A stretch of DNA of 64,000 bases from Microbacteriaceae bacterium VKM Ac-2854 (lineage in GTDB: Bacteria; Actinomycetota; Actinomycetes; Actinomycetales; Microbacteriaceae). Location of the stretch: the NCBI GenBank assembly GCA_013205085.1, contig JABMLH010000004.1, forward strand, positions 1 through 64,000, written 5' to 3'. The notes beneath the pieces were generated by a model. That model was not told the DNA's origin, did not search any database, and saw nothing but the letters and a program-made list of their open reading frames with translations. A program made the translations under genes and the position numbers. This document shows, in pieces, positions 1 through 64,000 of the stretch. Within the stretch, counting starts at the first letter, position 1, and each line of letters begins with the position of its first letter.

Positions 1-1166
1 CGCTGGGTGCGACCGAGGTTGAGTACCACGCCGTCATCGGTCATCGTGATCGGCGCGATCCCGTCCGCGCAGGCGGTCGTGCGCACGAATGCGGCGGACA
101 CGACGTCGCGGGAGGTGCCGAGCACCCCGAGCCCGTCGTCGGCGGCGTCGGCCGCGGTGTCATCGAGAGCGTCGAAGCCCTCCTCGTCGAGGGTCACTCC
201 TGCTTCGTCGGCGGGGTGGAACTCGGTGGCGCGGATGATCACCGCGACCGGAGCACCCTGACGCGGCAGTGCATCCTTGTCGGTGGTGACCGCGATACGC
301 AGGGCGGCTCCGAGCGCGTCGTGCCACAGCTGCGGCACCGTCGGCGCATCCTCCGCCTCGGACTGATCCGTGAATCGGGGCTGGCGCAGTGCCGCGGCGA
401 CGACGCCGTCGCAGAGGGTGCGCAGGTTCTCCGCCACGTCCGCGGTCAGGAACCCGGACACCCGGTGCATCCCGTCCTCCGCCGGCCCGATGCTCAGCGC
501 GCGGCGGGCGAAGCTGCGGCGTTCGCGGGAGAGCAGCAGCGTGCGATCGAGCCCGTCGCGGCGGTACTTCGCCTCCTTCAGCAGCACCTCCGGCGTCATA
601 GCGCCGCGGTCGCGAACCTGAACCAGCAGGTCGCGGATCGCGCCGGCGAGCGCGTGCCCGGTGACGTCCGGGGTGGGCGCCCCGATCCCGCGGATGATCG
701 CTGCGGCGCCCGCGGCGGAGAGCAGTCCGGCTTCCACGAACCGGGAGATCGCGGCGTTCCATCCCGACGCGCACGCGCAGAACGCGCCCCCGCGGCAGGC
801 CTCGCCCAGCGGATCCGCAGAGGCCAGTTCGGTCGGAGTGACGGCCAGTAGCGTCCCGACCTCGATCGCTCCCGCCGTCTCCCGCTTGGACGCCCCGGTC
901 ATCCCCGCGATCAGCTCGACCGCATCCTTCGCACCCGACCGCTTCGCCAACGACTCCGCCCCCAACTCCGGCATCGAGCGCCGCGCGATCTCCGCACACA
1001 CCGCCGCGGACGCGACCCCGTGCGCCCTCCCGATCGCCCCCAACACCTCCACCAACCGCAGCGCATCTCCATCGCCCAGCCCGGGAAGCGATGCCGCGCC
1101 CGCCGGGAGCGGGGTGTCGAGCTGGGTACTCGCGATCCGCCAGATCGTGTCGATGAGAGGTTCCAT
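1..1166 (-). CDS. DUF222 / HNH endonuclease family protein (3' end outside window)
   Basis: The minus-strand frame is open from an ATG at 1166 to the window edge, giving about 388 residues with no stop. It carries the DUF222 region: a helical segment around residues 70-110 (AKRSGAKDAVELIAGMTG), an ARRALSIGPAEDGMHRVSG stretch, and the edge residues VVLNLGRTQR. That last motif normally lies just before the HNH nuclease motif, which would therefore be outside the window. Actinobacteria carry many copies of this family, and their exact role is not established. Plus-strand open frames here are antisense shadows. Family assignment is from memory of the motifs; nuclease function is not visible here. 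Confidence 0.85.
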   Translation of the reverse strand, partial: MEPLIDTIWRIASTQLDTPLPAGAASLPGLGDGDALRLVEVLGAIGRAHGVASAAVCAEIARRSMPELGAESLAKRSGAKDAVELIAGMTGASKRETAGAIEVGTLLAVTPTELASADPLGEACRGGAFCACASGWNAAISRFVEAGLLSAAGAAAIIRGIGAPTPDVTGHALAGAIRDLLVQVRDRGAMTPEVLLKEAKYRRDGLDRTLLLSRERRSFARRALSIGPAEDGMHRVSGFLTADVAENLRTLCDGVVAAALRQPRFTDQSEAEDAPTVPQLWHDALGAALRIAVTTDKDALPRQGAPVAVIIRATEFHPADEAGVTLDEEGFDALDDTAADAADDGLGVLGTSRDVVSAAFVRTTACADGIAPITMTDDGVVLNLGRTQ

Positions 1167-1277
1167 ACGAACAATGCTCGCATCTATCTTCGAGTCGAGC
1201 AAGGCTCAAAGCGAGCAAATTGCGCCAGGATTCGAACGCTTACGCGCCGCGCAGCGCGACGGAGAACCGGGCGTTTC

Positions 1278-1832
1278 CTAGCGCGTGATGCGCGCGCGGA
1301 TCGGGTCGAGCAACGATTCCGCGGCCCACGTCGCAGCATCGGCGATGTCGCGTCCGCTCATTCCGAGCTCGCGCCGCATGCTCACCCAGGTCGTTGAGGA
1401 GTCGAGGTGGCACAGCGCCGCGACGAGGTCTCGCCGTTCCCGATCGTCCAGCGCCGGCACCTCCTCGCGCAGCATCCGTTCGAACCGCTCCCGGCTCGGC
1501 GCCGCGTCGGCCCCGTTCACGCCGCGCATCGCGGTCTCGGCGACGACGTGAGCGAGCTCGGGATGGCGGTCGTACGCCTCCATCGCCTCGCGGATCGCGA
1601 TCGGAACGTCGAAGATCGACTCCGCCGCGTGCACCGTGAAAACCGTCTGCTCGATCCACGCCGAAGTCGCCAGCAGCAGCTCGGCCCGCGTCGGGTAGTA
1701 GCGGAAGATGGTGCGCTCCCCCACACCCGCCCGGAGCGCTATGAGGCGGATCGAGACGTCGTCGGTGCCGACCTCCTCGATCAGTTCCGAGTAGGCCGAC
1801 AGGATCGATGTCTGGGTGGCGGACAGCGCCAC
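1278..1832 (-). CDS. TetR/AcrR-family regulator
   Basis: This is a 184-residue protein with an N-terminal helix-turn-helix (VSIRLIALRAGVGERTIFRYY, about residues 25-45) and a helical ligand domain of normal TetR length. The GTG start at 1832 overlaps the TAG stop of the preceding tetR by one base (TAGTG), so translation is probably coupled. Reading further upstream in this frame only gives a shadow of that neighbour. Two consecutive tetR genes in one unit suggest a duplicated or heterodimer-type regulator, which is inference. No operator was recognised, and the target is unknown; the upstream permease is the obvious candidate. Confidence 0.85.
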   Translation of the reverse strand: MALSATQTSILSAYSELIEEVGTDDVSIRLIALRAGVGERTIFRYYPTRAELLLATSAWIEQTVFTVHAAESIFDVPIAIREAMEAYDRHPELAHVVAETAMRGVNGADAAPSRERFERMLREEVPALDDRERRDLVAALCHLDSSTTWVSMRRELGMSGRDIADAATWAAESLLDPIRARITR

Positions 1833-2395
1833 TACGCGGCCCAACTCGCTTCCGGCGCCGTCGCGAACACCTGGCGCAGCGCGCGGTCGAAGGCCTCGAA
1901 GGTCTCGTCGGCGTTCAGATCGAACCCCGCTCGCATCCGGGCCCAGAAGATCGGCGACGCGAAGTAGCGGGCGGCCGCAGCGATGCGCAGCGTGTCGCGA
2001 TGGTTCAACGTCGGGGCCGCCTCGGCGAGCATCGCGAGGATGGCGACCGTGATCGGAGCCGCCTTCGCCTCCGTCGTCGGTGAGAGGGCCGCGCCGCGCG
2101 CGGCGACGAAGGCGTGCCCCGGCGAAAGCCCGTACGCGCGGAACCGCTCGCGCACCGCCGAGCGGAATTCCTCGGGCGTGTGGAACTCGGCCAGCGGGAA
2201 CTTCTCCGCCTCGATCCATCGCGCCAACGCTTCCAGCAGGTGCGATCGCGTGGGGAAGCGGCGGTAGATCGTGCGCTCGGAGATTCCGGAGGCTTCGGCG
2301 AGGTCGGGGTAGGAGATGTCCTCGAAGGTGTGCTCGCGCAACAGGGCGACGGCGCTATCGAGGATCGCGGCCTGGGTGTCGCCCGACTCTTCCAT
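1832..2395 (-). CDS. TetR/AcrR-family regulator
   Basis: This 187-residue TetR protein has its HTH near residues 25-47 (ISYPDLAEASGISERTIYRRF). An upstream ATG exists at 2401, but GAGAGGG lies about 6 nt before the ATG at 2395, so MEESGDTQ is taken as the start. The gene overlaps the end of the NCS1 permease by 41 nt and its stop overlaps the GTG of the next tetR, giving the order permease-tetR-tetR. Its HTH resembles the next protein's (SERTIYRRFPTR versus GERTIFRYYPTR), so the pair probably arose by duplication. Confidence 0.82.
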   Translation of the reverse strand: MEESGDTQAAILDSAVALLREHTFEDISYPDLAEASGISERTIYRRFPTRSHLLEALARWIEAEKFPLAEFHTPEEFRSAVRERFRAYGLSPGHAFVAARGAALSPTTEAKAAPITVAILAMLAEAAPTLNHRDTLRIAAAARYFASPIFWARMRAGFDLNADETFEAFDRALRQVFATAPEASWAA

Positions 2396-4085
2396 CACCA
2401 TCCCTCTCGTTCGCGGACCAGCGCGGCTCAGCATCGATGTGCCGTTCTTCCGGCTCCGTCGGGAGCAGGTGTCGACCGGTCTTGTCGAGCGTCAGCGCGA
2501 GCGAGGAGACGTACTGGACCTCGCCATCCGGCCCCGGCTCGCTCGACGCCAGCATATCCGGTCGTTCGAAAACGTAGCCTGTGACGTGACAGCGAAGCCG
2601 CTCGCCAGAAGGATTGCCGTCCGCGTCCAGGATGGGCGTCGGGATGCCGTCGCTGCGACGTCGCAGGTAGTAGCGGCCGCGGGTGAGAATCGCCATCAGC
2701 GGTGTCACCACGAGGGCGACGCCGATCGCGACCAGCACCGAGAACGGTCGCATCGCGGGCCCCGCGAGGCCGGCGAAGCACGCGAGCGAGAGCACGGACG
2801 CGAGGCCGACGGAGGTGAGCCCGACCGGATTCCAGTTGTGCAGCATCCCGCGCCGGAACTCCGGGAAACGCGGCGAGAGCTTCAGCAGGTACTTGTTGAT
2901 CACGATGTCGGCCGAGATCGTGACCAGCCACGCCATCACCACGTTCGCGTACAGGCTCAGCACGAAGGTGATCAGGGAGAAGACGTCCATCAGCATCAGC
3001 GCGAGGGCGATCGAGAGGTTGAACAGCACAAAAACGGTGCGGCCGGGGTAGCGCTTGCGCACTCGCGTGAACACGTTGGACCAGGCGAGCGAGCCCGAGT
3101 AGGCGTTCGTCACGTTGATCTTCACCTGCGCGATCACGATCAGCACGAGGGCGAGCACCAGCGCGATCCAGTCGGGCAGCAGTGACTGGTACATACCGAG
3201 GAACTGCTTCACCGGCTCGACCGCGCGGTCGCCGATCGACGGGTCCACCTTCATCACGAGGTAGACGGCGAGGAACACCCCGATCACCTGCTTCGTGCCG
3301 CTGAACAGCACCCAGCCCGGCCCGCTGAACAGGAACGCCGCCCACCACGAGCGCCGGTTCGCGCCGGTCCGCGGCGGCATCACCCGGATGTAGTCGATCT
3401 GCTCCGCGAGCTGCGGGGTGAGTGCGAAGCACACCGCTGCGCTGCCGACGATGGCGCTGAAGCTGACGTCACCGCCGGATTCGCCCGGGAACGCCAGGAA
3501 ATCGCTGACGGCGTCCGGCTGAGTGACCACGATCCACAGCAGCGGGGCGAGCGCGAGCACCAGCCACAGCGGCGTCGTCCAGAAGTGCAGTCGCTCCAGC
3601 GCCTTCATCCCGGAGATGACGAACGGGATGACCACCACCGTCGAGACCAGGTAGCCGGCGGGGAGCGGCAGGCCGACCGCGACCTCGAGCCCCTGCGCCA
3701 TGATCGCGCCCTCCAGGGCGAAGAAGATGCAGGTGAAGCCGGCGAAGATCACCGTCGTGATGATCGAGCCGTAGTAGCCGAAGCCGGAGCCGCGGGCGAT
3801 CAGGTCGAGATCGAGGTTGTAGCGTGCGGCGTAGAACGCGACGGGCAGGCCGACGGCGAAGATGACCACGGAGGCGAGCAGGATGCCGAGCATCGCGTTC
3901 GTCGTGCCGTGTTGCAGGCCCACGCTCGCGCCGATCGAGAAGTCGGCCAGGAACGCGATCGAGCCGAGGGCCGTGCCGCCGACGGAGACGGCGCTCCAGC
4001 GCCGGAACGAGCGTGGCACGTAGCGGAACGCGTAGTCCTCGAGGCTGTCCTCGGCGGCAGCGCGTGCATCATCGGCCCGAGCCAC
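2355..4085 (-). CDS. NCS1-family nucleobase:cation symporter-like permease
   Basis: This is a roughly 576-residue membrane protein with about 12 hydrophobic segments and the NCS1 (purine-cytosine permease) layout. It starts SLEDYAFRYVPRSFRRW, followed by a first helix GGTALGSIAFLADFSIGAS. The final ~100 residues are a hydrophilic cytoplasmic tail, longer than in CodB-type members. The GTG at 4085 is chosen because GGAGG lies 8 nt upstream; a GTG at 4094 would overlap that site. A hairpin separates it from urtE, so it probably has its own promoter. Next to a urea transporter, a substrate such as a purine, allantoin or hydantoin is plausible but not shown. Confidence 0.8.
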   Translation of the reverse strand: MARADDARAAAEDSLEDYAFRYVPRSFRRWSAVSVGGTALGSIAFLADFSIGASVGLQHGTTNAMLGILLASVVIFAVGLPVAFYAARYNLDLDLIARGSGFGYYGSIITTVIFAGFTCIFFALEGAIMAQGLEVAVGLPLPAGYLVSTVVVIPFVISGMKALERLHFWTTPLWLVLALAPLLWIVVTQPDAVSDFLAFPGESGGDVSFSAIVGSAAVCFALTPQLAEQIDYIRVMPPRTGANRRSWWAAFLFSGPGWVLFSGTKQVIGVFLAVYLVMKVDPSIGDRAVEPVKQFLGMYQSLLPDWIALVLALVLIVIAQVKINVTNAYSGSLAWSNVFTRVRKRYPGRTVFVLFNLSIALALMLMDVFSLITFVLSLYANVVMAWLVTISADIVINKYLLKLSPRFPEFRRGMLHNWNPVGLTSVGLASVLSLACFAGLAGPAMRPFSVLVAIGVALVVTPLMAILTRGRYYLRRRSDGIPTPILDADGNPSGERLRCHVTGYVFERPDMLASSEPGPDGEVQYVSSLALTLDKTGRHLLPTEPEERHIDAEPRWSANERDGDGRVGRHPGRDPR

Positions 4086-4175
4086 CAGCGTCACCTCCGC
4101 GATTCGCGATGCCGCCAGTCTGCCGCGGGGGTGTTTCGTGCGCGTTGCGGTGAGGATTCGAGTGGCGCACGCGAT

Positions 4176-4213
4176 GCGCGCCTCTTAACTCCGCGCAGGG
4201 TTCCGAGGCGCGC
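4176..4213 (-). terminator. Hairpin after urtE, probable terminator of the urt operon
   Basis: GCGCGCCTC (4176-4184) and GAGGCGCGC (4205-4213) form a perfect 9-bp stem around a 20-nt loop, 10 nt downstream of the urtE stop on the minus strand. There is no long U-tract, so intrinsic termination is inferred from position and stem strength. Confidence 0.45.
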
Positions 4214-4223
4214 GTCGGGTCAC

Positions 4224-4910
4224 TCAGATCACCATCGCGTCGCGAACGCTGCTCAGCGCGGTCGCGCCGCCCGAGCCGGTCTGCGTCACCTGGCCCGACG
4301 CGAGCACGGCGTACTTGTCCGCCGCCTCCAGTGCGAAACCGATGTGCTGCTCCACCAGCAGCACGCTCAGCCCCTCCTCGGCGAGCGCGATGATGGTCTG
4401 CTCGATCTCGGCGACGATGGTCGGCTGGATGCCCTCCGTCGGCTCGTCCAGGATGAGCAGCTTCGGCTCGGTGATCAGCGCCCGCGCGATCGCGAGCTGC
4501 TGGCGCTGCCCGCCCGAGAGCAGGCCCGCCTTGCGCGTGGCGAATTCGGCGAGCGCCGGGAACCGCTCCAGCATCTCCGCGATCTTCGCCTTGCCGCCCC
4601 GGCGCCCATCCGCGATGAGCTGCAGGTTCTCCATCGTGGTCAGTTGCGCGAACGACTGCTGGCCCTGCGCCACATAGGCCATGCCGCGCTTGACCCGGCG
4701 GTTCGGCGCCAGGTTCGTCACGTCCTCCCCATCGAAGAGGACCGTGCCACGGGTCGGCTTGATCAGCCCGATCGTGGCGCGCAGCAGGGTGGTCTTGCCG
4801 GCGCCGTTGTGACCGAGCACCGCCACGACCTTCTCCGAGCTCGGGATGCTCACCCCGCGCAGCACGCTGGTGCGGCCGTAGCCGGCGTCGATGTCGACGA
4901 TCTCGAGCAT
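4224..4910 (-). CDS. urtE: Urea ABC transporter ATP-binding protein UrtE
   Basis: This 228-residue LivF-type ATPase is the last gene of urtABCDE. Visible motifs are Walker A (GHNGAGKTT, about residues 34-42), a Q-loop region (YVAQGQQSF), the LSGGQRQQLAIARAL signature, Walker B (LLILDEPTEGIQP) and the H-loop (VEQHIGF). EPTEGIQP is characteristic of UrtE. The ATG at 4910 overlaps the urtD stop (ATGA). The protein would couple ATP hydrolysis to import through UrtBC, as a heterodimer with UrtD on the inner face of the membrane. Confidence 0.93.
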   Translation of the reverse strand: MLEIVDIDAGYGRTSVLRGVSIPSSEKVVAVLGHNGAGKTTLLRATIGLIKPTRGTVLFDGEDVTNLAPNRRVKRGMAYVAQGQQSFAQLTTMENLQLIADGRRGGKAKIAEMLERFPALAEFATRKAGLLSGGQRQQLAIARALITEPKLLILDEPTEGIQPTIVAEIEQTIIALAEEGLSVLLVEQHIGFALEAADKYAVLASGQVTQTGSGGATALSSVRDAMVI

Positions 4911-5665
4911 CAGTGGTTCCCTTCCATCGTTGCGCCGGCCGTACCGAGGTAGACCGCCTGCACCCGCGGATCCGCCTGCACCTCGGCAACGGATCCCTCG
5001 CTCAGCACCTGCCCCTGGTGCAGCACCGTCACCCGCGTCGCGAATCGGCGCATGAAGTCCATGTCGTGCTCGACGACCACCACCGCGCGGCCGACGGCGA
5101 CCCGACCGAGCAGCTCGCCGGTCGCGGTGCGCTCGTCCTGACTCATACCGGCGACGGGTTCGTCCAGCAGCAGCAGCTTCGCGTCCTGCACCAGTAGCAT
5201 CGCGATCTCGAGCCACTGCTTCTGCCCGTGCGAGAGGATGCCCGCCGGCGTCTCGCGCTCGCCGCTCAGACCGGTCTCCTCCATCGCCCGCTCGATCGCC
5301 GGGTCGATGCCGCGCCGGGCCCGCAGCAGCGAGATCGCCGAGCGGTGCAGACCCGCGGCGATGTCGAGGTTCTGCAGCACGGTGAGCTTCTCGAAGACGC
5401 TCGCGGTCTGGAAGGTGCGACCGACGCCGAGCCGGACGATCCGGTGCGCCGGCTTGCCGAGCAGCTCCTGGCCGCCGAGCTTGGCGGATCCGCTGCCCTT
5501 CGAGAGGCCCGTGATCGCGTCGATGCAGGTGGTCTTGCCGGCCCCGTTCGGCCCGATCAGGAACCGGACCTCGCCGGGGTGGGCGTCGAACGACACTCCC
5601 CCGACGGCGACGAAACCGTCGAACTCGACGCGCAGCCCGTCGACGACGAGCGATTCGGCGCTCAC
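4910..5665 (-). CDS. urtD: Urea ABC transporter ATP-binding protein UrtD
   Basis: This 251-residue LivG-type ATPase has Walker A (IGPNGAGKTT, about residues 34-43), the variant signature LSHGQKQWLEIAM typical of UrtD, Walker B (KLLLLDEPVAGMS) and H-loop (VVEHDMDF). The GTG at 5665 overlaps the urtC stop (GTGA); the open frame extends upstream only as an antisense-free shadow of urtC. It pairs with UrtE to energise urea uptake. Confidence 0.93.
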   Translation of the reverse strand: MSAESLVVDGLRVEFDGFVAVGGVSFDAHPGEVRFLIGPNGAGKTTCIDAITGLSKGSGSAKLGGQELLGKPAHRIVRLGVGRTFQTASVFEKLTVLQNLDIAAGLHRSAISLLRARRGIDPAIERAMEETGLSGERETPAGILSHGQKQWLEIAMLLVQDAKLLLLDEPVAGMSQDERTATGELLGRVAVGRAVVVVEHDMDFMRRFATRVTVLHQGQVLSEGSVAEVQADPRVQAVYLGTAGATMEGNH

Positions 5666-6801
5666 TTCTGCACTTCTTCCAGCGTCGAGCCGTCGAGCGT
5701 GGCGGCCGGCGCCACCGTCGTGTTGTCGGACGGATCCTTCGGGCGTCCGCGCCAGAGCGCATCCTTCGCTCTCACCAGCAGCGACGACAGCCCCATCGGC
5801 AGGAACAGCGTCACCAGGATGAAGACGAGGCCGAGGATGTAGATCCAGCCCTCCGGCCACCCGGAGCCGAGGCTGGACTGCCCCCAGCCGATCGCCATCG
5901 CTCCCAGCGCCGGGCCGAAGAGCGACGCACGCCCGCCCAGCGCGACGCCCGCGATCATCAGAATGGACGCCGAGGCGCCGATCTCGGCCGGTGTGATGAT
6001 GCCCACGATCGGCACGAACATCGCCCCCGCGATGCTCGCCATCACGGCGGCGATCACGAAGGCGAACAGCTTGACGTTCGCGGGGTCGTAGCCGAGGAAG
6101 CGCACGCGCTCCTCCGCATCCCGTGTCGCGATCAGCAGCTCGCCGAAGCGGCTGCGGTTCAGCTGCCAGACCGCGAGCAGGCACAGGATCAACAGGCCCG
6201 CCGCGATCATAAAGACCATGACCTTGTTGCCCGGGTCGCTCAGCACGTAGCCGAAGAAGTACTGGAAGTCGCTGAGGCCGGTGTCGCCGCCGGTCTCGCG
6301 GATGGTCGAGCTGATCAGCACGGCGAGCGCCACTGCGAGCGCCTGGGTCAGGATCGCGAAGTACGCGCCCTTCACCCGGCGCTTGAACAGCGCGTAGCCG
6401 AGGATCGACGCCACGATGATCGGGAGGAGCAGGATGGCCAGCAGCGTGAAGAGGTCGCTGCGGAACGGTTCCCAGAACGCGGGCAGCGGTGCCAGCGGGT
6501 CGTACAGGATCATAAAGACCGGCAGGCTGTCGGGGCCGGCGGTCTCGAGCGTGAGGTGCATCGCCATGGCGTAGGCGCCGAGGCCGAAGAACACGCCCTG
6601 CCCCATCACGAGCATGCCGCCGCGGCCCCAGGCCAGGCCGATGCCGACCGCCGCGATCGCCCACGCGCAGTACTTGCCGAGGTTGCTGAGCCAGTGATCC
6701 GCCAGCACGGCGGGCGCCACGCCCAGCAGCAGCACGGCGAACACCGCGATACCGACGAGCGGCCACGGGATGCCGGGCCTGCTGTTCTTGGTGATGGTCA
6801 T
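5662..6801 (-). CDS. urtC: Urea ABC transporter permease UrtC
   Basis: This 379-residue membrane protein of the LivM type has about ten hydrophobic segments. The ATG at 6801 overlaps the urtB stop (ATGA), and the longer open frame is only shadow. The conserved LLIATRDAEERVRFLGYDPANVKLFAF region is the EAA-like cytoplasmic loop that contacts the ATPases. YFAILTQALAVALAVLISS and GRASLFGPALGA are further LivM/UrtC landmarks. It forms the translocation channel with UrtB. Confidence 0.93.
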   Translation of the reverse strand: MTITKNSRPGIPWPLVGIAVFAVLLLGVAPAVLADHWLSNLGKYCAWAIAAVGIGLAWGRGGMLVMGQGVFFGLGAYAMAMHLTLETAGPDSLPVFMILYDPLAPLPAFWEPFRSDLFTLLAILLLPIIVASILGYALFKRRVKGAYFAILTQALAVALAVLISSTIRETGGDTGLSDFQYFFGYVLSDPGNKVMVFMIAAGLLILCLLAVWQLNRSRFGELLIATRDAEERVRFLGYDPANVKLFAFVIAAVMASIAGAMFVPIVGIITPAEIGASASILMIAGVALGGRASLFGPALGAMAIGWGQSSLGSGWPEGWIYILGLVFILVTLFLPMGLSSLLVRAKDALWRGRPKDPSDNTTVAPAATLDGSTLEEVQK

Positions 6802-7682
6802 GCCAGCCCCCTGGTGCGCACGGTGAAGAGTCCTTGCGGTCGGAATTGCAGGAAGACCACCACGAGCGCGAAGGCCAGCACTTGCGCGAGGCTTCCGGTC
6901 GTCCAGTCGGCGAACAACGACATCGCGATGCCCACGACCAGCGCGGCGATGATCGTGCCCTTGATCTGTCCGATGCCGCCGGCGACCACCACGAGGAACG
7001 CCGGGATGATGTATTGCGCGCCCATCTGCGAGTTGGTGCCGCCGATCAGGGAGGCGGCCACACCGGCGACGCCGGCCAGTCCCGATCCCACGAAGAACGT
7101 GATGCGGTCGACCGTCTTGGTCGGCACGCCGCTCGTCTCGGCCAGGTCGCGGTTCTGCACGGTCGCGCGGATCCGCCGGCCGAAGGAGGAGTACTTCAGC
7201 CAGGCGGCCAGCGCGGCCACGCAGGCGGCGGCGAGCACGATGGTGAAGACCTGGCGCAACGGCCACTCGTAACCGAGCACGCTCAGCTGGCCGTCGAGCC
7301 ACTGCGGCTTCTCGACCGGCACCCCCTGCGCCGGGAAGATCTGCAGGGCGGCCTGCTGCAGGATCAGGCTGACGCCCACCGTGACCAGCAGCGTGTCCAG
7401 TGGTCGCCGGTACATCCACTGGATGATCGTGATCTCCAGCAGCAGTCCGAGGATGCCCGCGCCCACGAACGCGAGCGGCAGCGCCAGCGGGATGGAGAGG
7501 TTGCTCGACGTGACCACCTGCTGGGTGAGGTAGGCGATGAACGCGCCGGCCATCAGGAACTCGCCGTGCGCCATGTTGATCACCCCCATCTGCCCGAAGG
7601 TCAGCGTGAGGCCGAGGGCCGCGAGCAGCAGCAGCGCGCCCAGCGCGGTGCCGTTCAGGAGCGGCGGTACGAGTGCATCCAC
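6798..7682 (-). CDS. urtB: Urea ABC transporter permease UrtB
   Basis: This 294-residue LivH-type permease starts at a GTG at 7682. The N-terminus LTLTFGQMGVINMAHGEFLM is the classic branched-chain/urea permease motif, and the ATVQNRDLAETSGVPTKTVDR loop is the EAA-like contact for the ATPase. About eight hydrophobic segments are present. An 82-nt gap with a weak purine-rich site separates it from urtA. It forms the membrane channel with UrtC. Confidence 0.93.
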   Translation of the reverse strand: MDALVPPLLNGTALGALLLLAALGLTLTFGQMGVINMAHGEFLMAGAFIAYLTQQVVTSSNLSIPLALPLAFVGAGILGLLLEITIIQWMYRRPLDTLLVTVGVSLILQQAALQIFPAQGVPVEKPQWLDGQLSVLGYEWPLRQVFTIVLAAACVAALAAWLKYSSFGRRIRATVQNRDLAETSGVPTKTVDRITFFVGSGLAGVAGVAASLIGGTNSQMGAQYIIPAFLVVVAGGIGQIKGTIIAALVVGIAMSLFADWTTGSLAQVLAFALVVVFLQFRPQGLFTVRTRGLA

Positions 7683-7764
7683 GTGCGATCTCTCTCTGTG
7701 CCGGAGGTGGGTGGAGCGGAGGGAGCGCGGGGCCCCGTCGCCGAGGCCCCGCGCGGTGCCGTGG

Positions 7765-9066
7765 CTATCCGGCCGAGGCGACGAGTGCCTTGCGGACGTC
7801 CTCGGGGAACCAGTCGTAACCCTCGAGGTACGGGTCGGGCTCGATCACGCCGTCGGAGGACCAGACGATGTCGAACTGGTTCTCGGCGTTGATCTTGCCG
7901 ATGTGACCCTGCTTGGAGATGTGGTGGTTGTCGCCGTCCAGCGTGACGGTGCCCTCGGGGGCGTCGAAGCTGATGTCGCCCGACTTCGCCGCCGCGTTCA
8001 CGTCGTCGACCTCGAACGAGCCGGCCTTCTCCACCAGCTCCTTGTAGAGGTAGAGCGAGATGTATGCCGCCTCCATCGGGTCGGAGGTCACGCCGCTGCT
8101 GCCGGGGTAGGCCTTCCAGTCCTCGATGAACTTCGTGTTCGCGGGGCTCTCCAGCGACTGGAAGTAGTTCCAGGAGGCGTAGTTGCCGGTGACCTCGTGG
8201 CCCATGGCCGGCGCCTCCTCCTCAGCGATCGACACCGAGATGATCGGCGTCGTCTCGGGGGTGAGTCCGGCGTCGTAGTAGGCCTTGATGAAGCCGACGT
8301 TGGAGGAGCCGTTGATCGTGTTGAACACGAAGTCGGGGTCCGCCGCGACGATCTTCGAGACCTGCGTGGTCCAGTCGTCCTTGTCCAGCGGCACGTACTC
8401 CTCGCCGACGATCTCGATGCCGAGCTCGGCCGCGTAGAGCTTGATGATCGCGTTCGCCGTGCGCGGGAAGACGTAGTCGGACCCGGCGAGGAAGAGCGTC
8501 TTCACCCCCTGCGAGGCGAGGTAGTCCATGGCCGGCAGGATCTGCTGGTTCGTGGTCGCGCCGGTGTAATAGATGTTCGGCGAGGCCTCGAGCCCCTCGT
8601 ACTGCACCGGGTAGAAGAACAGACCGTTGTTCTCCTCGACGACCGGCTTGACGGCCTTGCGGGAGGAGGAGGTCCAGCCGCCGAAGATCGCGGCGACGCA
8701 GTCCTGCGTGAGCAGCTTCTCGGTCTTCTCCGCGAAGGTCGGCCAGTCGGTCGCGCCGTCTTCCTGCACGTACTCGATCTGCTTGCCGAGGATGCCGCCA
8801 TCGGCGTTGATCTCGTCGGCGGCCATGTGCAGCACGTTCGAGACGGTCTTCTCGGAGATGGCCATGCCACCGGTGAGCGAGTTGAGGAAGCCGAGCTTGA
8901 TCGTGTCGCCGGAGGTGTCGATGCAGCTCTCGGCGGCCGGGGCGGCGGTGGCCCCGGCGGAGTCGCCGGCGCGGGCGCCGCATCCGGAGAGGATCAGCGC
9001 CGTGGTCGCGGCGATCGCGCCGACGGTGAGGAGGGACGAGAGACGCCCTCGGGGTGTTCTGGGCAT
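7765..9066 (-). CDS. urtA: Urea ABC transporter substrate-binding lipoprotein UrtA
   Basis: This 433-residue protein has a lipoprotein signal peptide: basic start MPRTPRGR, hydrophobic core, and lipobox LSGC with the lipidated Cys near residue 29. The mature part is a type I periplasmic-binding-protein fold with IKLGFLNSLTGGMAISE at the start of domain 1 and FGGWTSSSRKAVKPVVE, NGLFFYPVQYEG and GSDYVFPR motifs typical of UrtA. GGAG lies 8 nt before the ATG. The operon gives a complete urea importer, but no urease gene lies in the window. Confidence 0.94.
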   Translation of the reverse strand: MPRTPRGRLSSLLTVGAIAATTALILSGCGARAGDSAGATAAPAAESCIDTSGDTIKLGFLNSLTGGMAISEKTVSNVLHMAADEINADGGILGKQIEYVQEDGATDWPTFAEKTEKLLTQDCVAAIFGGWTSSSRKAVKPVVEENNGLFFYPVQYEGLEASPNIYYTGATTNQQILPAMDYLASQGVKTLFLAGSDYVFPRTANAIIKLYAAELGIEIVGEEYVPLDKDDWTTQVSKIVAADPDFVFNTINGSSNVGFIKAYYDAGLTPETTPIISVSIAEEEAPAMGHEVTGNYASWNYFQSLESPANTKFIEDWKAYPGSSGVTSDPMEAAYISLYLYKELVEKAGSFEVDDVNAAAKSGDISFDAPEGTVTLDGDNHHISKQGHIGKINAENQFDIVWSSDGVIEPDPYLEGYDWFPEDVRKALVASAG

Positions 9067-9643
9067 GGAAGAACTCCATTCGATGGAATGCGAAGCGAGC
9101 CGGGACAGGACCTCGCCAGTGGGCTCAGTGGTGGGCTCAGTGGTGTGCTCAGTGCGGGTACTCGTGGTGCGCGGTGCTCATCCGTGTCAGCGTTCTGCCG
9201 ACTGCTGTGGATGTGTTCAGCGTGGAGGGTTGGCATTGCACTGCCATTGCGGGCGTGTGTCGAGTTTGTTAAGTGTGGAGCGGGAGCGGCGCCAGAATGC
9301 CTGCAATATCGGCAACAAGTGCGGAGTCGCGGTCGTGATCGCCCAGCGGAAGCACTCGTCGCCCGCGCCGAGAAAGCCGGAAACGGCAGTTTCTTGCCAG
9401 AATGCGCGAGTACCGACACGGTGACGATCGGCAGTGAACCGGTGGCGGCGCGGCACCGCCATCGACGGAACCGTGTCGCGGGCTCTGCAGCAACGGCGGT
9501 TGAGAGGGGTTCGCGAACGCGATGACGATCCACACCTCGTCTCAACCGCCGTTCGAGTCGGCAGCATCGGCGACGAGGCCCGTGACGGTCGCTCGTGCCG
9601 GGCTTAGAATCCGATCACCCACGTTCGGCGGATGGAGACCCAC
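9067..9643. other. 577-nt gap upstream of urtA without a supported gene
   Basis: The gap separates urtA (minus) from the plus-strand RibD-like gene. It contains a short tandem repeat at 9118-9163 close to urtA and a less GC-rich stretch around 9230-9330. Several frames are open on both strands, but none has a convincing start, RBS or recognisable protein. No GlnR-type operator like those of the nitrate genes was found. The urtA promoter presumably lies here but was not identified. Confidence 0.6.
9118..9163. repeat. Short 12-bp tandem repeat upstream of urtA
   Basis: The unit AGTGGTGGGCTC occurs once exactly (9127-9138), once with one change (9139-9150), and as partial units on each side. 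It lies 52-97 nt upstream of the urtA start, in the probable leader or promoter. It may be operator-like or simple slippage; nothing in the sequence decides. Confidence 0.5.
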
Positions 9644-10237
9644 ATGCGCAAGCTCGTCCTGAAGATGTCCATCTCGCTCGACGGTTTCATCGCCGGGGAG
9701 CAGGCCGAATCGAACTGGATGTTCCGCGCCTCCACGCCCGACTCCGCCGCCTGGCTGATCGAGACCCTCGGCGGTGCCGGCACGCACATCTCGGGGCGGC
9801 GGCTGTTCGAGACCTGGGCCGCACTCTGGCCGGTGTCGCCGAGCCCGGTCGCCGAGCCGATGAATCGGCATCCGAAGGTCGTGTTCACCCGGCAGCCCGA
9901 CTACCGGCCCGGCGATCACGTCGCCGCGGACGCCTCAGCCGAGGTGGCGGCGAGCTGGGCGGATGCGCGAGTGGCGAGCGGAGATCTCGCGGCGGAGATC
10001 GAGCGGCTCAAGCAGGAGCCGGGTGACTACGTCCTCGCCCAGGGCGGCGTCGAGTTCGCGCGCAGCCTGGTGACAGCGGGCCTGGTGGACGAGTACCGTC
10101 TTGCGGTGCTCCCGGTGGCGCTCGGCTCCGGCGCGGGGCTCTTCTCCGAGCTGACGACGGAACTGGACCTCGCCCTGGTCGAGTCCACGGCCTTCAGCGG
10201 CGGCGCGATGGCGAACGTGTACCGACCCCGGGTCTGA
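9644..10237 (+). CDS. Dihydrofolate-reductase-like protein (RibD C-terminal domain)
   Basis: This 197-residue protein has the RibD-C layout: an N-terminal MSISLDGFIAGEQ, a central THISGRRLFETW nucleotide-binding region, and a C-terminal YVLAQGGVEFARSLVTAGLVDEYRL. A GGAG 6 nt before the ATG at 9644 decides the start over an in-frame ATG at 9632. Stand-alone RibD-C proteins are NADPH-dependent reductases of unknown substrate. It converges on the LLM oxidoreductase with 6 nt between stops. A second family member lies at 11969-12538. Confidence 0.85.
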   Translation: MRKLVLKMSISLDGFIAGEQAESNWMFRASTPDSAAWLIETLGGAGTHISGRRLFETWAALWPVSPSPVAEPMNRHPKVVFTRQPDYRPGDHVAADASAEVAASWADARVASGDLAAEIERLKQEPGDYVLAQGGVEFARSLVTAGLVDEYRLAVLPVALGSGAGLFSELTTELDLALVESTAFSGGAMANVYRPRV

Positions 10238-10243
10238 TGCCGA

Positions 10244-11065
10244 CTACCGCCCTGCCAGCCGCTCGATCACGGGCGCGAAGGTGTCGGCCGAGTTCGCGCC
10301 GATGACGACGGTGGAGAAGCCGCACTCCTCGCGCCGGCGCAGCAGTTCGTCGACCGCCGCGGAGGGGTCGGCCGGTAGGTAGGCCAGCGAGTCCGCTTCG
10401 CGCAGCACCGCCGGGTCGGTGTCGGGGCCGGCCATAAACGGCGCGACGACGTTGCCGACGACGGAGACGTGCAGCGCGAGCGGGAGGTTGCGCGTGGCGC
10501 GCAATTCGCGGGCGACCTTCTCGATGTCGGCCCGTTCGTCCGTCGGGATCGTGGCGAGGGTGGCCACGTCGGCCAGTTCGACCGCGAGCGCGCAGGCGCG
10601 AGGGCCCCGCACCGCCATCACGACGGGCGTGTGCCGATCCGGGCCGTCGAGATCGCGCAGCCGGGTCACGATCTCCCGGATGCGTTCGACGCGATGGATA
10701 ACGTCGACGGGCGGTTGGCCGAGATCGCGCACGAGGTCTTCGATGCCGGGCCGACCGGTTCCGATGCCGAGTTCGAAGCGCCCCTCGGTCAGCTCGGTCA
10801 GCCCGTGCGCCTCCGCGGCCACGATCCAGGCCGGGCGCAGCGGCGACGCGTACACCCACGTGCCGACGTGGAGACCGGTCAGGGTCGCGGCGACGGCCAA
10901 CGTCGGGCCGGGCGGCGGCTGCCAGCCCGGCACGTCGGGCATCAGCAGCGTGGCGTAGCCCTGGTCGGCGATGCGCCGGACTTGGTCGCGCCACGCCGCC
11001 ATACCGGCGGTGATCGGGGCGACGACGCCGAAGCGGAAGGGGCGCAGGGCTTGCGGTGGGTTCAC
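10244..11065 (-). CDS. LLM-class flavin-dependent oxidoreductase
   Basis: This 273-residue luciferase-like (TIM barrel, F420/FMN) protein shows the family motif pattern: FGVVAPITAGMAAW at strand 1, GLTELTEGRFELGIGTGRPGIE in the centre and a C-terminal ECGFSTVVIGANSADTFAPVIERL. Members oxidise small molecules with reduced FMN or F420; the substrate cannot be read here. At 273 residues it is somewhat shorter than the typical 300-340. A 335-nt gap with a large palindrome lies upstream. Confidence 0.87.
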   Translation of the reverse strand: MNPPQALRPFRFGVVAPITAGMAAWRDQVRRIADQGYATLLMPDVPGWQPPPGPTLAVAATLTGLHVGTWVYASPLRPAWIVAAEAHGLTELTEGRFELGIGTGRPGIEDLVRDLGQPPVDVIHRVERIREIVTRLRDLDGPDRHTPVVMAVRGPRACALAVELADVATLATIPTDERADIEKVARELRATRNLPLALHVSVVGNVVAPFMAGPDTDPAVLREADSLAYLPADPSAAVDELLRRREECGFSTVVIGANSADTFAPVIERLAGR

Positions 11066-11400
11066 GATGATCTCCTCCTGCTGAATTCTGCTCCGGATAC
11101 CGCGCAGCCACGACCGAATCCGGCTCGATCGGATGAAGACCGAGCCGGTCTCGCCGTGAAGCGAACACCAGGGCTGGTCTGAGCGGGAGCCACCCCGCTC
11201 ACGCCGACCACGATCCCCGGAATGATGCGGACGTCGGCCCGGCGGGATCGGGTGGCGTTCGCTCAGACCAGCCCACGTGTTCGCTCGTCACCCGGCCTCA
11301 GCCCAGCGTCTCCCGCCCGAGCGCGGTGAGCCACCCCGCCTGGCGCGGTTCCTGTTCCGCGGAGGCTTGTACATCCCGGTGCGACCGCCCGCGGCTCGGC
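11066..11400. other. 335-nt gap containing a large palindrome
   Basis: This is the region between the LLM oxidoreductase start and the end of the small-protein operon. Apart from the imperfect palindrome at 11161-11284, I see no gene, and no promoter that I can place with confidence. Confidence 0.6.
11161..11284. repeat. 124-bp imperfect palindrome
   Basis: Arms 11161-11185 and 11260-11284 are 25 bp each and match at 23 positions as inverted repeats. A further 7-bp pair, GCCACCC (11189-11195) with GGGTGGC (11250-11256), extends the stem, and GCCGAC/GTCGGC and GATCCC/GGGATC pairs lie inside it. The whole segment could fold into one long cruciform or RNA hairpin. No flanking target-site duplication was seen. 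It could be a MITE-like relic, a strong transcription barrier, or a protein-binding site. Confidence 0.75.
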
Positions 11401-11679
11401 TCAGGTCGTGCCGGCGTGACCCGGGAACGGCTTGCCGTTCAGGCTCACTTCCTCCGGCGGCACTTCGACGTCGCCGACGTCGTCGGGTCCGCCCGTGCCG
11501 GGCACCTGCTTCACCTCCGCCTCGCCGCTGGTCTCCGGCGCTCGCGCGGGCGCCGTGTTCTGCTTCGCTTCGGTCTCCCGCTCGCTGCCGGGCGACTGCG
11601 CACGATCGATCTCGGTGTGCTCCGAGTCGTTCGCGGCGGCCGGGCGCGCGCCACTCGTGGCGCCTGAGAAGTCGGTCAT
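11401..11679 (-). CDS. Small hydrophilic hypothetical protein
   Basis: This 92-residue acidic, low-complexity protein has no hydrophobic segment (MTDFSGATSGARPAAANDSE at the start, VPPEEVSLNGKPFPGHAGTT at the end). GGAGGAG sits 5 nt before the ATG at 11679, a strong ribosome site. The preceding small gene ends 1 nt upstream, so the two form an operon. I do not recognise a function. The composition suggests an intrinsically disordered cytoplasmic protein. Confidence 0.68.
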   Translation of the reverse strand: MTDFSGATSGARPAAANDSEHTEIDRAQSPGSERETEAKQNTAPARAPETSGEAEVKQVPGTGGPDDVGDVEVPPEEVSLNGKPFPGHAGTT

Positions 11680-11680
11680 G

Positions 11681-11878
11681 TCACTCCTCCGTCTCGGCCG
11701 TGTCCTCGACCTCGACGCCCGTCTCCTCGACACGGTCGCGCAGGTGGTCCGCCATCGCTGCGGCGCCCTCGTCGCCGTGGTCGTGGTCGACCTGCTCGAT
11801 CAAGCCCTCCAGCTTCTCCTGGTTCGTCGCGTCGTCGCTGCCGGCCATCACCGGTTGGTCCTGCGTGTTCTCGCTCAT
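11681..11878 (-). CDS. Small acidic hypothetical protein
   Basis: This is a 65-residue protein (MSENTQDQPVMAGSDDATNQ at the start, EETGVEVEDTAETEE at the end) with amphipathic helical character in the middle (EKLEGLIEQVDHDHGDEGAAAMADHLRDRV). A GTG 9 nt further upstream is an alternative start. It ends 1 nt before the next small gene. Strong acidity and lack of membrane segments suggest a soluble helical protein; function unknown. Confidence 0.62.
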   Translation of the reverse strand: MSENTQDQPVMAGSDDATNQEKLEGLIEQVDHDHGDEGAAAMADHLRDRVEETGVEVEDTAETEE

Positions 11879-11968
11879 GCTCCGCACGCTACGCCGCCGG
11901 TGGCGTCGGCGCTGGGGCTTGCGCGCCGAGTCGACCGCTGCACGTCCCCGGCTCCATCGTCCGCGACG

Positions 11969-12538
11969 TCAGTAGCGGATCCGATAGCGGAGGTGGGTGA
12001 CGCCGCCTTCGCCGGTGAGCACGCGCAGGAGTTCGAGTTCGCGCTGACCGGCGCCCAACCCCTCGAAGAGCGGCCGGCCCGCACCGAACAGGACCGGGAT
12101 CAGATGGATCTGCAGCTCATCGAGGACTCCCGCCGCGATCGCCCGGCGCGCCACGCTCGCGCCGTGCACGAGTACGTCCTTCTCGCCGGCCGCCGCCCGG
12201 GCGTCGCGGAAGGCGGCTTCGATGTCGTTCGTGTAGGTGACCGCGGACATCCGCTCGAACTCGGCCGGTGCCGGGTCGCGGCTGATCACCCAGATCGGCA
12301 CGCCGGCATGGTGATCGCCGTGCCATCCGCCGGCGGGCTCGAACGTGCCGCGGCCGGCCAGCACAGCCCCCGTCGACATGAACTCGTCGACCACCTGCGT
12401 GTTCACGGCACCCTCGGGCGGAAACACCCATTCGTGCAGGCGGGAGCCGCCGTCGCCGAGGCCATTGTCGTCGGCGACGTGGGGGCCGGCGATGAACCCA
12501 TCGAGCGACATCGACATGTACAGAACCGTGTTGCCCAT
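11969..12538 (-). CDS. Dihydrofolate-reductase-like protein (RibD C-terminal domain)
   Basis: This 189-residue protein has the RibD-C pattern: VLYMSMSLDGFIAGPHVADD at the N-terminus, AVLAGRGTFEPAGGW, and VLVHGASVARRAIAAGVLDELQIHLIPVLFGAGRPLF. The ATG at 12538 follows AGAAGGG by 7 nt; the open frame upstream is not supported. It is a second family member in this window, distantly similar to the gene at 9644-10237. The family catalyses NADPH-dependent reductions; substrate unknown. Confidence 0.85.
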   Translation of the reverse strand: MGNTVLYMSMSLDGFIAGPHVADDNGLGDGGSRLHEWVFPPEGAVNTQVVDEFMSTGAVLAGRGTFEPAGGWHGDHHAGVPIWVISRDPAPAEFERMSAVTYTNDIEAAFRDARAAAGEKDVLVHGASVARRAIAAGVLDELQIHLIPVLFGAGRPLFEGLGAGQRELELLRVLTGEGGVTHLRYRIRY

Positions 12539-12658
12539 TCGTAGCCCTTCTCGTCGTCGGCAGCAGTATTCTGCGCGCGCCGATCGGGGCTGTCCATGCT
12601 CCGCTTCTACCCTTCGACACGTGGCCCGCGAAAGGCGTCCAGTTCGGTCGCGGTTCGC

Positions 12659-12709
12659 GGAGCCATTTGGCTCCTTCGTTTCGGCGGGCTCATCCACTCC
12701 GTGTGGATG
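12659..12709 (-). terminator. Two hairpins downstream of the HemD-like regulator
   Basis: CATCCAC/GTGGATG (12691-12709, 5-nt loop) and GGAGCCA/TGGCTCC (12659-12674, 2-nt loop) follow the stop of the HemD-like gene by 10 and 45 nt on the minus strand. No U-tract follows. They are candidate termination or 3'-end stabilising structures for the nirB operon. Confidence 0.4.
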
Positions 12710-12719
12710 TCGGCGCGCC

Positions 12720-13871
12720 TCACACCGCCGTGGCGATCCGATAGCCGCGCTTGATCACCGTCGCGATCACGCGCGACTCCGGCAGGGCCTGGCGGAGACG
12801 ACTCAGCGCAACGTCGACGGCGTGGTCGTCCAGCGGCTCAGCGGCCGACCGTGCGAGCGCGTCGCGCGAGACGGTCGAGCCCTCGGCGGCCACGAGGGTA
12901 CGGAAGAGCGAGAGGGCGACCGGGCTCAGCGCGACGCGCTCCCCGGCGACGACAGCGAGTCGCCCGCGCAGTTCCAGCGGGCCGTAGATCGTGTCCAGCC
13001 GCGGGATGCAGGTCTCCTCGAGGTGCTCGCAGAGCAGGCGGATCAGCGCGCCCATCCGGAACCGGTCGGGCACGATCGGCAGGATGCCCGCATCCACGAG
13101 TGGCGCGGCCGTCACCGGCCCGACCGCGGCGGCGACGACGGATTCGCGGAACGCGGCCTGCAGCGCATCCAGCTTGCCTGCGGCGTCGGCGGTGGTGAAC
13201 AACGCCTCAACGGCCGGGGCGCTGGTGAAGGTGACCGCGTCGATGGAGCCGGCGCAGATCGCGTCGATCAGGCGCAGCACACGGGCGGAATCCTCGTGCA
13301 TCGTCCAGCGGTAGGGGGCGACCGTGAGCACCGTGGCGCCGGCGTCGGTGAGACGTTCGAGTTGGTCAGGATCCGTGAAACCGTGCAGCTGCACGGCGAC
13401 GGTGAGGCCGTCCACCGGCCCGCGCAGCACGAGGTCGACGAGCGACGTGGTCGTCTCGCGCTCGCTCATGCCGTGATCGTCCAGGCCGGCCGCGCGGATC
13501 GCGCCGCGCGCCTTCGGGCCGCGCACCAGGATGCGGGTCTCGGCGAGCGGTTCGAGGAGATCGAGGCCGGCGGCGTCGGCGGCCTCGAGCCAACGGCGGA
13601 TGCCGTAGGAGGTGGTCGCGAGCAGCACATCCGGTCGGGCGGCGATCACGGCCTCGGTCTCGGCGACGAGCACCGCGTCGTCGCTGACCCCGGTCATCCG
13701 GATGGTCGGCGCGTGAGTGACGTCGGCGCCGCGCCGTTCGAACGCGGCGATCAGATCCTCCGAGCGGCGGTCGGAGGTGACGCCGATGCGGAAGCCGTCG
13801 AGCTGATCGGCGCGGAAGCCGGGCGAACTCTCGGGCGAGCTCTCGGGTTCGCTGGGCGGCAGCACGGTCAT
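12720..13871 (-). CDS. HemD-like transcriptional regulator with C-terminal winged helix (NnaR-type)
   Basis: This 383-residue protein joins a uroporphyrinogen-III-synthase-like domain (about residues 25-265: [44 protein letters not shown]) to an OmpR-type winged helix (about 290-383: [37 protein letters not shown]). Proteins of this architecture, such as Streptomyces NnaR, regulate nitrate/nitrite assimilation alongside GlnR. It lies 31 nt after the SUMT gene in the nirB operon, as expected. The ATG at 13871 follows a GAGGAAGG site. Whether the HemD domain is catalytic or senses a tetrapyrrole is not decided. Confidence 0.85.
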
Positions 13872-13902
13872 CGAACGGCCTTCCTCGCGAGCGGGGCGGG
13901 GG

Positions 13903-14949
13903 TCACAGGATGGCGGCGACGGTAGCGGCCATCGGGTCGGAGACATCATCCCATGAGGCCACCCGCACGACCTCGCCGATCACGATCACCGCGGGCGAGC
14001 GGGGCGCGAGCTCGGCGAGCTTCGCCGTGATCGCGCCGACCGTCGAGACGGTGCTGCGCTGCGAGTGGGTGAAGCCGCGCTCGATGATCGCCAGCGGCAT
14101 ATCGGCGCGCATGCCGGCGCGCTGCAGCCCGGCTGCGAGGTGCGGCAGCGTGTTCACCCCCATCAGCACGACCAGGGTGCCGCCGAGCCCGGCGAGGTGG
14201 CCGAGCTCCTGCTCGCTGAAGGGGGCGTGGCCGGAGACGACGGTGAACGCGCGGCTGATCTCGCGATGCGTGACGGGGATGCCGACCGAGGCGGGCACCG
14301 AGATCGCGCTGGTGACACCGGGTACCACGGTGACGGGCACGCCGGCCTCGCGGCACGCCTGCACCTCCTCGACACCGCGGCCGAAGACGAACGCGTCGCC
14401 GCCCTTGAGCCGGACGACGGCGTTGCCGGCCAGGGCGTGCTGCACGAGCAACGCCTCGATCTCGTGCTGCGGCACGGCGTGGTGGCCGGGCGTCTTGCCC
14501 ACGTCGATCAGCACGGCTCCGGGCGCCCACTGCACCAGGGCATCGCGCGGGCCGAGCCGGTCGAACAGCACAACGTCGGCCCGTTCGAGGGCGCGGCGCC
14601 CGGCCAGCGTCAGCAGCTCGGGGTCGCCCGGGCCGCCGCCGACGAGGGTGACGGATCCGCGCGGCAGCAGCGGCGCCGGCTCCTCGTCGATCAGCCAGAC
14701 GCGGTGCCGCGCGGCCTCGATCGCCAGACGTTCGCGCACCGCGGCCGGCCCCTCGAGCCACACGATCAGCGCGGGCAGAGCGCCGGGCAGCAGAGCGGAG
14801 GAGGCGAGCCGCAGCGGCAGTTCCGCGCTCGCATCCTGCCGGTCCACGAGGGCTCCGGCCGCCTCGAAGCGCGCGAGGGCGCGCCGGGCGCCGGCCGCGG
14901 ATCCGACCAGCAGCACGCGTCGGCCGGCGACGTCGACATCGAGATTCAT
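13903..14949 (-). CDS. Uroporphyrinogen-III C-methyltransferase with degenerate N-terminal CysG-type domain
   Basis: This protein has 348 residues. The C-terminal ~240 residues are a complete [87 protein letters not shown]. The first ~105 residues resemble the start of the CysG precorrin-2 dehydrogenase domain ([19 protein letters not shown]). They are about half its usual length and lack a clean GxGxxA/G NAD site. It methylates uroporphyrinogen III to precorrin-2 on the way to siroheme, the cofactor of NirB. The ATG at 14949 overlaps the nirB stop (ATGA). Confidence 0.85.
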
Positions 14950-17522
14950 CGAGCACCTCTGACGGGGATGGACGGGCCGGAGAGCAGCACCTTTCCTTCG
15001 GTGCGCTCGGCGGCGGTGGCCGGGCGGTTCTGGTCGCGTTCGCGGACCTTGGTGATACTCGGATCGGCGGTGTCGGGCGCGTTCACGAAGGAACGGAATC
15101 GGCGCAGCCGCTCCGGGTCTTTGAGCGTAGCCGCCCACTCATCCTCATAGTTGCCCACGTGCAACGCCATGGCCGCCTCCAGATCGGCCGCGATGCCGAG
15201 GCTGTCCTCGCAGACCACCTCACGCACGTGCTCGAGTCCGCCGGGCAGCTCCTCCTGCCAGCGCGCGGTGCGCTGCAGCCGCTCGGCGGTGCGCACGTAG
15301 TACATCACGTAGCGGTCGATGTAGCGGATGAGGGTCTCGTCGTCGAGGTCCTGCGCGAGCAGCTGGGCGTGGGCCGGTTGATACCCGCCGTTGCCGCCGA
15401 CGTAGAGGTTCCAGCCGTTCTCCGACGCGATCACGCCGATGTCCTTGCCGCGCGCCTCCGCGCACTCGCGGGCGCAGCCGCTGACGCCGAGCTTGAACTT
15501 GTGCGGCGACCGCAGGCCGCGGTAGCGCAGCTCCAGCAGCACGGCCATGCTCACCGCGTCCTGCACTCCGTAGCGGCACCAGGTCGAACCGACGCAGCTC
15601 TTCACCGTGCGCAGCGACTTGCCGTAGGCCTGGCCCGACTCCATCCCGGCATCGACGAGGATCTGCCAGATCTCGGGCAGCTGCTCCAGGCGGGCGCCGA
15701 ACAGGTCGATCCGCTGGCCGCCGGTGATCTTCGTGTACAGGTCGAACTGCTCGGCGACCTCCGCGATCACCTTCAGCTTGGCCGGCGTGATCTCGCCGCC
15801 GGGGATGCGCGGCACGACCGAGTAGGTGCCGTCCTTCTGCATGTTCGCCAGGGCGCGGTCGTTGGTGTCCTGCATCGGGCCGGAGCCGCCGTCGAGGATG
15901 TAGCTGCCCGTCTGCGTCGCGACGACGGAGGCGACGACCGGCTTGCAGACGTCGCAGCCCAGGCCCGAGACGAAGCGTTCCATCACCTCGTGGGCACTTC
16001 GCAGGCCGAGGATCCGCACGGATTCGAACAGCTCGCTGCGGCTGAGGCTCACGTGTTCGCAGAGCGCGCGGGACACCTCCACGCCGGACTTGGTGAGTTC
16101 GGTGTCGAGGATCTTCTTCACCAGCGGGACGCAGGATCCGCACTGGGTGCCGGCGCGGGTGCAGGCCTTGAGCTCGCCCAGGTCGGTGCAGCCCTCCGCG
16201 ATGGCGTGCCGCACCGCTCCGACGGCGACGTTGTTGCAGGAGCAGATCTGCACGTCGTCGGGCAGATCCGCTCCGGCCGGGGGCTCGGCCCCCGCGGCGG
16301 CGAGATAGGCGCCGGGCTCGCCGGGCAGCTCGCGACCGAGCAGCGGTCGCAGGGACGAGTACGGTCCGGCGTCGCCGACGAACATGCCGCCGAGCAGCGT
16401 CTTCGCATCGTCGCTGACCACGATCTTCTGGTAGAGGCCGCGGGCGGGGTCGGCGTAGACCACCTCCAGGGCGCCCTCCCCGCGGGCCATCGCGTCGCCG
16501 AAGCTGGCGACCTCGACGCCCGAGAGCTTGAGCTTGGTCGCGTCGTCGACGCCGGGGAAGACGGCATCGCCGCCCCAGATCCGGTCGGCGACGACCTCGG
16601 CCATGGCGTTCGCGGGCGCGACGAGGCCGACCGTCGATCCGTTCACGGCGGCGACCTCGCCGATCGCCCAGATGTGCGGGGCGGAGGTGGCGCAGGCGTC
16701 ATCGATCACCACGCCGCCGCGCGGGGCGAGCGCGATGCCGGCGTCGCGGGCGAGCTCATCCCGCGCGGTGATGCCGATCGAGAAGACGACGATGTCGGCG
16801 CTGACGCTCGATCCGTCGGTGAGGGTGAGCCCGAGCACTGTGCCGGTGGGGCTGGTCAGGATCTCGGTCGGGCGGTTGCCGAGGTGCAGGGTGATGCCCT
16901 GGCCGCGGATGATCCGGCCGAGCGCCTGGCCCGCGCCCTCGTCGAGCTGAGCCGACATCAGCCAGCGACCGGAGTGCACCACGGCGCTGCGCGCGCCGAG
17001 GCGATTCACGCCGCCGGCCGCTTCGAGCCCGAGCAGGCCGCCGCCGACGACGACGACGTTCGCGTCGCGGCCCCTGCGGGCTTTGAACTCGGCGACCTCG
17101 GCGACCAGCTCGTCGACATCCTCCAACGTGCGGTAGACCCGACCGGCGGCGGCGTTGGTGATGGGCGGCACCGTGGCCGAGGATCCGGTCGCGAGCACCA
17201 ACTCGTCGTAGCGCAGGGTCTCGCCCGCTGCCGTGACGGCGGTACTCGTCGCCGGGTCGATCGAGGCGACGCGGGTGTTCGGGAGGTAGGTCGCCGCATC
17301 CCACACGCCGGTGCCGAGGGTGAGGTCAGCGGCGCCGTCGAGGCGCTTGCTCAGAGCGACGCGGTCGTAGGGCAGGTGCGGCTCCTCGCCGAGCACCGTG
17401 ATCCGCAGCTGCGGATCCGCGGGGTCGAGGCGGGAGGAGAGCGACTCGGCGAGGCGGTGCGCGGCGGGGCCGCCGCCCACGACGAGGACGTGGCGGGGCT
17501 CTCGGGCTGCTGCTTCGGTCAT
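14946..17522 (-). CDS. nirB: Assimilatory nitrite reductase [NAD(P)H] large subunit NirB
   Basis: This 858-residue protein has the full NirB layout. An FAD site ([15 protein letters not shown], about residue 14) and an NAD site ([14 protein letters not shown]) come first. A BFD-like [2Fe-2S] domain follows (CSCNN near 425, then [11 protein letters not shown]), then the sulfite/nitrite reductase half-domain ([13 protein letters not shown]). The siroheme/[4Fe-4S] cysteines lie near residues 635-680 (CVGSTWC and [11 protein letters not shown]). It reduces nitrite to ammonium. No nirD follows; a NirD-like domain is fused to a chelatase at 24632-25714. The ATG at 17522 lies 7 nt behind a TACCGT -10 element, so the mRNA may be leaderless. 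Confidence 0.93.
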
Positions 17523-17545
17523 GGCGTTCACGGTAGGCAGCGCAG

Positions 17546-17583
17546 GTTTCCCCCGATCGCGTCCGCCGTATCCCGCGCGTAAC
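17546..17583 (-). promoter_or_regulatory. GlnR-like tandem operator upstream of nirB
   Basis: On the minus strand the site reads GTTAC-n6-GATAC-n6-CGCGA-n6-GAAAC. The four 5-mers sit exactly in the 5-6-5-6-5-6-5 spacing of the GlnR a-site/b-site consensus (gTnAC-n6-GaAAC twice). Ten nt after the last half-site comes the -10 TACCGT (17530-17535), then ATG 7 nt on. The same arrangement occurs upstream of moeA and of nirD::cbiX. GlnR is the expected binder; the HemD-like regulator is an alternative or partner. Confidence 0.7.
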
Positions 17584-17661
17584 GGTTCTCTCACGCCGCT
17601 TCGGAGGCGCCGTGAGGTCGCGTCACGGCGGTCCGTCCCGGCCCCGGGCTCGATCCCCTGT

Positions 17662-17716
17662 GAGATGCCACTTCTGTACACGTCGGACGGCGTGTCGCGT
17701 ACAGAAGAGGCATCTC
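17662..17716. repeat. Palindromic element, copy 1 (between nirB and moeA)
   Basis: Arms 17662-17682 and 17696-17716 (21 bp, two mismatches) enclose a 13-nt loop. Read on the minus strand, the first ~27 nt (ATGCCTCTTCTG followed by ACGCGACACGCCGT with one differing base) are nearly identical to the left arm of the element at 24560-24608. It is therefore a repeated element rather than a chance hairpin. Confidence 0.75.
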
Positions 17717-17786
17717 GCGGGGAGGAGGAGTAGCGCCCGCGGTGCGGTGCGACCTCTCGGGGGCGCGCGGCGGGTGAGAGGAGTCC

Positions 17787-17823
17787 GTTACCCGCGGTGA
17801 CCGGGCCGCAATGCCGGGGAAAC
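17787..17823 (+). promoter_or_regulatory. GlnR-like operator upstream of moeA
   Basis: The plus strand reads GTTAC, then TGACC after 6 nt, a weakly matching central half-site, and finally GAAAC, followed 10 nt later by the -10 TAGGCT (17834-17839). One nucleotide is missing relative to the perfect 38-nt spacing at nirB and nirD::cbiX. The surrounding bases (GTGAG upstream, GCTGCCTA downstream) are also shared with those two promoters. Confidence 0.62.
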
Positions 17824-17845
17824 GCCCGCTGCCTAGGCTCGGCGC

Positions 17846-17872
17846 ATGGCCAGACTCCCCTGCCGGCGCTGA
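17846..17872 (+). CDS. Leaderless 8-codon micro-ORF coupled to moeA
   Basis: ATG at 17846 lies 6 nt after the -10 TAGGCT, the spacing of leaderless actinobacterial transcripts. It encodes MARLPCRR and its TGA (17870-17872) overlaps the moeA ATG (TGATG). If the transcript starts at this ATG, ribosomes would reach moeA by coupling. Actinobacterial leaderless short ORFs can act as attenuators; that role here is inference. Confidence 0.4.
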   Translation: MARLPCRR

Positions 17873-19059
17873 TGCGCACGGCCCAGCAGACCGCGCACGA
17901 CCTCGACTGGCGTGCCGCCCGCGACCGCGCCCACGCCGCGGCGACGGAGCGTGCAGCGGTGACCGTACTGCCGCTCGTCGAAGCCGCGGGGCACACCCTC
18001 GCGCACGACGTCTTCGCCACGAACGACATTCCACGCAACGCCGGCAGCGCGATGGACGGCTGGGCGGTCGCGCGAACCATCGGGCCGTGGACACTGGGCG
18101 AGCCGATCCTCGCGGGGGACGCGCCGTCGTCCGTTCGGGCGGGCGAGGCCCGACCCATCGCGACGGGCGCCGCTGTGCCGACCGGCGCGGTCGCGGTGAT
18201 CCGCCGCGAGCACGGCGACGTCGTGCGACCCGGCGCCGCGATGCTGCAGCTGAACGCTCTGGCCACCGGGCCGCGACCGGGCGACCACATCCGGCCGGCG
18301 GGTGAGGAGGCGCGACGCGGCGATCCGCTGCTGCGCGCGGGCACCGTGCTCACGGCACCGCGGATCGGCCTGGCCGCTGTCGCCGGCTTGGACGAGCTCG
18401 CGGTGCGGGTGCCGGTGGCCGTTGACTGCGTGCTGCTGGGCGACGAGATCCGCCGGTCGGGAGCGCCGGAGGCGGGGGCCGTGCGCGACGCGCTCGGGCC
18501 GGTGCTGCCGGGCATCCTCGCATCGATGGGACTCGCGCCCGGCCGGATGCGCTGGGCCGGCGACGATCCGGACGCGACGCTCGCTGTCCTGGCCGCGACG
18601 ACGGCTCCGCTCGTGATCACAACGGGCGGGTCCTCGCGCGGACCGACCGACTTCGTCCGAAGCGCACTCTCCGCTCTCGGCGGGCGACTGCTGATCGACG
18701 GCGTTGCGATGCGGCCCGGGCATCCGGTGATGCTCGCGCGGCTGCCCGGCGATCGGATGCTGCTGTGCCTGCCGGGGAATCCGCTGGCCGCGCTGTTGTG
18801 CCTGGCCAGTTTCGGCATGCCGCTCGCCGACGGCCTGCTCGGCCGCCCGCAGCGGGCGCTCGGCGCCCTCACGCTCACCGTCGATGCGCCGAATCCCGCC
18901 CGGGCGACCCGGCTGCTGGCCTGCGCGGGCGGCATCCCGGTGCCGTGGCAGGGGTCGGGCATGCTGCGCGGCCTCGCCGCCGCGGATGCGGTGGCGGTCG
19001 TCCCGCCGGGTGGCGCCGCGGCCGGCGAAACGGTGGCCTCGGTGCCGTTGCCGTGGTGA
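17872..19059 (+). CDS. moeA: Molybdopterin molybdenumtransferase MoeA
   Basis: This 395-residue protein has the MoeA motifs: NAGSAMDGWAVA (family: xSAMDGYA), IATGAAVPTGAVAVIRRE, the domain-3 TTGGSSRGPTDFVRSAL (TGGxSxGxxD), and LLCLPGNPLAALLCLASF. It inserts molybdenum into adenylylated molybdopterin, the cofactor of the nitrate reductase encoded at 20896-23004. The ATG at 17872 overlaps the stop of a micro-ORF; an in-frame GTG at 17797 lies inside the operator and is rejected. The GlnR-like promoter ties it to the nitrate regulon. Confidence 0.87.
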   Translation: MRTAQQTAHDLDWRAARDRAHAAATERAAVTVLPLVEAAGHTLAHDVFATNDIPRNAGSAMDGWAVARTIGPWTLGEPILAGDAPSSVRAGEARPIATGAAVPTGAVAVIRREHGDVVRPGAAMLQLNALATGPRPGDHIRPAGEEARRGDPLLRAGTVLTAPRIGLAAVAGLDELAVRVPVAVDCVLLGDEIRRSGAPEAGAVRDALGPVLPGILASMGLAPGRMRWAGDDPDATLAVLAATTAPLVITTGGSSRGPTDFVRSALSALGGRLLIDGVAMRPGHPVMLARLPGDRMLLCLPGNPLAALLCLASFGMPLADGLLGRPQRALGALTLTVDAPNPARATRLLACAGGIPVPWQGSGMLRGLAAADAVAVVPPGGAAAGETVASVPLPW

Positions 19060-19070
19060 TGGTGGCAGCG

Positions 19071-19132
19071 AATGACGCTGGATCGGCCTGAACGGGGGTA
19101 TTCAGCCGGGTTCGACCTGGATCAACGTCATT
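19071..19132. terminator. Hairpin between moeA and the nasB side, probable terminator
   Basis: AATGACG (19071-19077) pairs with CGTCATT (19126-19132), with a further imperfect extension inward and an inner CTGAA/TTCAG stem. It starts 11 nt after the moeA stop and lies between convergent transcription units, so it may serve both strands. Confidence 0.45.
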
Positions 19133-19137
19133 TCCGT

Positions 19138-19233
19138 TCAGTGTCGAGCGGCCTTGGCCTTCTGCGACGCATTGACGCGCTTGACCAGGAAGGCGAGGAG
19201 GGTGAACACGGTGGGCAGGATGCGGACGATCAC
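19138..19233 (-). CDS. Possible 31-residue single-pass membrane peptide downstream of nasB
   Basis: GTG at 19233 is preceded by GGAG with 5-nt spacing and opens a frame of 31 codons. It encodes one hydrophobic segment followed by a basic tail (IVRILPTVFTLLAFLVKRVN then ASQKAKAARH). It would be a single-pass membrane peptide with positive-inside topology. It lies 95 nt downstream of nasB on the same strand. The RBS and hydrophobic/basic pattern support it; the size makes chance possible. Confidence 0.35.
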   Translation of the reverse strand: MIVRILPTVFTLLAFLVKRVNASQKAKAARH

Positions 19234-19328
19234 GATGGCTCCGTTCTGCGACGCGAAGTGCGCCGTCAGGAGTAGGACGGAACAGGCGAGCGATTCGTCA
19301 CGGTTTCGGTATCACCCGCTCGATCGGC

Positions 19329-20903
19329 TCAACCCGCGACGGCGCGCGCCAGGAGTTCGGTGATCCGCCCTGTGCAGCCGCCGCAGCCGGTGCCGGCCCG
19401 CGTCGCGGCGCCCACACACGCGACCGTGTCGTTGCCCGCAGCCACCGCATCCGTGATCGCCCCGACTGTGACGCCGTTGCACCAGCACACCGTCGCCTCG
19501 CGGGCGAACGGATCGCCCGTGGCGGCAGCACCGGCGTCCGGCGCGTCCAGCCGCAGCAGCGCGGTGCGATCGGCCGGCAGCTCGGAGCCGCGCTCGAACA
19601 GCAGCGTCAGCTCGGCCCCCGCCCGCGGCAGACCGACCGCGACGAAGCCGGTCAGCCGGCCACCGACCGTGACCAGCTTGATGTAGCCGCCGCGCCCCGG
19701 ATCCGCCCAGACGCTGACCTCGGAGCCGCAACTGTGCGCGGGTTCGTCCCACAGCTCGGCGGCCACGTCGCCGCCGGAGACGACGTCGATGCCCTCCGCC
19801 TTCAGCATCACGACCCCGGCGCGCGGCGGATCCAGCAGCTCGGTCGAGCGGCCGGCCGCCTCCGCCACGAGGCGAGCCGCGAGCCAGTCCGCCTGGCGCC
19901 AGCCCGGCCCGATCAGGCCGCTCGGTCCGCCGGCGACGCGGCCGTCCGCGCCCGCGGATCCGCGGGGCGCGACGTGCGCGCAGTCACCGATCGCGAACAC
20001 ATCCGGATCGGTCCAGCTGCGCAGCTCCTCGTCCACGAGGATGCCCGTCGAGACGGCGAGATCGGCCCCGGCCGCGAGTTCGGTGCGCGCGCCGACGCCG
20101 CAGGAGAGCAGCAGCAGGTCGCCGTGGATCTGCTTGCCGTCGGCGCAGAGCAGCGCGTCGAAATGTGCCACGCCGGTCTCGTCGTGCCGCAGCAGGATGC
20201 TCTCGGATCGGGCGTGCGCGGCCATCTCGACCCCCGCGGCCCGAGCTGCGCGCGCGAGCATCCGCCCGCCGCCCTGGTCGAGATTGCGGCCCATCGGCAC
20301 GTCGCCGTGGTAGACCGCGACCACCTGGGCGCCCTGCTCCGCGGCGGCGAGCGCGATCTCCATCCCCAGCACGCCGGCGCCGAGCACCACGACCCGTTGC
20401 CCGGCCGAGACGGCCGCGCGCACGAGCTCCGCATCCGCGAGATCCCGCAACGCGACGACCCCGGCGGGCAGCGGCGCCGCGCCCGAATCCAGGGTGGCCG
20501 GGTCGAGCGCCCGGACCCGGCGATCCCGCCGCGAGCGCTCCATCCCCGCGAGCGTCGGCACGTTCGCCCGCGCCCCGGTTGCGAACACCAGGCGGTCGTA
20601 CGGCACGCGCTCGTCGTCCGATAGCCGCACGACCTGGCGCGATCGGTCGATGCCGACCACGGCCGTGCTCAGTCGGATATCCACTCCGGCCGCGCGCGCC
20701 GCCTCCGTGTCGATGATGTCGAGTCGTTCCCTGCTCGCCCGCCCGACCGCGTACTCCGCGATCAGCACGCGGTTGTACGCCTCGTGCTGCTCCGCGCCGA
20801 TCACGGTGAGCGCGACGGTGCCGGAACGGACCGCCGGCAGCAGCTCCTCCACGAAGCGGGCGCCGACCGGGCCGTAGCCGATCAGCACGATGCGGTCAGT
20901 CAT
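19329..20903 (-). CDS. nasB: FAD-dependent oxidoreductase with BFD [2Fe-2S] domain, nitrate reductase electron-transfer subunit (NasB-like)
   Basis: This 524-residue protein is a pyridine-nucleotide-disulfide oxidoreductase-type protein. Landmarks are VLIGYGPVGARFVEEL (FAD site, residue ~6), VVVLGAGVLGMEIALAAAE (NAD site), FAIGDCAHVA (second FAD contact) and a C-terminal BFD-like cluster (CWCNGVTVGA then CVGAATRAGTGCGGC). In actinobacterial nas operons this architecture passes electrons from NAD(P)H to NasA. The start overlaps the nasA stop region by 8 nt, indicating a shared transcript. It resembles the N-terminal half of NirB but lacks the siroheme domain. Confidence 0.82.
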   Translation of the reverse strand: MTDRIVLIGYGPVGARFVEELLPAVRSGTVALTVIGAEQHEAYNRVLIAEYAVGRASRERLDIIDTEAARAAGVDIRLSTAVVGIDRSRQVVRLSDDERVPYDRLVFATGARANVPTLAGMERSRRDRRVRALDPATLDSGAAPLPAGVVALRDLADAELVRAAVSAGQRVVVLGAGVLGMEIALAAAEQGAQVVAVYHGDVPMGRNLDQGGGRMLARAARAAGVEMAAHARSESILLRHDETGVAHFDALLCADGKQIHGDLLLLSCGVGARTELAAGADLAVSTGILVDEELRSWTDPDVFAIGDCAHVAPRGSAGADGRVAGGPSGLIGPGWRQADWLAARLVAEAAGRSTELLDPPRAGVVMLKAEGIDVVSGGDVAAELWDEPAHSCGSEVSVWADPGRGGYIKLVTVGGRLTGFVAVGLPRAGAELTLLFERGSELPADRTALLRLDAPDAGAAATGDPFAREATVCWCNGVTVGAITDAVAAGNDTVACVGAATRAGTGCGGCTGRITELLARAVAG

Positions 20904-23004
20904 GGCAGGCCTCCACGAGCACTCGGGTTCGCTTGAATTCCGGCATCGCCGAGATCGGATCCACGGCCGCCTCCGTCAGGAGGTTCGCGCACTGCTCGCC
21001 GGCGTAGTGGAAGGGCAGGAACACGGTGTCGTGCCGGATGCCGGCGGTCACCTCGGCGCGGGCGCGCACGACACCGCGCTCGTTCGCCACGCGCACCAGC
21101 GCGCCGTCGACGATGCCGAGCCGGGAGGCCGTGGCGGGATGGATCTCCAGGCGCGCCTCGGGCCGCGCCTGCTGCAGTTCCGGCACCCGCCGGGTCTGCG
21201 CGCCGGACTGGTAGTGCTGCAGGTAGCGGCCGGTGATCAGGGTGAGCTCCGCACCGGAATCCGTGACCGCGATCGGCGCCGGGGTGACCGCGACCAGACG
21301 TGCGCGGCCGTCGGGATGCGCGAAGGCGTCCAGGAACATCCGCGGTGTGCCGGTGGAGCCCGGGGCGAACGGCCAGTAGGCGGCGACGCCGGTGTCCAGC
21401 AACTCGTGGCTCAGCCCCGAGTAGTCGGCCAGGCCGCCGGCGGAGGCGCGGGCCAGCTCGTCGAAGACCTCCGCGGGATCGGTGCTCCAGGTCGAGGGGG
21501 CGCTCAGTCGGCGGGCGAGTTCGTGCATGATCCACAGCTCGCTGCGCACCTCGCCGGGCGGCGGTAGCGCGCGGCGGCGGCGCAGCACCCGGCCCTCGAG
21601 CGAGGTCATCGTGCCCTCCTCCTCCGCCCACTGCGTGACGGGCAGCACGACGTCGGCGAGACGGGCGGTCTCGGAGAGGAAGAAGTCGCAGACCACGAGC
21701 AGGTCCAGCGCCGCGAGGCCGGCGCGGACCGCTCCCGCATCCGGAGCCGAGACCACGACGTTCGAGCCGTGCACCAGCAGGCAGCGCACGGAGCGGCCGA
21801 GCTCGCCCAGCAGCTCGACCGCCGGCACCCCGGGCCCCGGGATGCTCGCGGCCGGCACGCCCCAGACGCCCGCGACGTGCTCGCGCGCGGCGGGATCCGT
21901 GATCTTGCGGTAGCCCGGAAGCTGGTCGCACTTCTGGCCGTGCTCACGACCGCCCTGGCCGTTGCCCTGGCCCGTCATCGTGCCGTAGCCGGAACCCGGG
22001 CGTCCGACGAGGCCGAGCACGAGGGCGAGGTTGATCGCGGCCGTCGCCGTGTCGGTGCCGTCGACGTGCTGCTCGACGCCGCGACCGGTGAGGATGTAGG
22101 CGCGGCCGGCCGCGAGGCGGCGGGCCACCGCGCGCAGCTGGGCGACGGGCACGCCGGTCGCCGATTGAACCCGCTCCGGCCACCAGGCGTTGGTGCTGCG
22201 CCGCACCGCGTCGAAGCCGCTCGTGCGGGCGGCGAGGTAGTCCGCATCCGCCAGCCCTTCGGCGATCACGATGTGGGTCAGGCCGAGAAGCAGCACCAGG
22301 TCGGTGCCGGGCGCGGGCTGCAGGTGGAAGCCGCCGCCCTCCTCCGTCAGCCGCGCGGTCGCGGTGCGGCGCGGATCCACCGCGACGAGGCCGCCCTTCG
22401 CGCGGACGCCGGTGAGGTGGCCGATGAACGGCGGCATCGTCTCGGCCACGTTCGAGCCGAGGATCAGGATGGTGTCGGCGTCGTCGAGATCCTCGACCGG
22501 GAAGGGCAGGCCGCGGTCGAGACCGAACGCGCGATTGCCGGCCGCGGCCGCGGAGGACATGCAGAAGCGGCCGTTGTAGTCGATCCGGGAGGTGCCGAGG
22601 GCGAGCCGGGCGAACTTGCCCAGCTGGTACGCCTTCTCGTTGGTGAGCCCGCCGCCGCCGAACACCCCGACCGAGTCGGCGCCGAAGCGTGCGCGCGAGT
22701 CGCGCAGCCGCTCGGCGATCACGTCGAGCGCCTCGCTCCAGGATGCGCGGGCGAAGGATCCGTCCGCCTGCTTGAGCAGCGGATGCGTCACCCGCTGCCC
22801 CGAGTCCAGCAGTTCGGCCGAGGTCCAGCCCTTCTTGCACAGCCCGCCCCGATTCGTCGGGAAGTCCCGCCCGGCGACCTCGATCCGAGCTCTCGTCGGA
22901 ATGCTGGTCCGAGCGCCCGTCGGCGTGCCCGTCGCCGTGCTGGTGGGCGTCAGCGTCATCGCGCACTGCAGCGCGCAGTACGGGCAGTGGCTGTCTGCGC
23001 TCAT
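20896..23004 (-). CDS. nasA: Assimilatory nitrate reductase catalytic subunit (molybdopterin oxidoreductase)
   Basis: This 702-residue Mo-bisMGD enzyme binds a [4Fe-4S] cluster through CPYCALQC (residues 7-14) and a fourth Cys in GGLCKKGW (about 55). Other motifs are GVFGGGGLTNEKAYQLGKFAR, DYNGRFCMSSAA (the CMSSA Mo region), GSNVAETMPPF, and the C-terminal ITGRYLQHYQSGAQTRR and PFHYAGEQCANLLT. Between the third and fourth Cys lies a low-complexity Thr/Pro/Ala stretch not normally present. It reduces nitrate to nitrite in the cytoplasm and sits between narK and nasB. Confidence 0.92.
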   Translation of the reverse strand: MSADSHCPYCALQCAMTLTPTSTATGTPTGARTSIPTRARIEVAGRDFPTNRGGLCKKGWTSAELLDSGQRVTHPLLKQADGSFARASWSEALDVIAERLRDSRARFGADSVGVFGGGGLTNEKAYQLGKFARLALGTSRIDYNGRFCMSSAAAAGNRAFGLDRGLPFPVEDLDDADTILILGSNVAETMPPFIGHLTGVRAKGGLVAVDPRRTATARLTEEGGGFHLQPAPGTDLVLLLGLTHIVIAEGLADADYLAARTSGFDAVRRSTNAWWPERVQSATGVPVAQLRAVARRLAAGRAYILTGRGVEQHVDGTDTATAAINLALVLGLVGRPGSGYGTMTGQGNGQGGREHGQKCDQLPGYRKITDPAAREHVAGVWGVPAASIPGPGVPAVELLGELGRSVRCLLVHGSNVVVSAPDAGAVRAGLAALDLLVVCDFFLSETARLADVVLPVTQWAEEEGTMTSLEGRVLRRRRALPPPGEVRSELWIMHELARRLSAPSTWSTDPAEVFDELARASAGGLADYSGLSHELLDTGVAAYWPFAPGSTGTPRMFLDAFAHPDGRARLVAVTPAPIAVTDSGAELTLITGRYLQHYQSGAQTRRVPELQQARPEARLEIHPATASRLGIVDGALVRVANERGVVRARAEVTAGIRHDTVFLPFHYAGEQCANLLTEAAVDPISAMPEFKRTRVLVEACHD

Positions 23005-23017
23005 CGTGCTCTCTCCA

Positions 23018-23105
23018 GGGGGTTGTCACTCCGTCCCGCAGCAGCGGAACGCGGGAGGGGGTTGTCACTCCGTCCCGCATCGACGGCGGGACGGAGTGAC
23101 AACCC
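23018..23105. repeat. Direct and inverted repeat between narK and nasA
   Basis: A 23-bp sequence occurs twice in direct orientation (23018-23040 and 23057-23079, core TTGTCACTCCGTCCCGC). Its last 20 bp are repeated inverted at 23086-23105. The second copy and the inverted copy form a perfect 20-bp stem with a 7-nt loop, beginning 1 nt after the narK stop on the minus strand. There is no U-tract, and nasA lies 102 nt beyond narK. Confidence 0.85.
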
Positions 23106-23106
23106 T

Positions 23107-24507
23107 CTAGATGCGGATGCCGGCCTTGATGCCGCCGCGGAGGTAGACGGTGCCCGTGATCACGAGCATCACCGCGTACGCCATCACGAACCAGCCGAGC
23201 GCGGTGGTGTAGTCGCCGTACGCGGTCTTCGAGAAGCCGAGCAGCTGCGGGATCACGAAGCCGCCGTAGGCGCCGATCGCCGAGATCAGGCCGAGCGCCG
23301 CCGCGGTCTTGCGCTGCGTGCCGACATCGCCCGAGTTGCGGTGCGCATCCTTGGTGCCGGCGCGCATCGAGAAGACCGTCGGGATCATCCGGTAGGTCGC
23401 CCCGTTGCCGATCCCGGCCGCGGCGAACAGCACCATGAAGAAGAGCAGGAACAACCAGAAGCTGCCCAGGGGCAGCGTCCAGATCACGCTGAGCGCGCCG
23501 AGGCCCATCACCACGAACGCCGCCATCGTCACCGCCGCACCGCCGAAGCGGTCGGCGAGCTTGCCGCCGAACGGCCGCGAGAGCGAGCCGACGAGCGAGC
23601 CGAGGAACGCCAGCGACAGCGTCGCCGTGCCGACCGCGAAGGTGGAGAACTCCGGGAAGGAGTCGGCGATCAGCTTCGGGAACACCCCCGCGAAGCCGAT
23701 GAAGGAGCCGAAGGTGCCGATGTACAGCACCGCGAGGATCCAGAGGTGCGGTTCCTTGACGGCGGCGATGGAGGCGGCGAAGTCGGCCTTCGCCGTGCCG
23801 AGGTTGTCCATCCGCTTGTACGCGCCCACGATGGCGACCAGGATCAGCGGGATCCAGATCCAGCCCGCGAGCGGCAGGTTCAGCGTCGCGGCGGCTCCGA
23901 TCGTGATCGCGATCGGCACCAGCAGCTGCGCGACCGAGGCGCCGAGGTTGCCGCCGGCCGCGTTCAGCCCGAGCGCCCAGCCCTTCTGCGCCTGCGGGTA
24001 GAAGAAGGTGATGTTCGCCATGCTGCTGGCGAAGTTGCCGCCGCCGAACCCGGCGAGCGCCGCGACGAACAGCATCACTCCGAACGGTGTATCGGGGTTG
24101 CCGACGCAGAGCGCGAGGGCGATGGTCGGGATCAGCAGCAGCGCCGCGGAGATCATGGTCCAGTTGCGCCCGCCGAACTTGGGCACCATAAAGGTGTACG
24201 GGAAGCGCAGCGTCGCGCCGACCAGGCTCGGCATCGAGATCAGCCAGAAGATCTGCCCGGTGTCGAACGAGAAGCCGGCCGCCGGCAGCGAGACGACGAC
24301 GATCGACCAGAGCTGCCAGACGACGAAACCGAGGAATTCGGCGAAGATCGACCAGCGCAGGTTGCGCGCCGCGATCTCCTTGCCGCCGGCGTTCCACTGG
24401 GCGACATCCTCCGGGTTCCAGCCGTCGATCCACCGCCCTGGTCGGTGCACGAGGCGGGCACCGTCGGCGGGAGTACGGGGGGCAGTGGTGGGTGGTGCAG
24501 CGGTCAC
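23107..24507 (-). CDS. narK: Nitrate/nitrite transporter, NarK/NasA-type MFS
   Basis: This 466-residue protein has about 12 transmembrane segments. It starts WIDGWNPEDVAQWNAGGKEIAARNL, characteristic of actinobacterial NarK proteins. GFGGGNFASSMANITFFYPQAQKGWALGLNAAGGN and GIGNGATYRMIPTVF are the two nitrate-signature motifs of the NNP family. GTG at 24507 follows CCGGAGGAACACC, a good RBS, and sets the start; the longer open frame is unsupported. It sits between nirD::cbiX and nasA in one probable operon and imports nitrate or exchanges nitrite. Confidence 0.92.
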   Translation of the reverse strand: MTAAPPTTAPRTPADGARLVHRPGRWIDGWNPEDVAQWNAGGKEIAARNLRWSIFAEFLGFVVWQLWSIVVVSLPAAGFSFDTGQIFWLISMPSLVGATLRFPYTFMVPKFGGRNWTMISAALLLIPTIALALCVGNPDTPFGVMLFVAALAGFGGGNFASSMANITFFYPQAQKGWALGLNAAGGNLGASVAQLLVPIAITIGAAATLNLPLAGWIWIPLILVAIVGAYKRMDNLGTAKADFAASIAAVKEPHLWILAVLYIGTFGSFIGFAGVFPKLIADSFPEFSTFAVGTATLSLAFLGSLVGSLSRPFGGKLADRFGGAAVTMAAFVVMGLGALSVIWTLPLGSFWLFLLFFMVLFAAAGIGNGATYRMIPTVFSMRAGTKDAHRNSGDVGTQRKTAAALGLISAIGAYGGFVIPQLLGFSKTAYGDYTTALGWFVMAYAVMLVITGTVYLRGGIKAGIRI

Positions 24508-24559
24508 GGTGTTCCTCCGGAAGTCGGCACAGCTGTAGCGAGGGGATGGTCGCCGCGGC

Positions 24560-24608
24560 ATGCCTCTTCTGCACGCGACACGCCGTGGACGGCGTGCGCA
24601 AGAGGCAT
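24560..24608. repeat. Palindromic element, copy 2 (between nirD::cbiX and narK)
   Basis: The left arm starts at 24560 and the right arm ends at 24608, paired imperfectly with a 7-nt bulge (ATGCCTCTT ... AAGAGGCAT plus CACGCCGT/ACGGCGTG). The left arm is nearly identical over ~27 nt to the minus strand of the palindrome at 17688-17716. It lies in the gap between two genes of the nas operon. Confidence 0.7.
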
Positions 24609-24631
24609 CTCGCGGGAGGAGCGGGGGCGGG

Positions 24632-25714
24632 TCAGGCGGTGCGGTAGAGCTCGGAGACGATGTCGACCAGCTCGGTCGGCGTCGCGTCCGCGGCGGAGCC
24701 CGCCGGGTCGAGCAGGAGCGGGTCACTGGTGAGGTCGGCGCCGGCCTCGGCGGCGAGCGTGGCGAAGTAGCCGGGAGCGAGCAGGTACGTGGCGACCACG
24801 ACCCGGGCGTCCGGATGCGCGGCCCGCGCGGAGGCGACGGCATCCGGCACCCGCGGATGAGCGGCCGAGATGAACGAGACGGTCACCTCGTGGCCGAGTT
24901 CGAGCGCGAGCAGCTCCCCCATCGTGTGGCAATCGGTGACGGCGGAGGCGTCGCTGGAGCCGGCGGCCGCGAGCACAACCCGGTCGTCGGCACCGAGCCC
25001 GGCCTGGTGCAACCGGCGGGCGAGGACGGTCGCGAGTCGCGCATCCGGCCCGAGGGCGCCCGTGATCCGCACCGGCCGATCGGCCTCCTCCGCGGCCTCG
25101 GCGAGGTCGACGTGCACGTGGTACCCGGCCGAGAGCAGCAGTGGCACGACCGCCGCCGACTGGCCCGGGGCGAGCGCGGCCAGGACGCTCGGCACGTCGG
25201 GCTGCTGCACGTCGACGAAGGAGTCGAGCACGTCGGCCTCGGGATTCGCGGTGCGGACGGCCTCGACCAGAGCGGCCACGGCCCGTCGACCGCCGTGGTC
25301 GGAGGTGCCGTGCGAGGCGGCGACGAGCGCCGTGCGGCGACGCACCTCGATCATCCCGTCCCTCTCGCGGCTGTGCCACGTCGGCAGACGCAGGCTGCTC
25401 CTGGTGTAGCACGCGCCGGTCTCCAGGTCGAAGACGTCCTTGTGCAGCGGCGAGGCGATCGTGGGGCGATCCACCCCGTCGACCCGCCGCGATCCGACGA
25501 TGCCGCGCGACATCACGGCCGCGCCGGTCGCCGGATCGAGATTGGAGACCACCCGGACCCGGCCGTCGGGCAGCAGGAAGAGGGCGATCTGTTCGCCACC
25601 GACCAGCGCGGCCTCGCCCCACAGGGTCTCGAGCTCGTCGCTGCTGCACACGGGGTGCCACGCGAGCACCGCCGGCGAGTGGAGGGTGGTGCCCGGGTTC
25701 TCGAGAATCGTCAT
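24632..25714 (-). CDS. NirD-like nitrite reductase small subunit fused to CbiX/SirB sirohydrochlorin chelatase
   Basis: This protein has about 360 residues. Residues ~15-115 match NirD, the Rieske-like small subunit (ALFLLPDGRVRVVSNLDP, SPLHKDVFDLETGACY). The Rieske Cys/His ligands are missing, as is usual for assimilatory NirD. Residues ~125-355 are a two-lobed CbiX-type chelatase (LVAASHGTSDHGGRRAVAAL; VVPLLLSAGYHVHVDL; a second lobe with LAAAGSSDAS, EVTVSFISA and VVATYLLAPGYF). It would supply iron-loaded siroheme and the NirB partner from one polypeptide. ATG at 25714 sits 4 nt after GGAGG; ATG at 25717 is too close. A GlnR-like operator lies upstream. Confidence 0.82.
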   Translation of the reverse strand: MTILENPGTTLHSPAVLAWHPVCSSDELETLWGEAALVGGEQIALFLLPDGRVRVVSNLDPATGAAVMSRGIVGSRRVDGVDRPTIASPLHKDVFDLETGACYTRSSLRLPTWHSRERDGMIEVRRRTALVAASHGTSDHGGRRAVAALVEAVRTANPEADVLDSFVDVQQPDVPSVLAALAPGQSAAVVPLLLSAGYHVHVDLAEAAEEADRPVRITGALGPDARLATVLARRLHQAGLGADDRVVLAAAGSSDASAVTDCHTMGELLALELGHEVTVSFISAAHPRVPDAVASARAAHPDARVVVATYLLAPGYFATLAAEAGADLTSDPLLLDPAGSAADATPTELVDIVSELYRTA

Positions 25715-25781
25715 CATGCCTCCTTCGCTTCGGCGACCGCGACCGGTCGGCTGTTGTTGAAGGCAACGCTAGGCAGCGCAG

Positions 25782-25819
25782 GTTTCACCCGTTCGCGCCT
25801 GCGGTGTCACCGACGTAAC
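25782..25819 (-). promoter_or_regulatory. GlnR-like tandem operator upstream of nirD::cbiX-narK-nasAB
   Basis: The minus strand reads GTTAC-n6-GACAC-n6-CGCGA-n6-GAAAC with the same spacing as at nirB. Ten nt later comes TAGCGT (25766-25771) as the -10. The following ~45-nt leader carries AAGGAGG before the gene. Flanking bases, including CCTGCGCTGCCTA after GAAAC, are shared with the nirB promoter, which points to a common regulatory input. Confidence 0.7.
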
Positions 25820-25826
25820 GTTCCCC

Positions 25827-26735
25827 TCACCGACCGGGCGAGGAGGTGTGAGGTGGCGTCGTCGACCGGTGGTTCGCGGTGCGATCCGCTTGCTGGTCGC
25901 CGCCTCGTTCCGTGGCCCACCAGGATGCGAGCAGACGGAGGGATTCCTCGGCGGCGGCGTCGGCGGGAGTGTTGACGAACAAGGTCTGGCCCTCGTTCCC
26001 CGGGATGATGAAGGCCTCCCAGTCGATCACGAGTTCGCCCACGGCGGGATGGACGAAGGTCTTGCGTCCCGCGGTGCGGCCCTGCGGATTCGGGATGGAC
26101 CACCAGGCCCGGAACTGCGGACTCTTCGTCGCAAGCTCTCCCACGAACGACTGCATCTCGGGATCGTTCGGGCGCGCGCTCGCTTCGAGCTGCAGCACAC
26201 CGACCTGATCCGAGACCACCTGATCCCACTCCTTGTAGAGGGATCGGGCTTCCTCATCCAGGAGCATCCAGCGCAGCAGGTTGCGATCCCCCGGAGCACG
26301 ACGCGGGAAGTCGGTCAGAAGCGCCCAGGCGAGGTCGTTCCCGGCGAGGACCTCGGAGCGCGGGCCCACGACGAACGCCGCCTGCCGGTCGAACGATCGG
26401 AGCATCCTGACGATCCCCGGTCGGACCGGGCTGGCGGGCCGCCTGCCGCCGATGCCCGCGGCCGGTCGAGCGAGGTTCACGAGGTAGTCGCGCTCCGCAT
26501 CATCCAGACGCAGGATCGTGCCGATCGCGTTCAGGACGGACTCGGAGGGCGTCACCTGACGCCCCTGCTCGAGTCGCACGTACCAGTCGACGCTGACTCC
26601 GGCGAGGATCGCGACTTCCTCGCGGCGCAGCCCGGGCACCCGGCGCGGGCCGGTCACGTTCAAGCCGGCCTGCGCGGGGCTCACCGCTGCCCGCCGGCCG
26701 GTCAGGAACTCGCTCAGAGCCTCGTTCTTCGCCAT
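25827..26735 (-). CDS. XRE-family regulator with MmyB-type ligand domain
   Basis: This 302-residue protein has an XRE HTH at about residues 28-85 (RVPGLRREEVAILAGVSVDWYVRLEQGR), the hallmark of the actinobacterial MmyB-like family. A PAS-like MmyB domain follows (VRMLRSFDRQAAFVVGPRSEVLAGNDLAWALL; KTFVHPAVGELVIDWEAFIIPG). Such regulators usually control an adjacent oxidoreductase. The SDR gene at 26884 is divergent, with a 148-nt shared intergenic region. The C-terminal end lies close to the operator of the nas operon but on the far side of its promoter. Confidence 0.87.
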   Translation of the reverse strand: MAKNEALSEFLTGRRAAVSPAQAGLNVTGPRRVPGLRREEVAILAGVSVDWYVRLEQGRQVTPSESVLNAIGTILRLDDAERDYLVNLARPAAGIGGRRPASPVRPGIVRMLRSFDRQAAFVVGPRSEVLAGNDLAWALLTDFPRRAPGDRNLLRWMLLDEEARSLYKEWDQVVSDQVGVLQLEASARPNDPEMQSFVGELATKSPQFRAWWSIPNPQGRTAGRKTFVHPAVGELVIDWEAFIIPGNEGQTLFVNTPADAAAEESLRLLASWWATERGGDQQADRTANHRSTTPPHTSSPGR

Positions 26736-26883
26736 CCGCCCATTGTCCGCCCGCGGCGCCGACGCGGGGTGGGCCGCGGTGTCCTATGACGCCGCGTCAC
26801 TGACGAGATCCGGAACTCTCGCGTGTGCTTGTCACCGGCTCGTCGCCCCGACGAACACCCCTCACGAAAGCGATGTGAACGAC

Positions 26884-27675
26884 ATGACGCAGACCCGCCC
26901 CCTCGCCCTGGTCACCGGAGGCTCCTCCGGGATCGGATTCGAACTGGCCCAACAGTTCATCGAGCACGGCTACGACGTCGCCATCTCCGGGCGGAGTGAG
27001 CGCGTCTTCGCCTCCGCCGACGAGCTGCGTCGACTCGGCGCCGAGGCCTATCCCTACCAGGGCGATGCCGGAACCTTCGACGGGGTCGAAGGCTTCTGGA
27101 ACTTCGCGCTCGCCCTCGGCCGCCCGATCGCCGCCGCCGCGCTCAACGTCGGCATCGGGCGCGGCGGATCCTTCGTCGAGAACTCCCTCGAGGACGAATT
27201 CGCGATCATCAACGTGAACTTCACCGGCACCGTGCACCTGGCGAAGCGCGCGGTGCAGCACATGGTCCGTAACGGCGAGGGGCGGATCCTGATCGTGTCC
27301 TCGATCAGCGCGACCACCCCGACGCCGTTCGAGACCGTCTACGGCCCCTCGAAGGCCTTCGGTTTCTCGTTCGCGGAGAGCATCCGCGAAGAACTGCGTG
27401 ATACCGGTGTGTCCGTCACCGCGCTTCTTCCCGGCGCCACCAACAGCGACTTCCACGCCAACGCCGGGATGGGTGACACGAAGTTCGGCGACAACTCCTG
27501 GAAGAACGACAAGACGGAGGTCGCCCGCCAGGGTTTCGATGCGCTGATGAGCGGCGTGGATCACGTCGTCGGCGGTGATGCCGCGACGAAGCAGGTCGTG
27601 ATCGACAACCGGAGCCTCTCCGAGGCCGACAAGGCCGCCCGCCACGCCGAGAGCACTCGTCCCATGAAGTTCTGA
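26884..27675 (+). CDS. Short-chain dehydrogenase/reductase (SDR)
   Basis: This 263-residue classical SDR has the cofactor motif TGGSSGIGFELA at residues ~11-22, NVGIGRGG in place of NNAG, and catalytic Ser in VSSIS with YGPSK (Tyr-x-x-x-Lys) near residue 155. The ATG at 26884 is chosen to match family length; GTG at 26875 is possible. It is divergent from an MmyB-type regulator that is the likely controller. The substrate is unknown. Confidence 0.87.
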   Translation: MTQTRPLALVTGGSSGIGFELAQQFIEHGYDVAISGRSERVFASADELRRLGAEAYPYQGDAGTFDGVEGFWNFALALGRPIAAAALNVGIGRGGSFVENSLEDEFAIINVNFTGTVHLAKRAVQHMVRNGEGRILIVSSISATTPTPFETVYGPSKAFGFSFAESIREELRDTGVSVTALLPGATNSDFHANAGMGDTKFGDNSWKNDKTEVARQGFDALMSGVDHVVGGDAATKQVVIDNRSLSEADKAARHAESTRPMKF

Positions 27676-27710
27676 CGGGAGCCGCTGCACCGGGGCCGAC
27701 GCCCGTTCGC

Positions 27711-28928
27711 TCAGCCGGCCGCGGTGTACGCGGTGCGGCGGCCGAAAAAGGTGACGAGGAGGGCGACACCGCCGAGGGCGGCCATCAGGCCGGCGAGGAT
27801 CAGCGCGTCGAACTGTTCCAGAAGGACGGCTCCGAGGATCCCGGCCGCGAAGATCGCGAGGTTGAACGCGACGGGCAGGAACGAGTTCGCGACATCCGAG
27901 TTCTCGCGGCCGGAGCGGCTGAGCGCGGACTGCAGCTGCGCGGAGGCGCCGCCGAAGGTGATCCCCCACAATCCGGTCGCGAGCAGCACCGTGATCGGCG
28001 AGTCGTGCCCGAGCAGCAGCACCAGGGCCGCCGCGATGAAGAGGGCGACGCTCAGGTGCAGTAGGGGCCGCGGGTAGCGGTCGATCAGCGCCGCCGTGAT
28101 GCCGACACCGATGATCGACGCCACGCCGTAGACCAACAGCACGAGGTCGGGCCCGAGACCGGTGCCGGTGGCGCGCAGGAACGGAGCGATGTAGGTGTAG
28201 ATCGTGTTGTGCGCGAGCATCCACACGAAGATCGTCAGGCACACGATCGCGACGCCCGGCATCGCGAACACGCGGGCCAACGGCAGCCGGCCCTGAGCGG
28301 TCGCCGGCTGACCCGCGGCGTCGGGGACGAAGAGGGCGATCAGGATCATGGTGACCAACGCGATCAGGGACAGGCCGCCGAAGGACCAGCGCCAGTCGAA
28401 CGTGGTGCCCAGCCACGCGCCGAGCGGGGTGCCGAGCGCGAAGCCGACCGGTGCGCCGACCGATACGATCGACAGCGCCAGGCCACCGCGGTGGGCGGGG
28501 CTGATCCTGCGGCCGTAGGCCGCGAGCATTCCCCAGATGACCCCGGTGAACGCGCCCGCGAAGAACCGGGAGATCAGCGAGACGGCGACGTCGTCGGAGA
28601 ACGCGGTGACGGTGTTCGCGGTGATCAGCAGCGCGATCGTGGTCAGGATCAGCGGCTTGCGGCGCAGCGTGCGGGTGAGGCTGATCGCGGGGATCGTGAC
28701 GATCACCGTGCCCAGCGCCCAGACGCTGATGAACTGACCGACCGTGCCCTCGCTGATGCCCATCCCGTCCGCGATGACCGGGAGCAGCCCGGCCGGCATC
28801 GTCTCGGCGGCGACCAGGATGAACCCCATCGTCGCGAGCAGACTGAGCGCGAGCCAGGGCATCCGCTGCGGCGCGGCCGATGCGGACGCCTCGGCGAGGG
28901 GAGCGGCGGAGGGCGTGGTCGAGTTCAT
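27711..28928 (-). CDS. MFS transporter, DHA1-type (AraJ/YdhP-like)
   Basis: This is a 405-residue, 12-segment transporter. LALSLLATMGFILVAAETMPAGLLP (helix 1) and LISRFFAGAFTGVIWGMLAAYGRR (helix 4 region) are typical of the DHA1 arabinose/chloramphenicol exporter-like branch. LSIVSVGAPVGFALGTPLGAWLG is motif C, the antiporter motif. It is probably a drug or metabolite exporter. It follows an MmyB-type regulator on the same strand by 106 nt. Confidence 0.87.
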   Translation of the reverse strand: MNSTTPSAAPLAEASASAAPQRMPWLALSLLATMGFILVAAETMPAGLLPVIADGMGISEGTVGQFISVWALGTVIVTIPAISLTRTLRRKPLILTTIALLITANTVTAFSDDVAVSLISRFFAGAFTGVIWGMLAAYGRRISPAHRGGLALSIVSVGAPVGFALGTPLGAWLGTTFDWRWSFGGLSLIALVTMILIALFVPDAAGQPATAQGRLPLARVFAMPGVAIVCLTIFVWMLAHNTIYTYIAPFLRATGTGLGPDLVLLVYGVASIIGVGITAALIDRYPRPLLHLSVALFIAAALVLLLGHDSPITVLLATGLWGITFGGASAQLQSALSRSGRENSDVANSFLPVAFNLAIFAAGILGAVLLEQFDALILAGLMAALGGVALLVTFFGRRTAYTAAG

Positions 28929-29034
28929 GTTCTCTTTCCGGAAGCGACGGGCAGGGGCGATGGACGGGCAGGGCGTGGGATGCGCGAAGGCACGATGGAG
29001 TGCGCCGTGGGTCCACGGCGAGGATCAGGAGAGA

Positions 29035-29916
29035 TCAGCGGACGGAACGGGTGGCGAGCGCGACGACCTTCTCGGTCGCGGCCCACGTCGCGAGCAGCCG
29101 CAGCTTCTCCTCCGAGGCGCTGCCGGGAACGGCGGGGTAGACGGTCATCGAGTGTCCGTCGTCTTCGAGCTCGATGGTCTGGAACGTCAACTCGAGCACG
29201 CCGACGACGGGGTGGTCGAACTGCTTCGCGCCCGTGTAGTGCCGGCGGACGTCGTGCGCGGCCCACCGCGTGCGGAAATCGTCGCTGCGCATCGACAGCT
29301 CCCCGACGAGTTCGGCGAGCTGCCGGTCGTGCGGATTCCGGCCGGCGTCACGGCGCAGGATCGCGACGTTGACATTCGCCGCGCGTTCCCAATCCGGGTA
29401 GAAGGTGAAGGCTCGCGGATCCAGGAAGATGAAGCGGGAGTGATTGGCCGGCCGCGCGGCGCTGGCGTACATCGGCGAATACAGCGCGAACCCGAGGGTA
29501 TTGGCCGCGACGATGTCCATCCGGTTGTTCGAGATGAACGCCGGAGCCGCGGTGATCGCGTCCAACAGGTACTGCAACTCGGGCCGGACGCTCGTCGACG
29601 CCGGCGCTTTCGATCGCGGGCGCAGGCCGGAGGCGTTCGCGGTGCGGGCGAGGTCGAAGAGGTGGTCGTGCTCAGCCCGGTCCAGGCCGAGAGCGCGCGC
29701 GATCGCCTCGAGCACGGTCTCGGATGCGCCGGCGAGGTTCCCCCGTTCGAGACGGGTGTAGTAGTCCACGCTCATCCCGGCGAGGCGCGCGACCTCATCG
29801 CGGCGCAGGCCGGCCACGCGGCGGCGGCCGGCGCCGGGCTCGATGCCGGCCTGGCCCGGGGTGATCCGCCCCCGGCGCGACGCCAGGAACTCGCGTACCT
29901 CGGCCTTGTGATCCAT
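29035..29916 (-). CDS. XRE-family regulator with MmyB-type ligand domain
   Basis: This 293-residue protein has an XRE HTH (RVAGLRRDEVARLAGMSVDYYTRLERGN, about residues 33-62) and an MmyB domain (LQYLLDAITAAPAFISNNRMDIVAANTLGFALYSPMY; KQFDHPVVGVLELTFQTIEL). ATG at 29916 fits the family start (MDHKAEVREFLASRRG). It is a paralogue-type relative of the regulator at 25827 and probably controls the MFS gene downstream. Confidence 0.87.
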   Translation of the reverse strand: MDHKAEVREFLASRRGRITPGQAGIEPGAGRRRVAGLRRDEVARLAGMSVDYYTRLERGNLAGASETVLEAIARALGLDRAEHDHLFDLARTANASGLRPRSKAPASTSVRPELQYLLDAITAAPAFISNNRMDIVAANTLGFALYSPMYASAARPANHSRFIFLDPRAFTFYPDWERAANVNVAILRRDAGRNPHDRQLAELVGELSMRSDDFRTRWAAHDVRRHYTGAKQFDHPVVGVLELTFQTIELEDDGHSMTVYPAVPGSASEEKLRLLATWAATEKVVALATRSVR

Positions 29917-30117
29917 GTCCGCAACGGTACGGGCGGATCCCGGATGGATAAAGGGTTCTGTCAGCACCCCCTTAGCGCCGACCTCTCGCACGAAGGGCGC
30001 GGGTGCCCTGATTTCTCTTCGGATGCCGGCCGCCGCGGGCTACGCTCGGTTCGACCAGCCCGTGTTCAGCCCCAGCGCTGGGTGCCGCGACGGCTCGGGG
30101 ATCGAGGTGGAGCGATG

Positions 30118-31365
30118 ATGCGCATCCTGACCGCCGAGAAGGCGACTCGCCGGGCCCGCCGCCGTCTCCGGCTGCCGTGGATCGGTGCCGGTGTCGTCGT
30201 TGCGATCGCGCTGGTGTTCCTCTTCGTTCCGGGTGCCAGGGGGCTCGCCGACTTCGTCTTCCGTGTCGGTGAAGGCGCTGCCGTGGAGTCGTCCGTCGCC
30301 CCGTTCTACGACGCGCCGACGACGCCGCCGGCCGCCGCGGCGCCGGGCACCATCGTGCGCCGAGAGAGCATCGTCGGCGCTCCCGACGGATCCCAGGCGT
30401 GGCGGCTGATATACCACTCGACGGATGCAGCCGGCGCCGACATCCTCGTTTCGGGGATTGTGGTCGTGCCCGACGGCCCAGCACCCGCCGGCGGGCGGAC
30501 GGTGGTGTCCTGGGCGCACCCGACCACCGGATCCGCCCCGCGCTGCGCGCCGTCCAGCGGCATCGCGCCGTTCTGGCTGATCGAGGGCCTGACAGAGCTG
30601 CTGGCGGCGGGCAACATGGTCGTCGCGACCGACTACGCGAATATGGGGATCGCCGGGCCGCCGTCGTACCTGATCGGCACGACCGAGGCGGCGAACGTGC
30701 TCGACATCGTGCGCGCCGCGCGGACGATGGACGTCGGAGCGAGCAGCCGCGTGGTGCTGTGGGGTCACTCGCAGGGCGGCCACGCCGCACTCTTCGCCGC
30801 GCAGGATGCGGCGAGCTACGCCCCCGAGCTGCATGTCGCGGGCGTCGCCGTCGCCGCGCCGGCCACCGATCTCGGCGCACTGCTGAACGACGACATCGGA
30901 GGTCTCTCCGGCGTCTCGATCGGCGCGTACGCGTTCACCGCCTACGCCGACGCCTACGCGGATCGCCTGCCCGCGGATCCGCTCCGCAGCGTCCTCACCG
31001 ACGCGGGCGCCGCGGCCGCGCCCGACATGGCGAAGCTGTGCCTGCTCGGCCAGAACGACGAACTGCACGCCATCGCGGACCCGCTGATCGGCGGATTCGT
31101 CGCGGTCGACCCCGCGACCGCTCCGGTCTGGGGCGAGTTGCTCGCCGAGAACTCGCCGAGCGACTCCGCGCTGCCGGTGCCGCTGTTCGTCGCGCAGGGC
31201 GGGAAGGATGCGCTGGTGCGCCCCGCGATCACCGCCGCGTACGTCGCCGCGCAACAGGCATCCGGCGCGAGCGTCGAGTCGCACGTCTACCCCGATCAGA
31301 CTCACGGCGGCGTCGCGCTGGCCGCCCTGCCGGACCTGCTGGCCTGGATGAGCGCGCTGCCCTGA
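30118..31365 (+). CDS. Secreted or membrane-anchored lipase-like alpha/beta hydrolase
   Basis: This is a 415-residue protein. A basic N-terminus is followed by one hydrophobic segment (WIGAGVVVAIALVFLFVPGA, about residues 20-39), so it is probably anchored or secreted. The nucleophile elbow is GHSQGG (near residue 218). An Asp in GGKDALV and a His in DQTHGG complete a plausible triad, in the layout of the secretory lipase family. The second of two adjacent ATGs (30118) has better spacing to GGAG. Substrate unknown. Confidence 0.83.
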   Translation: MRILTAEKATRRARRRLRLPWIGAGVVVAIALVFLFVPGARGLADFVFRVGEGAAVESSVAPFYDAPTTPPAAAAPGTIVRRESIVGAPDGSQAWRLIYHSTDAAGADILVSGIVVVPDGPAPAGGRTVVSWAHPTTGSAPRCAPSSGIAPFWLIEGLTELLAAGNMVVATDYANMGIAGPPSYLIGTTEAANVLDIVRAARTMDVGASSRVVLWGHSQGGHAALFAAQDAASYAPELHVAGVAVAAPATDLGALLNDDIGGLSGVSIGAYAFTAYADAYADRLPADPLRSVLTDAGAAAAPDMAKLCLLGQNDELHAIADPLIGGFVAVDPATAPVWGELLAENSPSDSALPVPLFVAQGGKDALVRPAITAAYVAAQQASGASVESHVYPDQTHGGVALAALPDLLAWMSALP

Positions 31366-31467
31366 ACGGCCCCAGCGGTGCGGGCGCACATCGGGACTGC
31401 GTGCTTCCGCCCGGGGAACCTCCGCGCGCGACAGCGGCAGCCGGCACGGATCCGGGATGATGAGTCC

Positions 31468-31866
31468 ATGCCCACCGTCCTGTTCGTCTGCATCCACAAC
31501 GCGGGGCGCTCGCAGATGGCCGCCGGTTACCTGCGTGCCCTGTCCGGCGGGGCGGTCGAGGTGCTCTCGGGCGGTTCCGAGCCCGGCGATCAGATCAACC
31601 CGATGGCGATCGCCGCGATGGCGGAGGAGGGCATCGACATCTCGCAGGCCGTCCCCACCCTGATGACCACCGAGCAGGTGCGCGAATCCGATGTGGTGAT
31701 CACCATGGGCTGCGGCGACGTCTGCCCGATCTTCCCGGGCAAGCGCTACGAGGACTGGGCCCTGACCGATCCGAAGGGTAGGAGCCTCGCCGAGGTGCGT
31801 CGGGTCCGCGACGACATCAGATCGCGCGTGGAGACGCTCCTCGCCGAGGTGCTCCGCCCGGCCTGA
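31468..31866 (+). CDS. Arsenate reductase ArsC / low-molecular-weight phosphatase family
   Basis: This 132-residue LMW-PTP-fold protein has the P-loop CIHNAGRSQMAAG at residues 8-20 (Cys-x5-Arg-Ser). TMGCGDVCPIFPGKRYEDWALTDP carries further Cys residues and the Asp-Pro acid. Actinobacterial arsenate reductases of this group use mycothiol/mycoredoxin or thioredoxin. No other ars gene is adjacent. The phosphatase alternative is less likely given CGDVCP. Confidence 0.85.
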   Translation: MPTVLFVCIHNAGRSQMAAGYLRALSGGAVEVLSGGSEPGDQINPMAIAAMAEEGIDISQAVPTLMTTEQVRESDVVITMGCGDVCPIFPGKRYEDWALTDPKGRSLAEVRRVRDDIRSRVETLLAEVLRPA

Positions 31867-31888
31867 GCAACGGGGACCGGACCGGACG

Positions 31889-32722
31889 TCAGCCCACCGA
31901 GAGGGCGCCCGAGCGCAGCGCCGCGATGACGCCGCCGTCGACGAGCAGATCGGTTCCGGTGATGAACGACGCCTTCTCACTGAGCAGGAACGAGACGGCG
32001 TCGGCGATGTCGCCCGGCGTGCCCAGGCGAGCAGTCCCCGAGGCCGCCACCATCGTGCGCATCTGCACGCCGTTCGGGCTGGCGAGTTCTTGCTGCCCCA
32101 TCGGAGTCGAGATCACCCCCGGGCTGACCGAGTTCAGCCGGGCGCCGCGAGCGCCCCAGGCGAGGCTGGCCGCCTGCACGCGCACCTGGTTCGCGCGCTT
32201 GGCGGCGCTGTAGGCCGCGCCAGCGTCGGCGAACGACGGGTCGGCCCACATCGGCAGATCGAGGAGTTGATCGGCCGGGTTGTGCGCGAGCGCGGCCTCG
32301 AGGTCGGCGGGGAAACGGCCGGCCGCCATGCTCCCGGCCATGCTGGCGATGACGACGCCGGCGCCGCCCGGCGCGATCACCGCCGCGAAGGCGTCGAGGC
32401 TGTTCGCGACTCCGACCAGGTCGACGCGGAGGATCGCGGCGGCGGGCGCCTGGGTCGGGGAGAGTCCGGCCGTGTGCACGACCTGAACGATCGGACCCGA
32501 CGCTGCGGCGGCGGCGGCGAGGGCCGCCACCGACTCCGCGGAGGAGACGTCGACGACGTGCGTCTCGACGATGTAGCCGTCGCCGCGCAGCGTCGCGGCG
32601 ACGCGCTCCAATGCCTGTTCGTTGAAGTCGGCGAGAACCAGCTTCTTGCCCGACCCCTGCGCTCGGGCGATCGTCTCGCCCATTCCGCCGACTCCGATGA
32701 CGACGACGACCTGCTGCACCAT
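31889..32722 (-). CDS. SDR-family oxidoreductase
   Basis: This is a 277-residue SDR with a glycine motif VIGVGGMGETIA instead of the classical TGxxxGIG, catalytic Ser in ASMAGSMAAG, and YSAAKRA for Tyr-x-x-x-Lys. The C-terminal FLLSEKASFITGTDLLVDGGV is a standard SDR end. The divergent TetR at 32784 and the palindromic operator between them suggest a single regulated unit. Confidence 0.86.
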   Translation of the reverse strand: MVQQVVVVIGVGGMGETIARAQGSGKKLVLADFNEQALERVAATLRGDGYIVETHVVDVSSAESVAALAAAAAASGPIVQVVHTAGLSPTQAPAAAILRVDLVGVANSLDAFAAVIAPGGAGVVIASMAGSMAAGRFPADLEAALAHNPADQLLDLPMWADPSFADAGAAYSAAKRANQVRVQAASLAWGARGARLNSVSPGVISTPMGQQELASPNGVQMRTMVAASGTARLGTPGDIADAVSFLLSEKASFITGTDLLVDGGVIAALRSGALSVG

Positions 32723-32738
32723 GATGCTCCTTCGACTA

Positions 32739-32757
32739 ACGAGACAACTCGTCTCGT
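32739..32757. promoter_or_regulatory. TetR-type operator between SDR and tetR
   Basis: ACGAGAC-AACTC-GTCTCGT is a perfect 7-5-7 inverted repeat in the 61-nt gap between two divergent genes, the normal position of a TetR operator. It lies 17 nt upstream of the SDR start and 27 nt upstream of tetR, so one dimer could repress both. Confidence 0.72.
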
Positions 32758-32783
32758 AAGTGCAGCATACCTAGAATCGGGAC

Positions 32784-33362
32784 ATGGCAGAAGCGAAGAT
32801 CGGGCGGCCGCGAAGCGAGTCGACCCGGCGCGCGATCCTCGAGTCGACCCGCGACCTGATCGGCGAGGCGGGCTACCCCCGGCTGACGATCGATGCCATC
32901 GCTGCACGCGCGGGAGCCGGCAGACAGACGGTCTACCGCTGGTGGCCGTCGAAAGCCTTGATCGTCGCCGACGCCGTGATCGAGGGCTATCTCGCGATCC
33001 CCGCGCCCGGAATCGCCGACACGGGCGACCTTCGCGCCGACCTGCGCACCTGGATCTCGGCGACCGTCGAGGCGTTCGAGGATTCGCCGGCGCGCCAGAT
33101 CGTGCACGCGCTCGTTGTGGCGGCGTCGGACGACGAGGTCGAGTCCGGGCGGCTCTACGATCACGTGACCGGGCCGTTGCGCGCCGCGGCGATCGCCCGA
33201 CTCACGACGTCACGGGCCGACGGGCAGCTCGGGGCGAACGTCGATCCGACCGTGATCGCCGACGCGATGCTCGGCACGATCCTGTTCCGATTCCTCACCG
33301 GCCTCCCGATCGGGCCGACGCTCACCGGGCTGATGGAGGCCGTGCTGCCGGAAGTTGAATAG
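32784..33362 (+). CDS. TetR/AcrR-family regulator
   Basis: This 192-residue regulator has its HTH at about residues 32-55 (LTIDAIAARAGAGRQTVYRWW), followed by a helical C-terminal domain with the TetR_C pattern (VDPTVIADAMLGTILFRFL). It probably represses the divergent SDR and itself through the operator at 32739-32757. Inducer unknown. Confidence 0.88.
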   Translation: MAEAKIGRPRSESTRRAILESTRDLIGEAGYPRLTIDAIAARAGAGRQTVYRWWPSKALIVADAVIEGYLAIPAPGIADTGDLRADLRTWISATVEAFEDSPARQIVHALVVAASDDEVESGRLYDHVTGPLRAAAIARLTTSRADGQLGANVDPTVIADAMLGTILFRFLTGLPIGPTLTGLMEAVLPEVE

Positions 33363-33399
33363 GGTGCCGCGCGCGGAGCCGAGCGACCGATCGCGGAAT

Positions 33400-34299
33400 C
33401 TAGAGGCTGAGGGGAACGCTGAATCGGTCGGCGGCCAGCCGCAGGATCGGACCGAGATCGTCCTCCCGATCGCGGTCGGCCCGCCAGCACAGGTAGGTCG
33501 TGGCACGCTCCCACGCCGCTCGGAGGGGCCGCACGATCACTCCGTCGCGAACGAGGTACCGGTGCCACGGCGCGCTCGGGTTCGCAAGTGTGAGACAGCA
33601 CGCGCCACCCTCGGCGATGATCGCGGAGATACCACCGAGGATCTGCGAGTCGACCGACTCGACCGAGGCGACGGCACGCACGATCGGTTCGAGTTCGCGC
33701 TCGCGCGGGTCCGCACCGGGCTGGATCAACAGGCGCAGTCCCGCGAGGTCACCCGGCTCCACCACGTCGAGCGCGGCGAACCGCGGCAGATCGGGGAGGG
33801 CGAGCCCCGGCGCCTCGTGCAGCACCGGGAGGTAGCGCAGCCGACGGTCGTCACTGGGCCGGTTGATCAGGCCGAGGGCGAGCTTGCCGCTCAGGATCTG
33901 CTCCCGCTGCAGGAAGGAGTCCAGCGGATGCAGGTGCACCTCCGCATTCGGCTCCGTGACGAGGATCACCTCGTGCAGGAGGGCGTGGATCAGCTCGGGC
34001 GGCAACGAACGGATGCCGACGTCGAGTTCGACGTGCCCCTGCACCCGCCGCCGCAGGTCCCGTTCGAGATCGCTGACATCGTCGATCACCCGTTGCGCGC
34101 GCGGCACGAGGGCGTGCCCGAGCGCCGTCAGCTCGACCCGACGCGTGCCGCGCAGGAAGAGCGCTCCGCCGATCTGCGACTCGAGCTGTTGGATGCTCCG
34201 GCTCAGCGGCGAAGCGGAGATCGAGAGTCGCTCGGCGGCGCGGGCGTAGTTCAGCGTCTCCGCGACGGCGAGGAAGTAGCGGAGCAGTCGGAGTTCCAT
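33400..34299 (-). CDS. LysR-family regulator
   Basis: This 299-residue protein has an N-terminal winged HTH (LRYFLAVAETLNYARAAERLSISASPLSRSIQQLE, residues ~5-39) and a periplasmic-binding-like effector domain. It is divergent from the catabolic operon starting at 34420, the usual position of a LysR activator. No T-n11-A box was identified with confidence in the 120-nt gap. Confidence 0.88.
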   Translation of the reverse strand: MELRLLRYFLAVAETLNYARAAERLSISASPLSRSIQQLESQIGGALFLRGTRRVELTALGHALVPRAQRVIDDVSDLERDLRRRVQGHVELDVGIRSLPPELIHALLHEVILVTEPNAEVHLHPLDSFLQREQILSGKLALGLINRPSDDRRLRYLPVLHEAPGLALPDLPRFAALDVVEPGDLAGLRLLIQPGADPRERELEPIVRAVASVESVDSQILGGISAIIAEGGACCLTLANPSAPWHRYLVRDGVIVRPLRAAWERATTYLCWRADRDREDDLGPILRLAADRFSVPLSL

Positions 34300-34419
34300 G
34301 CCCCGATTATGACCCCTGGAGCAACAGTCAGCGTCGCAATCGGTCGTGGACGCGGCGGCGAACGACTTCTAGGGTCTGAATCGGACGTGGGCAACGATGC
34401 TCACCAGTAAGGATTCACG

Positions 34420-35286
34420 ATGTCCCTTTCCCTCAAAGCCCTGATCGCGGCGCGACGCCCGCTCATCGCTCCCTCGATCTACGACGGCATCTCGGCCGGC
34501 GTGCTGCGCGATACCGGCTTCGAGGCCGCGTACATCGGCAGCTACGCGACGGGTGCCACGAAGTACGCCGTGCCCGACATCGGCTACATCGGCGTCGAGG
34601 ATATGGCCGATCAGGTCCGACGCCTCGCTCCCGTCGCCGACGTCCCTCTGATCGTGGACGCCGAGGGCGGGTGGGGTAACGCCCTTCACGCCGCCCGTTC
34701 CGTCCGCCTGCTCGAACGCGCCGGAGCCGCCGCCGTGCACCTGGAGGATCACGAGTTCGGCAAGCACATCGTGCCGAATCCGCGAATCGTGCCGACGCCG
34801 ATCGCGGTCGACAAGATCAAGGCGGCGCTCGACGCCCGCGATTCCGACGACTTCCTGATCATCGCCCGAACGGATTCACCCGGAACCGAGGGACCGGAGG
34901 CCGCCGTCGACCGGTTGCTCGCCTACCAGGAGGCCGGCGCGGACGGGCTCTTCTACGCGGGCGTGCCCGATCCCGACGCGCAGCGCCGACTGAAGGCGGA
35001 GGCGAGCGTGCCGATCTTCGGTGTCGACTTCCCTGGCATGAGCGCCGAGCAGCTGAGCGGCATGGAGATCGACGTCGTGCTGTACTACGGGCTCGCGCAC
35101 CAGGCCGCCGTGACGGGCATCCGTCAGGCGTTCGAGACGCTCGCGCGCGAGCGCTCCGCTGTCTCGCTGGAGGAGCGCCTCGGCGGGATCCCCGGCCTGG
35201 TCGGCTTCGACGACTTCCTCGGTATCGAAGCGGCGCGCGCGAAGGCGCGCGCCTTCGGCCTGCTGGATGTCGAGGTGATCCGATGA
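34420..35286 (+). CDS. Isocitrate lyase/PEP mutase superfamily protein
   Basis: This 288-residue TIM-barrel protein has the metal-binding motif DAEGGWGN (family DxDxGYGN, near residue 86) and HLEDHEFGKH near residue 107. The KKCGH-type catalytic Cys of isocitrate and methylisocitrate lyases is absent at that position. It may therefore be a mutase, hydrolase or lyase on another substrate, such as an oxaloacetate-type or alkylmalate-type acid. It is the first gene of an operon with an amidohydrolase, MFS, aldolase and cyclase. AAGGA precedes the ATG. Confidence 0.85.
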   Translation: MSLSLKALIAARRPLIAPSIYDGISAGVLRDTGFEAAYIGSYATGATKYAVPDIGYIGVEDMADQVRRLAPVADVPLIVDAEGGWGNALHAARSVRLLERAGAAAVHLEDHEFGKHIVPNPRIVPTPIAVDKIKAALDARDSDDFLIIARTDSPGTEGPEAAVDRLLAYQEAGADGLFYAGVPDPDAQRRLKAEASVPIFGVDFPGMSAEQLSGMEIDVVLYYGLAHQAAVTGIRQAFETLARERSAVSLEERLGGIPGLVGFDDFLGIEAARAKARAFGLLDVEVIR

Positions 35287-36599
35287 GCGACGCGGTCCTT
35301 TTCCACGGTGCGACGCTCATCTCCGGCACCGGCTCCCCCGCGGTCGTGGACGCCGCGTTCCTGGTTCGGGACGGCGTGATCGAATCGGTCGGGCGAACAG
35401 CGGACTTCCCGTCCCCGTCGGACACCGCACGGGTCGACCTGAGCGGTCGGTACGTGATGCCGACCATCGTCAACCCGCACGGCCACGTGGGTTACCTGCG
35501 CGGCGCGTCGATGGACGCGGCCAACTTCTCCCGGGAGAACGTGCTCGATCACCTCCGGCGCTTCGTCTACTACGGAGTCAGCGTCATCCAATCGCTGGGC
35601 ACCGACCGCGATGGCGTGGAGATCTCGATCCGCGACCAGCAGCGCTTGGGCACCCTCGTCGACCCGGAGCTCGCGCTGCTGCTCTCGGCAGCGAACGGGA
35701 TCGCGGCCCCCACTCCCGGGGGCGGCAACGGGGGTGCGTTCTTCGCCCCGGAGGCGATCCGCGAGGCCGACTCGCCGGAGCAGGCGCGCGAGGTGGTGCG
35801 GGCGATCCTCACCCAGCGGCCCGACGTGATCAAGTTCTGGGTCGATGACCGCAACGGCACCAAGTCGAAATTCGGCCCCGACATCTACGAGGCGATCATC
35901 GACGAGGCGCACCGGGCCGGCACGAAGGTCATCGCGCACATCTACGACCTCGAGGACGCCAAGGGCGTCGCGCGGGCCGGCGTCGACGGAACGGCTCACC
36001 TGGTGCGCGAATCCGGCCCGGATGCGGAACTGCTCGCTCTGCTGCGCGAGAACGACGTGTTCGTGTTCACGTCGATGAGCATCCAGCGGGCGATCCTCGA
36101 CGGCCGCGAGTGGCTGAACGACCCGGTGCTCGCGGAGACCGTCGACCAGGCGACGCGCGACACCTTCATCGCGATGTTCGCGCAGACGCCCGAGCACGTC
36201 CGTGCCGCGCTGACCGACGGCTACCGGATCCTGGAGAGCAGCCTCACCCAGTACGTGGATGCCGGAGTGCGCGTGCTGCTCTCGGGCGACACCGGCGTGA
36301 TGGCCCAGTTCCCGGGCTTCACCGAGCACCGCGAGCTCGAAGCGATGGTGCGGGCGGGGATGCCGACACTCGCGGCGATCCGCGCCGCGACGCTGCTGCC
36401 GGCCCGAATGCTCGGGCTGCACGACCGCGGCTCGCTCGAGGCCGGCAAGCGCGCCGACTTCATCGTGCTCGACGCTGATCCGCTGCTGGACATCGCCAAC
36501 ACCCGTTCGATCGCCGACGTGTACATCGCCGGATCGGCCATCGATCGCCCGGCGCTGCGGGCGAAGTTGCTGAGCTCGGAGGTCGCCGCCGCGGCCTGA
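35283..36599 (+). CDS. Metal-dependent amidohydrolase
   Basis: This 438-residue protein has the imidazolonepropionase-like amidohydrolase pattern. HGHVG (His-x-His) is near residue 62, followed by VIKFWVDDRNG with a Lys that could be carboxylated, then AHIYD and GTAHLV (metal His). Asp in LLSGDTG follows, and the last part is ARMLGLHDRGSLEAGKRADFIVLDADPL. It would hydrolyse a cyclic or linear amide or ester. The start overlaps the previous stop by 4 nt (ATGA), so translation is coupled. Confidence 0.87.
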   Translation: MSDAVLFHGATLISGTGSPAVVDAAFLVRDGVIESVGRTADFPSPSDTARVDLSGRYVMPTIVNPHGHVGYLRGASMDAANFSRENVLDHLRRFVYYGVSVIQSLGTDRDGVEISIRDQQRLGTLVDPELALLLSAANGIAAPTPGGGNGGAFFAPEAIREADSPEQAREVVRAILTQRPDVIKFWVDDRNGTKSKFGPDIYEAIIDEAHRAGTKVIAHIYDLEDAKGVARAGVDGTAHLVRESGPDAELLALLRENDVFVFTSMSIQRAILDGREWLNDPVLAETVDQATRDTFIAMFAQTPEHVRAALTDGYRILESSLTQYVDAGVRVLLSGDTGVMAQFPGFTEHRELEAMVRAGMPTLAAIRAATLLPARMLGLHDRGSLEAGKRADFIVLDADPLLDIANTRSIADVYIAGSAIDRPALRAKLLSSEVAAAA

Positions 36600-36724
36600 G
36601 CCGCGGGCGAGACCTGCGCCTGCTCCGCCGCGGCACCGATGCCGCGGCCGCGCCCTCGCGCGCGCCGTTGCACCCACTCGATCGACCCCACCCGTAGAAA
36701 TCCCTCCGATGAAGGAAAGAGATA

Positions 36725-38296
36725 ATGGCGTCTCCCTCGATTTCGACCACCCCTGACGGCACTCCCGGCGACTCGTCCGGCGGCACGCCCGACAGACCGC
36801 TCCGCACCCGGCCCTACGCACTGATCGTGGCCGTGTTCCTCCTGATCGAAGTCACCGGCATCTTCGAGCAGACGATGATCTACGTCGCCCTCCCCACCCT
36901 GATGGGTGTCTTCGAAACCGATGCCGCCACGATCTCGTGGGGCATCACCGTGTTCCTGCTCGTCGGCGCAGGAACCGCCGCGATCTCCGGCCGCCTCGGC
37001 GACATCTACGGACGCAAGAAGGTCCTCGTGGTGCTGATGGTCGTCTCGACGGTGGGTTCGTTCGTCAGCGTGATCTTCGGCAACTTCGAGGGCATCCTGA
37101 TCGGACGTGCCCTGCAGGGCACCAGCGCGGCGCTGTTCCCGCTGCTGGTCGGCATCGCCCGGGAGGTCGTGCCGGCCCCGCGAGTTCCGGTCCTGATCGC
37201 TCTGACGACGGGCTCCGCCGTGATCGGCGGCTCGCTGGGCGCCCTGGCCGCCGGCATCCTGCTGGAGTCCAGCGGCTGGCACAGCATGTTCGTCGCGTCG
37301 GGGATCCTCGCGCTGCTCGCGCTGTTCTCCACTCTGTTGCTGCCGCCGTCGATCGTCGCACCCGCCGTCCACGGCCGTCTCGACATCCTCGGTGGAGTAC
37401 TGCTCGCCCCGGCCGTCGCCGCCGTGCTCTTCGGGGTGAACACTGCGCGAGGCGCGGGGGTGACGCCGCTGACCGTGATCCTCATCGTGGGTGGTCTGGC
37501 GCTCTTCGCCGGCTGGATCGTGCTGGAGCTGCGACTGAAGGAGCCGATGTTCAACCTGCGCCTCTTCACCCAGCGACCGCTCGTGCTGGCGCTGCTGATC
37601 ACCGCGTTGGTCGGTCTCGGCATCTTCGCGACCGGCGCGCTGCTCAACCCGATCCTGTTGCAGGGAGCCGTGACGAATCCGGTCGGTCTCGGCCTCACCC
37701 CGACGACCGCCGGGCTCTACGGGCTGATCACCGGCGCGATCGGCTTCGTGCTGTCGCCGATCGGCGGAAAGGTCGCGGCGAAGTACGGCGCGAAGATCAC
37801 CCTCATCGCGGGCATCGCCGTCGCGGTCGTGGGCTTCGGTGGGTTCGCCTTCTTCGTGCACGACCTCGCCCTCGCCCTCGTGGCGTCGGTCGTCTCCGGC
37901 GTCGGCACGTCCCTGATCCTGGCCGGACTGCCCAATCTCATCGTCGAGCTGGTGCCGCCGGAGAACACCGGCGAAGCCGTCGGCATGATCTACTCCGTGG
38001 GCCGGACGCTGTTCCAGGCCATCGCCACCGCGGTCGCCGGCCTCATCCTCTCCTCCAGCGTCGTCGAGGCGAGCGGGGCGCCGACGAGCGCGGCCTGGTA
38101 CGGGGCGGTCGGCTTCATCGCCGTGACCGGGATCCTCGCCATGATCATCACCGCCGTTGTGAAGAAGGTCACGCCGATGGATCAGCGCGGCGACGTGATC
38201 GAGGCGGTCGTCACCGCCCCCGCTGCCACTCCCGCCGACTCGGCGGCACCGACGGCCACCGCCCTTCGTTCCCCCATTTCCAGCACCAAGGAGTAA
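36725..38296 (+). CDS. MFS transporter, DHA2/EmrB-QacA type (14 segments)
   Basis: This 523-residue protein has about 14 hydrophobic segments, with SWGITVFLLVGAGTAAISGRLGDIYGRKKVL (motif A) and GTSAALFPLLVGIAREV. Its position in the catabolic operon argues for uptake or efflux of the operon's substrate or product rather than general drug export. The 125 nt before it contain AAGGAAAGAG just upstream of the ATG. Confidence 0.87.
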   Translation: MASPSISTTPDGTPGDSSGGTPDRPLRTRPYALIVAVFLLIEVTGIFEQTMIYVALPTLMGVFETDAATISWGITVFLLVGAGTAAISGRLGDIYGRKKVLVVLMVVSTVGSFVSVIFGNFEGILIGRALQGTSAALFPLLVGIAREVVPAPRVPVLIALTTGSAVIGGSLGALAAGILLESSGWHSMFVASGILALLALFSTLLLPPSIVAPAVHGRLDILGGVLLAPAVAAVLFGVNTARGAGVTPLTVILIVGGLALFAGWIVLELRLKEPMFNLRLFTQRPLVLALLITALVGLGIFATGALLNPILLQGAVTNPVGLGLTPTTAGLYGLITGAIGFVLSPIGGKVAAKYGAKITLIAGIAVAVVGFGGFAFFVHDLALALVASVVSGVGTSLILAGLPNLIVELVPPENTGEAVGMIYSVGRTLFQAIATAVAGLILSSSVVEASGAPTSAAWYGAVGFIAVTGILAMIITAVVKKVTPMDQRGDVIEAVVTAPAATPADSAAPTATALRSPISSTKE

Positions 38297-38301
38297 TCAC
38301 C

Positions 38302-39111
38302 ATGCGCACCTTCCCTCGCCGGATCCGCACCGGCCTCGAGTCCGGCGGCAACGTCTTCGGCGTCACCATCCAGCTGCCCAGTCCGGACGCGGTCGAGATG
38401 GTCGGCCTCACCGGCTACGACTTCGCCTGGATCGACGCCGAGCACGGCACCCTCGACCTCAGCGACATCAACACGCTGGTGCGCTCGGCCGACGCCGTCG
38501 GCATCGACGCCATCGTCCGCGTCCCCGATCACAACCCGTCCTTCATCCAACGCGTGATGGACCTCGGGGCGACCGGGATCATGGCACCGCACATCCGCAC
38601 GCTCGCCGACGCCCGCGGGATCGTCTCGGCCGCGAAGTTCGCGCCGGAGGGGATCCGCGGCGCCTGCCCGTCGACGCGGGCCGTCGGTCATCTCACCACG
38701 GACTGGGCCGGGGAATACCGCACGGCCAACGCCGACGTGCTGGTCTACGGCCTGATCGAAGACCTCGAGGGGGTCGAGAACGTCGAGGAGATCGCCCGGG
38801 AGTCGGGGCTGGACGGGCTCGTGTTCGGGCCGTTCGACCTCTCGATGGAACTCGGGCTCGACGGCGATATCGCCCACCCCGAGGTGCAGCGCTTGCACGA
38901 CCGGGTGACGGCGGCGGCTCGCGATGCCGGCATCGAGTACATCGCGATCCCGTCGTGGGAGATCGGCGGATTCGAGCGACTCGTCGCCGACGGGGTGCGG
39001 ATGTTCAACGTCACCGGCGACCGAGGCGGCCTGTACATGGCGTACGCCGGTGCGCTCGCGGATGCGCGCACGAAGATCTCCGCTCAGCAGCGCGTCGAGG
39101 TGAACGCCTGA
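38302..39111 (+). CDS. HpcH/HpaI-family aldolase
   Basis: This 269-residue class II aldolase of the HpaI/citrate-lyase-beta barrel has IDAEHGTLDL (family LDxEHGP), a catalytic region GIMAPHIRT, GLIEDLEGVENVEEIA (metal-binding Glu) and GPFDLSMELG (metal-binding Asp). It typically cleaves 4-hydroxy-2-oxo acids to pyruvate and an aldehyde. AAGGAG sits 8 nt before the ATG. The stop overlaps the next start (TGATG). Confidence 0.87.
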   Translation: MRTFPRRIRTGLESGGNVFGVTIQLPSPDAVEMVGLTGYDFAWIDAEHGTLDLSDINTLVRSADAVGIDAIVRVPDHNPSFIQRVMDLGATGIMAPHIRTLADARGIVSAAKFAPEGIRGACPSTRAVGHLTTDWAGEYRTANADVLVYGLIEDLEGVENVEEIARESGLDGLVFGPFDLSMELGLDGDIAHPEVQRLHDRVTAAARDAGIEYIAIPSWEIGGFERLVADGVRMFNVTGDRGGLYMAYAGALADARTKISAQQRVEVNA

Positions 39112-40058
39112 TGGGCGCGCCGACCGAGGACGAGGTCATCGGCTACGTCGACTCGCTCTCCAACTGGGGGCGCTGGGGCGCGGAGGACCGTCTCGGCACC
39201 CTCAACCTGATCACACCCGAAGCGCGGGTCCGCGCCGCGACCCTCGTCGAGTCGGGCGACGTCGTCTCGCTCTCGCGCGACATCGATCCCGAGAACGCGG
39301 ATCCGTTGGGCACCGGTCTGGCGACCGTGCAGCGTTTTATGGGGATCGGGGAGGCCGAGCACCACATCGGCAAAGGCCGGGTGCGCTTCGACGGAGTGAC
39401 CGAGTACGTCGGCATCGCAGCCCACGGTTCGAACACGCATCTGGACGGCCTCGCGCACTACTCCTGGGATGGAAAGAACTACAACGGCTTCGCCGCGAGC
39501 GAGACCACCTCGCTCGGTGGGGCTCAGGCGCTGTCGGTGCACCACGCCAGCGCGGGCATCGTTTCCCGCGGCATCCTGCTCGACATCCCCGCGCTGCTGG
39601 GCGTGCCGTGGTTGCAGCCGGGACACGCGATCACCCCGGAGCAGCTGCGCGCGGCCGAGGAGCGTCAGGGCGTGAGCGTCGGCGCCGGTGACGCCCTTCT
39701 CGTGCACACCGGGCACGTCGCGCGCACCTTCGCCGAGGGGCCCAACGACCCGCGGCTGCCGAATCAGCCGGGTCTGCAGGCGGGCTGCCTGCCGTACCTG
39801 CGTGAGCGCGACGTCGCCGTGATCGGGATGGACGCGATCCAGGACGTGCAGCCCTCCGGCTACGGCCTGGACCTGCTCCGGCCGATCCACACGGTCGGCC
39901 TCGTCGCGCTCGGCCTGTGGCTGATCGACAACATGGAGCTGACGGAGCTGGCCGAGGTCTGCCGACGGGCGCAGCGCTGGGAGTTCTTCTTCGCGATGCT
40001 GCCGTGGCGGATGAAGGGCGTCACGTCCAGCGCGACGAATCCGGTCGCCGTGTTCTAG
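39111..40058 (+). CDS. Cyclase-family metal-dependent hydrolase
   Basis: This 315-residue protein of the cyclase/kynurenine-formamidase/isatin-hydrolase family has the metal motif HGSNTHLDGLAHY (HxxTHxDxxxH) near residue 105 and a later active-site region (GVSVGAGDALLVHTGHVA). It would hydrolyse an amide or lactam bond. Translationally coupled to the aldolase, it closes the operon. Confidence 0.85.
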   Translation: MGAPTEDEVIGYVDSLSNWGRWGAEDRLGTLNLITPEARVRAATLVESGDVVSLSRDIDPENADPLGTGLATVQRFMGIGEAEHHIGKGRVRFDGVTEYVGIAAHGSNTHLDGLAHYSWDGKNYNGFAASETTSLGGAQALSVHHASAGIVSRGILLDIPALLGVPWLQPGHAITPEQLRAAEERQGVSVGAGDALLVHTGHVARTFAEGPNDPRLPNQPGLQAGCLPYLRERDVAVIGMDAIQDVQPSGYGLDLLRPIHTVGLVALGLWLIDNMELTELAEVCRRAQRWEFFFAMLPWRMKGVTSSATNPVAVF

Positions 40059-40103
40059 GGAACGACATCGAGCTCTCCGGCCGGGGAGCGGCGCCCCCGG
40101 CCG

Positions 40104-40619
40104 TCAGCCGAGGTGCGCGACCAGCTCGAGGGCGATGACGAGCAGGCTCAGCACGACCTCGGCGATCAGAACGGCCGCCTTGTGCAGCAGCGGGATGCTC
40201 AGCCGCCGGATCGCCAAGTAGCCGACGAGGACGAGCGAGAGCACGAGGGCGACGATCGCCCCGGCGAGCGCGTCCGCCGTCGTCCACCAGCCGGCGCCGG
40301 CGGCGAGCAGCAGCAGTACCGGCGCGATCAGCACCGTGCCAGCACCCACGCCGACCGCGATCATGTGCCGCAGCTCGCCGCGGTTCGGCAGGCTCTGGTG
40401 CACGACCAGGTGGCTGATCAGGTCGGCGACGAACACGGCGAGGAGGGTGCCCACCACGGCGATGCCGAGAGTCAGACCCGCCGAGAGCGCCGACGTCTCG
40501 TCGGCATGCGACTGCAGAGCGAGCACGACCGAGAGGCTCGTGAAGCTCACGTAGACGCGTTCCTTGAGGCGCTCGGCCCGCTGTCGGGTCGGCTCCGGCG
40601 CGGTGTTGTCATCGTTCAT
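40104..40619 (-). CDS. Hypothetical membrane protein
   Basis: This 171-residue protein has four hydrophobic segments after a charged N-terminus (TRQRAERLKERVYVSFTSLSVVLAL). The ATG at 40619 has GGAG 8 nt upstream. It is monocistronic or the last gene of the membrane-protein unit to its right, 103 nt apart. I do not recognise the family. Confidence 0.72.
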   Translation of the reverse strand: MNDDNTAPEPTRQRAERLKERVYVSFTSLSVVLALQSHADETSALSAGLTLGIAVVGTLLAVFVADLISHLVVHQSLPNRGELRHMIAVGVGAGTVLIAPVLLLLAAGAGWWTTADALAGAIVALVLSLVLVGYLAIRRLSIPLLHKAAVLIAEVVLSLLVIALELVAHLG

Positions 40620-40722
40620 CGCTCTGCTCCGTCGTCGTCTGAATGTGTGCACCCTCGGCGGAGTGCGAGGAGAGCCCAGCGCCCGCCTCGGACGAGCGGA
40701 CGCTGGGCTCGATTCCTTGCGA

Positions 40723-41976
40723 TCAGCGCACTCCGCCGGCTGCCGCCGGCTCCGTGGCGGCCGGCGCGGCGGCGGCAGTCGCCGTGGCGGCCGATGCTGT
40801 GACAGCCGATGCTGTGACAGCCGGTGCTGTGACGGCCGATGCCGTGGCCGGCACGACTTCGGCGGGCTGGGCGGCCTCGCTCTCGCGACGGGCAGCCTTC
40901 TGCGCGATCCGCTTCGTGCGGATGCCGACGATGGCCGTCAGAAGCACGGCCGCCGCCGTCCAGATCAGCAGCAGGAGCAGCCACCGGCCGAGGCCGTTAC
41001 CGCCGAAGAAGAGGATGCTGCGCATCGATTCGAAGGCGCCGGATCCGAGCCAGCCGTTGTGGATGCCCTGCCAGAACGGCGGCAGCATCGATTCCGGCGC
41101 GCTATTGCCGGCGCTGGTGAAGCTGAAGGCGACCAGGATCAGGATCTCGGCGAACACCGCTGCCTGGCCGAGCAGCAACGTGAACAGCGTCGCGATCATC
41201 CCGACGGTGAACGCGTAGATCATGCCCACCCCCAGCAGTGCGGCGATCGTGCCGAAGGTGGCACCGTAGTCCACGAAGAAGCTGATCACGGTGAAGCCGA
41301 TGATCGGGACCAGGATCGCGGCGCCGATCGCGGTCACGGTCAACTCGCGCGCCCCCGCACCGGGGATGATCTGGCTGATGACGGTGATGCTGAGGAAGGC
41401 GCCGACGGTGCAGATCACCAGCAAGAAGAACAACACCGTGCCGGTGGGATCGTCGGCGGGCAGCGGGGCGACGTCGGTGATGGTGTTGGTGCCGCCCAGC
41501 TGCGCGGCGATCCGGTCGCCGACGGTCTGTACCGTCGACGCGGCGAGCCTGCCCCCGCCGGAGGCGACGATGGTCGTGACGTTCGTCCCGTCGACAATGA
41601 TCGCCCCGACAGCGTCGCGGGTGGCGACGGCGTCGTGCGCCGCCGTGGCGTCCGTCGTCTGGGTGATGTCGAACGCGCCTTCCGCCTGGTCCTCGATCGC
41701 TGCGGCGAGCTGTTCGGTGACCGCTGACGGTCCGGCGACGGTGAGGGCCAGGTCGTGCGGCGTCGGCGCGTGGGTGGCGCTGACGAAGCAGAGCGTGAAG
41801 GTGATCAGGAAGAACAGCGGCATCGCGATGACCGCGATCAGTCGGGTCCGCAGGGTCGCCTGACGGCTCGGGTCGATCGAACCGGGGGTGGCGACCGTGT
41901 CGAGGTGGTTCTCGGGCATGGTGGAGAGTTCGGCCGTGGTCAGCGGCGTCTTGTTCGGGGTCGAGGCGGTGCTCAT
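40723..41976 (-). CDS. ABC-2/YhgE-like integral membrane protein, paralogue 1
   Basis: This is a 417-residue protein: one N-terminal hydrophobic segment (IAVIAMPLFFLITFTLCFVSA), an extracytoplasmic domain of about 130 residues, then five membrane segments and an Ala/Thr-rich C-terminus. This one-plus-five arrangement resembles the YhgE/Pip and ABC-2 permease layout. ESMLPPFWQGIHNGWLGSGAFESMRSILFFGGNG is closely shared with the next gene. No ATPase is linked. It starts inside the end of its paralogue (ATGA). Four 15-bp repeats encode part of its tail. Confidence 0.72.
   Translation of the reverse strand: MSTASTPNKTPLTTAELSTMPENHLDTVATPGSIDPSRQATLRTRLIAVIAMPLFFLITFTLCFVSATHAPTPHDLALTVAGPSAVTEQLAAAIEDQAEGAFDITQTTDATAAHDAVATRDAVGAIIVDGTNVTTIVASGGGRLAASTVQTVGDRIAAQLGGTNTITDVAPLPADDPTGTVLFFLLVICTVGAFLSITVISQIIPGAGARELTVTAIGAAILVPIIGFTVISFFVDYGATFGTIAALLGVGMIYAFTVGMIATLFTLLLGQAAVFAEILILVAFSFTSAGNSAPESMLPPFWQGIHNGWLGSGAFESMRSILFFGGNGLGRWLLLLLIWTAAAVLLTAIVGIRTKRIAQKAARRESEAAQPAEVVPATASAVTAPAVTASAVTASAATATAAAAPAATEPAAAGGVR
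40791..40850. repeat. Four 15-bp tandem repeats in the tail of the membrane protein gene
   Basis: The unit CCGATGCTGTGACAG occurs twice exactly (40791-40820) and twice with changes (40821-40850). It is in frame, encoding repeats of the type VTASA in the C-terminal cytoplasmic tail. Unit length is a multiple of three, so copy-number change would preserve the frame. Confidence 0.8.
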
Positions 41977-43223
41977 CGCAGTGCTCCTTCACGGGCCGGC
42001 AGAGCCCGCTGTTCGCTTCCGTCGCTCTCGAGCGAGGGGTAGTGGGGATCGTCGAGCTGATAGCTCTCGAGTTGGACGTGTCGGCGACGCTCCTGCGCCT
42101 CCGCGCCGGAGGGGCGGGAGTCGTCGGGGTCGGCGGCGGAAGCGACACGGGCGGCGGAGGCGGTGACCTCGGCCAGCTGCTTCCGCTGAACGCGCACGGT
42201 CTTGGCCTGGTGGATGATGAAGGTGACCAGCATCAGGCCCACGGTCCACGCGGCGAGCTGGAACAGCCAACGACCGACTCCGTTGCCGTCGAAGTAGACG
42301 ATCGAGCGGAACGATTCCATCGCGCCGGCGCCGAAGTAGACGTTGTGGATCGCCTGCCAGAACGGCGGCAGCATCGCCTCGGGCGAGGCCCCGCCCGCAC
42401 CCGGGAAGTTCAGGAACACCACGAGTGCCATCACCCCGAACGTCGCCGCCCGGCCCAACAGCTGCTCGATGACGATGGCCGCGCAACCGACGGTGAAGAC
42501 GTACAGCGCGTTCACGCCGAGCAGGCCTGCGATCGTGCCGAAGCCGGCCCCGTAGTCGCCGATGAAAATGGACGACAGTCCGAACGCGATCAGCGGGGCG
42601 ACGATCGAGGCGACCGCGACGGCGGCGTAGCGCACGCGCAGCTTCGCCCCCGGCATCACCTGCGTCAGCACGATGATCACGAGATAGGCAGCGAGCGACG
42701 TGTAGGTGAGCAGGTAGAAGAGACCGACACCGAGCGGATCCTCGGCGCTCAACGGCGCCACGTCGGTCACGGTCACGGTCGTGCCCAGTTGCTCGGCGAC
42801 GGAGTCGCCGACCGACTCGACGGCGGCCGAAACGGCGCGCCCCTCCGCGCCGGCGACGTAGCTCGTCACGGCGAAGGTCGGGGCCGACTGCTCGTCGGCG
42901 GCAGGAACGACGTCGATCTGGATCGAGCCGTCGAAACTCCGGTCCTCGACGCGGGAGCGGGCCTCGGAGACGACGTCGGTCCGCTCGGCGGCGAACCGAC
43001 CGGTCTCATCGAGCGTCGTCGCGATCTGCGACACGACCTGATCGGGCCCGACGATCAGGATCGGGAGTTCGTGCGGCGTCGGGTTGTGCAGGGCGCTGAC
43101 GAATGCCAGCGGGAAGGCGATCACGAAGAAGAGCGGCAGCAGGAAGGCCGACGCGATCTGAACGATCGGGTTCGGCCGACGCGATGTCGTGGGTGCGGGG
43201 TCGGCAGGGGCAGCATCAGTCAC
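41973..43223 (-). CDS. ABC-2/YhgE-like integral membrane protein, paralogue 2
   Basis: This 416-residue protein has the same topology as the next gene: helix near residue 20, external domain, five helices from about residue 195, charged tail. The shared blocks EAMLPPFWQAIHNVYFGAGAMESFRSIVYFDGNGVGRWL and TPHELPILIVGP show tandem duplication. It is divergent from tetR with an operator array between, so TetR probably represses the pair. Function is unknown; small-molecule or lipid export is a guess. Confidence 0.74.
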   Translation of the reverse strand: MTDAAPADPAPTTSRRPNPIVQIASAFLLPLFFVIAFPLAFVSALHNPTPHELPILIVGPDQVVSQIATTLDETGRFAAERTDVVSEARSRVEDRSFDGSIQIDVVPAADEQSAPTFAVTSYVAGAEGRAVSAAVESVGDSVAEQLGTTVTVTDVAPLSAEDPLGVGLFYLLTYTSLAAYLVIIVLTQVMPGAKLRVRYAAVAVASIVAPLIAFGLSSIFIGDYGAGFGTIAGLLGVNALYVFTVGCAAIVIEQLLGRAATFGVMALVVFLNFPGAGGASPEAMLPPFWQAIHNVYFGAGAMESFRSIVYFDGNGVGRWLFQLAAWTVGLMLVTFIIHQAKTVRVQRKQLAEVTASAARVASAADPDDSRPSGAEAQERRRHVQLESYQLDDPHYPSLESDGSEQRALPAREGALR

Positions 43224-43265
43224 GCGGGGTCTCCAGTGGCGAGTCGGTGAAGCGGGACAGCATTT

Positions 43266-43309
43266 GTAAACACTGTTTGTAAACAGTGATCACTGTAAAC
43301 TACGTTTAC
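43266..43309. promoter_or_regulatory. Operator array between the membrane-protein pair and tetR
   Basis: GTAAAC occurs at 43266-43271, 43279-43284 and 43295-43300, and its complement GTTTAC at 43304-43309. They build overlapping palindromes: CACTGTTT-GT-AAACAGTG (43271-43288), ACAGTGATCACTGT (43283-43296) and GTAAAC-TAC-GTTTAC (43295-43309). The region is markedly AT-richer than its surroundings and sits in the divergent gap, so it is a good candidate for multiple TetR dimers. Confidence 0.75.
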
Positions 43310-43395
43310 GATTGTCAGCAACACGGGCGGACGCTTCTGAGCGGACGCGCACGCAGAACCGGGTTCACCCGATCCGGTCGACGAAGGGCACGCAG

Positions 43396-43965
43396 ATGGC
43401 AACGGTCGCGAAGGCGAGACGAGATCGATCGGCCGGCATCCGCGACGCCATCCGAGCCTCCGCCGCCCGGCTGTTCCGGGAGCGCGGCTTCGACGGCACC
43501 GGCGTGCGGGACATCGCCGCAGATGCCGAGGTGAATCCGGCCATCGTGATCCGGCACTTCGGGTCGAAGGAGGCGCTCTTCATCGAGACGGTCGACGCCA
43601 CCGCGACCTGGCTGGCGCTCCTGGACGGACCGATCGATGACGTCGGCCGACGAGCCGTGCGCAGCATCCTGCACGGAAGCAGCACCGGCGCCCTGTCGGT
43701 CTTCGGCGTCGTCGTGCGCGCCTCCAGCCGCCCGGACATCCGCGACAACCTGCGTCGATCGATGATCGACACCTTCGCGGCCCCCATGATCGATCGGATC
43801 GAGGCCACCGACTCCCCCCTTCGAGCGCACCTGTTCGCCGCCCAGCTCATCGGGCTCATGTCCGCCCTCGTCGTCTACGACGACCCGGTCCTACTGAGCG
43901 CGGATGCGGAGCAGATCGTCGACCTCTACGGCGGCGCGCTCCAGGGGATCCTCACCGAAGGTTGA
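43396..43965 (+). CDS. TetR/AcrR-family regulator
   Basis: This 189-residue regulator has a basic N-terminus and an HTH at about residues 35-60 (TGVRDIAADAEVNPAIVIRHFGSKEALF). The C-terminal domain is the TetR_C type with HLFAAQLIGLMSALVVYDDPV. ATG at 43396 follows GAAGGG. It is divergent from the duplicated membrane proteins and likely binds the GTAAAC array. The 3' end overlaps the remnant MerR frame on the other strand. Confidence 0.86.
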   Translation: MATVAKARRDRSAGIRDAIRASAARLFRERGFDGTGVRDIAADAEVNPAIVIRHFGSKEALFIETVDATATWLALLDGPIDDVGRRAVRSILHGSSTGALSVFGVVVRASSRPDIRDNLRRSMIDTFAAPMIDRIEATDSPLRAHLFAAQLIGLMSALVVYDDPVLLSADAEQIVDLYGGALQGILTEG

Positions 43966-44260
43966 CCCGAGTTCGGAACCCCTGGCCATCGCCGCGCTGA
44001 TGCGATCCCGCTCCGACTCGAGCAGTTCGAAGACCTCGGCGGATGCCTGACCGGAGTCGACGCACGGCAGCAGCTGCCGGATGGTGCGGCTCGCCAGACC
44101 CGCCGTGAAGAACTGCTGGATCAACCACACCTGCTCGACGGCCGACTCGGGATACAACCGCTGCCCCGCCGCGGTGCGATCCTCCTGGCCGACGGAGAAA
44201 CCGAGCCGTGCAGGAAAAAAGGGCGGCGATTCTCCTTCAACGCAGGGCTTCTCCGTACCG
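43891..44260 (-). pseudogene. MerR-family regulator remnant
   Basis: The intact part (about 44000-44175) reads DRTAAGQRLYPESAVEQVWLIQQFFTAGLASRTIRQLLPCVDS, a clear MerR segment from the wing through the first helix of the effector arm. Upstream, a second frame reads LLRYGEALR, corresponding to the conserved LRYYEExGLL, then hits a stop. About 30 codons lie between the two pieces where a functional gene has about 8. The N-terminal HTH is not readable. It is therefore a decayed gene. The last ~75 nt overlap tetR antisense. Confidence 0.6.
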
Positions 44261-44281
44261 CAGGAGAATCCGGAGACGAGC

Positions 44282-44595
44282 CTATGAACGCAGCCCGAGT
44301 AGGGGGAGCAGCCGGCTGAGGTCGAAGCCGTCGACGACGAGGTCGGCGCGATCGCGCACCAGCGGCTTCGCGACGGCGATCGTGCGTTCCAGCGGAACGC
44401 CGCAGGCGCCCGCCCACTCGCGCAGCGCATCCGCCTTCGCGTGCGCGTCGATCTCGCCGTCGTTCAGGCCGCCGGCGAGCGCACCGTCGCGCGCCTCCAA
44501 GCAGTTCGCGCGCGCGAAGTCGAGACCGAGTTCCGCGGCGAGCGGGTCGAGGATCTCGTGGAAGCCGCCCGAGAGGGCGGGCTTACGCGGCGATG
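44282..44595 (-). pseudogene. Phosphoserine phosphatase (SerB) remnant with catalytic loop deleted
   Basis: The minus strand reads KPALSGGFHEILDPLAAELG, continuing to HAKADALREWAGACGVPLER and TIAVAKPLVRDRADLVVDGF. This is the middle and end of SerB. The N-terminal half with the DxDxT nucleophile is absent upstream of about 44595. The Mg-binding GDGANDLxM segment that should follow TIAV is missing in an in-frame deletion of roughly 20 codons. It cannot be an active phosphatase. Confidence 0.68.
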
Positions 44596-44667
44596 GACGT
44601 CCTCGACGAGTTCGAGGACCTCGACACCCGGATCCGGGAGCGCATCACGCGCCTACGGAGCGCCTGA
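44593..44667 (+). other. Possible gene fragment on plus strand beside the SerB remnant
   Basis: A 24-residue frame encodes MDVLDEFEDLDTRIRERITR and four more residues. It has the look of a C-terminal amphipathic helix from a regulator. It has no RBS, abuts the SerB breakpoint and may be another remnant. Chance is a fair alternative. Confidence 0.25.
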
Positions 44668-44731
44668 CGCGACGGCTCATCCCGACGGATCACCCCAGAG
44701 CCCGAGGCGGATCCATTCGCCTCCACGCGGC

Positions 44732-45598
44732 TCACGCGATGGAGTCGAGGAGCCGTTCGGTCGCGGCCCAGAGCTGCGCCTGCGCCGCCGCGTCGTCGCC
44801 GGGGGCCGTCGGGCGAATCTCCCGGTGGCCACGGACCGTGACGTAGCGACCGGACCGTCCGTCGTAGCCCGCGTCGGTCGCGAGGGCCGTGATGAGGTCG
44901 GCGCCGCGCTGGGGTTCTCCGATGTGCAGCGCGGTGAGGACGCGTTCGAGGCCGACAGCGAACCCGAGTTCGCGGCCGAGACCGGTCGTGTTGAAGCCGG
45001 GGTCGAGGCAGTTCACCGTAACGGTCGTGCCGGCGAGGCGCCGGGCGAGTTCGAAGCTGAACATGATGTCGAGCAGTTTCGACTTCCCGTACCGCTCGGA
45101 GGAGCCTCGGGCGGTGAAGGCGGTGGCGTCGGTGAGATCGGCGGGAATGGACAGGGTGCCGTGGCGCCGGGAGGCCTCGGACGCGACGGTGACGACGCGG
45201 CCGGCGGCGGCACGATGCAACTGCGGCAGCAGCGCCCCCGTGAGGATGAACGGGGTGAGGTAGTTGACGGCGATCATCTCGGGCAGTCCATCGGGGGTGA
45301 TCCGCGGTTCGAACGCATGGATGCCGGCGTTGTTGATGAGCACGTCGATCCGGTCGTAGTGGGCCGCGATCTCTGCTCCGACTCGACGGGTTTCGCTGAC
45401 GCGGGTGAAGTCGGCCAGGAAGACGTCGACCTCGGCACCGGGAACGCGGGCGAGGATCTCGGCGCGGGTCTCGTCGGCCTTCGCCCGGCTCCGGGCGGTG
45501 ATCGCCAAGCGAGCGCCTCGGCGAGCGAGGTCGCCGGCGGCGATCCGGCCGAGGCCGTTCGTGGCCCCGGTGATGACGATGAGCGGTGACGATGCCAT
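44732..45598 (-). CDS. Short-chain dehydrogenase/reductase
   Basis: This is a 288-residue classical SDR with TGATNGLGRIAA (cofactor), NNAGIHAFEP, VASEAS (Ser) and YGKSK (Tyr/Lys) near residue 170. It is related to retinol-dehydrogenase-like actinobacterial proteins. Divergent from a MarR gene 71 nt away, which probably regulates it. Confidence 0.87.
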   Translation of the reverse strand: MASSPLIVITGATNGLGRIAAGDLARRGARLAITARSRAKADETRAEILARVPGAEVDVFLADFTRVSETRRVGAEIAAHYDRIDVLINNAGIHAFEPRITPDGLPEMIAVNYLTPFILTGALLPQLHRAAAGRVVTVASEASRRHGTLSIPADLTDATAFTARGSSERYGKSKLLDIMFSFELARRLAGTTVTVNCLDPGFNTTGLGRELGFAVGLERVLTALHIGEPQRGADLITALATDAGYDGRSGRYVTVRGHREIRPTAPGDDAAAQAQLWAATERLLDSIA

Positions 45599-45669
45599 GC
45601 GTGCGAATCCTTCGATGACGGGACGGTAGTTTGCCGTTACCCATTACTTTAGAACGCTATCGTGGGCAT

Positions 45670-46158
45670 ATGCAAACAAGATCGCAGCACGATCGTCGCG
45701 AGCTCGAGCTCGCCCTCGGCGAGAGCATCAACGCCCTGCTCAGCGCGACCCGCGCCTTGAGCGAGCGCAGCGCCGCGTCGTTCCACGAGCAACTGCAGCC
45801 CGCCGCGTTCCACATCGCCCGCTGGCTGCACGCATTCGGACCAGCCAAACCCAGCGTCATCGCCGACGCGCTGGCCATGGATCGCAGTTCGACCAGCACT
45901 CTCATCGGCCGGATGCGCACGCTGGGACTCGTGGAGAGCACCCCCGATCCCGGCGATCGGCGTGGGGTCATCGTCGGCCTGAGCCCGTCGGGCGACGAAC
46001 GCGTCACGCGCACGCTGGCCGAACGGGGGGACGAGTTCGGCGATCGCGTCAGGGACTGGTCCGACCCGGACGTCCGGACCTTGACCGAACTCCTCGAACG
46101 ACTGACCCGCACCCCGACGCAGGATGAGCGTCCGGAGCCCACCACCCGGCGGCCCTGA
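45670..46158 (+). CDS. MarR-family regulator
   Basis: This 162-residue protein has the winged-helix core PSVIADALAMDRSSTSTLIGRMRTLGLVESTPDPGDRRGVIVGLSPSG (about residues 62-110), the MarR DNA-binding helix and DxRxxxxxLT wing. ATG at 45670 is close behind TATCGT, so a leaderless transcript is possible. It likely represses the divergent SDR. Confidence 0.86.
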   Translation: MQTRSQHDRRELELALGESINALLSATRALSERSAASFHEQLQPAAFHIARWLHAFGPAKPSVIADALAMDRSSTSTLIGRMRTLGLVESTPDPGDRRGVIVGLSPSGDERVTRTLAERGDEFGDRVRDWSDPDVRTLTELLERLTRTPTQDERPEPTTRRP

Positions 46159-46179
46159 GCATCGGGCTACGATTCCGAC

Positions 46180-46407
46180 ATGACGAAACCGACTCCGATC
46201 ATCGATGTCTCGATCGGCGGGGAGTCCATCCGTCTCGGGCAGTTCCTGAAGTTCGCAGGGCTGCTCGACAGCGGCGGTGAGGTGAAGGAGGCGATCGTCG
46301 ACGGCCTGGTCGCCGTGAACGGCGAGGTCGAGCTGCGCCGCGGCCGACAGCTCCAGCTCGGCGACATCGTCGACTTCGAGGGGCGGCGGGCGCGCGTCTG
46401 CGCGTAG
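46180..46407 (+). CDS. RNA-binding S4-domain protein
   Basis: This 75-residue protein consists almost only of an S4 domain (IRLGQFLKFAGLLDSGGEVKEAIVDGLVAVNGE), as in the YaaA/YbcJ family. It should bind structured RNA. The ATG lies 6 nt after TACGAT, fitting a leaderless start. A 7-bp hairpin follows the stop. Confidence 0.87.
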   Translation: MTKPTPIIDVSIGGESIRLGQFLKFAGLLDSGGEVKEAIVDGLVAVNGEVELRRGRQLQLGDIVDFEGRRARVCA

Positions 46408-46428
46408 CGTCGCGCGTCGACATCGGAG

Positions 46429-46445
46429 CCGCCCGCCTCGGGCGG
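46429..46445 (+). terminator. Hairpin after the S4-domain gene
   Basis: CCGCCCG-CCT-CGGGCGG is a perfect 7-bp stem with a 3-nt loop, 21 nt after the stop. There is no U-run, so the terminator call rests on position and GC-rich stem. Confidence 0.45.
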
Positions 46446-46539
46446 AACGAGCAACTGCACGCATCGCCGGACCGACTCACACCCGCCGCGCCCCTTATTC
46501 CCGCGGCGCGGACCGCCCGCCGCGGGTCTAATCTCGGCA

Positions 46540-47619
46540 GTGGCAGGACGGATGGCGACCATGACGGATGCAGCGGCCTTCGCGCAGCGACTCTTCACCG
46601 AACTCATCGGCGGGATGGAGATCCTCGCCGTGTACATCGGCGACCGGCTCGGCCTGTACCGCGCACTCGCCGACGCCGGCCCCCTCACGGTCGATGAGTT
46701 GGCGCACCGCACCGGGATGCATCCGCGTTACGCACGGGAGTGGCTCGAGCAGCAAGCGGTGAGCGGCATCCTGACCGTCAACGGCCCCGGCCCGGCCCCC
46801 CGGTTCGACCTCCCGGGCGCGCACGCCGAGGTGCTGACCGATCCGTCGTCACTGGTGTACACCCCACCGTTCGCGCGGATGCTCGTGGCCGCCTCCGCTC
46901 GCCTTCCCGAGCTTCTGGAGGCCTACCGAACCGGCGGCGGAGTCGGATGGTCCCAGTTCGGTGCCGATGCCCGAGACGGCCAGGGCGACGCGAATCGACC
47001 GTGGTTCGAGACCGCGCTCGCCCCGGCCCTCGCGCGGGTACCCGCCGTGCACGACGTGCTCTCGCGTTCCGGCGCGCGCATCGTCGACGTCGGCTCCGGC
47101 CACGGCTGGTCCTCGATCGCGCTGGCTCGGGCGTACCCGAACGCGACCGTCGTCGGCGTGGATGTGGACGAACCCTCGATAACGGCCGCCCGTGAGCACG
47201 CGGCAGCCGTCCCCTCCGTGTCGTTCCGCCGTGCGGACGGGGACGGCTTCGTCCGCGACGGTGAGCCGCTCCTGGACGCAGCGTTCGTCTTCGAGGCGCT
47301 GCACGACATGCCCGACCCGGTCGGGGTGCTGCGAGCGATCCGCGACTCGTTGCGCGACGACGGGATCGTGGTTGTGATGGACGAGGCCGTTGCCGAGACG
47401 TTCGCGCCGGACGGCGACGAGATCGAGCGGATCATGTACGCCTACAGCCTGTTGATCTGCCTGCCCGACAGCATGTCGACCCCGGGATCCGTCGCGACCG
47501 GGACGGTGATGCGACCGGCAGTCCTGGAACGCTACGCGCGCGGCGCGGGATTCGCGGGGATCGAGATCCTGCCGATCGACGACTTCGCGGCGTTCCGGTT
47601 CTACCGGCTGCTGCTGTGA
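46540..47619 (+). CDS. SAM-dependent methyltransferase (class I)
   Basis: This 359-residue protein has an N-terminal winged-helix dimerisation-like domain (LGLYRALADAGPLTVDELAHRTGMHPRYAREWLEQQ) and a Rossmann methyltransferase domain (ARIVDVGSGHGWSSIALARAYPNATVVGVDVDEP, about residues 185-220), the layout of O-/C-methyltransferase-like proteins. GTG at 46540 sits 5 nt behind TAATCT (leaderless). ATGs at 46552 and 46561 are alternatives. Substrate unknown. Confidence 0.84.
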   Translation: MAGRMATMTDAAAFAQRLFTELIGGMEILAVYIGDRLGLYRALADAGPLTVDELAHRTGMHPRYAREWLEQQAVSGILTVNGPGPAPRFDLPGAHAEVLTDPSSLVYTPPFARMLVAASARLPELLEAYRTGGGVGWSQFGADARDGQGDANRPWFETALAPALARVPAVHDVLSRSGARIVDVGSGHGWSSIALARAYPNATVVGVDVDEPSITAAREHAAAVPSVSFRRADGDGFVRDGEPLLDAAFVFEALHDMPDPVGVLRAIRDSLRDDGIVVVMDEAVAETFAPDGDEIERIMYAYSLLICLPDSMSTPGSVATGTVMRPAVLERYARGAGFAGIEILPIDDFAAFRFYRLLL

Positions 47620-47839
47620 TGCGCGCCGGGTCGGCACCGGTTCGAGCACCACGACATCGGTCGCGATCGTCATCCCATAGCGGGCACCCACTGCGGCGGC
47701 GCGGAAGGTTTGGACAAAAGTCGGAAGGCCGCGACGGCCCCCGACCGTAGCGTGGAAGCACTCTTCACCCCAGGCGAAGAGACCCCTGAATCGGACCCGG
47801 GCTGGGCTCGCGGTCGACCTGAACACGGAGACGGAAATC

Positions 47840-48676
47840 ATGCCCTTTGTAACCACCGACGACGGCGTAGAGATCTACTACAAGGACTGGGGCAGCACCG
47901 ACGCGCAGCCCATCGTGTTCCACCACGGCTGGCCGCTCTCCTCCGACGACTGGGACGCGCAGATGCTGTTCTTCCACGCCCGCGGCTACCGCGTCATCGC
48001 GAGCGACCGCCGCGGTCACGGCCGGTCGACGCAGGTGGGCACCGGGCACGACATGGACCACTACGCCAGCGACGTCAACGCCGTGGTCGAGCACCTCGAT
48101 CTGCGGAACGCGATCCACATCGGCCATTCCACCGGCGGCGGCCAGGTCGCCCGCTACGTCGCGAAGTACGGCGAGCCGCAGGGCCGCGTGGCCAAGGCGA
48201 TCCTCGTGTCGGCGGTGCCCCCGCTGATGGTGCAGACCGAGTCGAACCCTGATGGCACGCCGATCTCGGTCTTCGACGGATTCCGCGAGGCCCTCGCCGC
48301 CAACCGCGCCGAGTTCTTCCAGGCTGTCGCCTCCGGCCCGTTTTACGGCTTCAACCGGCCCGGCGTCACCGTCTCGCAGCCGGTGGTCGACAACTGGTGG
48401 CGTCAGGGCATGACGGGCTCCGCGCTGGCGCACTACGAGGGCATCAAGGCCTTCTCGGAGACCGACCAGACCGAGGACCTCAAGGCCATCACCGTCCCCG
48501 TTCTCGTCACGCAGGGCGACGACGACCAGGTCGTGCCGTACAAGGACGCGTCGCTGAAGCAGCACGAGCTGCTCCAGAACTCCACGCTCAAGATCTACGA
48601 GGGCTACCCGCACGGCATGCTGACGACCCACGCCGACGTCATCAACCCCGACCTGCTGGCCTTCATCCAGGAGTAG
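47840..48676 (+). CDS. Alpha/beta hydrolase, non-haem chloroperoxidase/arylesterase type
   Basis: This 278-residue protein has the oxyanion motif FHHGWPLSSDDWD, nucleophile Ser97 in GHSTGGG, Asp in QGDDDQVVP (near 228) and His in YPHGML (near 257). The pattern is that of cofactor-free haloperoxidase/arylesterases. GGAGACGG precedes the ATG in a leader of about 75 nt behind TAGCGT. A 17-bp hairpin follows. Confidence 0.9.
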   Translation: MPFVTTDDGVEIYYKDWGSTDAQPIVFHHGWPLSSDDWDAQMLFFHARGYRVIASDRRGHGRSTQVGTGHDMDHYASDVNAVVEHLDLRNAIHIGHSTGGGQVARYVAKYGEPQGRVAKAILVSAVPPLMVQTESNPDGTPISVFDGFREALAANRAEFFQAVASGPFYGFNRPGVTVSQPVVDNWWRQGMTGSALAHYEGIKAFSETDQTEDLKAITVPVLVTQGDDDQVVPYKDASLKQHELLQNSTLKIYEGYPHGMLTTHADVINPDLLAFIQE

Positions 48677-48690
48677 GGCGCCACCGTGCC

Positions 48691-48730
48691 GCACCGGTGC
48701 ACCGCGGAGGTTCCCGCGGTGCACCGGTGC
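48691..48730. repeat. Perfect 17-bp hairpin between hydrolase and GT61 gene
   Basis: Arms 48691-48707 and 48714-48730 are perfect complements with a 6-nt loop. Each arm contains the self-palindrome GCACCGGTGC. It starts 14 nt after the hydrolase stop and ends just before the TAACGT -10 of the next gene, so it could terminate upstream transcription or serve as an operator. Confidence 0.8.
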
Positions 48731-48745
48731 AGTAACGTGCTTCTC

Positions 48746-49927
48746 GTGACGACCCGCATCGACGAACGTGCACACACCCTCTCCACGGTCGTTCATCTGC
48801 AGCGGATCGCCCTGCAGCAGAACTCCGGCGGAGAACGCGGAACGATCGACGTCCGCGGACGAGCGACGCTCGTGCCACCACCCGCCAGCACCGACGACGC
48901 CTCCTCCGCCCGCCACACCGGCGGCGTCGCCGACGCCCTCGGGCGGTTCCTCCCCCACGCCGACCACTACTCGTCGATCACGCCGTGGGTGCATTCGTCG
49001 GGGCGTTGGCGTGGCCGCGCGAAGACCCGGCTTCCGGCGGCGTCACTCCTGTACGGCGGAGTCGCGCGCGAACACTTCGGACACTTCATCGTCGAGAGCC
49101 TCAGCCGGCTCTGGGCGCTCTACCACTCCGACGTCGACAGCGACACGCCCACCGACCGCCGCTTCGACCTGATCGCGTTCCTGCGTTCACCGATCGCCGG
49201 ACCATCGCCGCACGGCATGGAACTGCTCTCCCTGTTCGCAGGAGTTCCGCCGACCGTCATCGTCGACGTGCCGATGGCAGCGACGAACGTGCACATCCCG
49301 ATCCAGGCCAGCGCTGCCGAATCCGGCCTCATCGGCCCCGCTTCAGCGATGCGGGCGCTCCGGGCGAACCTCCTGCCGCACTGCGCACCGTCGACGTCCC
49401 GCAGCATCTACGTGTCGAGAAGTCGGTTCGATCCTGGAGCGACGGTGTACTCCGGGTCGATCGCGGAGGAGAGAGCCCTCGAAGAGCGCCTCATCGAAGC
49501 GGGCTATGAGATCTTCCACCCGCAGGAACACCGAGTCGTCACCCAGATCGAGACCTACCGTCAAGCCGGACGGATCATCGTCAACGAGTCGACGGCCATG
49601 CACCTCGTCGCGCTCGCGGCACCGGCATCCGCGCGCGTCGCCGTCATCGGACGCCGAGCCACCCTCGGACCCCTCGTCGACCTGCACCTCGAGGCGGCCT
49701 TCGGAGAGAGCGAACGCACCCGATTCATCGAGAACGGAGCGCGCTACGAACTCGGCACGACCGGGGAGACCTGGGTCGCGCCGCAGTGGACGGAGCTCTG
49801 CGACGAACTCAGCACACGCGGCCTCCTGCCCCACGGAACCGTGTGGAACCCGACCGCGGCGCGGCTCGACGAGGTCGAGCGACGAAGCGCGATCCTCGGC
49901 GGCGCGAGCATCGTCCGCTTGAGTTGA
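48746..49927 (+). CDS. Glycosyltransferase family 61 (DUF563) protein
   Basis: This 393-residue protein has the GT61 signature GGVAREHFGHFIVESLSRLWAL (around residue 105) and the late motif RIIVNESTAMHLVALA. Members transfer sugars to polysaccharide or glycoprotein acceptors in the cytoplasm. GTG at 48746 lies about 8 nt behind TAACGT. The ATG at 48686 would start upstream of the hairpin and is rejected. Confidence 0.84.
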   Translation: MTTRIDERAHTLSTVVHLQRIALQQNSGGERGTIDVRGRATLVPPPASTDDASSARHTGGVADALGRFLPHADHYSSITPWVHSSGRWRGRAKTRLPAASLLYGGVAREHFGHFIVESLSRLWALYHSDVDSDTPTDRRFDLIAFLRSPIAGPSPHGMELLSLFAGVPPTVIVDVPMAATNVHIPIQASAAESGLIGPASAMRALRANLLPHCAPSTSRSIYVSRSRFDPGATVYSGSIAEERALEERLIEAGYEIFHPQEHRVVTQIETYRQAGRIIVNESTAMHLVALAAPASARVAVIGRRATLGPLVDLHLEAAFGESERTRFIENGARYELGTTGETWVAPQWTELCDELSTRGLLPHGTVWNPTAARLDEVERRSAILGGASIVRLS

Positions 49928-50271
49928 CTCGCTCTGACGGTGCACAGCGTGGGCAAGCTCCCGTCCGTCCGGCAGTTCCCGATCGGGAGTCGAAGGACGA
50001 GCCAACGCGAACTCGTCGCCGTTCAGCACAGGGCCGATCACGTCGACGCCGGCCGCAGGTGAGCGCCGGTACGAGCGCAGCGCGAGGGCAATGATGGAGG
50101 CCGCCGCGATTCCTATCAGTACCTGCGCCGTTGCGGATCCTTCACCAAGTCGGTGTGGTGACCGGATGATCGGATCGGCTCCGTGCCGACCTGCGATCGC
50201 GTGGAAACGGCACCGAGATCGGAAGGGAGGCACCGCATCGGCGCCTCCCTCCATTCAGCGGTCCGCCTGGT
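49928..50271. other. 344-nt gap without a supported gene
   Basis: This gap lies between GT61 (plus) and the chimeric gene (minus). A minus-strand frame contains one hydrophobic stretch (TAQVLIGIAAASIIALALRS), but it has no good start and runs on as antisense of GT61. A short palindrome TCCCGATCGGGA lies near 49978. No gene is called. Confidence 0.55.
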
Positions 50272-51201
50272 TCAGCAGGAACGAGCCGGGTACGCGGCGT
50301 CGATCGAGGTGCTGACGCTCTGTCCGCCGACCGTGGCCGTCGCGAGCACCGACGCGGTGCCCGCACCGACGGACGTGAGCCGCGTGCTGAACGCCGCCGA
50401 GGCCTTCTTCGCCGGCGCGACCGAGGTGAACGACTTGCTGCCGTGCGCGGAGGTCACCGCCACGTCGACCGGAACGCTCGCGTTGTTGGTCACGACAACC
50501 GTCAGCACGACCTTCCCGGCCACGCAGCGCGTGGAGGCCGTCGCCGTCACGTCGAGCGCCGGAACTGTCGAGACCGTCGTCGGCGTGCCGAGAGACACGG
50601 GAGCTATCGTGATCCGGTCGATGTTCGGCGCGTACGCCGACGCGTTGCCGAGCACGATGGGAGCGGATGCGGAGGTCAGCGTCACGGGGATGGTGCGTTC
50701 CCAGAAGCTGTTCCAGGAGTACGTATAGCGGAAGTAGGCGTGTCCGGCGGAACCGGCGATGTCCTTCTCGCTCACGTCGATCCGACGATCGACCACCTGC
50801 GGGTTGTAGTCGTGCGCGCCGCTGAGTTCGGCATTGGAGTACGACACCGCGATGTCGTACTCCCCGGCCGCCGTGATGCCCGCGCTGCGCGGGATCTCGA
50901 TGGTGTTCGCCGCGCCGTTGCCGACGAAGCCGACGAACTTCGAGCCCGAGGCGTTGGTGCCGGTGCTCGCCGCGAGTGTCGTCACGGCCGCCGCGCCGCG
51001 CAGCGTCGCGTTCTCCGCCTCGACGACCACGGCCGCGGGATCATCTTCGGAGGTCGACAGCCAGAGGGTGTCGTCCCAGCCGGCGGCCTTCTGCGCAACG
51101 GCGACCGCTGCCTTGACGGTGTCGAGGTCGATCTTGATCGGGTTGTAGATCACGGCGGCGCGAGCGCGCGCCGCCGGATCGGCGGGGGTCGGGTCGGTCA
51201 T
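50272..51201 (-). CDS. Chimera: diacylglycerol-kinase N-terminus joined to a carbohydrate-binding module
   Basis: This is a 309-residue frame. Residues 1-55 read like the start of an actinobacterial DagK-type lipid kinase (RAAVIYNPIKIDLDTVKAAV then GWDDTLWLSTSEDDP). At about residue 56 it passes without a break into VVVEAENATLRG, a CBM35-like beta-sandwich, and a Ser/Thr/Val-rich terminal domain (CVAGKVVLTVVVTNNASVPVDV to YPARSC) as found in secreted glycosidases. There is no signal peptide, no kinase GGDGT motif and no glycosidase domain. It is most simply a deletion fusion, probably without function. It lies 24 nt after the DUF1206 gene. Confidence 0.75.
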   Translation of the reverse strand: MTDPTPADPAARARAAVIYNPIKIDLDTVKAAVAVAQKAAGWDDTLWLSTSEDDPAAVVVEAENATLRGAAAVTTLAASTGTNASGSKFVGFVGNGAANTIEIPRSAGITAAGEYDIAVSYSNAELSGAHDYNPQVVDRRIDVSEKDIAGSAGHAYFRYTYSWNSFWERTIPVTLTSASAPIVLGNASAYAPNIDRITIAPVSLGTPTTVSTVPALDVTATASTRCVAGKVVLTVVVTNNASVPVDVAVTSAHGSKSFTSVAPAKKASAAFSTRLTSVGAGTASVLATATVGGQSVSTSIDAAYPARSC

Positions 51202-51225
51202 GAGGTGCGCCTTTCAGGCAGAGGT

Positions 51226-52056
51226 TCACAGCCGCGCGTAGCGGGCGCGAACGAAGGTGTAGAGGCCGTAAGCGATGAGCCCGATTCCGACGGCGGTGAG
51301 GATGATCGCCCCGAAGGTAAGCGAGGCGAGGGACTTCAACGCCCCATCCAGTCCGGTCGCGTTGCCGGGATCGACGGTGGCGGCCGCGACGACGAACAGC
51401 ACACCGACCACGAACACGGCGACACCCTTCGCGATGTATCCGGTGATGCCGGCGGCGACGACGACGCGGCCGACGCGGCCGACGGGAAGGGTGAGGTCAT
51501 CCCGGAATCTGCGGGTGACGCCTTTGAAGACGAAGTAGCCGCCGATACCGGCCGCGAGAACGCCCACCGCGCCGAGCAAGAGCTGGCCGCCGGGGAGGGT
51601 GAGGAGGGTGGAGCTGGCCTGCTGGGTCGAGTCGCTCGAGCTGGCCGCCTTCCCCTGCGCGAAGCTCAGCGCCGTGACGCCGAGGGCGACGTAGGCGAGA
51701 GCCTTCCCCAGCGACACGAGGCTGCGCATCCAGCGCTTCTTCGACGAGGAGCCGATCCCGAGCACTGCCTGCACGATCAGCCAGAGTCCGAGGGCGAACA
51801 GACCGACGACGACGATCCACAGCAGAATCGCACCGCCGGGGAACTTCGCGATCTCCGCGAGGGCTCCGGACTGATCGGATTGACCCTGTCCGGTGAATGC
51901 GACACGGATCGCGACGGCGCCGAGCAGGAGGTGGACGAGGGCGCTGGCCGCGAAGCCGACTCGAGCGAGGATCTCGAGGGCGCGACTGTTGCCGACGTCG
52001 CGGGCGGCGCCCGTTGTGGCGCGCGCGGCTCGGCGCGCGTGGTCGGAGGTACTCAC
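51226..52056 (-). CDS. DUF1206 membrane protein
   Basis: This 276-residue protein has about six hydrophobic segments in three repeated pairs, the DUF1206 pattern (LEILARVGFAASALVHLLLGAVAIRVAF; SLGKALAYVALGVTALSFA; GRVVVAAGITGYIAKGVAVFVVG). Function unknown. It lies 19 nt after the PAP2 gene. Confidence 0.84.
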   Translation of the reverse strand: MSTSDHARRAARATTGAARDVGNSRALEILARVGFAASALVHLLLGAVAIRVAFTGQGQSDQSGALAEIAKFPGGAILLWIVVVGLFALGLWLIVQAVLGIGSSSKKRWMRSLVSLGKALAYVALGVTALSFAQGKAASSSDSTQQASSTLLTLPGGQLLLGAVGVLAAGIGGYFVFKGVTRRFRDDLTLPVGRVGRVVVAAGITGYIAKGVAVFVVGVLFVVAAATVDPGNATGLDGALKSLASLTFGAIILTAVGIGLIAYGLYTFVRARYARL

Positions 52057-52075
52057 GGTTTTCTCCGTTCTAGGG

Positions 52076-52837
52076 TCAGGTTCCGTCGCGCTGAAGCTGC
52101 GAGAACGGGTCGAGGATGCGTTCGCCGGGCACGCGGACGGTACGTTTCACGTCGATTGCCATGACGGTCCCGACGATCACCATCGAGAGCATGAGTGAGG
52201 CGGTGGTGTCGCTGATCCAGTGGTACCCGAGGTAGAGCCGGCTGCAGATCTGCGCGAGGATCCCGATGATCGCCAGCGCCAGTGCCGTCACGGTGAACCA
52301 GCGGCGCTGGATGCGGCTGGCGAGGAGGTAGGCGAGCAGAAGCAGGAAATCGGCGGTGCCGAGGACGTGACCGGAGGGGAACGAGAAGGAGTGGTCGGGG
52401 CCGAACAGCATCAGCCCGATCGGCGGGCGCGGATGCTGCACGAGCGGCGCGATGACCATCGCCAGCAGCATTCCCGTCACCATTCCGCCCGCCAGCAGCA
52501 GCGGCCGCCACAGGTGTTTGGCGAGCATCACCCACGCGATCAGAACCGCAAGGATGACCAACGGCAGGACCGTGGGGCCGAAGACGATCGCCAACACGAT
52601 CATCGAAGCCGTGGCGTCGGCGGAGCGCAGTGAGTTGAACCAGCTCTCGACGGGCACATCCAACCGTTGGAAACCGGTGAAGGTCAGCACACTCCACAAC
52701 AGCGCGGCGAATCCGAGCAGGCCGACAGCGATCAGCATCGACGCTAGGAGGTACATCCGGCGTCGGGTAGTCGCGGGCAGGTAGCGTTCCTCGACGATGA
52801 AGCGTTGCCGCCACGAACGGTCGGCCGACTCCGTCAT
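52076..52837 (-). CDS. PAP2-family phosphatase
   Basis: This 253-residue membrane protein has about six segments and the phosphatase motifs C1 (QHPRPP, shortened K-x6-RP type), C2 (SFPSGH) and C3 (SRLYLGYHWISD). It dephosphorylates phosphatidic acid or an isoprenoid/PG-phosphate at the outer face of the membrane. It is part of the minus-strand unit GlsB/YeaQ-PAP2-DUF1206-chimera. An original DagK in the last position would have made a kinase/phosphatase pair. Confidence 0.88.
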   Translation of the reverse strand: MTESADRSWRQRFIVEERYLPATTRRRMYLLASMLIAVGLLGFAALLWSVLTFTGFQRLDVPVESWFNSLRSADATASMIVLAIVFGPTVLPLVILAVLIAWVMLAKHLWRPLLLAGGMVTGMLLAMVIAPLVQHPRPPIGLMLFGPDHSFSFPSGHVLGTADFLLLLAYLLASRIQRRWFTVTALALAIIGILAQICSRLYLGYHWISDTTASLMLSMVIVGTVMAIDVKRTVRVPGERILDPFSQLQRDGT

Positions 52838-52874
52838 CGTCGGCCCCTCGGTTGCTGCTCGGCGGGGTCCGGGC

Positions 52875-53153
52875 TCAGCGGCGTGCGGTGCTGCGGCCGG
52901 CGAAGCGCGTGTATATCAGCAGGACGATGATCGCCCCGATGATCGAGCCGATGATCCCCGCGGGCTGGAAGAAGCCGTCCATCGCGTCGTGCTGGAACAG
53001 CAGGTACCCCAGGAAGCCGCCCACGAACGAGCCGACGATGCCCAGAACGATGGTCATCACGATGCTGATGTTCTGCCGTCCCGGCACGATCAAGCGTGCG
53101 AGCGCCCCGGCGATCAGGCCGACGATGATGAGGCTGATGATAAGACCGACCAT
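52875..53153 (-). CDS. GlsB/YeaQ/YmgE-family small membrane protein
   Basis: This 92-residue protein has three hydrophobic segments with the glycine-rich pattern GLIAGALARLIVPGRQ and IVGSFVGGFLGYLLF of the YeaQ/transglycosylase-associated family. ATG at 53153 has GGAAGG upstream. Often stress-linked; role unknown. Confidence 0.87.
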   Translation of the reverse strand: MVGLIISLIIVGLIAGALARLIVPGRQNISIVMTIVLGIVGSFVGGFLGYLLFQHDAMDGFFQPAGIIGSIIGAIIVLLIYTRFAGRSTARR

Positions 53154-53301
53154 GATGGTCACCTTCCGTTGTGCAGGCCGGAGCCCACGGTTCGGCCCGA
53201 TGATCATCGAGCCGTAGATCAACCGAACCACCGGACAGGGCGGCTCCGGTACACCCCTGGGGGTGTAGTCGCGGCGGGCCGGCGTGCGGTAGCGTCCGAG
53301 G

Positions 53302-53964
53302 ATGCCCCGCACCGCGCCCCTGACCGTGGCGCTGGTCGACGACTACGACGTGGTCCTCACCGGACTGGCGCACATGTTCGACCACTACCGCGACCGGATC
53401 CTGGTCGCCGAGATCGACGCGAACGCGAACCTCTCGGACCGGATCGACATCGTGCTCTACGACTCGTTCGCGCAACCCGAATCCGATCAGCAAGAACTCG
53501 CCGAACTCGTGCGCAACGAACGCGCCGGCCACGTCGTCGTCTACACCTGGAACTTCCAGCCCGCGCTCGTCGACCAGGCCCTCGAGCAGGGCGTGCACGG
53601 CTACCTGTCGAAGACCCTGCCGGCCCGCGAACTCGTCGCCGCTCTGGAGCGAATCGGCGCAGGCGAGATCGTCGTCAGCGACCCGCCCAAGCGCGCAGGC
53701 AACGCTCCCGGCCTCGACTGGCCAGGTCGGCACGAAGGCATCACCGACCGCGAATCGGAGATCCTCGCACTGATCACACAGGGCAAGAGCAACGCCGACG
53801 TCGCCGCGCTCACCTACCTCAGCCCGAACACCGTCAAGTCCTACATCCGCAGCGTCTACGGCAAGATCGGCGCGACCAGCCGCACCCAGGCCGTGCTCTG
53901 GGGCGTGGACCACGGCTTCACCCCGGACCATCACCGCATCGACCACTGGCTCGGCGGACCATAG
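53302..53964 (+). CDS. LuxR-family response-regulator-like protein
   Basis: This 220-residue protein has a receiver-like N-terminus (VALVDDYDVVLTGLAHMF; phosphoacceptor Asp in DIVLYDSFA near residue 51; Lys in GYLSKTLPARELV) and a C-terminal LuxR HTH (ITDRESEILALITQGKSNADVAALTYLSPNTVKSYIRSVYGKIG). ATG lies 6 nt behind TAGCGT (leaderless). No cognate kinase is adjacent. Confidence 0.87.
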   Translation: MPRTAPLTVALVDDYDVVLTGLAHMFDHYRDRILVAEIDANANLSDRIDIVLYDSFAQPESDQQELAELVRNERAGHVVVYTWNFQPALVDQALEQGVHGYLSKTLPARELVAALERIGAGEIVVSDPPKRAGNAPGLDWPGRHEGITDRESEILALITQGKSNADVAALTYLSPNTVKSYIRSVYGKIGATSRTQAVLWGVDHGFTPDHHRIDHWLGGP

Positions 53965-54119
53965 ACCCGCACCGATGACGGGCCAAGCTGCACCACCCGG
54001 AATCGCTCCGCGCATTCCGAGACGGCGCGCGGCGCGGAGGGGATGGATCACGGTCACGACCTTCTGCACGGGGTGGATCCCCGAACACCTCAGTCGAGCA
54101 GGCCGCCTCTCAGATACTT

Positions 54120-55160
54120 CTAAGAATCCGAATGCACGGGCGGGGATTGCGCGATCGGCAGAGTGAGTGCCGTAGAGGTGCCGTCCGGTCCGGTCGCGGC
54201 GACGGAGACATCGCCGCCGTAGCGAAGCAGCGTGTCGCGCACCAAGGCGAGCCCGATGCCGTGTCCGGCGGTCGATGTCCCGTCGGCGATCACGGCGGCC
54301 TTCACGGCGGCCTCGGAGTGCGCGAATCGGTCGAAGATGCGCTCGGGGTCGATGCCGCGGATACCGTGACCGCGATCGGTGACGGTGATCGTCACGGCGG
54401 CGGAGGTGGCGTGCTGGGTCACCGTGATGCGGGAGCCCTCCGGGGAGTGACGCAAGGCGTTGTCCAGGAGCGCCGTGACACAGCGCCGCAGCCGGGTCGG
54501 TGGGATCGCGGCGATGACCGGTGCCCGCGCTGCGGCGTCGATCAGAATGTCACGCCGGCGCGCGAGCGGTTCGGTCGCCGCGATCGCGTCGTTGACGACG
54601 GCGGTCACATCGGTGAGCGGGGCGGTCTCGTCGGAGTCGCTGAGGTCTGCGGCGGCGAGGAGATCATTGACGATGTCGATCAGCGTGCGCGTGTCCCGAC
54701 GGAGCTCCGCGACGGCAGAACGGTGCGGGTCGTCCACGAGGAGGCTGCGTTGCAGGATCTGCAGGCGTGCGTCGAGGATGGTCAGGGGCGTGCGCAACTC
54801 GTGGCTCGCATCCGCGACGAACTCACGTTGACGACGCAGCGCTTCGCCCAGGGGCTGGACGGCGCGGCGGGTGAGGATCCACGCCGCGAGGCCGGAGAAC
54901 ACGATCGCGAGCGCTCCGCCCGCGATCAAGGCGAGCAGGAAGTCGCGGGCGCCGACATCCATCCGGTGGTTGTCGGTCAGCGGGAGCTGGAACAGCTTCT
55001 CCGCCGGCACGTGGTGCAGCACGTACGCGAATGCGCCGACCAGGGCCAGGACCGCGACGCCGGACGCGGCGACGACGAAATGCCAGCCGACCCGGCGGGA
55101 GGCTCGGCGGAGCGCGAGATCGTCGGCGTCCGGGTGTCGTCGTGCGGCGCGGCCGGTCAT
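54120..55160 (-). CDS. Sensor histidine kinase
   Basis: This 346-residue protein has two hydrophobic segments (about residues 28-50 and 75-95) flanking a short external loop, then the H-box FVADASHELRTPLTILDARLQ (His ~123), N-box LLDNALRHSPEGS and G-boxes DRGHGIRG and GHGIGLALV. It is coupled to the response regulator upstream by ATGA overlap. The external loop is too short for a large sensor domain. Confidence 0.88.
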   Translation of the reverse strand: MTGRAARRHPDADDLALRRASRRVGWHFVVAASGVAVLALVGAFAYVLHHVPAEKLFQLPLTDNHRMDVGARDFLLALIAGGALAIVFSGLAAWILTRRAVQPLGEALRRQREFVADASHELRTPLTILDARLQILQRSLLVDDPHRSAVAELRRDTRTLIDIVNDLLAAADLSDSDETAPLTDVTAVVNDAIAATEPLARRRDILIDAAARAPVIAAIPPTRLRRCVTALLDNALRHSPEGSRITVTQHATSAAVTITVTDRGHGIRGIDPERIFDRFAHSEAAVKAAVIADGTSTAGHGIGLALVRDTLLRYGGDVSVAATGPDGTSTALTLPIAQSPPVHSDS

Positions 55161-55822
55161 GGCGCCCCGAGTCGGTAGCCGGCACCGCGGACGGTCGTGA
55201 TGATCGCGGGATCCGTCTTCCGTCGCACGTAGTGCACGTACGTGTCGACCGTGCTCGGACGTTCCTGCAGGCTGAAGACGCCGGCGAGGATCTGCTCCCG
55301 GGTGAACGTGCGTGCCGGCTGCGCGGCGAGGTACGCCAGCAGCTCCGCTTCGCGTTCGGACAGGATGACGTGGCCCCCGTAGGGCGGATACGCGGTTCGG
55401 CTGTCGGGGTAGAAGCGCCAGGTGCCGACCATTATCGGCGCGCCCTCCGTCTCGAACACGCGCCGCAGGGCCCGCAAGCGGGCGAGCAGCTCCTCGAAGT
55501 CGAACGGCTTCACGAGGTAGTCGTTGGCGCCGGCGTCGAGTCCGCCGACCTTATCGCGCACGGTACCCAGCGCGGTCAGCATCAGGATCGGCGCGGTCAC
55601 CCGCTCCTGCCGCAGCGAATGAACGAGGGACACACCGTCCAACCCAGGGAGCCGGCGGTCGATCACCATCACCTCGTGCGCGCCGCGCAGGCCTTCCACC
55701 AGCCCCGCCGCACCGTTGGTGACGCGGGTGACGCGATAGGTCTCGGCCAGCACCTGCTCGATGAGCGGACCCAGCACCGGATCGTCCTCGACGAGCAGCA
55801 GCCGCGGTGCAGGCGCGCTCAC
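55157..55822 (-). CDS. OmpR/PhoB-family response regulator
   Basis: This 221-residue protein has a receiver domain with LLLVEDDPVLG, phosphoacceptor Asp in MVIDRRLPG, and Lys in YLVKPFDFEELLARL. The winged helix has LSEREAELLAYLAAQPARTFTREQIL and YVHYVRRKTD. GTG at 55822 overlaps the stop of a 16-codon upstream ORF. It is the partner of the kinase at 54120-55160. Confidence 0.87.
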   Translation of the reverse strand: MSAPAPRLLLVEDDPVLGPLIEQVLAETYRVTRVTNGAAGLVEGLRGAHEVMVIDRRLPGLDGVSLVHSLRQERVTAPILMLTALGTVRDKVGGLDAGANDYLVKPFDFEELLARLRALRRVFETEGAPIMVGTWRFYPDSRTAYPPYGGHVILSEREAELLAYLAAQPARTFTREQILAGVFSLQERPSTVDTYVHYVRRKTDPAIITTVRGAGYRLGAP

Positions 55823-55869
55823 GGCGCTGCCGGCTCTGAGCGGTGTCGAGAGGGGTGCGGTGGGGGCAT
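55819..55869 (-). CDS. Possible leaderless 16-codon ORF coupled to the response regulator
   Basis: ATG at 55869 lies 7 nt after TACGCT and encodes MPPPHPSRHRSEPAAP. Its TGA overlaps the GTG start of the response regulator (GTGA). The arrangement mirrors the micro-ORF before moeA. It is rich in Pro, His and Arg; a regulatory role is inference. Confidence 0.3.
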   Translation of the reverse strand: MPPPHPSRHRSEPAAP

Positions 55870-55962
55870 GGAGGTGAGCGTATCCGCCCACCGATCTCCC
55901 GTCACCGGCTGGCGAGCCGCTAGCCTCAGGCGAAACCTGTTCGCCGAACCTCAGGAGCGATA

Positions 55963-56340
55963 GTGACGACGATGCGTATCGAACTGATCCCGCTGCGCTG
56001 CACCGACGTCGATCGCGGCATCGCGTTCTACGTCGACCAGCTCGGATTCGCACTCGATCACGACGTGCGACCCGGCAACGGGATGCGCATCGTGCAACTC
56101 ACCCCGCCCGGCTCCGCCTGCTCGATCGTCATCGGCACCGGCATGAGCGATCCCGACGGCCCCGCCGTGCACGGCATCCACCTCGTCGTCGACGACCTCG
56201 ACGCGGTCCGGTCGTCGCTGCTCTCGCGGGGCGTCGAGGTATCCGGCATCACGGACATGGGCGGCGGGGTGCGCTACGCGTACTTCGCCGACCCGGACGA
56301 CAACTCGTGGGCACTGCAGGAGATCCGCCGCGCCGGCTGA
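55963..56340 (+). CDS. VOC-family (glyoxalase-like) protein
   Basis: This 125-residue protein has a single paired beta-alpha-beta-beta-beta fold: LIPLRCTDVDRGIAFYVDQLGFALDHDV and VRYAYFADPDDNSWALQEI. GTG at 55963 follows AGGAG; ATG at 55972 is possible. Metal-dependent dioxygenase, isomerase or resistance roles occur in the family; which applies is unknown. Confidence 0.85.
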   Translation: MTTMRIELIPLRCTDVDRGIAFYVDQLGFALDHDVRPGNGMRIVQLTPPGSACSIVIGTGMSDPDGPAVHGIHLVVDDLDAVRSSLLSRGVEVSGITDMGGGVRYAYFADPDDNSWALQEIRRAG

Positions 56341-56445
56341 GTGCGCCGAGCTCCCGGCGCCGCGACGTCCGGCCGGAAGACTTCGCCTGTACAGGTCAGC
56401 CTGTCCTGGCTGGTGCCGTCGCTGAACCAGTGCTTGCATGGCGCC

Positions 56446-57179
56446 ATGACCACTGCGTCTATTCCCCCGCCCGGTGCTCACTCCGACGAGCCCCACGACG
56501 CCTCGATCGCCGGACGGTTGAACTGGCTGCGCGCGGGTGTCCTCGGGGCGAACGACGGCATCGTCTCCGTCGCCTCCCTCGTCGTCGGCGTGGCCGGAGC
56601 GACCGCGGCGACACCGGCGATCCTCACGGCCGGGGCGGCGGACTCATCGGCGGCGCGATCTCGATGGCGCTGGGCGAGTACGTCTCGGTGAGCAGCCAGA
56701 GCGATAGCCAGAGGGCGCTGATCGCGAAGGAGCGCCGCGAACTCGCGGAGGAGCCGGAGGCGGAGCTCGCCGAATTGGCCGGGCTCTACGAGGCGAAGGG
56801 GCTCACGCCCGAGACGGCACGCCGGGTCGCGCTCGAGCTGACGCAACACGACGCGCTGTCCGCGCATCTGGAGACGGAACTCGGCCTGCGCGAGGACGAT
56901 GTCGCCAGCCCTCTCGCCGCCGCCGGTGCATCCGCACTGTCGTTCACGATCGGCGCGCTGCTGCCGTTGCTGGCCATTCTGCTGCCGCCGGCCGGAATCC
57001 GGGTGCCGGTGACTTTCGTCGTGGTCCTGATAGCGCTCGCGATCACGGGGTACCTCAGCGCCCGCATCGGCGGCAGCCCACCGGTGCGGCCGACCGTCCG
57101 TGTTGTGCTCGGCGGAGCGCTCGCCTTGGCGGCGACGTTCGCGATCGGATCTCTGCTGGGCACCAGCGGGGTGGTCTGA
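56446..57179 (+). pseudogene. VIT1/CCC1-family iron/manganese transporter with frameshift
   Basis: The first frame (from ATG 56446) reads MTTASIPPPG, then [29 protein letters not shown] and TPAILTAGA. At about 56630-56645 (a G-rich run) the homology continues in another frame: [20 protein letters not shown] to the terminal membrane segments ending SLLGTSGVV. Adding one base would restore a full-length VIT1 protein. It is either a real inactivating deletion or a sequencing/assembly error. Its stop overlaps the next ATG (TGATG). Confidence 0.8.
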
Positions 57180-57856
57180 TGCCGCACATCCTGCTGGTCG
57201 AAGACGATCCGGCCATGGGTGCGCTGGTGCAGCGCGGCCTCGGCGAGGAGGGCTACGACGTGACCCTCGTCGACAACGGTGTGGATGCGCTGATCGCATT
57301 CGCGAACGAGCAGCTGGATGTCGCGGTGATCGACGTGATGCTGCCGCGGATGAGCGGCTTCGAGGTCTGCCGCCGCATCCGCGAATCCGGCAGCACCCTC
57401 CCCGTGGTTCTGATCACGGCGCGGGACGCGGTCGAGGATCGCATCTTCGGGCTCGACTCCGGCGCGGACGACTACGTCACCAAGCCCTTTCATTTCGGCG
57501 AGCTCAGCGCCCGCATCCGTGCCCAGGTCCGTCGCCTTGCCAGCAGCCCCAAGCCCGTCGTCCTCGCCGGTGACGTGCGACTGGACGCGTTGGCGGTCCG
57601 GGCGACGGTTCGGGAGCGACCCTTCGCGCTGAGCGTGAAGGAATTCACACTGCTGCGCTTCCTCGCCGTGCATCTCGGCGAGACCGTGTCGCGCCCGGCG
57701 ATCCTCGATGAGGTCTGGGGCTCGGCCGAGAACTTCGAATCGACGATCGTCGACCAGTACGTCAGCTACCTGCGCAAGAAGCTCGATATCGCGCAGGCGG
57801 GACTGCGCATCGTGACGGTCCGCGGCGCCGGCTACCGCCTCGAGCCGATCGGATGA
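57179..57856 (+). CDS. OmpR/PhoB-family response regulator
   Basis: This is a 225-residue protein. The receiver domain has [11 protein letters not shown], phosphoacceptor Asp in [16 protein letters not shown] (residue ~53), and Lys in [11 protein letters not shown]. The winged helix has [30 protein letters not shown] and [10 protein letters not shown]. Coupled to the kinase gene by ATGA overlap. Confidence 0.9.
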
Positions 57857-59226
57857 ACGCGATCCGCGCCCTGTCGATCCGTGCTCGGATCACTCTGGGC
57901 AGTCTCCTCGTGGCGATCCTCGCCGTCACAGCGGTCTCGTTCGCGCTGCACGGCCAGTTCCTGAGCATCGTGCATCAGTCCGAAGTCACCTTGGCCGAAG
58001 GGGACCTCGCCGCTTTCGAGACGGATCTGCGGCAGAATCCGACCGAGACGCCCGACCAACCCGCGGCCGGCATCCTCGTCTACCTCCGCTCCCCCAACGG
58101 GGATGTCGCGGTCGACACGACGCCGCACGACATCCACCAATTCATCGAGCACGGCACCGCATCCGCCCCGATCCAGACGGTGGTCACGGACGAGAACGTC
58201 CGGTTCACGATCGTGACCCGCTCGGTGGAGACCGCGGCCGGCACGTGGGAGCTGTGGGCCGCGCGCAGCGGCGCCAGCGGCGACCTCACCGTGGCGGCAC
58301 TCGACCGGACGCTCGTCGTCAGCGCCGGGGGGCTCGTATTCGTCTTCGGGATCGCGGCATGGTTGCTGACGACCGCCGCGCTGCGCCCGGTCGCCCGGAT
58401 GCGCCGCACGGCCCAGTCCCTGAGCGACCAGCCAGGAGGCGAGGAGTTGCCGGTGGGCCCGGCGCGCGACGAGCTCTCGGATCTCGCGCAGACGCTCAAC
58501 GCCTTCATCGTACGGATGCGGGACACCGCCGCGCGTGAACGGGAGATGGTCTCGGCGGCCAGCCACGAACTGCGCACCCCGCTGGCCGTCGTGATCACGC
58601 AACTCGAGCTGGCGCACCGGCACTTCGGCGATGCGCCCGCACTCGAACGGGAGATCCGTGCAGCGGAGGGTTCGCTGAGCCGGCTCGCGCAACTCGCTGC
58701 CAACCTGCTCGAACTGTCCCGTCTGGACGCGGGCTCGTCGACGAACGAGAGCGCAGATGCAGCGACCCTCGAGACGGAGCTGATGTCGGCCGTGGATCGG
58801 ATGCGGTTGATGGCCGGCCCCGCCGGGCCGGAGGTGGAACTCGAGACCGACATCGCCCGACCGGATGCGGACTACCCGCTCTCCGTCACCGCGTTCGCCC
58901 GGATTCTGGACAACCTCGGCGCGAACGCACTCGCGGCGACCCCCGCCTCGGGACGGATCGTCTTCGGCTTCCTGCAGCAAGGCGGCAGCGCCGTGATCTC
59001 GGTCTCGGACACGGGACGCGGCATTCCCGAGCATTTCATTCCGCACGCCTTCGAACGGTTCTCGCGACCGGATGAGGCGCGCGCCCCCGGCGACGGCGGC
59101 AGCGGACTCGGACTCGCCCTCGTGCACGCGCTCGTTGCGACGACCGGTGGCTCGGTGACGATCGGGAACCGCGATCCGAGTGGCGTCGTGGTCACCGCGA
59201 TCCTGCCCGAACTGCCGAACGTGTGA
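57853..59226 (+). CDS. Sensor histidine kinase with HAMP domain
   Basis: This is a 457-residue protein. It has membrane segments at about residues 10-30 and 150-175 around an external domain of about 115 residues. A HAMP segment (LRPVARMRRTAQSLSDQPGG) follows, then the H-box VSAASHELRTPLAVVITQLE, N-box LDNLGANALAATP and G-box GRGIPEHF/GGSGLGLALVHALV. Partner of the response regulator just upstream. The electron-transfer operon follows by 112 nt and is a possible target. Confidence 0.9.
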   Translation: MNAIRALSIRARITLGSLLVAILAVTAVSFALHGQFLSIVHQSEVTLAEGDLAAFETDLRQNPTETPDQPAAGILVYLRSPNGDVAVDTTPHDIHQFIEHGTASAPIQTVVTDENVRFTIVTRSVETAAGTWELWAARSGASGDLTVAALDRTLVVSAGGLVFVFGIAAWLLTTAALRPVARMRRTAQSLSDQPGGEELPVGPARDELSDLAQTLNAFIVRMRDTAAREREMVSAASHELRTPLAVVITQLELAHRHFGDAPALEREIRAAEGSLSRLAQLAANLLELSRLDAGSSTNESADAATLETELMSAVDRMRLMAGPAGPEVELETDIARPDADYPLSVTAFARILDNLGANALAATPASGRIVFGFLQQGGSAVISVSDTGRGIPEHFIPHAFERFSRPDEARAPGDGGSGLGLALVHALVATTGGSVTIGNRDPSGVVVTAILPELPNV

Positions 59227-59338
59227 GCCCTCGAACACGGCGAACCCCGATTCTCCGGGTGAGCATCAAGACTGCGCCGCGACCGTAGGGACACACGATC
59301 GGACACCGCCGATCGGATCGACCAGAACGGACGTCGCC

Positions 59339-60760
59339 GTGAGCACCGCGACCCGCGCCACCCACACCCGAACAGCACCGATGCGTCAGCACTCGAGCCC
59401 CGAACGCGTGCGCGCCTACCGCAGACGGATGCGTGCAGCCGACGCCCTCGTGGCCGCCGCCTGGGTCTCCGTGGCGCTGGCGATCGCGCTCTACCTCGCC
59501 GCGGGCGGACCCGGCGCGGTCACCGACCCGGCGTCCGCACTCACGGCTGCGGGAATCGTCGCCGGCCTGATCGGGACGGACCTGATCCTGGTGATGCTGG
59601 TGCTGGCCGCGCGCATCCCGTGGATCGACCGCACCTTCGGCCAGGACGCCGCGATGACCCTGCACCGCCGACTCGGCAAGCCCGCGCTGTACCTGATCCT
59701 CGGCCACGGCGCCCTGCTCACCCTCGGCTACGCGCTTGCGGATGGGGTGACACTCCTCGACGAAACCCTCGCGCTGTACTCGGGTTCCGACATGCTCCTC
59801 GCGCTACTGGGGTCGACGCTGCTGGTGCTCGTCGTGGTCACATCTCTCGTCGCCGTCCGTCGCCGGTTCCCGTACGAGGCGTGGCACGCCATCCACCTGC
59901 TCAGCTACGCCGCGGTGCTCGTGGCCGTACCGCACCAGCTCTCCGCCGGGCAGGTGTTGGCGGAGGGATCTCTGCAGCGGATCTATTGGATCGGTCTGTA
60001 CGTGCTCGCCTTCGGTTCGATCGCCTGGTTCCGCTTCGCGGTGCCCGTCATCGCGACCCTTCGGCACCGGATCCGCGTCGAGTCCGTCGAAACCATCGCT
60101 CCCGGTGTCTTCTCCATCCACCTCGCGGGGCGCGACCTGCGCCGCCTCGGCGTGACCGGTGGGCAGTACGCGATCTGGCGGTTCTGGAGCGGCAGCACCT
60201 GGTGGCACGCCCACCCGGTTTCCTTCTCGGCGGTTCCGACCGATCGGCACGCGCGGATCACCGTCCGCGAGCTGGGCGCCGGCACCGGACGCCTGTCGCG
60301 ACTGCGTCCGGGAACCGTCGTCTCCATCGAGGGCCCGTACGGGATCTTCACCGATGTCGCCCGCACCGCCCCCAACCTCGCGATCATCGCGGCGGGGATC
60401 GGCATCACCCCGGCTCGCGCGCTCCTGGAACAGTCCCGGCTCCAGCCCGGCGAGGCCACCGTGCTGCTGCGCGGCACCGACCTCGGCCAAACCTACCTCT
60501 GGGAGGAGACCGAACGGCTGGTGCAGCGCAGCGGCGGGCGATTGTTCGGAATGCTCGGCGCCCGTCCGCCGGGGATGCAGACATGGATGTCGGCGGAATC
60601 GATCGCTCGCGGGGTGAACATCACCTCGGCGCTTCCGCAGCTGCTCGATTCCGATCTGTTCGTCTGCGGGCCGACCGCCTGGGCCGACCTGGTCGTCCGG
60701 GACGCCCGAGCTGCCGGACTACCCGAACGGCAGATCCACATCGAGAGGTTCGACTGGTGA
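59339..60760 (+). CDS. Ferric-reductase-like transmembrane protein with flavodoxin-reductase (FNR) domain
   Basis: This 473-residue protein has six hydrophobic segments in its first half. His pairs are suitable for haem (LHRRLGKPALYLILGHG; YEAWHAIHLLSYAAVLVAVPHQL). A cytosolic FAD/NAD(P)H domain follows (GGQYAIWRFWSGSTWWHAHPVSFSAVP; IAAGIGITPARALLE; LFVCGPTAWADLVV). It would move electrons from NAD(P)H across the membrane. GTG at 59339 is chosen; ATG at 59381 is an alternative without RBS. Coupled by GTGA to the FMN-binding gene. Confidence 0.87.
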   Translation: MSTATRATHTRTAPMRQHSSPERVRAYRRRMRAADALVAAAWVSVALAIALYLAAGGPGAVTDPASALTAAGIVAGLIGTDLILVMLVLAARIPWIDRTFGQDAAMTLHRRLGKPALYLILGHGALLTLGYALADGVTLLDETLALYSGSDMLLALLGSTLLVLVVVTSLVAVRRRFPYEAWHAIHLLSYAAVLVAVPHQLSAGQVLAEGSLQRIYWIGLYVLAFGSIAWFRFAVPVIATLRHRIRVESVETIAPGVFSIHLAGRDLRRLGVTGGQYAIWRFWSGSTWWHAHPVSFSAVPTDRHARITVRELGAGTGRLSRLRPGTVVSIEGPYGIFTDVARTAPNLAIIAAGIGITPARALLEQSRLQPGEATVLLRGTDLGQTYLWEETERLVQRSGGRLFGMLGARPPGMQTWMSAESIARGVNITSALPQLLDSDLFVCGPTAWADLVVRDARAAGLPERQIHIERFDW

Positions 60761-61275
60761 GAACCCGAGCCGCCATCGCGAGCATCCTCGCCTCCACCGC
60801 CGTCCTCGTCGGCGGTTGGGAACTCGGCACCGCCGGAACCACCGTGTCCGCTCCTACCGCGGACAGCGGCGCCTCGAGCGGATCCGATCGCGCGCCCACA
60901 GCGGCCTCGACACCGAGCGCGTCAGGGTCGCCGACGGCATCGGCCACGCCCTCCCCGGCGACGACTCCCGCCGCGTCGGCAGCGCCAGCCGCGTCCACCG
61001 ATGGCACCTTTACCGGCGCCGCCGAATCGACCCGCTACGGCGACGTGCAGGTGCAGATCACGGTCTCCGGCGGCGCGATCACCGACGTCACCGCGTTGCA
61101 GCTGACCGACAAGGACGGTCGTTCGGTCTCCATCTCGAACCGTGCAGCGCCCATCCTGCGCAGCGAGGTCCTCGCCGCGCAGTCGGCGAACGTGCACTCC
61201 GTGAGCGGCGCCACCTACACGAGCGACGCCTACCTCAGCTCGCTGCAGTCCGCGATCGACCAGGCCGGCCTGTGA
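60757..61275 (+). CDS. Exported FMN-binding domain protein
   Basis: This is a 172-residue protein. The N-terminal segment (AAIASILASTAVLVGGW) is a signal or anchor, followed by a Ser/Thr/Pro/Ala linker of about 55 residues and an FMN-binding domain. HSVSGATYTS carries the Thr that ApbE flavinylates in this family. It is the extracytoplasmic electron acceptor of the ferric-reductase-like protein. Confidence 0.87.
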   Translation: MRTRAAIASILASTAVLVGGWELGTAGTTVSAPTADSGASSGSDRAPTAASTPSASGSPTASATPSPATTPAASAAPAASTDGTFTGAAESTRYGDVQVQITVSGGAITDVTALQLTDKDGRSVSISNRAAPILRSEVLAAQSANVHSVSGATYTSDAYLSSLQSAIDQAGL

Positions 61276-62015
61276 GAACCCACGTCTTCTCGACCATGGG
61301 CACCATGGTCGGCCTCCGCGCCCCCGCCGACGCGCCGCTCGCCGCGGTCGAGGCGGTCTTCACCGCCGCCGACGAGCGCTTCAGCCTCTACCGGCCCGAA
61401 TCCGAAGCGAGCCGGATCGCGCGCGGCGAACTTCCGATGACCCAGGCCAGCACGACGATGCGAGACGCGTACGCCGAAGCGCTCGCCTGGCGTACGGCCA
61501 CCGACGGGGTCTTCACCCCGCACCGACCCGACGGCGTCATCGACCTCGCCGGTACCGTCAAAGCCCGAGCCATCGCGGCGGCCGGCGCCGTGCTCGACGC
61601 CGCCGGCTGCGCGAATTGGCTCCTCACCGTCGGCGGCGACATCCTCGGTCGAGGCGATTGCGACGGCGTGCCTTGGTCGATCGGGATCGTCGACCCGGAC
61701 GACCGGAACGAACTGCTCGGCGCCGTCCTCCTCACCGAGCCGAAGCGCGCCATTGCGACTTCCGGCACCGCCGAGCGTGGGGAACACGTCTGGCGACGCC
61801 CCTCCGATCCCGACGGCACGACCTTCAAGCAAGTCAGCGTGCTCGCCGACGACATCATCACCGCAGATGTGCTCGCCACGGCAATCCTGGCCGGCGGACG
61901 GCCCACCCTCGACGCAACCCTCGATCGCTACGACATCGATGTCCTCGCCTGCACCGCGGGCGGTGGCATCCTCGTTTCGGATCGACTGCGGGCGACCATC
62001 TCCGCTGTGTCATAA
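61272..62015 (+). CDS. apbE: FAD:protein FMN transferase ApbE
   Basis: This 247-residue protein has ApbE motifs: FSTMGTMVGL, ADERFSLYRPESEASRI, DLAGTVKARAIAAAG, WLLTVGGDILGRG and AIATSGTAERG. It attaches FMN to Thr of the neighbouring protein. No signal peptide is visible, and at 247 residues it is shorter than exported ApbE. GTG at 61272 overlaps the previous stop. Confidence 0.88.
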   Translation: MRTHVFSTMGTMVGLRAPADAPLAAVEAVFTAADERFSLYRPESEASRIARGELPMTQASTTMRDAYAEALAWRTATDGVFTPHRPDGVIDLAGTVKARAIAAAGAVLDAAGCANWLLTVGGDILGRGDCDGVPWSIGIVDPDDRNELLGAVLLTEPKRAIATSGTAERGEHVWRRPSDPDGTTFKQVSVLADDIITADVLATAILAGGRPTLDATLDRYDIDVLACTAGGGILVSDRLRATISAVS

Positions 62016-62034
62016 TCTGCATATGGATGCAGAT
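62015..62034. promoter_or_regulatory. ArsR/SmtB-type operator overlapping the arsR start codon
   Basis: ATCTGCAT-ATGG-ATGCAGAT is a perfect 8-4-8 inverted repeat, similar to known metal-sensor ArsR operators. It covers the ATG (62023-62025). CATAAT at 62011-62016 serves as -10 just before. Bound repressor would block RNA polymerase at the start site. Confidence 0.72.
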
Positions 62035-62376
62035 AAGCGAGTATGCGGGCGTGCGCCGGACAGCCAGTACGTCGAGCTCGCGGTCGAGGTCTTCGCGATG
62101 CTGGCCGACGCGACCCGGGTGCGGTTGATCCTCGCACTTCGGGACGGCGAACGGTCGGTCAACGAGCTCGCCGAAACGGTGCAGAAGTCGGCGGCATCGG
62201 TCTCGCAGCACCTCGCGAAGCTGCGACTATCGCGGATGGTCACCACGCGTCAGGACGGCACGCGGGTGTTCTACCGCCTGGCCGATGAGCACGCGAGCCG
62301 CCTGGTCAGCGACGCGATCTTCCAGGCCGAGCACACGCTCGGCGGCACGCCTCGGCACCACCACGACCAGCCGTGA
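62023..62376 (+). CDS. ArsR/SmtB-family metal-responsive regulator
   Basis: This 117-residue winged-helix protein has the recognition region RSVNELAETVQKSAASVSQHLAKLRLSRMV and a wing DGTRVFYRL. The C-terminal HHHDQP and a Cys near the start (RVCGRA) could bind metal. Leaderless start behind CATAAT. The downstream CDF exporter is translationally coupled, so it most likely senses Zn, Cd, Ni or Co. Confidence 0.89.
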   Translation: MDADKRVCGRAPDSQYVELAVEVFAMLADATRVRLILALRDGERSVNELAETVQKSAASVSQHLAKLRLSRMVTTRQDGTRVFYRLADEHASRLVSDAIFQAEHTLGGTPRHHHDQP

Positions 62377-63518
62377 CCGCGCAACACGAGCACGAGCACG
62401 AGCACCAGCATCTCGGCGGCCAGCACGACCACGACGATCACGACCACGAGCACGGCCCGCACACGCACCCGGGTGGCGTCCGCGGTTTTCTGCGCGGGCT
62501 GTTCGTCCTGCATTCGCACGATGCGTCGGATTCGATCGATGACGCACTCGAAGCGTCTCGCGAAGGCGTGCGCGCGCTCAAGGTGAGCCTCGTGATCCTG
62601 CTCGCCACGACCGTCCTGCAGCTCATCGTGGTGGCGATCTCCGGATCCGTCGCTTTGTTCGCCGACACCATCCACAACTTCTCGGACGCCCTGACCGCCG
62701 TTCCGCTGTGGATCGCGTTCCTGCTCGGGCGCCGAGCCGCGACCCGCCGCTACACGTACGGCCTCGGTCGCGCCGAGGACCTCGCCGGACTTTTCATCGT
62801 TCTGGTCGTCGCCCTGTCCGCGATCGTCGCGGCGTGGCAGTCCGTGCAGCGCTTGCTCGATCCGCAGCCGCTCGAGAACCTGTGGTGGGTGGTGGCCGCT
62901 GGGGTCATCGGCTTCGCCGGCAACGAGGCCGTCGCGGTGTACCGGATCCGCGTCGGGCGGCGCATCGGTTCAGCAGCCCTGGTCGCTGATGGTGTGCACG
63001 CCCGCACCGACGGATTCACCTCGCTGGCTGTCGTGATCGGCGCCATCGGGGTCATGCTCGGATTCCCGCTGGCCGATCCGATCGTGGGCTTGCTGATCTC
63101 AGTCGCGATCATCGTGCTGCTGTGGGGCACGGTCCGAGCGATCGGGCGTCGACTGATGGATGGGATCGAGCCCGACCTCGTCGACCGCGCCGACCGCGCA
63201 CTCCGAGCGACACCCGGTGTCCTGGACGTGCCCGAGCTGCAGTTGCGCTGGGTCGGCCACCGACTGCACGGGACGGCTCTCGTCATCGTGGCCGACGGAT
63301 CCCCTCGCCTCCGCGACCGCCGTCATCGACGACGCCGAGCACCGCCTCGCCCACGCCTTGCCGAACCTGGACGGCATCCGCATCCGTCCGCGCGCGACGA
63401 CGGGATAGGGTCGAGCGACGGCGCGACGTGGGGTGAAGTCGAGAATATACGGGGGACACATGGGTGTTGCATTCGAGGGTCTCATCGGCCTGGACTACCA
63501 CCAGATTCTTCTGAATAG
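62373..63518 (+). CDS. CDF-family cation efflux protein, C-terminus frameshifted
   Basis: The protein has a His-rich N-terminus (EHEHEHQHLGGQHDHDDHDH) and six membrane segments with metal-site motifs SVALFADTIHNFSDALTAV (DxxHNxxD) and ALVADGVHARTDGFTSL (DxxHxxxD). After ALVIVADGS (about 63300) the family-like C-terminal domain continues in another frame (PLASATAVIDDAEHRLAHAL, ending at 63408). The written frame gives an unrelated Arg/Pro-rich tail to 63518. One extra C in the CCCC run at about 63300-63304 explains it. GTG start overlaps the arsR stop. Confidence 0.82.
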   Translation: MTAQHEHEHEHQHLGGQHDHDDHDHEHGPHTHPGGVRGFLRGLFVLHSHDASDSIDDALEASREGVRALKVSLVILLATTVLQLIVVAISGSVALFADTIHNFSDALTAVPLWIAFLLGRRAATRRYTYGLGRAEDLAGLFIVLVVALSAIVAAWQSVQRLLDPQPLENLWWVVAAGVIGFAGNEAVAVYRIRVGRRIGSAALVADGVHARTDGFTSLAVVIGAIGVMLGFPLADPIVGLLISVAIIVLLWGTVRAIGRRLMDGIEPDLVDRADRALRATPGVLDVPELQLRWVGHRLHGTALVIVADGSPRLRDRRHRRRRAPPRPRLAEPGRHPHPSARDDGIGSSDGATWGEVENIRGTHGCCIRGSHRPGLPPDSSE

Positions 63519-63960
63519 TCAGCTCTACGACGACGTGATCCACGACGAAGCGTTCGAAGGTAGCTCGAATCACCTCATGGGGGGCTCCGCGCCAGGCTCG
63601 TTGTGCTTGATGACCGGCTCCGCCGCTGGACATCTTCGCCTTCGCGTCGTCGTCTCGGACACGGAGCCGGAACTCGGATCCTGGGAAGACATCATCGAGG
63701 TGCCGTTCGAACCGAAGACCTCGACGCTGAGCTTGATGAGCCTGTTCCCGGACGTCGTCTACTCGACTCCGCTCGTCCGCACCATGGTGAGGTTCGAACT
63801 TCCCGGAGCGAGCTACCGCGCTCGCTGGTCGATCAGAGGTTTCCAAGCAGCATGGGATCTCACCAGCGACGGCCCGACGCCGGACGAGTATCAGCTTGAT
63901 CTCTGGCCCGCTCCCGCCGCTCCCGAGTCGATCCGTCGCTGGAGTGGCACCATCGCCTGA
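63460..63960 (+). CDS. Hypothetical protein
   Basis: This 166-residue soluble protein starts at ATG 63460 behind GGGGGA; a GTG at 63433 is an alternative. It starts MGVAFEGLIGLDYHQILLNS and ends with a Trp/Pro-rich DLWPAPAAPESIRRWSGTIA. Base composition is lower in GC than that of its neighbours, which hints at transfer. I do not recognise the family with confidence. Confidence 0.65.
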   Translation: MGVAFEGLIGLDYHQILLNSQLYDDVIHDEAFEGSSNHLMGGSAPGSLCLMTGSAAGHLRLRVVVSDTEPELGSWEDIIEVPFEPKTSTLSLMSLFPDVVYSTPLVRTMVRFELPGASYRARWSIRGFQAAWDLTSDGPTPDEYQLDLWPAPAAPESIRRWSGTIA

Positions 63961-64000
63961 ACCGGGACGCCGAGGATCCAGACCTCACTGCCGACGGCGA

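Follow-up and report, generated by a model that had tools for sequence, protein, structure and literature searches.

The DNA studied here is a window of 64,000 nucleotides (contig JABMLH010000004.1, assembly GCA_013205085.1) from the 4.75-Mb genome of Microbacteriaceae bacterium VKM Ac-2854. Within it, nirB and the string nirD::cbiX-narK-nasC-nasB belong to nitrate and nitrite assimilation and moeA to cofactor synthesis, and each is preceded by a candidate promoter of the same design. The genes and elements are as follows.

12720..13949, minus strand: nnaR, HemD domain and C-terminal Trans_reg_C winged helix (NF005568, 428 bits, cut-off 273)
13903..15138, minus strand: sumT/cobA-like uroporphyrinogen-III C-methyltransferase, siroheme (TIGR01469, 265.6 bits)
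14946..17522, minus strand: nirB, nitrite reductase large subunit (TIGR02374, 924.7 bits)
17530..17545, minus strand: nirB 10-bp spacer (CTGCGCTGCC) and -10 box TACCGT (17530-17535), start codon 7 nt downstream (17520-17522)
17546..17583, minus strand: nirB GlnR-type array, GTTAC 17579-17583, GATAC 17568-17572, weak CGCGA 17557-17561, GAAAC 17546-17550
17590..17616, minus strand: nirB NnaR-type inverted repeat, CTCAC-N17-GTGAG
17754..17780, plus strand: moeA NnaR-type inverted repeat, CTCTC-N17-GAGAG, also GTGAG at N15
17787..17823, plus strand: moeA GlnR-type array, GTTAC 17787-17791, GTGAC 17797-17801, GCAAT 17808-17812, GAAAC 17819-17823
17824..17839, plus strand: moeA 10-bp spacer (GCCCGCTGCC) and -10 box TAGGCT (17834-17839)
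17872..19059, plus strand: moeA, molybdopterin molybdotransferase family (PF03453, PF00994, PF03454)
19329..20903, minus strand: nasB-type FAD/[2Fe-2S] reductase subunit, from neighbourhood and domains (PF07992, PF04324)
20896..23004, minus strand: nasC/nasA-type assimilatory nitrate reductase, a molybdoenzyme (NF047855, 697 bits, below the cut-off of 1100; PF00384, PF01568, PF04879)
23107..24843, minus strand: narK-type nitrate/nitrite transporter (TIGR00886, 280.9 bits, below the cut-off of 311.7; NF011608, 351.9, below 836)
24632..25717, minus strand: nirD::cbiX fusion (TIGR02378; PF13806, PF01903)
25766..25781, minus strand: nirD::cbiX 10-bp spacer (CTGCGCTGCC) and -10 box TAGCGT (25766-25771), start codon (25717) after another 48 nt, preceded by GGAGG
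25782..25819, minus strand: nirD::cbiX GlnR-type array, GTTAC 25815-25819, GACAC 25804-25808, weak CGCGA 25793-25797, GAAAC 25782-25786
25826..25852, minus strand: NnaR-type inverted repeat of nirD::cbiX-narK-nasC-nasB, overlapping the upstream MmyB-like reading frame (25827-26735, minus strand) at its 3' end

The domains of NnaR are, in order, PF02602 (HEM4) at 65-303 and PF00486 (Trans_reg_C) at 336-405. The sumT reading frame overlaps nirB, so its true start is probably further in. Given the short distance from the -10 box to the nirB start codon, a leaderless nirB message with a putative 5' end is predicted.

The three arrays lie where the preliminary description had put them, and their outer half-sites, GTTAC and GAAAC, are perfect in every case. 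In the window the pattern GTTACN{25,30}GAAAC was observed three times against 0.05 expected, and three occurrences were reached in 0/100 shuffles. A whole-genome pattern search with GTTAC-n28(27)-GAAAC-n4-GCTGCCTA matched only the three known places in 4.75 Mb, with none for the reversed pattern. The half-site spacing had been given as 5-6-5-6-5-6-5, one base shorter at moeA; the 11-bp phase and the outer half-sites bear this out, but the inner half-sites are uneven, reading GATAC then CGCGA at nirB and GACAC then CGCGA at nirD::cbiX. The base missing at moeA most plausibly belongs to the first spacer (GTTAC-n5-GTGAC-n6-GCAAT-n6-GAAAC), an assignment that restores good inner half-sites there. 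The shared -10 element also lies at a constant distance, exactly 10 bp separating GAAAC from TANNNT in all three promoters.

The 11-bp phase is consistent with a GlnR-like operator, and GlnR is encoded in the genome (best PDB matches 8hih and 8hig; 4o1h, named GlnR, at 1e-26). The GlnR box consensus described for Mycobacterium smegmatis, A[C/T]-n9-AC (PMC3662644), occurs as AC-n9-AC in the upstream pair at nirB and nirD::cbiX, and at moeA only as AT-n9-AC in the downstream pair. The full a-b-a-b consensus, described as gTnAc-n6-GaAAc-n6-GtnAC-n6-GAAAc (PMC10704036), was not found in the three sites, whose inner pairs are GATAC/CGCGA, GACAC/CGCGA and, after an n5 spacer, GTGAC/GCAAT; CGCGA makes a poor -26 half-site in the nirB and nirD::cbiX promoters. 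The earlier proposal that a GlnR-like operator is combined with a common core promoter appears sound in its half-site phase, its 10 bp to the -10 box and the presence of glnR, but not as a match to the full consensus. Classical GlnR boxes (a-b-a-b, for example glnA) share the 11-bp phase with the window arrays, but have stronger inner half-sites and no good NnaR repeat. In two genomes of the genus (G009 and G011), GAAAC-n10-TANNNT also precedes glnA without a good inverted repeat. MtrA, PhoP or another OmpR-family regulator could read the GTTAC...GAAAC arrays instead of GlnR, or compete for them: MtrA is encoded in the genome (2gwr mtrA, 1.9e-96), its motif is described as near-identical to that of GlnR, and the protein is reported to bind at nirB in mycobacteria (PMC6277429). 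This is considered unlikely, however, as the 10-bp distance to TANNNT is common to glnA, a classical GlnR target, and the genes served are those of nitrogen assimilation, though some competition at the arrays may occur.

Upstream of each array lies an element absent from the preliminary description, the inverted repeat CTC[A/T]C-N17-G[T/A]GAG, placed exactly 6 bp before GTTAC in 3/3 promoters; it played no part in the original definition of the sites. The repeat is exact at nirB and nirD::cbiX and degenerate but in register at moeA. Read downstream, each promoter therefore consists of inverted repeat, 6 bp, half-site array in 11-bp phase from GTTAC to GAAAC, 10-bp spacer and TANNNT. Even when up to three mismatches were allowed, the composite pattern matched the organism's own genome only at these three places, all of them free of mismatches, and nothing matched in the reversed control. 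The repeat alone is not enriched, CTCACN{15,19}GTGAG occurring at six places in the genome (two in the window) versus 11 for the reversed control, so its evidential weight comes from its fixed position and not from rarity of the motif. The palindrome with GTNAC alone, at up to three mismatches, is likewise noisy (364 matches versus 165 reversed). A matrix built from 20 non-redundant foreign sites (35 distinct sites reduced at 80% identity, with the loci of this genome and its sister excluded) gave the window sites scores of 66.3, 63.9 and 43.7 against a background of three random windows on one strand, although these scores largely restate consensus letters, because the training sites were chosen by a pattern with the same letters. 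The next-best score, 0.5, is the nirB site read one base shifted.

The inverted repeats match the published NnaR motif, and the candidate reader is the NnaR encoded behind nirB. The preliminary description had suggested that a HemD-like regulator might be a second reader, on the basis of the shared GCTGCCTA; the regulator is retained as a candidate, since the repeat fits the NnaR motif, but that basis is not, and the predicted site of the second factor is probably the separate upstream repeat. As an operator, GCTGCCTA was rejected: it comprises the end of the fixed 10-bp spacer (6 bp) and the TA of the -10 box. The octamer is identical and equally distant in the three window promoters, and four copies occur in the window against 0.53 expected; however, it is present in 1/66 distinct promoter tails outside the own genome and its sister, and the full pattern with GCTGCCTA in 2/15 genomes of the genus, and a third factor with GCTGCCTA as its distinct operator is scarcely credible. 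Since the palindrome lies ahead of the predicted starts, a function as an RNA hairpin was ruled out. A GTNAC at each flank was also rejected as part of the NnaR site, as a far-side GTNAC goes with a far-side promoter: at N6 it occurs in 19/23 distinct strings with a recognisable far-side promoter and in 6/55 without, counts that include some overlapping registrations of a single site as well as own and sister sites. At least one of these 55 strings (L016) looks divergent with a decayed GAAAC.

Promoters of this kind have been described in two other groups. In M. smegmatis, the nirB and narK promoters have a CTCAC..GTGAG-type repeat near the GlnR box at similar spacing, DNA shifts with both proteins, and a start downstream of the GlnR box with leaderless messages (Antczak 2018, PMC6277429). 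Both targets are common to M. smegmatis and the window, but the palindrome interior from CTCAC to GTGAG is 17 in the window versus 18 in the published motif. Unlike M. smegmatis, as far as that system is described there, the window has nnaR following nirB, an additional target in moeA and, within the narK-nas string, a fusion of nirD with cbiX. The NnaR regulon of Streptomyces coelicolor includes narK, nirB and nasA as well, but the available portions of the sources (PMC10704036, PMC6277429, PMC11162112) do not list moeA among the targets. Cooperative binding of NnaR and GlnR at the S. coelicolor nirB promoter is reported (PMC10704036), and a counterpart is predicted for the window. In M. abscessus, as in the window, NnaR sites are predicted ahead of both the nnaR-containing operon (narK3-nirBD-nnaR-sirB) and the nitrate reductase gene; there are two such sites in that species, versus three promoters with three palindromes here (PMC11162112).

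Within the genus, the composite site was found in 11/15 genomes, and NirB and a near-full-length NnaR in the same 11; the genomes are related, and this co-occurrence does not equal 15 independent trials. Three of the 11 NnaR matches (G001, G005 and G010) each contain one TGA. Across the class, the composite gave 49 matches in 44/394 genomes (two in the own genome), against 0 for the reversed control. Of the 47 matches in other genomes, 29 were read at the DNA level, and 28 of these precede nitrate or nitrite genes (narK, nirB or cbiX). The gap from GTGAG to GAAAC in the 29 loci is 38-42, in a search that allowed 34-44. If GlnR alone worked the promoters, then the repeat would be incidental or serve an unrelated factor. 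The GlnR array and -10 box already form a promoter that is coherent by itself, like that of glnA in the two genomes of the genus, and the repeat by itself shows no enrichment; however, its exact distance in all three promoters and in relatives, its fit to the NnaR motif and its co-occurrence with nnaR make this very improbable. Recent duplication of one promoter within the cluster, rather than selection, could account for the identity of CTGCGCTGCCTA at nirB and nirD::cbiX, but the sites agree in their elements and not in their palindrome interiors or array spacers, and the composite occurs across the class, which leaves this explanation a slender chance.

The three sites are thus very probably composite promoters activated by NnaR and GlnR, and as predicted from their sequences they are of a known kind; nnaR and glnR are both in the genome. 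Under nitrogen shortage, GlnR molecules would line the array head to tail, and the last half-site falls near the usual -35 position, from which polymerase recruitment would be possible. From the palindrome, a helical turn upstream and on the same face of the DNA, NnaR would stabilise GlnR, so that the switch would need both keys. It would turn on nirB-sumT-nnaR, nirD::cbiX-narK-nasC-nasB and moeA; since nnaR is in the first string, NnaR would feed back on itself. The moeA product would serve the molybdenum cofactor of nitrate reductase.

As a target of this promoter type, moeA is the less expected of the genes. Its site is the weakest of the three, with CTCTC/GAGAG arms, and at its level of match the palindrome with GTNAC alone fits 21 other places equally. 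The operator is nevertheless kept in the sister genome, where the elements are identical at 32/36 positions versus 24/50 for the remaining positions, and GTGAGAG stands at the position matching the moeA repeat. With the moeA-nirB intergenic DNA as query, the search was swamped by an interspersed repeat. Among 24 other moeA loci, collected at a threshold of 1e-60 and examined over 5 kb above the gene, composite-like sites were found in two, L255 (G054) and L257 (G122), at 873 and 1243 bp upstream. Both stand at the head of a mobA-like gene, in mobA-moeA operons that adjoin nasB and belong to two other genera, and score 29.2 and 27.0, whereas none of the remaining 22 loci exceeds 7.8 (background of 24 chunk-strands of the window, best -4.3, with a slightly different pseudocount). 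A convergent nasB-like gene (56-71%) lies within 1.5 kb in 4/24 loci; the site is present in two of these four and in 0/20 of the others, no composite-like site being found within 5 kb in L148 and L149.

A palindrome is shared between divergent promoters in 10/11 genomes of the genus; one serves both nirD::cbiX and nirB in nine, moeA uses the nirB palindrome in the sister G010, and the window genome has three palindromes for three promoters. The NnaR palindrome could accordingly be a symmetric, phase-locked hub that switches two divergent promoters and captures genes, with cofactor supply having joined more than once, a tentative reading with somewhat less than even chances. Each arm would be one helical turn from a GlnR array, and one NnaR dimer could nucleate GlnR outward both ways, working two divergent promoters together. 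The layouts may be steps from a shared palindrome (nine genomes), through moeA sharing that of nirB (G010), to three palindromes (window). Where two GlnR arrays flank a single candidate NnaR site, a short DNA fragment is enough for a direct test of cooperation. If the reading is true, then the supply of molybdenum cofactor would repeatedly have been placed under the double-key control that governs nitrate reductase. Molybdenum-cofactor genes adjoining nitrate reductase are suggested as part of the NnaR-GlnR regulon. Judged by sequence, the double-key promoter known from streptomycetes and mycobacteria extends to the Microbacteriaceae, with a sharp geometry that can be searched for.

The preliminary description placed three GTTAC...GAAAC arrays before nirB, moeA and the nirD::cbiX-narK-nasAB genes, and all three lie where it had them. 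Directly 5' of each array, in promoter orientation, is an inverted repeat that it did not mention; the three repeats and the NnaR homologue of the window are:

17590-17616, minus strand, nirB repeat CTCAC-N17-GTGAG, then exactly 6 bp, then GTTAC
25826-25852, minus strand, nirD::cbiX repeat CTCAC-N17-GTGAG, then exactly 6 bp, then GTTAC
17754-17780, plus strand, moeA repeat CTCTC-N17-GAGAG, then exactly 6 bp, then GTTAC
12720-13949, minus strand, NnaR homologue with HEM4 and Trans_reg_C domains (NF005568, 428 bits; cut-off, 273)

Counted from the first base of the TANNNT -10 box, GAAAC starts at -15, the further half-sites at -26, -37 and -48, GTGAG at -59 and CTCAC at -81, forming one 11-bp register; at moeA, where the missing base sits in the first spacer (GTTAC-n5-GTGAC-n6-GCAAT-n6-GAAAC), all elements above that spacer are one base nearer. 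The palindrome at 25826-25852 overlaps the 3' end of the upstream MmyB-like HTH gene (25827-26735, minus strand), so that operator and coding sequence share DNA over its last codons.

The window holds three matches to GTTACN{25,30}GAAAC where 0.05 are expected, a count reached in 0 of 100 shuffles, and GTTAC-n27/28-GAAAC-n3-5-GCTGCCTA has three places in the 4,754,022 bases of the whole genome (reversed control, 0). With a matrix built from 20 non-redundant composite sites, all from other genomes, nirB scores 66.3, nirD::cbiX 63.9 and moeA 43.7; the next-best score (0.5) comes from the nirB site read out of register, and the maximum in three random windows is -12.6. The inverted repeat taken singly is not proof: CTCACN{15,19}GTGAG has 6 places in the genome versus 11 for the reversed control. 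Four of these repeats lie outside the nitrate cluster (C5:52965, C11:251324, C11:308425 and C18:130579).

For NnaR-dependent promoters of M. smegmatis, PMC6277429 describes a GlnR motif with ctCAC[a/c]-16N-[t/g]GTGag close by, similarly spaced, and features of leaderless messages; PMC11162112 quotes a CTCAC..13-16..GTGAG pattern taken from promoters of S. coelicolor and M. tuberculosis. Both those M. smegmatis promoters and the ones predicted here from sequence pair a CTCAC/GTGAG-type repeat with a GlnR box. The earlier proposal of a HemD-like regulator as second reader thus appears sound as to the protein, since the separate repeat fits the NnaR motif and a homologue is encoded in the window, but not as to the letters, GCTGCCTA being made up of the final six of the 10 spacer bases and the TA of the -10 box. 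Of 66 distinct GAAAC-to-minus-10 tails taken from composite sites of genomes other than this one and its sister, 1 contains GCTGCCTA; the full pattern first described, GCTGCCTA included, is present in 2 of 15 genomes of the genus. The nnaR gene follows nirB and sumT in the same orientation and is therefore probably co-transcribed with them, which we infer would place it under its own control. GlnR is encoded outside the window (an OmpR-type protein of locus L091 matches 8hih at 2.5e-79, 8hig and 4o1h, the last named GlnR). The genome encodes MtrA as well.

Among the 15 genus genomes, which are related to one another, so that co-occurrence counts ignore kinship, the N28 and N27 forms are each present at 0 mismatches in the same 11, and these 11 also have NirB and an NnaR match of at least 368 of 409 residues (with one TGA inside it in G001, G005 and the sister genome G010). 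NirB, NnaR and the composite site are all unmatched in G002, G003 and G014; in G007 the NnaR match is only partial (253-408), with NirB and composite site not found. That match, at L175, is 79% identical and lies in an open frame of 390 aa. In the class, 49 exact composite matches fall in 44 of 394 genomes, this one included, and 13 of 138 genera (reversed control, 0); the pattern is strict, and the 350 genomes lacking a match may include some without the pathway. Homology to narK, nirB or cbiX starts within 140 nt of 27 of the 29 matches read outside this genome; L222 has nirB homology 1.1 kb downstream and L216 has none. Two genomes of the class, which share one family and genus, carry three and two composite sites within 10 kb (G491 C1:237383-246756; G428 C6:29734-34976), of which L232 precedes a cbiX-like gene and L233 nirB. 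The closest named NirB records are from Rathayibacter (81%) among the matches listed, from which this genome and near kin may be omitted. The genus genomes G012, G011 and G004 agree in promoter DNA with the Rathayibacter loci L011, L012 and L015, and the genus is therefore probably Rathayibacter. A record titled Sporosarcina beigongshangi (L088, 1-22466) holds an actinobacterial-type nirB-sumT-nnaR cluster (NirB 65%, NnaR 53%), either contamination or transfer. The two parts of the fused nirD::cbiX gene (24632-25717) match separately, side by side, in several relatives (e.g., L022, L027 and L028); in L017, L019 and L020 the NirD part alone is matched.

By its letters the moeA site is the weakest of the three, yet it appears to have been kept. 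In the sister genome moeA is 70.5% identical and likewise divergent from nirB, and its promoter shares 32 of 36 element bases versus 24 of 50 others (nirD::cbiX, 34 of 36 versus 37 of 51). In nine genomes of the genus the nirB promoter has GTCAC-n5-GTTAC-n6-GCAAC-n6-GAAAC, the form also found at moeA. A single palindrome (65205-65231) is common to moeA and nirB in the sister. Each of the other nine genus members that have the system has one palindrome for both arrays, flanked in 9/9 by nirD::cbiX and nirB; the window has a separate palindrome for each promoter, with an interspersed repeat copy between those of moeA and nirB. This copy (17656-17728, arms near AGATGCCACTTCTGTAC / GTACAGAAGAGGCATCT) has at least 77 matches in the genome, itself included, and the 14 other genus genomes have at least 6 to 82 apiece; the repeats form a REP- or MITE-like family within the genus. 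Six nt after the moeA -10 box starts a mini-ORF of eight codons plus stop (17846-17872, MARLPCRR*), whose TGA overlaps the moeA ATG (TGATG), possibly a coupled start or a shifted frame; in the sister an ATG lies 7 nt after the matching box. Beyond the genus, 4 of 24 further moeA loci have a convergent nasB-like gene within 1.5 kb, and in two of these (G054 and G122) a composite-like site, with matrix scores of 29.2 and 27.0, stands at the head of a mobA-like gene, in the orientation of moeA and 873 and 1243 bp upstream of it. The G054 mobA-like ATG is 7 nt after TAGCGT, as at nirB of the window and moeA of the sister. In the same search, over 5 kb, none of the other 22 loci exceeds 7.8; the two remaining nasB-linked ones (L148 and L149) have no composite-like site within that distance. 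According to PMC6277429, PMC11162112, PMC10704036 and PMC3662644, the NnaR-GlnR composite promoter is already known; among the open-access papers listed for NnaR, GlnR, moeA and the molybdenum cofactor, we saw neither moeA nor mobA named as an NnaR target.

The nirB promoters of three Micrococcaceae records (L042, L047 and L060) have GAAAC-n6-GAAAC-n6-GAAAC-n10-TANNNT, and in G009 and G011 glnA is preceded by GTAAC-n6-GAAAC-n6-GACAC-n6-GAAAC-n10-TACCCT; a like site (3 mismatches) stands before the apparent same start of glnA in G005. Because glnA of G009 and G011 keeps the distance but matches the repeat poorly (TTCCC or ATCGC versus CTCNC, CAGAG versus GNGAG; 2 mismatches), the 10-bp distance appears characteristic of GlnR promoters, and the repeat of nitrate genes. 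A far-side GTNAC occurs in 19 of 23 distinct strings with a second promoter on that side versus 6 of 55 without; being thus mostly tied to a second promoter, it belongs to the GlnR array rather than to the NnaR site. Beside the elements observed, with their spacing, uniqueness, conservation and co-occurrence, we infer a mechanism in which GlnR would occupy the array with the last half-site at about the position of a -35 element. PhoB-type activators likewise occupy DNA at about that position. NnaR would sit one turn upstream on the same helical face, stabilising GlnR, and both proteins would be needed for promoter activity.
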